A stretch of 9,026 nucleotides of DNA from Alistipes sp. GTDB lineage: Bacteria; Bacteroidota; Bacteroidia; Bacteroidales; Rikenellaceae. Below are positions 1-9,026 of the stretch, piece after piece (position 1 is the first letter of the stretch; each line of letters opens with the position of its first letter). The notes under the pieces are model-generated. The model was not told the origin of the DNA, ran no database searches, and saw nothing but the letters and a program-made list of their open reading frames with translations. Position numbers and translations under genes: made by a program. Where the stretch lies: NCBI GenBank assembly GCA_017559685.1, contig JAFYQY010000011.1:1-9026 (forward strand). The letters are read 5' to 3'.

Positions 1-555
1 ACACGAATAGAAATAATCGGCATCTACACCGCTCTCGGCGATAGCATTGGTAACAAAGCCCTTAATGCCCACCGAGCCATCAGCCGTTGCGATGATAACC
101 TTTGCGCCGGCCTCCTCGAACTTCTCGGCATAGAAAATCTCCGACTCGGTATTGAAGCCGAGCACTACGGTAACCTCCTTGCCTCGTGCAATCAAGTCTC
201 GAGTCAAGCGATAGAGAGGCGGAACGCCCACGCCACCGCCAACGAGCAACGGTTTCTCGCACTCGTGGTCGATATTAAAGCCATTTCCGAGACCGGTCAA
301 CACATCCAACTGTGTACCCTCAGCCATCTGCGACATCAAGTCGGTACCCTTGCCTACTACTTTATATATAAGTGTAAGCTCGCCCTCCTCGTAGTTGCAG
401 ACCGAGATTGGTCGGCGGAGGTACAATCCGTCGAGAGCGATCTCGACGAACTGTCCTGCTCGAGTAACGCCCGACACATCACCTGCGAGATGCATCTCGT
501 AGATGAGAGGTGTCAGCGCCTCATTTTTAGTTACGGTTAATACTACTCGTTGCAT
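1..555 (-). CDS. pyrK: Dihydroorotate dehydrogenase B, electron-transfer subunit PyrK (3' end outside window)
   Basis: Partial gene: 185 codons are present, running off base 1 in frame, of about 255 usual for the family. PyrK carries FAD and a 2Fe-2S cluster and passes electrons from the class 1B dihydroorotate dehydrogenase PyrD to NAD+. Visible in order: an N-terminal beta-barrel (residues 1-95) with the flavin-binding RPIS motif at 48-51 and a GKGT turn at 69-72, then the Rossmann-like NAD domain opening with LLVGGGVGVPP at 103-113. The window ends at YFYSC, the start of the usual (S/C)CGP motif. The cysteine cluster that would bind 2Fe-2S lies beyond the window and cannot be checked. I chose the ATG at 555-553 because it is the first Met after the carB stop and gives a family-like start (MQRVVLTVTKNE). 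It lies 9 nt after carB, so it belongs to the pyr operon. pyrD probably follows. The assignment is firm. Confidence 0.93.
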   Translation of the reverse strand, partial: MQRVVLTVTKNEALTPLIYEMHLAGDVSGVTRAGQFVEIALDGLYLRRPISVCNYEEGELTLIYKVVGKGTDLMSQMAEGTQLDVLTGLGNGFNIDHECEKPLLVGGGVGVPPLYRLTRDLIARGKEVTVVLGFNTESEIFYAEKFEEAGAKVIIATADGSVGIKGFVTNAIAESGVDADYFYSC

Positions 556-564
556 TCTACCCCA

Positions 565-3500
565 CTATTTTGCGTTATACTCAGCGTCGATAGTCGACAC
601 TCCGAGAGTAATCTCCTCCAAAACATCGAGCAATGCGCTTACAGTCTCGAGCGCCGTAATGATCGACACATTATTCTCAACTGCTGCGTTACGAATCTCG
701 TAGCCATCAAGACGAGTATTGTGCTGATTTACGTCGATAGTATTGATTACGTAGCTTACGTGACCCTTCGACAACGACTTAGCGATATCGTCGCTACCCT
801 CGCTAATCTTGCGCAACAAGCGTGTACGCAAGCCGTGCTCACGAAGGAATGCTGCTGTACCCGAAGTTGCCTCCAAGTTGAAACCGAGGTTGTAGAAGCG
901 ACGGATAAGCGGCAAAGCAGCCTCCTTGTCCTTGTCTGCGATAGTCAAGAGTACTGTTCCGTAGTTCACAACGGTCATACCCGAAGCCTGCAACGACTTG
1001 TACAATGCACGTGTGAGCGAAGCGTCGTAACCGATAGCCTCACCTGTAGACTTCATCTCAGGCGAGAGATATGAATCGACACCCTTAATCTTTGCAAACG
1101 AGAATGCAGGAGCCTTAACGAAGTGGCGCTTAGGCTCTACTCCGTAGACCTCTGTGATACCCTGTGATGGCAACGACTCGCCCAACATTACTCGGGTTGC
1201 AATCTTCGCCATAGGCACATTTGTAGACTTCGACAAGAAAGGTACGGTACGTGACGAACGAGGATTTACCTCAATCACATAGACCTTATCCTCTGCGTCT
1301 ACGATAAACTGAATATTGTAGAGACCAACAATACCGATAGCACGACCAAGTCGCACGGTATAGTCAATCATCTGCTCCTTAACCTTTGCGCTCAAAGAGA
1401 ACGAAGGATATACGCTGATAGAGTCACCCGAGTGAACACCGGTATGCTCTACGTGCTCCATAATACCTGGGATAAAGACATTGCCCTCAGCGTCGCAGAT
1501 TGCGTCAACCTCGGCCTCCTTACCCATAATATACTTATCAACCAATACCGGCGAATCCTCAGTAACCTCTACAGCGTTGTGCAAGTAGTGACGCAAAGCC
1601 TGCTCATTACCTACAATCTGCATTGCACGACCTCCCAATACGAAGCTTGGACGTACCAATACAGGGTAACCGATATTTGCAGCAGCCTCGACACCCTCCT
1701 CGATATCGGTAACCGCCTTTGCCTTTGGCTGTGGAATACCAACCTCACGCATAATTGCCTCGAAGAGCTTTCTATCCTCGGCTCTGTCGATAGCCTCGAT
1801 GCCCGTACCTACAACCTTCACACCCATCTTCTCGAGTGGCTTTGCAAGGTTGATAGCGGTCTGACCTCCAAGAGTTACGATAACGCCGTCTGGCTTCTCC
1901 ATACGGATAATATTCATCACGTTCTCCACGGTGAGTGGCTCGAAGTACAACTTATCCGAAATTGTAAAGTCGGTCGAAACGGTCTCAGGGTTATTGTTGA
2001 TAATGATAGCCTCGTAACCCGCCTCACGGATAGCCCAAATCGAGTGTACTGTCGAATAGTCGAACTCTACACCCTGACCGATACGGATAGGACCCGAACC
2101 GAGCACCACAATCTTCTTGCGGTCGCTAACTACAGACTCATTCTCCTCCTCGTATGTCGAATAGAAGTAAGGCACATAACCCGAGTACTCGCCTGCGCAA
2201 GTATCGATAGTCTTATATACAGGCTTAATACCCAACTCCTGACGCAACTCGAACACCTCCGACTCGGTCATATCCCACAATTGACCGATAAACTTATCGC
2301 CAAAGCCGATACGCTTAGCCTCGAGCAACACCTCACGGTCGCCCTTGTGAGCCTTAACCTCACGCTCGTAGTTTACGATATTGTCCATCTTCTTCAAGAA
2401 GAACATATCGATCTTGGTGCGGTCGTAAATCAACGAACGATCTACACCACGACGCAACAACTCTGCGATACCGTAGATGCGGTCGTCGGTAGCACGAGTG
2501 ATGTACTGCAAAATCTCAGCAGTAGCCATAGAGTCGAACTTCTTGTGATAGATGTGGCAAACGCCTGTCTCGAGCGAGCGAACTGCCTTCAATAAGCTCT
2601 CCTCGATAGTACGACCGATGCTCATAACCTCGCCTGTAGCCTTCATCTGTGTACCGAGCTCGTTCGATGCCTCGCTAAACTTATCGAATGGGAATCGAGC
2701 AACCTTAGTTACGATGTAGTCCAATGCTGGCTCCGAGCAAGCAGGGCCATTCGAGAGCATAATTTCGTCGAGAGTCATACCCACAGCCACCTTCGCAGTT
2801 ACACGTGCGATAGGGAAACCGCTCGCCTTCGATGCCAAAGCCGATGAACGAGAAACTCGTGGGTTAACCTCGATAATATAGTAGTTGAACGAGAGTGGAT
2901 CCAATGCGAACTGTACGTTGCAGCCACCCTCAATCTTCAATGCACGAATAATCTTCAATGCGCTGGTACGCAACATCTGCGCCTCCTTGTCGGTCAAGGT
3001 CTGGCACGGAGCAACCACGATAGAGTCACCTGTGTGAACACCTACAGGGTCAACGTTCTCCATATTACAGATGGTAATTGCGGTATCGTTGCTATCACGC
3101 ATTACCTCGTACTCAATCTCCTTGTAGCCCTTGATACTCTTCTCTACCAACACCTGGTGTACTGGCGAGAGTGCCAAAGCGTTACGCATCAACTCACGCA
3201 ACTCCTCCTCGTTGTCGACGAAGCCGCCACCTGTACCACCGAGTGTGAAGGCTGGACGGAGTACCAACGGATAGCCAATCTTCTTCGCAACCTCGACACC
3301 CTCCTCGATTGTATTTACAACCTCCGAAGGCAATACAGGCTCGCCCAAGTCGATACAGAGCTGCTTGAACAACTCTCTATCCTCGGCCTGCTCGATACTC
3401 TCGAACGATGTTCCGAGAATCTCAACACCACACTCCTCCAACACGCCCTTCTTTGCGAGCTGTACGGCGAGGTTAAGACCTGTCTGACCTCCCAAACCTG

Positions 3501-3762
3501 GAACAATAGCGTCTGGACGCTCGTAGCGAATAATCTTTGCGACATACTCCAACTTCAAAGGCTCCATATAAACCTTATCAGCGATGAATGTGTCGGTCAT
3601 AATGGTTGCAGGGTTCGAATTCACGAGTATAACCTCGTAACCCTCCTCTTTCAATGCAAGACAAGCCTGTGTACCTGCATAGTCGAACTCGGCTGCCTGA
3701 CCAATAACGATTGGGCCCGAGCCGATAACCATAACTTTCTTTATATCTGTTCTTTTAGGCAT
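565..3762 (-). CDS. carB: Carbamoyl-phosphate synthase large subunit CarB
   Basis: 1065 residues, full length (E. coli CarB is 1073). It makes carbamoyl phosphate from bicarbonate, two ATP and ammonia, in the cytosol as a heterodimer-based complex with CarA. The two homologous synthetase halves are clear. The first opens with [13 protein letters not shown] at 10-22 and has Arg129, Arg169 in [13 protein letters not shown], Glu215, Gln284 and the metal-binding EVNPR at 298-302, all matching E. coli positions by eye. The second opens with [13 protein letters not shown] and carries [14 protein letters not shown] and [16 protein letters not shown]. The last ~130 residues are the MGS-like allosteric domain. 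Thr966, Thr969, Lys985 and Asn1007 align with UMP-contacting residues of the E. coli enzyme, so feedback by UMP is plausible (inference). Its ATG lies inside the end of carA (8-nt overlap, 3755-3762), suggesting translational coupling. The synthetase looks fully functional, which matters because its CarA partner lacks glutaminase residues. Confidence 0.98.
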
Positions 3763-4846
3763 TGTGATTCTCCTCCATCAATTTAATGAACTTATCGAAA
3801 AGATATGCGCTATCCTGCGCTCCCGGAGCCGACTCCGGATTGTACTGCACCGAGAAGGTCTTATCCTCTACACACTCGATACCCTCGACTGTATTGTCGA
3901 TCACGCTACGGTGGGTAACTGCGAGTGGAGTCTTCTCCAACGAGTTCTCGTCAACGAAATAGAGCGAGCCCTGAGCTGTAATCTCGATCTTGCCGTTCTC
4001 CAAGTTGCGTACTGGGTGACCACCACCACGGTGAACGCCCTCGATTTGTGACACCTCAGCACCGTATGCCAAAGCTACGAGCTGGTGTCCGAGACCTGTA
4101 CCGAAGATAGGCAACTTGCCACGCAACGACTTGATCAACTCCACAACCGAAGGAACATCTGCTGGTGCTCCAGGGCCATTCGACACGAGAATACCGTGAG
4201 GGTTGAATGCCAAAATCTCCTCTGCCGATGTATTGAACGGTACAATCACAACATTGCAACCACGCTTGTTGAGCATACGCACCAAGTTCAACTTTGCACC
4301 GCAATCAACCAAAACCACATCGAAACGGTGGTTTGGAGTGCGAGAGTACCAACGCTTTTTGCAACTTACACGCTCAACTGCGTTGTGTACTACAGGTGTA
4401 GCAGCGATAAGTGCCAACGCCTCCTCCTTCGACATCTCAGCCGAAACGATAGCTGCACGACAGCTCTTCGAGTCACGAATAATGCGAGTGAGCATTCGGG
4501 TATCTACACCGCTAATTCCTGGAATTGAGTACTCCTCCATCAACTCCGAGATGGTCTTTGTGTAGCGGAAGTTGCTCGGGGTCTTACACTCCTCACGAAC
4601 TACCAAACCGCCAATTGAAAGGCCACGAGCCTCGAAGTCCTCATCGGTAATACCGTAGTTGCCGATTGTAGGATAGGTCATCACTACAATCTGATTGGTA
4701 CAGGCAGGATTTGACAAAATCTCCTGATAGCCAGCCATCGAGGTGTTGAATACGATGTCGCATACCGCCTGTGTGTCGGCACCGAAACCGTAACCCAAGA
4801 ACTCCTGACCGCTCTCCAAAACTAATTTTTTGTCGGGTTGTTTCAT
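3755..4846 (-). CDS. carA: Carbamoyl-phosphate synthase small subunit CarA with degenerate glutaminase site
   Basis: 363 residues. An N-terminal CarA domain (about 1-150: [12 protein letters not shown] at 33-44, YPTIGNYG at 58-65) is followed by a class I glutamine amidotransferase domain (about 175-360: SNGPGAPAD at 222-230, FGTGLGHQ at 248-255, HRGGGHPV at 272-279, NPESAPG at 336-342). Family members normally hydrolyse glutamine and channel ammonia to CarB. Here the catalytic residues are gone. The GICLGHQ nucleophile Cys (E. coli Cys269) is Gly251 (codon at 4096-4094, GGT), and catalytic His353 is Asn336 (codon at 3841-3839, AAT). Glutamine contacts Ser47, Asn311, Gly313 and Phe314 align with Ala48, Gly293, Leu295 and Tyr296. 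Glu338, Leu252 and Gln255 are kept. The frame is open and the rest of the fold well conserved, so this is not a pseudogene by inspection; it probably serves as a scaffold for ammonia-dependent CarB. The ATG at 4846 lies 21 nt after pyrC behind an A-rich stretch. Family certain; loss of glutaminase is a strong inference. Confidence 0.95.
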
Positions 4847-4867
4847 CTTGTTAATATATTTTGTTTG

Positions 4868-6139
4868 TTATTTGTTTTCCATCCAAACCTTCTCGCCACC
4901 GAAGAGTGTCAGCACACAGCGACCGTAAACCTCCTCGCCCTCGAAAGGCGTCGCCTTACCCATCGACAAGAACTCATTTGGGTCGATTGTATAAGGCTTT
5001 GTAATATCAAATACTGCAATATCGGCTCTCTCGCCAACACGCATCGCTCCGCCCAAGCGGAAGATGCGACGAGGATTCTCCGACATCAACTGAATCAACT
5101 TCTCAATTGTAATCACACCCTTACGTACAAGGTGCGTGTAGCATATAGCAAACGAGGTCTCAATGCCTACGATGCCCATCATCGAACCCTTCAAACCACG
5201 AGACTTCTCCTCGGCAGTATGAGGTGCGTGATCGGTAGCGATAACCTCGATAGTGCCATCCTTAATACCCTCGATAAGTGCAGCCTTATCCTCCTTTGCT
5301 CTAAGTGGCGGATTCATCTTAAAGCGACCATCCTCCTGCAAGTTCTCGTCACACAAAACAAGGTAGTGAGGCGCTGTTTCGCACGAAATGTGCGCACATT
5401 TCTGCTTCGCCCCACGAATAATATCGACACTCTCCTTAGTCGAAATGTGGCAAACGTGGTAGCGACACCCCTCCTGCTGCGCCAACTCCACATCACGCTT
5501 AATTGGCCCCCACTCGCTCTCCGAACAGATTCCCTTATGGCCATTTGCACGAGCATACTCGCCATCGTGGATATATCCTGCGTGGAGCAATGAATCATCC
5601 TCGCAATGTGCTGCAATAATTCCATCAACCGCCGCAATGCGCTGCATAGCCTTACGCATCAGTTCCTCGGTCTGGATACCATTTCCGTCATCAGAATAGC
5701 CAACCGACAATGGTCGCAACGCCTCGATATCGGCCAACTCTCGGCCTGCACGGTGCGACGAGATTGTCGCAAATGGCAACACCTCGATTACAGCCTGCTC
5801 ATCTATCATCTGCTGTTCGATTGCTATAGTTTCGGGTGCATCGGGTGCAGGTTGAAGATTAGGCATTGAGCAAACTGTAGTCACTCCGCCACGAGCCGAA
5901 GCACGTGTTCCTGTAGTTATTGTCTCCTTTGCCGAGTAGCCCGGTTCACGCAAATGAACGTGCACATCAGCCAAGCCGTAGGTCACAACACAACCCTCCG
6001 CATCAAACACTTCCACATCCGCATCCACAGCGAGAGATTCGCCTATTGCCTCGATCTTCCCATCAACAACAAGCACATCAGCCTTGCGGCTAACACTCTC
6101 TGACACAACGGTTCCACCCTTCAAAAGCAACTTACTCAT
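4868..6139 (-). CDS. pyrC: Dihydroorotase, class I (PyrC)
   Basis: 423 residues. A cytosolic amidohydrolase-fold metalloenzyme that interconverts carbamoyl aspartate and dihydroorotate, the third step of UMP synthesis. Length and motifs fit class I dihydroorotases (Aquifex/Bacillus type, about 420-430 residues) rather than the shorter class II E. coli enzyme. Metal ligands are visible in order: His60 and His62 in DVHVHLREPG, the Asp of YSDDG (150/151, Asp as in the Aquifex class I enzyme), His178 in AAHCEDD, His231 in CHIST and Asp303 in ATDHAPH. A hydantoinase-like C-terminal beta segment ends with RADIAVFD at 371-378. One small deviation: the usual Pro-Gly before the first His motif reads Tyr-Gly (TYGLADVH, 53-60). 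It is the first gene of the operon, behind a ~190-nt leader. The ATG at 6139 is preceded by TAGGTT, a weak AGG at short spacing, and sits 13 nt after the terminator-like stem and its T tract, so both transcription and translation of the operon could be gated there. Confidence 0.97.
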   Translation of the reverse strand: MSKLLLKGGTVVSESVSRKADVLVVDGKIEAIGESLAVDADVEVFDAEGCVVTYGLADVHVHLREPGYSAKETITTGTRASARGGVTTVCSMPNLQPAPDAPETIAIEQQMIDEQAVIEVLPFATISSHRAGRELADIEALRPLSVGYSDDGNGIQTEELMRKAMQRIAAVDGIIAAHCEDDSLLHAGYIHDGEYARANGHKGICSESEWGPIKRDVELAQQEGCRYHVCHISTKESVDIIRGAKQKCAHISCETAPHYLVLCDENLQEDGRFKMNPPLRAKEDKAALIEGIKDGTIEVIATDHAPHTAEEKSRGLKGSMMGIVGIETSFAICYTHLVRKGVITIEKLIQLMSENPRRIFRLGGAMRVGERADIAVFDITKPYTIDPNEFLSMGKATPFEGEEVYGRCVLTLFGGEKVWMENK

Positions 6140-6150
6140 AACCTACAGTT

Positions 6151-6181
6151 ACAAAACAGGCGACCCAATAAGGCCGCCTGT
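6151..6181 (-). terminator. Terminator-like hairpin directly before pyrC (attenuator candidate)
   Basis: In the minus-strand RNA, ACAGGCGGCC (6181-6172) pairs with GGUCGCCUGU (6165-6156) as an uninterrupted 10-bp helix including one G-U pair, with a 6-nt loop UUAUUG, followed at once by UUUGU. That is the form of a short intrinsic terminator. It lies about 150 nt downstream of the predicted transcription start and 12 nt upstream of the pyrC ATG, with no gene ending nearby except the 41-codon leader ORF, whose stop is 6 nt upstream. It is therefore better explained as a conditional terminator inside the leader than as the end of purT. The T tract is modest, so termination may be partial. Confidence 0.55.
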
Positions 6182-6187
6182 AAATAG

Positions 6188-6313
6188 TTAATTCGTCAAA
6201 ACAGTAATAGAATGAAGAGGAGAGCAAGTTGACAAAGACGGCTGCGGGGCGATTTGCTCGCTCGCATAGCCCTTTGTCGGGCAAGTCTTTATGTCAAATG
6301 CTGTAATTCGCAT
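6188..6313 (-). CDS. Putative 41-residue leader peptide of the pyr operon
   Basis: A 41-codon ORF from ATG (6313-6311) to TAA (6190-6188), beginning MRITAFDIKTC and ending HSITVLTN. The ATG is about 19 nt after the predicted transcription start and has AGGG six bases upstream, a better ribosome-binding match than at the pyrC start. No domain, signal peptide or membrane segment is visible; Ser and Thr are common. I recognise no family. Its value may lie in being translated rather than in its product. It spans the long stem-loop at 6231-6278 and the pyrimidine tract at 6197-6228, and a ribosome at its stop codon would cover the 5' arm of the hairpin at 6156-6181. The enterobacterial pyrBI leader peptide (44 residues) is similar in length and position. 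Alternatively the ORF is a chance reading frame through a structured or repeated DNA element. Confidence 0.45.
   Translation of the reverse strand: MRITAFDIKTCPTKGYASEQIAPQPSLSTCSPLHSITVLTN
6231..6278 (-). promoter_or_regulatory. Long stem-loop in the pyr leader (possible pause hairpin)
   Basis: The 48-nt segment folds on itself with 18 paired bases. From the outside these are GACAAAG with CTTTGTC, GGCT with AGCC, GCG with CGC and GCGA with TCGC, with small bulges between and a GCAAA loop in the minus-strand RNA. It is directly followed, in the direction of transcription, by a 32-nt tract (6228-6197) that is 26/32 pyrimidine, 17 of them T. A hairpin followed by a pyrimidine-rich tract is what one would expect of a nucleotide-sensitive RNA polymerase pause. 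A competing small hairpin, GCCC with GGGC (6284-6271), overlaps its 5' arm. GCCGUC in its 3' arm (6242-6237) could also pair with GGCGGC in the terminator 5' arm (6178-6173). The pairing is seen in the sequence; the role is inferred. No match to the PyrR-binding consensus was noticed. Confidence 0.5.
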
Positions 6314-6338
6314 CTTCTACCCTATGGTTTATTTTGTG

Positions 6339-6369
6339 CAAATATAATCTTTTTATTGGAATTTACAAA
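6339..6369 (-). promoter_or_regulatory. Bacteroidetes-type promoter of the pyr operon
   Basis: On the minus strand TTTG (6369-6366) is followed after exactly 19 nt by TATATTTG (6346-6339). This matches the Bacteroidetes housekeeping sigma consensus, -33 TTTG, spacer of about 19-20, -7 TAnnTTTG. Transcription should start near 6332-6335, about 190 nt before pyrC. It lies 23 nt after the purT stop, so the pyr genes have their own start even if some purT read-through occurs. The -33 box is the centre of an imperfect palindrome described separately. Confidence 0.8.
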
Positions 6370-6378
6370 GTAAATCCC
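6358..6378. repeat. Imperfect palindrome centred on the pyr promoter -33 box
   Basis: On the plus strand GGAATTTAC, AAA, GTAAATCCC forms an inverted repeat. The inner six bases of each arm (ATTTAC/GTAAAT) match perfectly, then one mismatched (G-U as RNA) position, then GG/CC. Neither strand has a T tract after it, so it is a poor terminator for purT. Its centre falls on the TTTG of the -33 element, which would suit an operator where a dimeric regulator competes with RNA polymerase. The regulator is unknown, and AT-rich palindromes of this size can arise by chance. Confidence 0.35.
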
Positions 6379-6392
6379 ATTAAATTTTCAAT

Positions 6393-7580
6393 CTATCTCG
6401 GTAAAATTTTAACTCCGAGCTTCGCATAGGCTCTTTCAGCCTTTGCCAAAGCATCCTCAATCGAGGTACCCGTAGCCAAAATTACACCAAAACGACGATG
6501 TCCGACAACCTCAGGTTTACCAAAGAGGCGAATCTGAACACCCTCCTCTTCGAGCACCTTCTCGATATTCTCAAACTCAACCTTATCGGTGTCACCCTCG
6601 ACAACAATAGCCTTCGATGCGCTTGGCGCAATAAAGCGAACAGCAGGAATTGGCAAACCCAAAACGGCACGAGCGTGGAGCGCAAACTCCGACAAATCTT
6701 GCGACGCCATAGTAACCATTCCTGTATCGTGCGGACGAGGCGAAACTTCGCTAAAAATAACCTCGTCGCCCTTGATAAACATCTCCACACCAAAGATTCC
6801 GTAACCACCTAACGCATCGGTAATTACACGAGCCACCTCTTGTGCTTTTGTATATGCTTTTTCGCTCATTGGCTGAGGTTGCCACGACTCACGATAATCG
6901 CCATCAACCTGGTGGTGTCCGATAGGTTCCAAGAGTGTTGTTCCACCAATATGGCGAACGGTCAAGAGCGTGATTTCATAGTCGAAATCGACAAAACTCT
7001 CAACGATAACTCGGCCTGCTCCTGCTCGACCACCCTCCTGTGCAATATGCCAAGCTCGATCGATATCCTCAGCCTTCTTAATAGTAGACTGACCGTGACC
7101 CGACGAACTCATAATAGGCTTTACAACGCAAGGGATACCGATCTCTGCAACCGCCTGCTCAAACTCCTCACGAGTATCAGCAAATCGATATGCAGCAGTC
7201 TTAAGACCGCACTCCTCGGCAGCCAAACGACGAATACCCTCACGATTCATAGTAAGCCATACAGCATTTGCTGTAGGAGCTACACGATAGCCCTCCTTCT
7301 CGAGTTCAACGAGCACAGGAGTAGCGATAGCCTCCACTTCGGGGATGATGATATCTGGCTTCTCAGCCACGATAATCTCACGCAAACGCTCGCCATCGAG
7401 CATCGAGAGAACATAACTACGGTGTGCCACCTGCATAGCAGGAGCATTCTCGTAGCGATCCAACGCAATAACCTCTACGCCATATCGTTGCAATTCGAGC
7501 GCAACCTCTTTGCCGAGCTCACCCGAGCCGCAAAGAATAGCCTTTTTTGCCACCGACGTAAGTGGAGTTCCTATCTTCAT
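6393..7580 (-). CDS. purT: Formate-dependent phosphoribosylglycinamide formyltransferase PurT
   Basis: 395 residues (E. coli PurT 392). An ATP-grasp enzyme that uses formate and ATP to formylate GAR in purine synthesis, bypassing the folate-dependent PurN step; cytosolic. The sequence tracks E. coli PurT almost throughout: [13 protein letters not shown] at 17-29, [15 protein letters not shown] at 41-55, PEVEAIAT at 80-87 (GAR site), [15 protein letters not shown] at 109-123, [12 protein letters not shown] at 183-194, [10 protein letters not shown] at 227-236, metal-binding Glu266 and Glu278 ([21 protein letters not shown]), FGKPE at 353-357 and the HRRFGV pair of arginines at 361-366. One deviation: the Gly-rich loop reads SSSGHGQ (158-164) where E. 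coli has SSSGKGQ. It starts 15 nt after the purA stop, behind AT-rich sequence, so it is probably cotranscribed with purA. The ATG at 7580 is the only sensible start. Confidence 0.97.
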
Positions 7581-7595
7581 ACTATTATAATATTA

Positions 7596-8903
7596 TTATC
7601 GAACAATTGTCTCTGCACGATCTGGACCCACCGAGATAATCTTTACAGGCACACCAGTCTCCTTCTCGATAAACTCAACGTACTCCTTGAACTCAACAGG
7701 GAAATCCTCGTACTTGCGAACGCCACAGATGTCACAATTCCAGCCCTTGAACTCCTTGTAGATAGGCACGATATCGTCGGTGCACTCGTATGGGAAGTAG
7801 TCGAGCTGCTTGCCATCCAACTCATAACCAACTGCAACCTTGATAGTTGAGAACTCGTTTAAGACGTCGCTCTTCATCATAATCAATTCGGTTACGCCGT
7901 TCATCATAACGGTATACTTCAACGCTACCAAGTCCAACCAGCCACAACGACGTGGACGACCTGTAGTAGCACCAAACTCGTTACCAATCTGGCGCAAAGT
8001 CTCGCCTGTAGTATCGAACAACTCAGTTGGGAATGGGCCACTACCCACACGAGTACAGTACGCCTTGAAGATACCGTACACATTGCCGATGCGGGTTGGA
8101 GCAACGCCCAAACCATTACAAACACCCGAGCAAAGTGTGTTAGACGATGTTACATAAGGGTATGTACCGAAGTCGATATCGAGCAACGAACCCTGAGCAC
8201 CCTCAGCCAAAATCGAAGTGCCGCTATTGAGCGCCTCGTTCACCATCTGCTCGCTATCCACGAACTGGAACTTACGCATAGCCTCAATACCCTTGAACCA
8301 CTCCTGCTCATAAGCGGTAATGTCGTACTGATAAGCGTACTGACGAAGCATCTCCTCGTGCTTTGCCTTCAAGCGGTTGTAGCGCTCCTCGAAATCAGGC
8401 ATCAAGATATCGCCAACACGCAAACCGTTACGGCCTGTCTTATCCATATAAGTTGGGCCGATACCCTTCAAAGTCGAACCAATCTTAGTCTTACCCTTAG
8501 CAGCCTCGCTCGCAGCGTCGAGCATACGGTGGGTAGGCAAAATAAGGTGAGCACGCTTCGAGATAACCATATGCCTAGATACGTCCACACCCATCTTCTC
8601 GATATCAGCAATCTCCTCAGCGAGAATTACAGGATCGATAACAACACCGTTACCGATAATGTTCATAGCCTCGTCACGGAAGATTCCCGAAGGAACTGTG
8701 TGCAACACAAAGCTCTTACCCTCGAACTTCAACGAGTGACCAGCATTTGGACCACCCTGAAAACGTGCAATAGCCTGATAATTAGGAGTCAACACATCGA
8801 CAACCTTACCTTTACCCTCGTCACCCCACTGGAGTCCGAGTACTACATCTAATTTTTTCCTTGTTGTATAATTGTTTTTTGAGTTATCACATTTACGCTT
8901 CAA
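7596..8903 (-). CDS. purA: Adenylosuccinate synthetase PurA (start codon uncertain)
   Basis: 435 residues if read from TTG at 8903; the conserved protein begins near KKLDVVLGLQWG (16-27). It joins IMP and aspartate using GTP to give adenylosuccinate, the first committed step to AMP. Signature GDEGKGK (27-33) contains catalytic Asp28, and GPNAGH (51-56) contains catalytic His56. Also present are HTVPSG, GIGPTYMDKTGRNG (about 148-161, IMP site), EGAQGSLLDIDFGTYPYVTSSNT (about 233-256), TGRPRRCGW (about 314-322), KSDVL, and the C-terminal SVGPDR guanine-binding motif. The core is complete. The problem is the start. No in-frame ATG, GTG or TTG exists between 8903 and the conserved core, and codon 15, where family members place Met before KKLDVV, is AGG (8861-8859). 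The TTG overlaps the likely -7 box. The extra 14 residues are therefore doubtful. First gene of the purA-purT pair. Confidence 0.95.
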   Translation of the reverse strand: MKRKCDNSKNNYTTRKKLDVVLGLQWGDEGKGKVVDVLTPNYQAIARFQGGPNAGHSLKFEGKSFVLHTVPSGIFRDEAMNIIGNGVVIDPVILAEEIADIEKMGVDVSRHMVISKRAHLILPTHRMLDAASEAAKGKTKIGSTLKGIGPTYMDKTGRNGLRVGDILMPDFEERYNRLKAKHEEMLRQYAYQYDITAYEQEWFKGIEAMRKFQFVDSEQMVNEALNSGTSILAEGAQGSLLDIDFGTYPYVTSSNTLCSGVCNGLGVAPTRIGNVYGIFKAYCTRVGSGPFPTELFDTTGETLRQIGNEFGATTGRPRRCGWLDLVALKYTVMMNGVTELIMMKSDVLNEFSTIKVAVGYELDGKQLDYFPYECTDDIVPIYKEFKGWNCDICGVRKYEDFPVEFKEYVEFIEKETGVPVKIISVGPDRAETIVR

Positions 8904-8908
8904 AGGTA
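8901..8908 (-). promoter_or_regulatory. Candidate -7 promoter element of purA
   Basis: TACCTTTG on the minus strand fits the Bacteroidetes -7 consensus TAnnTTTG. Transcription would begin near 8894-8897, leaving an A-rich leader of about 35 nt before the point where the conserved PurA sequence begins, which is typical spacing in this phylum. No TTTG is found at the expected -33 distance; a palindrome (8914-8929) fills the spacer region instead. A second TAnnTTTG match, TAGATTTG at 9001-8994, also lacks a -33 partner within the window and is the only alternative seen that would allow the TTG at 8903 to be transcribed. Confidence 0.5.
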
Positions 8909-9026
8909 CAACTTCCTATTATAATAGGAGATATGTCCGATGTCGCACTTATTAACATTTTGTCAACCTTGTGAACGGATTCGATATTTTTAACAAATCT
9001 ATTGCTAATTCAGAAAAATGTATTAC
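8904..9026. other. Intergenic region upstream of purA
   Basis: This AT-rich 123-nt end of the window has no coding frame I can support. It holds a perfect palindrome, TCCTATTATAATAGGA, at 8914-8929 and the alternative -7 match at 8994-9001. The palindrome lies where the spacer of the purA promoter would be, so a regulator bound there could affect that promoter directly. Its AT-rich centre loosely recalls Fur/PerR-family boxes, but it is not a consensus match and I assign no regulator. It has no T tract that would make it a terminator. Confidence 0.5.

Follow-up and report, generated by a model that had tools for sequence, protein, structure and literature searches.

Gut bacteria related to Alistipes probably feed carbamoyl-phosphate synthetase free ammonia in place of glutamine, as the vertebrate urea-cycle enzyme does

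According to a passage of a review (PMC6245113), glutamine is the physiological donor for the carbamoyl-phosphate synthetase (CPSase) of E. coli and, by extension, for all bacterial CPSases; the ammonia reaction of the E. coli enzyme is possible, but needs very high, probably non-physiological concentrations. Parts of a structural study of human CPS1 (PMC4655335) state that all CPS types except CPS1 use glutamine, that human CPS1 carries Ser294 in place of the nucleophile Cys, and that E. coli variants with a blocked tunnel have normal activity with external ammonia. Our literature search, which covered titles and the openings of abstracts, mostly from outside subscription journals, returned no earlier report of a glutaminase-dead bacterial CarA.

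The window, that is the whole stretch of 9,026 nucleotides that was analysed, comes from an Alistipes species and carries a pyrimidine operon on its minus strand. Its upstream neighbours are purA (adenylosuccinate synthase, 7596..8903, minus strand) and purT (formate-dependent GAR transformylase, 6393..7580, minus strand). They are followed by pyrC (dihydroorotase, 4868..6139), directly upstream of carA (3755..4846), by carB (565..3762) and by a gene for a pyrK-like electron-transfer subunit of dihydroorotate dehydrogenase (1..555), all on the minus strand; the last is cut by the window end and is followed by pyrD in relatives, in which the operon is complete. The names pyrK and pyrD are putative and were given from sequence and position. 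As originally predicted, carA overlaps an apparently fully active carB: the end of carA shares 8 bases with it, and the large subunit (1065 amino acids) agrees with E. coli at 17 of 18 checked residues, which we take to be the catalytic set. The eighteenth, D207E, is common to all 182 rows of relatives, and these preserve the other catalytic residues. The ammonia gate residues C232, A251 and A314 are present in the window CarB, in all 111 CarB rows whose CarA lacks the nucleophile Cys (Cys-less), in four carA deletions and in three rows at contig edges.

The carA reading frame, from 4846 to 3755, is intact, as the original prediction had stated, has no internal stop and encodes 363 amino acids. 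The codons that this prediction had singled out, GGT for Gly251 (4094..4096, minus strand) and AAT for Asn336 (3839..3841, minus strand), align with the nucleophile Cys269 and with the general base His353 of E. coli CarA, respectively. In E. coli numbering the triad thus reads Gly269, Asn353 and Glu355, and of the residues that mark a glutamine-hydrolysing CPS II only Glu355 is retained; the nucleophile of the glutaminase domain is replaced, as it is in ammonia-dependent CPS. The protein nevertheless matches the CarA model TIGR01368 over its full length (residues 7-358; 389.3 bits against a curated cut-off of 307.35), and the overall fold of E. coli CarA is preserved. A sequencing error was excluded, in line with the original prediction, because the Gly/Asn pair is also found in 11 complete CarA sequences from other genomes, and a twelfth, which ends before His353, has Gly.

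All six further substitutions that had been listed there are present in the pocket: S47A, N294G, N311G, H312S, G313L and F314Y. They differ in weight when compared with 98 Cys-bearing rows of relatives (56 genomes and 42 named loci, which may repeat some of the genomes). The changes at S47, N294, N311 and H312 are strong evidence, since each of these positions is invariant in all 98 rows, and they include the glutamine contacts S47 and N311, now Ala and Gly. F314Y is weak evidence because Tyr314 is present in 76 of the 98 rows, and so is G313L, because Gly313 occurs in none of these rows (86 Ser, 12 Asn), to which E. coli does not belong. Taken together, it is close to certain that the window CarA has lost its glutaminase function. 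Automatic annotation conceals such a loss: a protein 82% identical to the window CarA, with Glu at the nucleophile position, is annotated at its source as 'glutamine-hydrolyzing'.

The positions of the nucleophile and of His353 were scored across 268 genomes from the family of the window's nearest relatives. CarA was read in 172 of them and was of the window type (more than 45% identical to the window CarA) in 167; the other 96 genomes had a distant CarA type alone, fragments or no CarA match. Cys269 is present in 56 of the 167 genomes and absent in 111, where it is replaced by Gly (39), Ser (33), Asp (32), Ala (3), Glu (2) or Asn (2). His353 is lost as well in 66 of the 111, retained in 44 and cut off in one. 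No Cys-bearing CarA of any kind was found in 106 genomes, among which G116 and G117 carry a second copy that is likewise Cys-less. The other five (G137, G148, G177, G179 and G249) have an additional CarA of the distant type, which was read and is Cys-bearing in G148 and G249, and which scored 454-456 bits in the other three, where its sequence was not read. Most of these genomes are metagenome bins of unstated completeness, so that single absences are weak evidence, while the overall pattern is not. The 14 nearest named loci all come from Alistipes or Rikenellaceae metagenome bins, and each of these 14 genomes has exactly one CarA match, which is Cys-less; a second carA, a point raised by the original prediction, was sought in them and found in none.

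Several loci depart from this arrangement. Two CarA types stand side by side in G137, G148, G177 and G179 (L140, L141, L145, L146, L334), one with Gly269 and one distant, the latter read, and Cys-bearing, in G148; this is possibly a division into ammonia and glutamine enzymes, like that of vertebrate CPS I and II. At L177 (G116) the distant CarA type is also without its nucleophile (Gly269, Ile353) and adjoins its own carB. Ten genomes (G051, G071, G073, G075, G256, G257, G194, G195, G196 and G208; L278-L283 and L287-L290) encode a second, CPS1-like CarB of about 1075 amino acids without an adjacent carA, and a CarA match over the cut-off was found in none of them. The gate residue Cys232 is Ala in all ten of these lone CarBs. 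A gene near this CarB in G195 and G196 presumably corresponds to argB, which it resembles.

Ammonia in the hindgut is high, and the original prediction had argued from an ammonia-rich gut habitat. This argument was borne out in part. Ten of the 14 nearest loci are labelled as colon, caecum or rectum of sheep, yak, water deer or water buffalo (the other four name no host in the title), and 28 of the 38 Cys-less loci among 80 named loci carry a ruminant large-intestine label. However, the same kind of sample also yields some Cys-bearing CarA of other bacteria (Paludibacteraceae; L039, L044, L058), and habitat alone is therefore no full explanation.

To follow the history of the change, trees were built from CarB, because CarB carries none of the altered residues. 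Two trees, one of 159 rows and a maximum-likelihood one of 71 rows, each split the rows without Cys or without carA into about nine groups, separated by Cys-bearing rows. One group contains the window, with Gly/Asn, Glu/Asn, Asn/His and Ser/His forms at positions 269/353. The others are an Asp/Gln group; one in which Gly, Ser and Ala occur, mostly alongside Met in place of His272; one that combines Gly269 with Asp or Glu at 353; the Gly/His forms around G231; three single rows (G017, G036, G043); and a carA-less group. A single clade of the 42 rows without Cys in the 71-row tree was rejected (p-AU 5.6e-74), as was a union of the three largest groups (p-AU 5.7e-4), with the groups for these tests named after the tree had been seen and many forks poorly supported. 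By parsimony, the 71-row tree needs 8 changes and the 159-row tree 12, with three contig-edge rows of the latter scored as non-Cys. These loss counts are a reading of two trees; the figure of nine counts each separate group without Cys or carA and assumes that Cys was never regained. As carA and carB adjoin, transfer of the whole operon leaves the count unchanged, while recombination between the two genes could change it. A single origin is thus rejected, and the trees suggest about nine origins of this state within one family.

In the carA-less group, the gene is missing altogether. Four genomes (G047, G063, G115 and G119) have the order pyrC-carB-pyrK-pyrD with only 36 to 96 bases between pyrC and carB, and no CarA match was found elsewhere in these genomes at E 0.001. 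Their neighbours in the larger tree, G158 and G134, are Cys-bearing and have carA in that place. Absence of CarA was not scored as a loss in G149, G154 and G155, where carB begins at or near a contig edge, or in G085, which has only a partial carB.

We compared pocket conservation and selection between the two classes of CarA. Eleven positions (S47, N240, G289, H290, G292, N294, H295, Q310, N311, H312 and P360) are invariant in the 98 Cys-bearing rows and all variable in 136 Cys-less rows (111 genomes, 24 named loci with possible repeats, and the window). From pairs with dS 0.15 to 1.8, the window group has a median pairwise dN/dS of 0.049 in the N-terminal half of CarA and 0.075 in the glutaminase half; 17 Cys-bearing Alistipes-like rows give 0.106 and 0.156, and the 42 Cys-bearing named loci give 0.046 and 0.043. 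In the group that pairs Gly269 with Asp or Glu at 353, the glutaminase half is looser (0.207 versus 0.093). A frameshift or pseudogene reading of carA was rejected, given the absence of internal stops and the purifying selection. The low dN/dS indicates that CarA is retained for a role other than hydrolysis, most simply as structural partner of CarB.

A second role could also be imagined, in which the dead pocket was repurposed as a sensor of glutamine or another ligand that tunes an ammonia-fed CarB. Such a role would be compatible with ammonia use and fits the purifying selection on the glutaminase half. It also fits the Asp/Gln group, where the site is uniform: all 31 unique rows have Asp269, Gln353 and Asp355, and all 31 keep Q273, N311 and H312. 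Across 30 genomes of this group (e.g. L034, L077, L218) Asp269-Gln353-Asp355 is combined with Thr47, with the rest of the pocket preserved, and this site looks repurposed rather than decayed. In the window group, however, the pocket is heavily changed (S47A, N294G, N311G, H312S, G313L), unlike a conserved glutamine site, and carA can be deleted. On the whole, a sensor is unlikely.

We return to the reading of the original prediction, an ammonia-fed synthetase with a scaffold CarA, which is favoured by the single carA of the nearest genomes, the intact CarB, the selection, the fold, the repeated loss and the deletion of carA. Judged from these comparisons of genes, it is highly probable that the operon encodes a CPSase unable to hydrolyse glutamine, which would use free ammonia with CarA as scaffold. 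Ammonia from the ammonia-rich gut lumen or the cytosol would enter CarB at or near the CarA interface, pass the gate formed by C232, A251 and A314, and attack carboxyphosphate to give carbamate. The second half of CarB would then phosphorylate carbamate to carbamoyl phosphate for pyrimidine synthesis, along the usual two-ATP path. CarA would remain the structural partner of CarB, although its deletion in a related lineage means that it is dispensable in principle. Since the E. coli enzyme needs very high ammonia concentrations, this reading requires a gain in affinity. When CarB was searched for adaptive changes matching the loss in CarA, no convincing one survived the controls of a column scan and an independent-pairs test. 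The scan, in which the Cys-bearing comparison set of 35 rows was dominated by one clade, gave 23 columns shifted in three or more of the groups without Cys or carA versus 5 in the reversed control, several of them near the gate (Y317F, S253A, N258D). These parallel changes were rejected as ammonia adaptations because E. coli, with a glutamine enzyme, has F317, A253 and D258, and for Y317F the independent-pairs test gave a median p of 0.25.

Other glutamine amidotransferases were read in genomes of relatives, not in that of the window itself. The PurF nucleophile Cys1 is absent in seven of 11 genomes read (G006, G008, G011, G013, G037, G083 and G047; G044 lies outside the 11). Arg73, presumably a glutamine-binding residue, is replaced by Leu in nine of the 11 and retained in G158, whose CarA is Cys-bearing, and in G066. 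The seven Cys-less PurF proteins (L405, L403, L404, L402, L408, L409 and L399, from G008, G006, G011, G013, G037, G083 and G047) begin with MSVLxVY, without Cys at the nucleophile place, and have Leu73; in those of G006, G008, G011 and G013, Asp127 is Asn as well. Of the best 120 relatives of the G008 PurF, 80 are canonical and three combine Cys with Leu73; the other 37 are without the aligned Cys (35 Met, 2 truncated), and every one of them has Leu73.

The glutaminase domain of GuaA is shortened or gone in 20 of 25 genomes read, and all 20 have a Cys-less or absent CarA: in 19 the N-terminal part is short and lacks the segments that carry Cys and His, and G017 has no such domain. In the short forms the SGGVDS motif lies at residue 143-147, or at 167 with an upstream extension, versus 219-228. 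GuaA is full length in the remaining five, four of which are Cys-bearing genomes. The short proteins L362, L363 and L365-L381, with a glutaminase remnant, measure 431-455 amino acids. As a special mark of this lineage short GuaA is weakened, because its best 120 relatives, from a search in which at least 8000 candidates were scored, all of them relatives, include Bacteroidaceae and Muribaculaceae names, and the form is common in gut Bacteroidales. GMP synthetases are able to use external ammonia, as stated in an excerpt of PMC10526850.

In CTP synthase (PyrG), the nucleophile Cys is changed to Ser in G083 and to Asn in G037, and is intact in the other 12 of 14 read. A CTP synthase was found by TIGR00337 or PF06418 in none of 12 close relatives of the window (G001-G003, G005-G013), nor in G017, G046, G047, G061, G063, G115, G119 and G129, and a search with PF06418 only gave none in G096 and G109. 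The genomes without a match still have genes of the pyrimidine operon. The missing gene may reflect another CTP route, cytidine dependence or incomplete bins. G129, in which CarA is Cys-bearing, showed neither PyrG nor a GuaA over the cut-off, and gene absence from a single bin is thus weak evidence.

The coupling between these losses is imperfect: G066, of the Asp/Gln group, combines a dead CarA with intact PurF, GuaA and PyrG, and G036 and G061 retain the PurF Cys. The PurL glutaminase motif GICNGFQ is retained in 12 of 12 genomes, and glutamine is therefore still used somewhere. With part of the E. coli enzyme as query, GlmS was matched in G037, G083 and G158 only, of 12 genomes. The change in CarA appears to belong to a broader shift of nucleotide synthesis from glutamine to ammonia. 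We think it moderately likely that one gut family is dismantling its glutamine amidotransferases across these pathways, which would be fed free ammonia: the CarA nucleophile lost about eight times and carA deleted once, the PurF nucleophile lost together with its Arg, the GuaA domain reduced to a remnant, and the PyrG nucleophile lost in two genomes with the gene not found in others. If true, nature would here have run, in replicate, the experiment of giving up ammonia channelling, and the absent CTP synthase would indicate either a novel way of making CTP or an obligate need to take up cytidine.

The same losses bear on the idea that another glutaminase docks on CarB and supplies ammonia in trans, so that the enzyme is glutamine-fed in practice. 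Another partner could replace CarA, and in a scan of six genomes, four had one or two class I amidotransferase domains in addition. But the glutaminase functions of PurF and GuaA are lost in close relatives too, CarA is the sole PF00117 match at E 1e-8 in two of the six (G008 and G061), and gaps of at most 257 bases leave no room for another gene in the window operon; a docked glutaminase is highly improbable. A decaying operon, with CarAB inactive and the cell living on pyrimidine salvage, would suit genomes of about 1.4 to 2.4 Mb and the CTP synthase not found in the 12 close relatives, which suggests some dependence on salvage. It is contradicted by the complete operon in relatives, the low dN/dS, the preserved catalytic residues of CarB and the same state in many species, and we give it only the slightest chance. 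There is next to no probability that another, intact carA lies elsewhere in the genome of the window and supplies the glutaminase, since none of the 14 nearest genomes has a second copy and, in the five more distant relatives with a second CarA of the other type (Cys-bearing in G148 and G249), this copy adjoins its own CarB in four, the two that were read being 34-35% identical to the window CarA.

With a glutaminase-dead, ammonia-fed CPS as the preferred reading, the window's family appears to break the glutamine-donor rule for bacterial CPS many times, and a bacterial ammonia-fed CPS would have been reached repeatedly within one family. Confirmation would mean that, for these hindgut bacteria, the glutamine demand, the nitrogen-flux models and the sensitivity expected towards glutamine-analogue inhibitors are wrong. 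The family also offers a natural series from glutamine enzyme through scaffold to deletion, most with Cys-bearing relatives for comparison, in which a gain in ammonia affinity becomes testable.

Compared with the glutamine-dependent CPS II of E. coli, the window enzyme shares the fold, the subunit make-up and the CarB active sites, but its CarA is without Cys269, His353 and most glutamine contacts, and some relatives are without CarA. Vertebrate CPS I (PDB 5DOT, 5DOU, 6UEL) likewise keeps an inactive glutaminase remnant with the nucleophile replaced; for the window enzyme, we infer the ammonia feeding. CPS I is mitochondrial, consists of one fused chain and is activated by N-acetylglutamate, whereas the window has carA and carB as separate genes for two subunits in a bacterial pyrimidine operon, and His353 is lost too. 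In CPS I, by a passage of PMC4655335, Gln318 blocks the tunnel, where the window CarA has Gly293, and we infer a separate origin of the two. The CPS III of Alcolapia fish represents another independent shift of a glutamine CPS towards ammonia; as described in part of PMC7657897, it prefers ammonia and lacks a glutamine-binding residue but retains the triad, which is gone from the window CarA. The carbamate-kinase-like synthesis of Pyrococcus, according to sections of PMC6022934 and PMC6245113, also makes prokaryotic carbamoyl phosphate without a glutaminase subunit, with an amino-acid-kinase fold, whereas the window retains an ATP-grasp CarB. Finally, the E. coli CarA mutants C269S (PDB 1C30) and H353N (chain sequence of 1A9X) are changed at the same two positions, and Ser269 and Asn353 both occur naturally in the window's family; what was made there in the laboratory is here fixed across many species.
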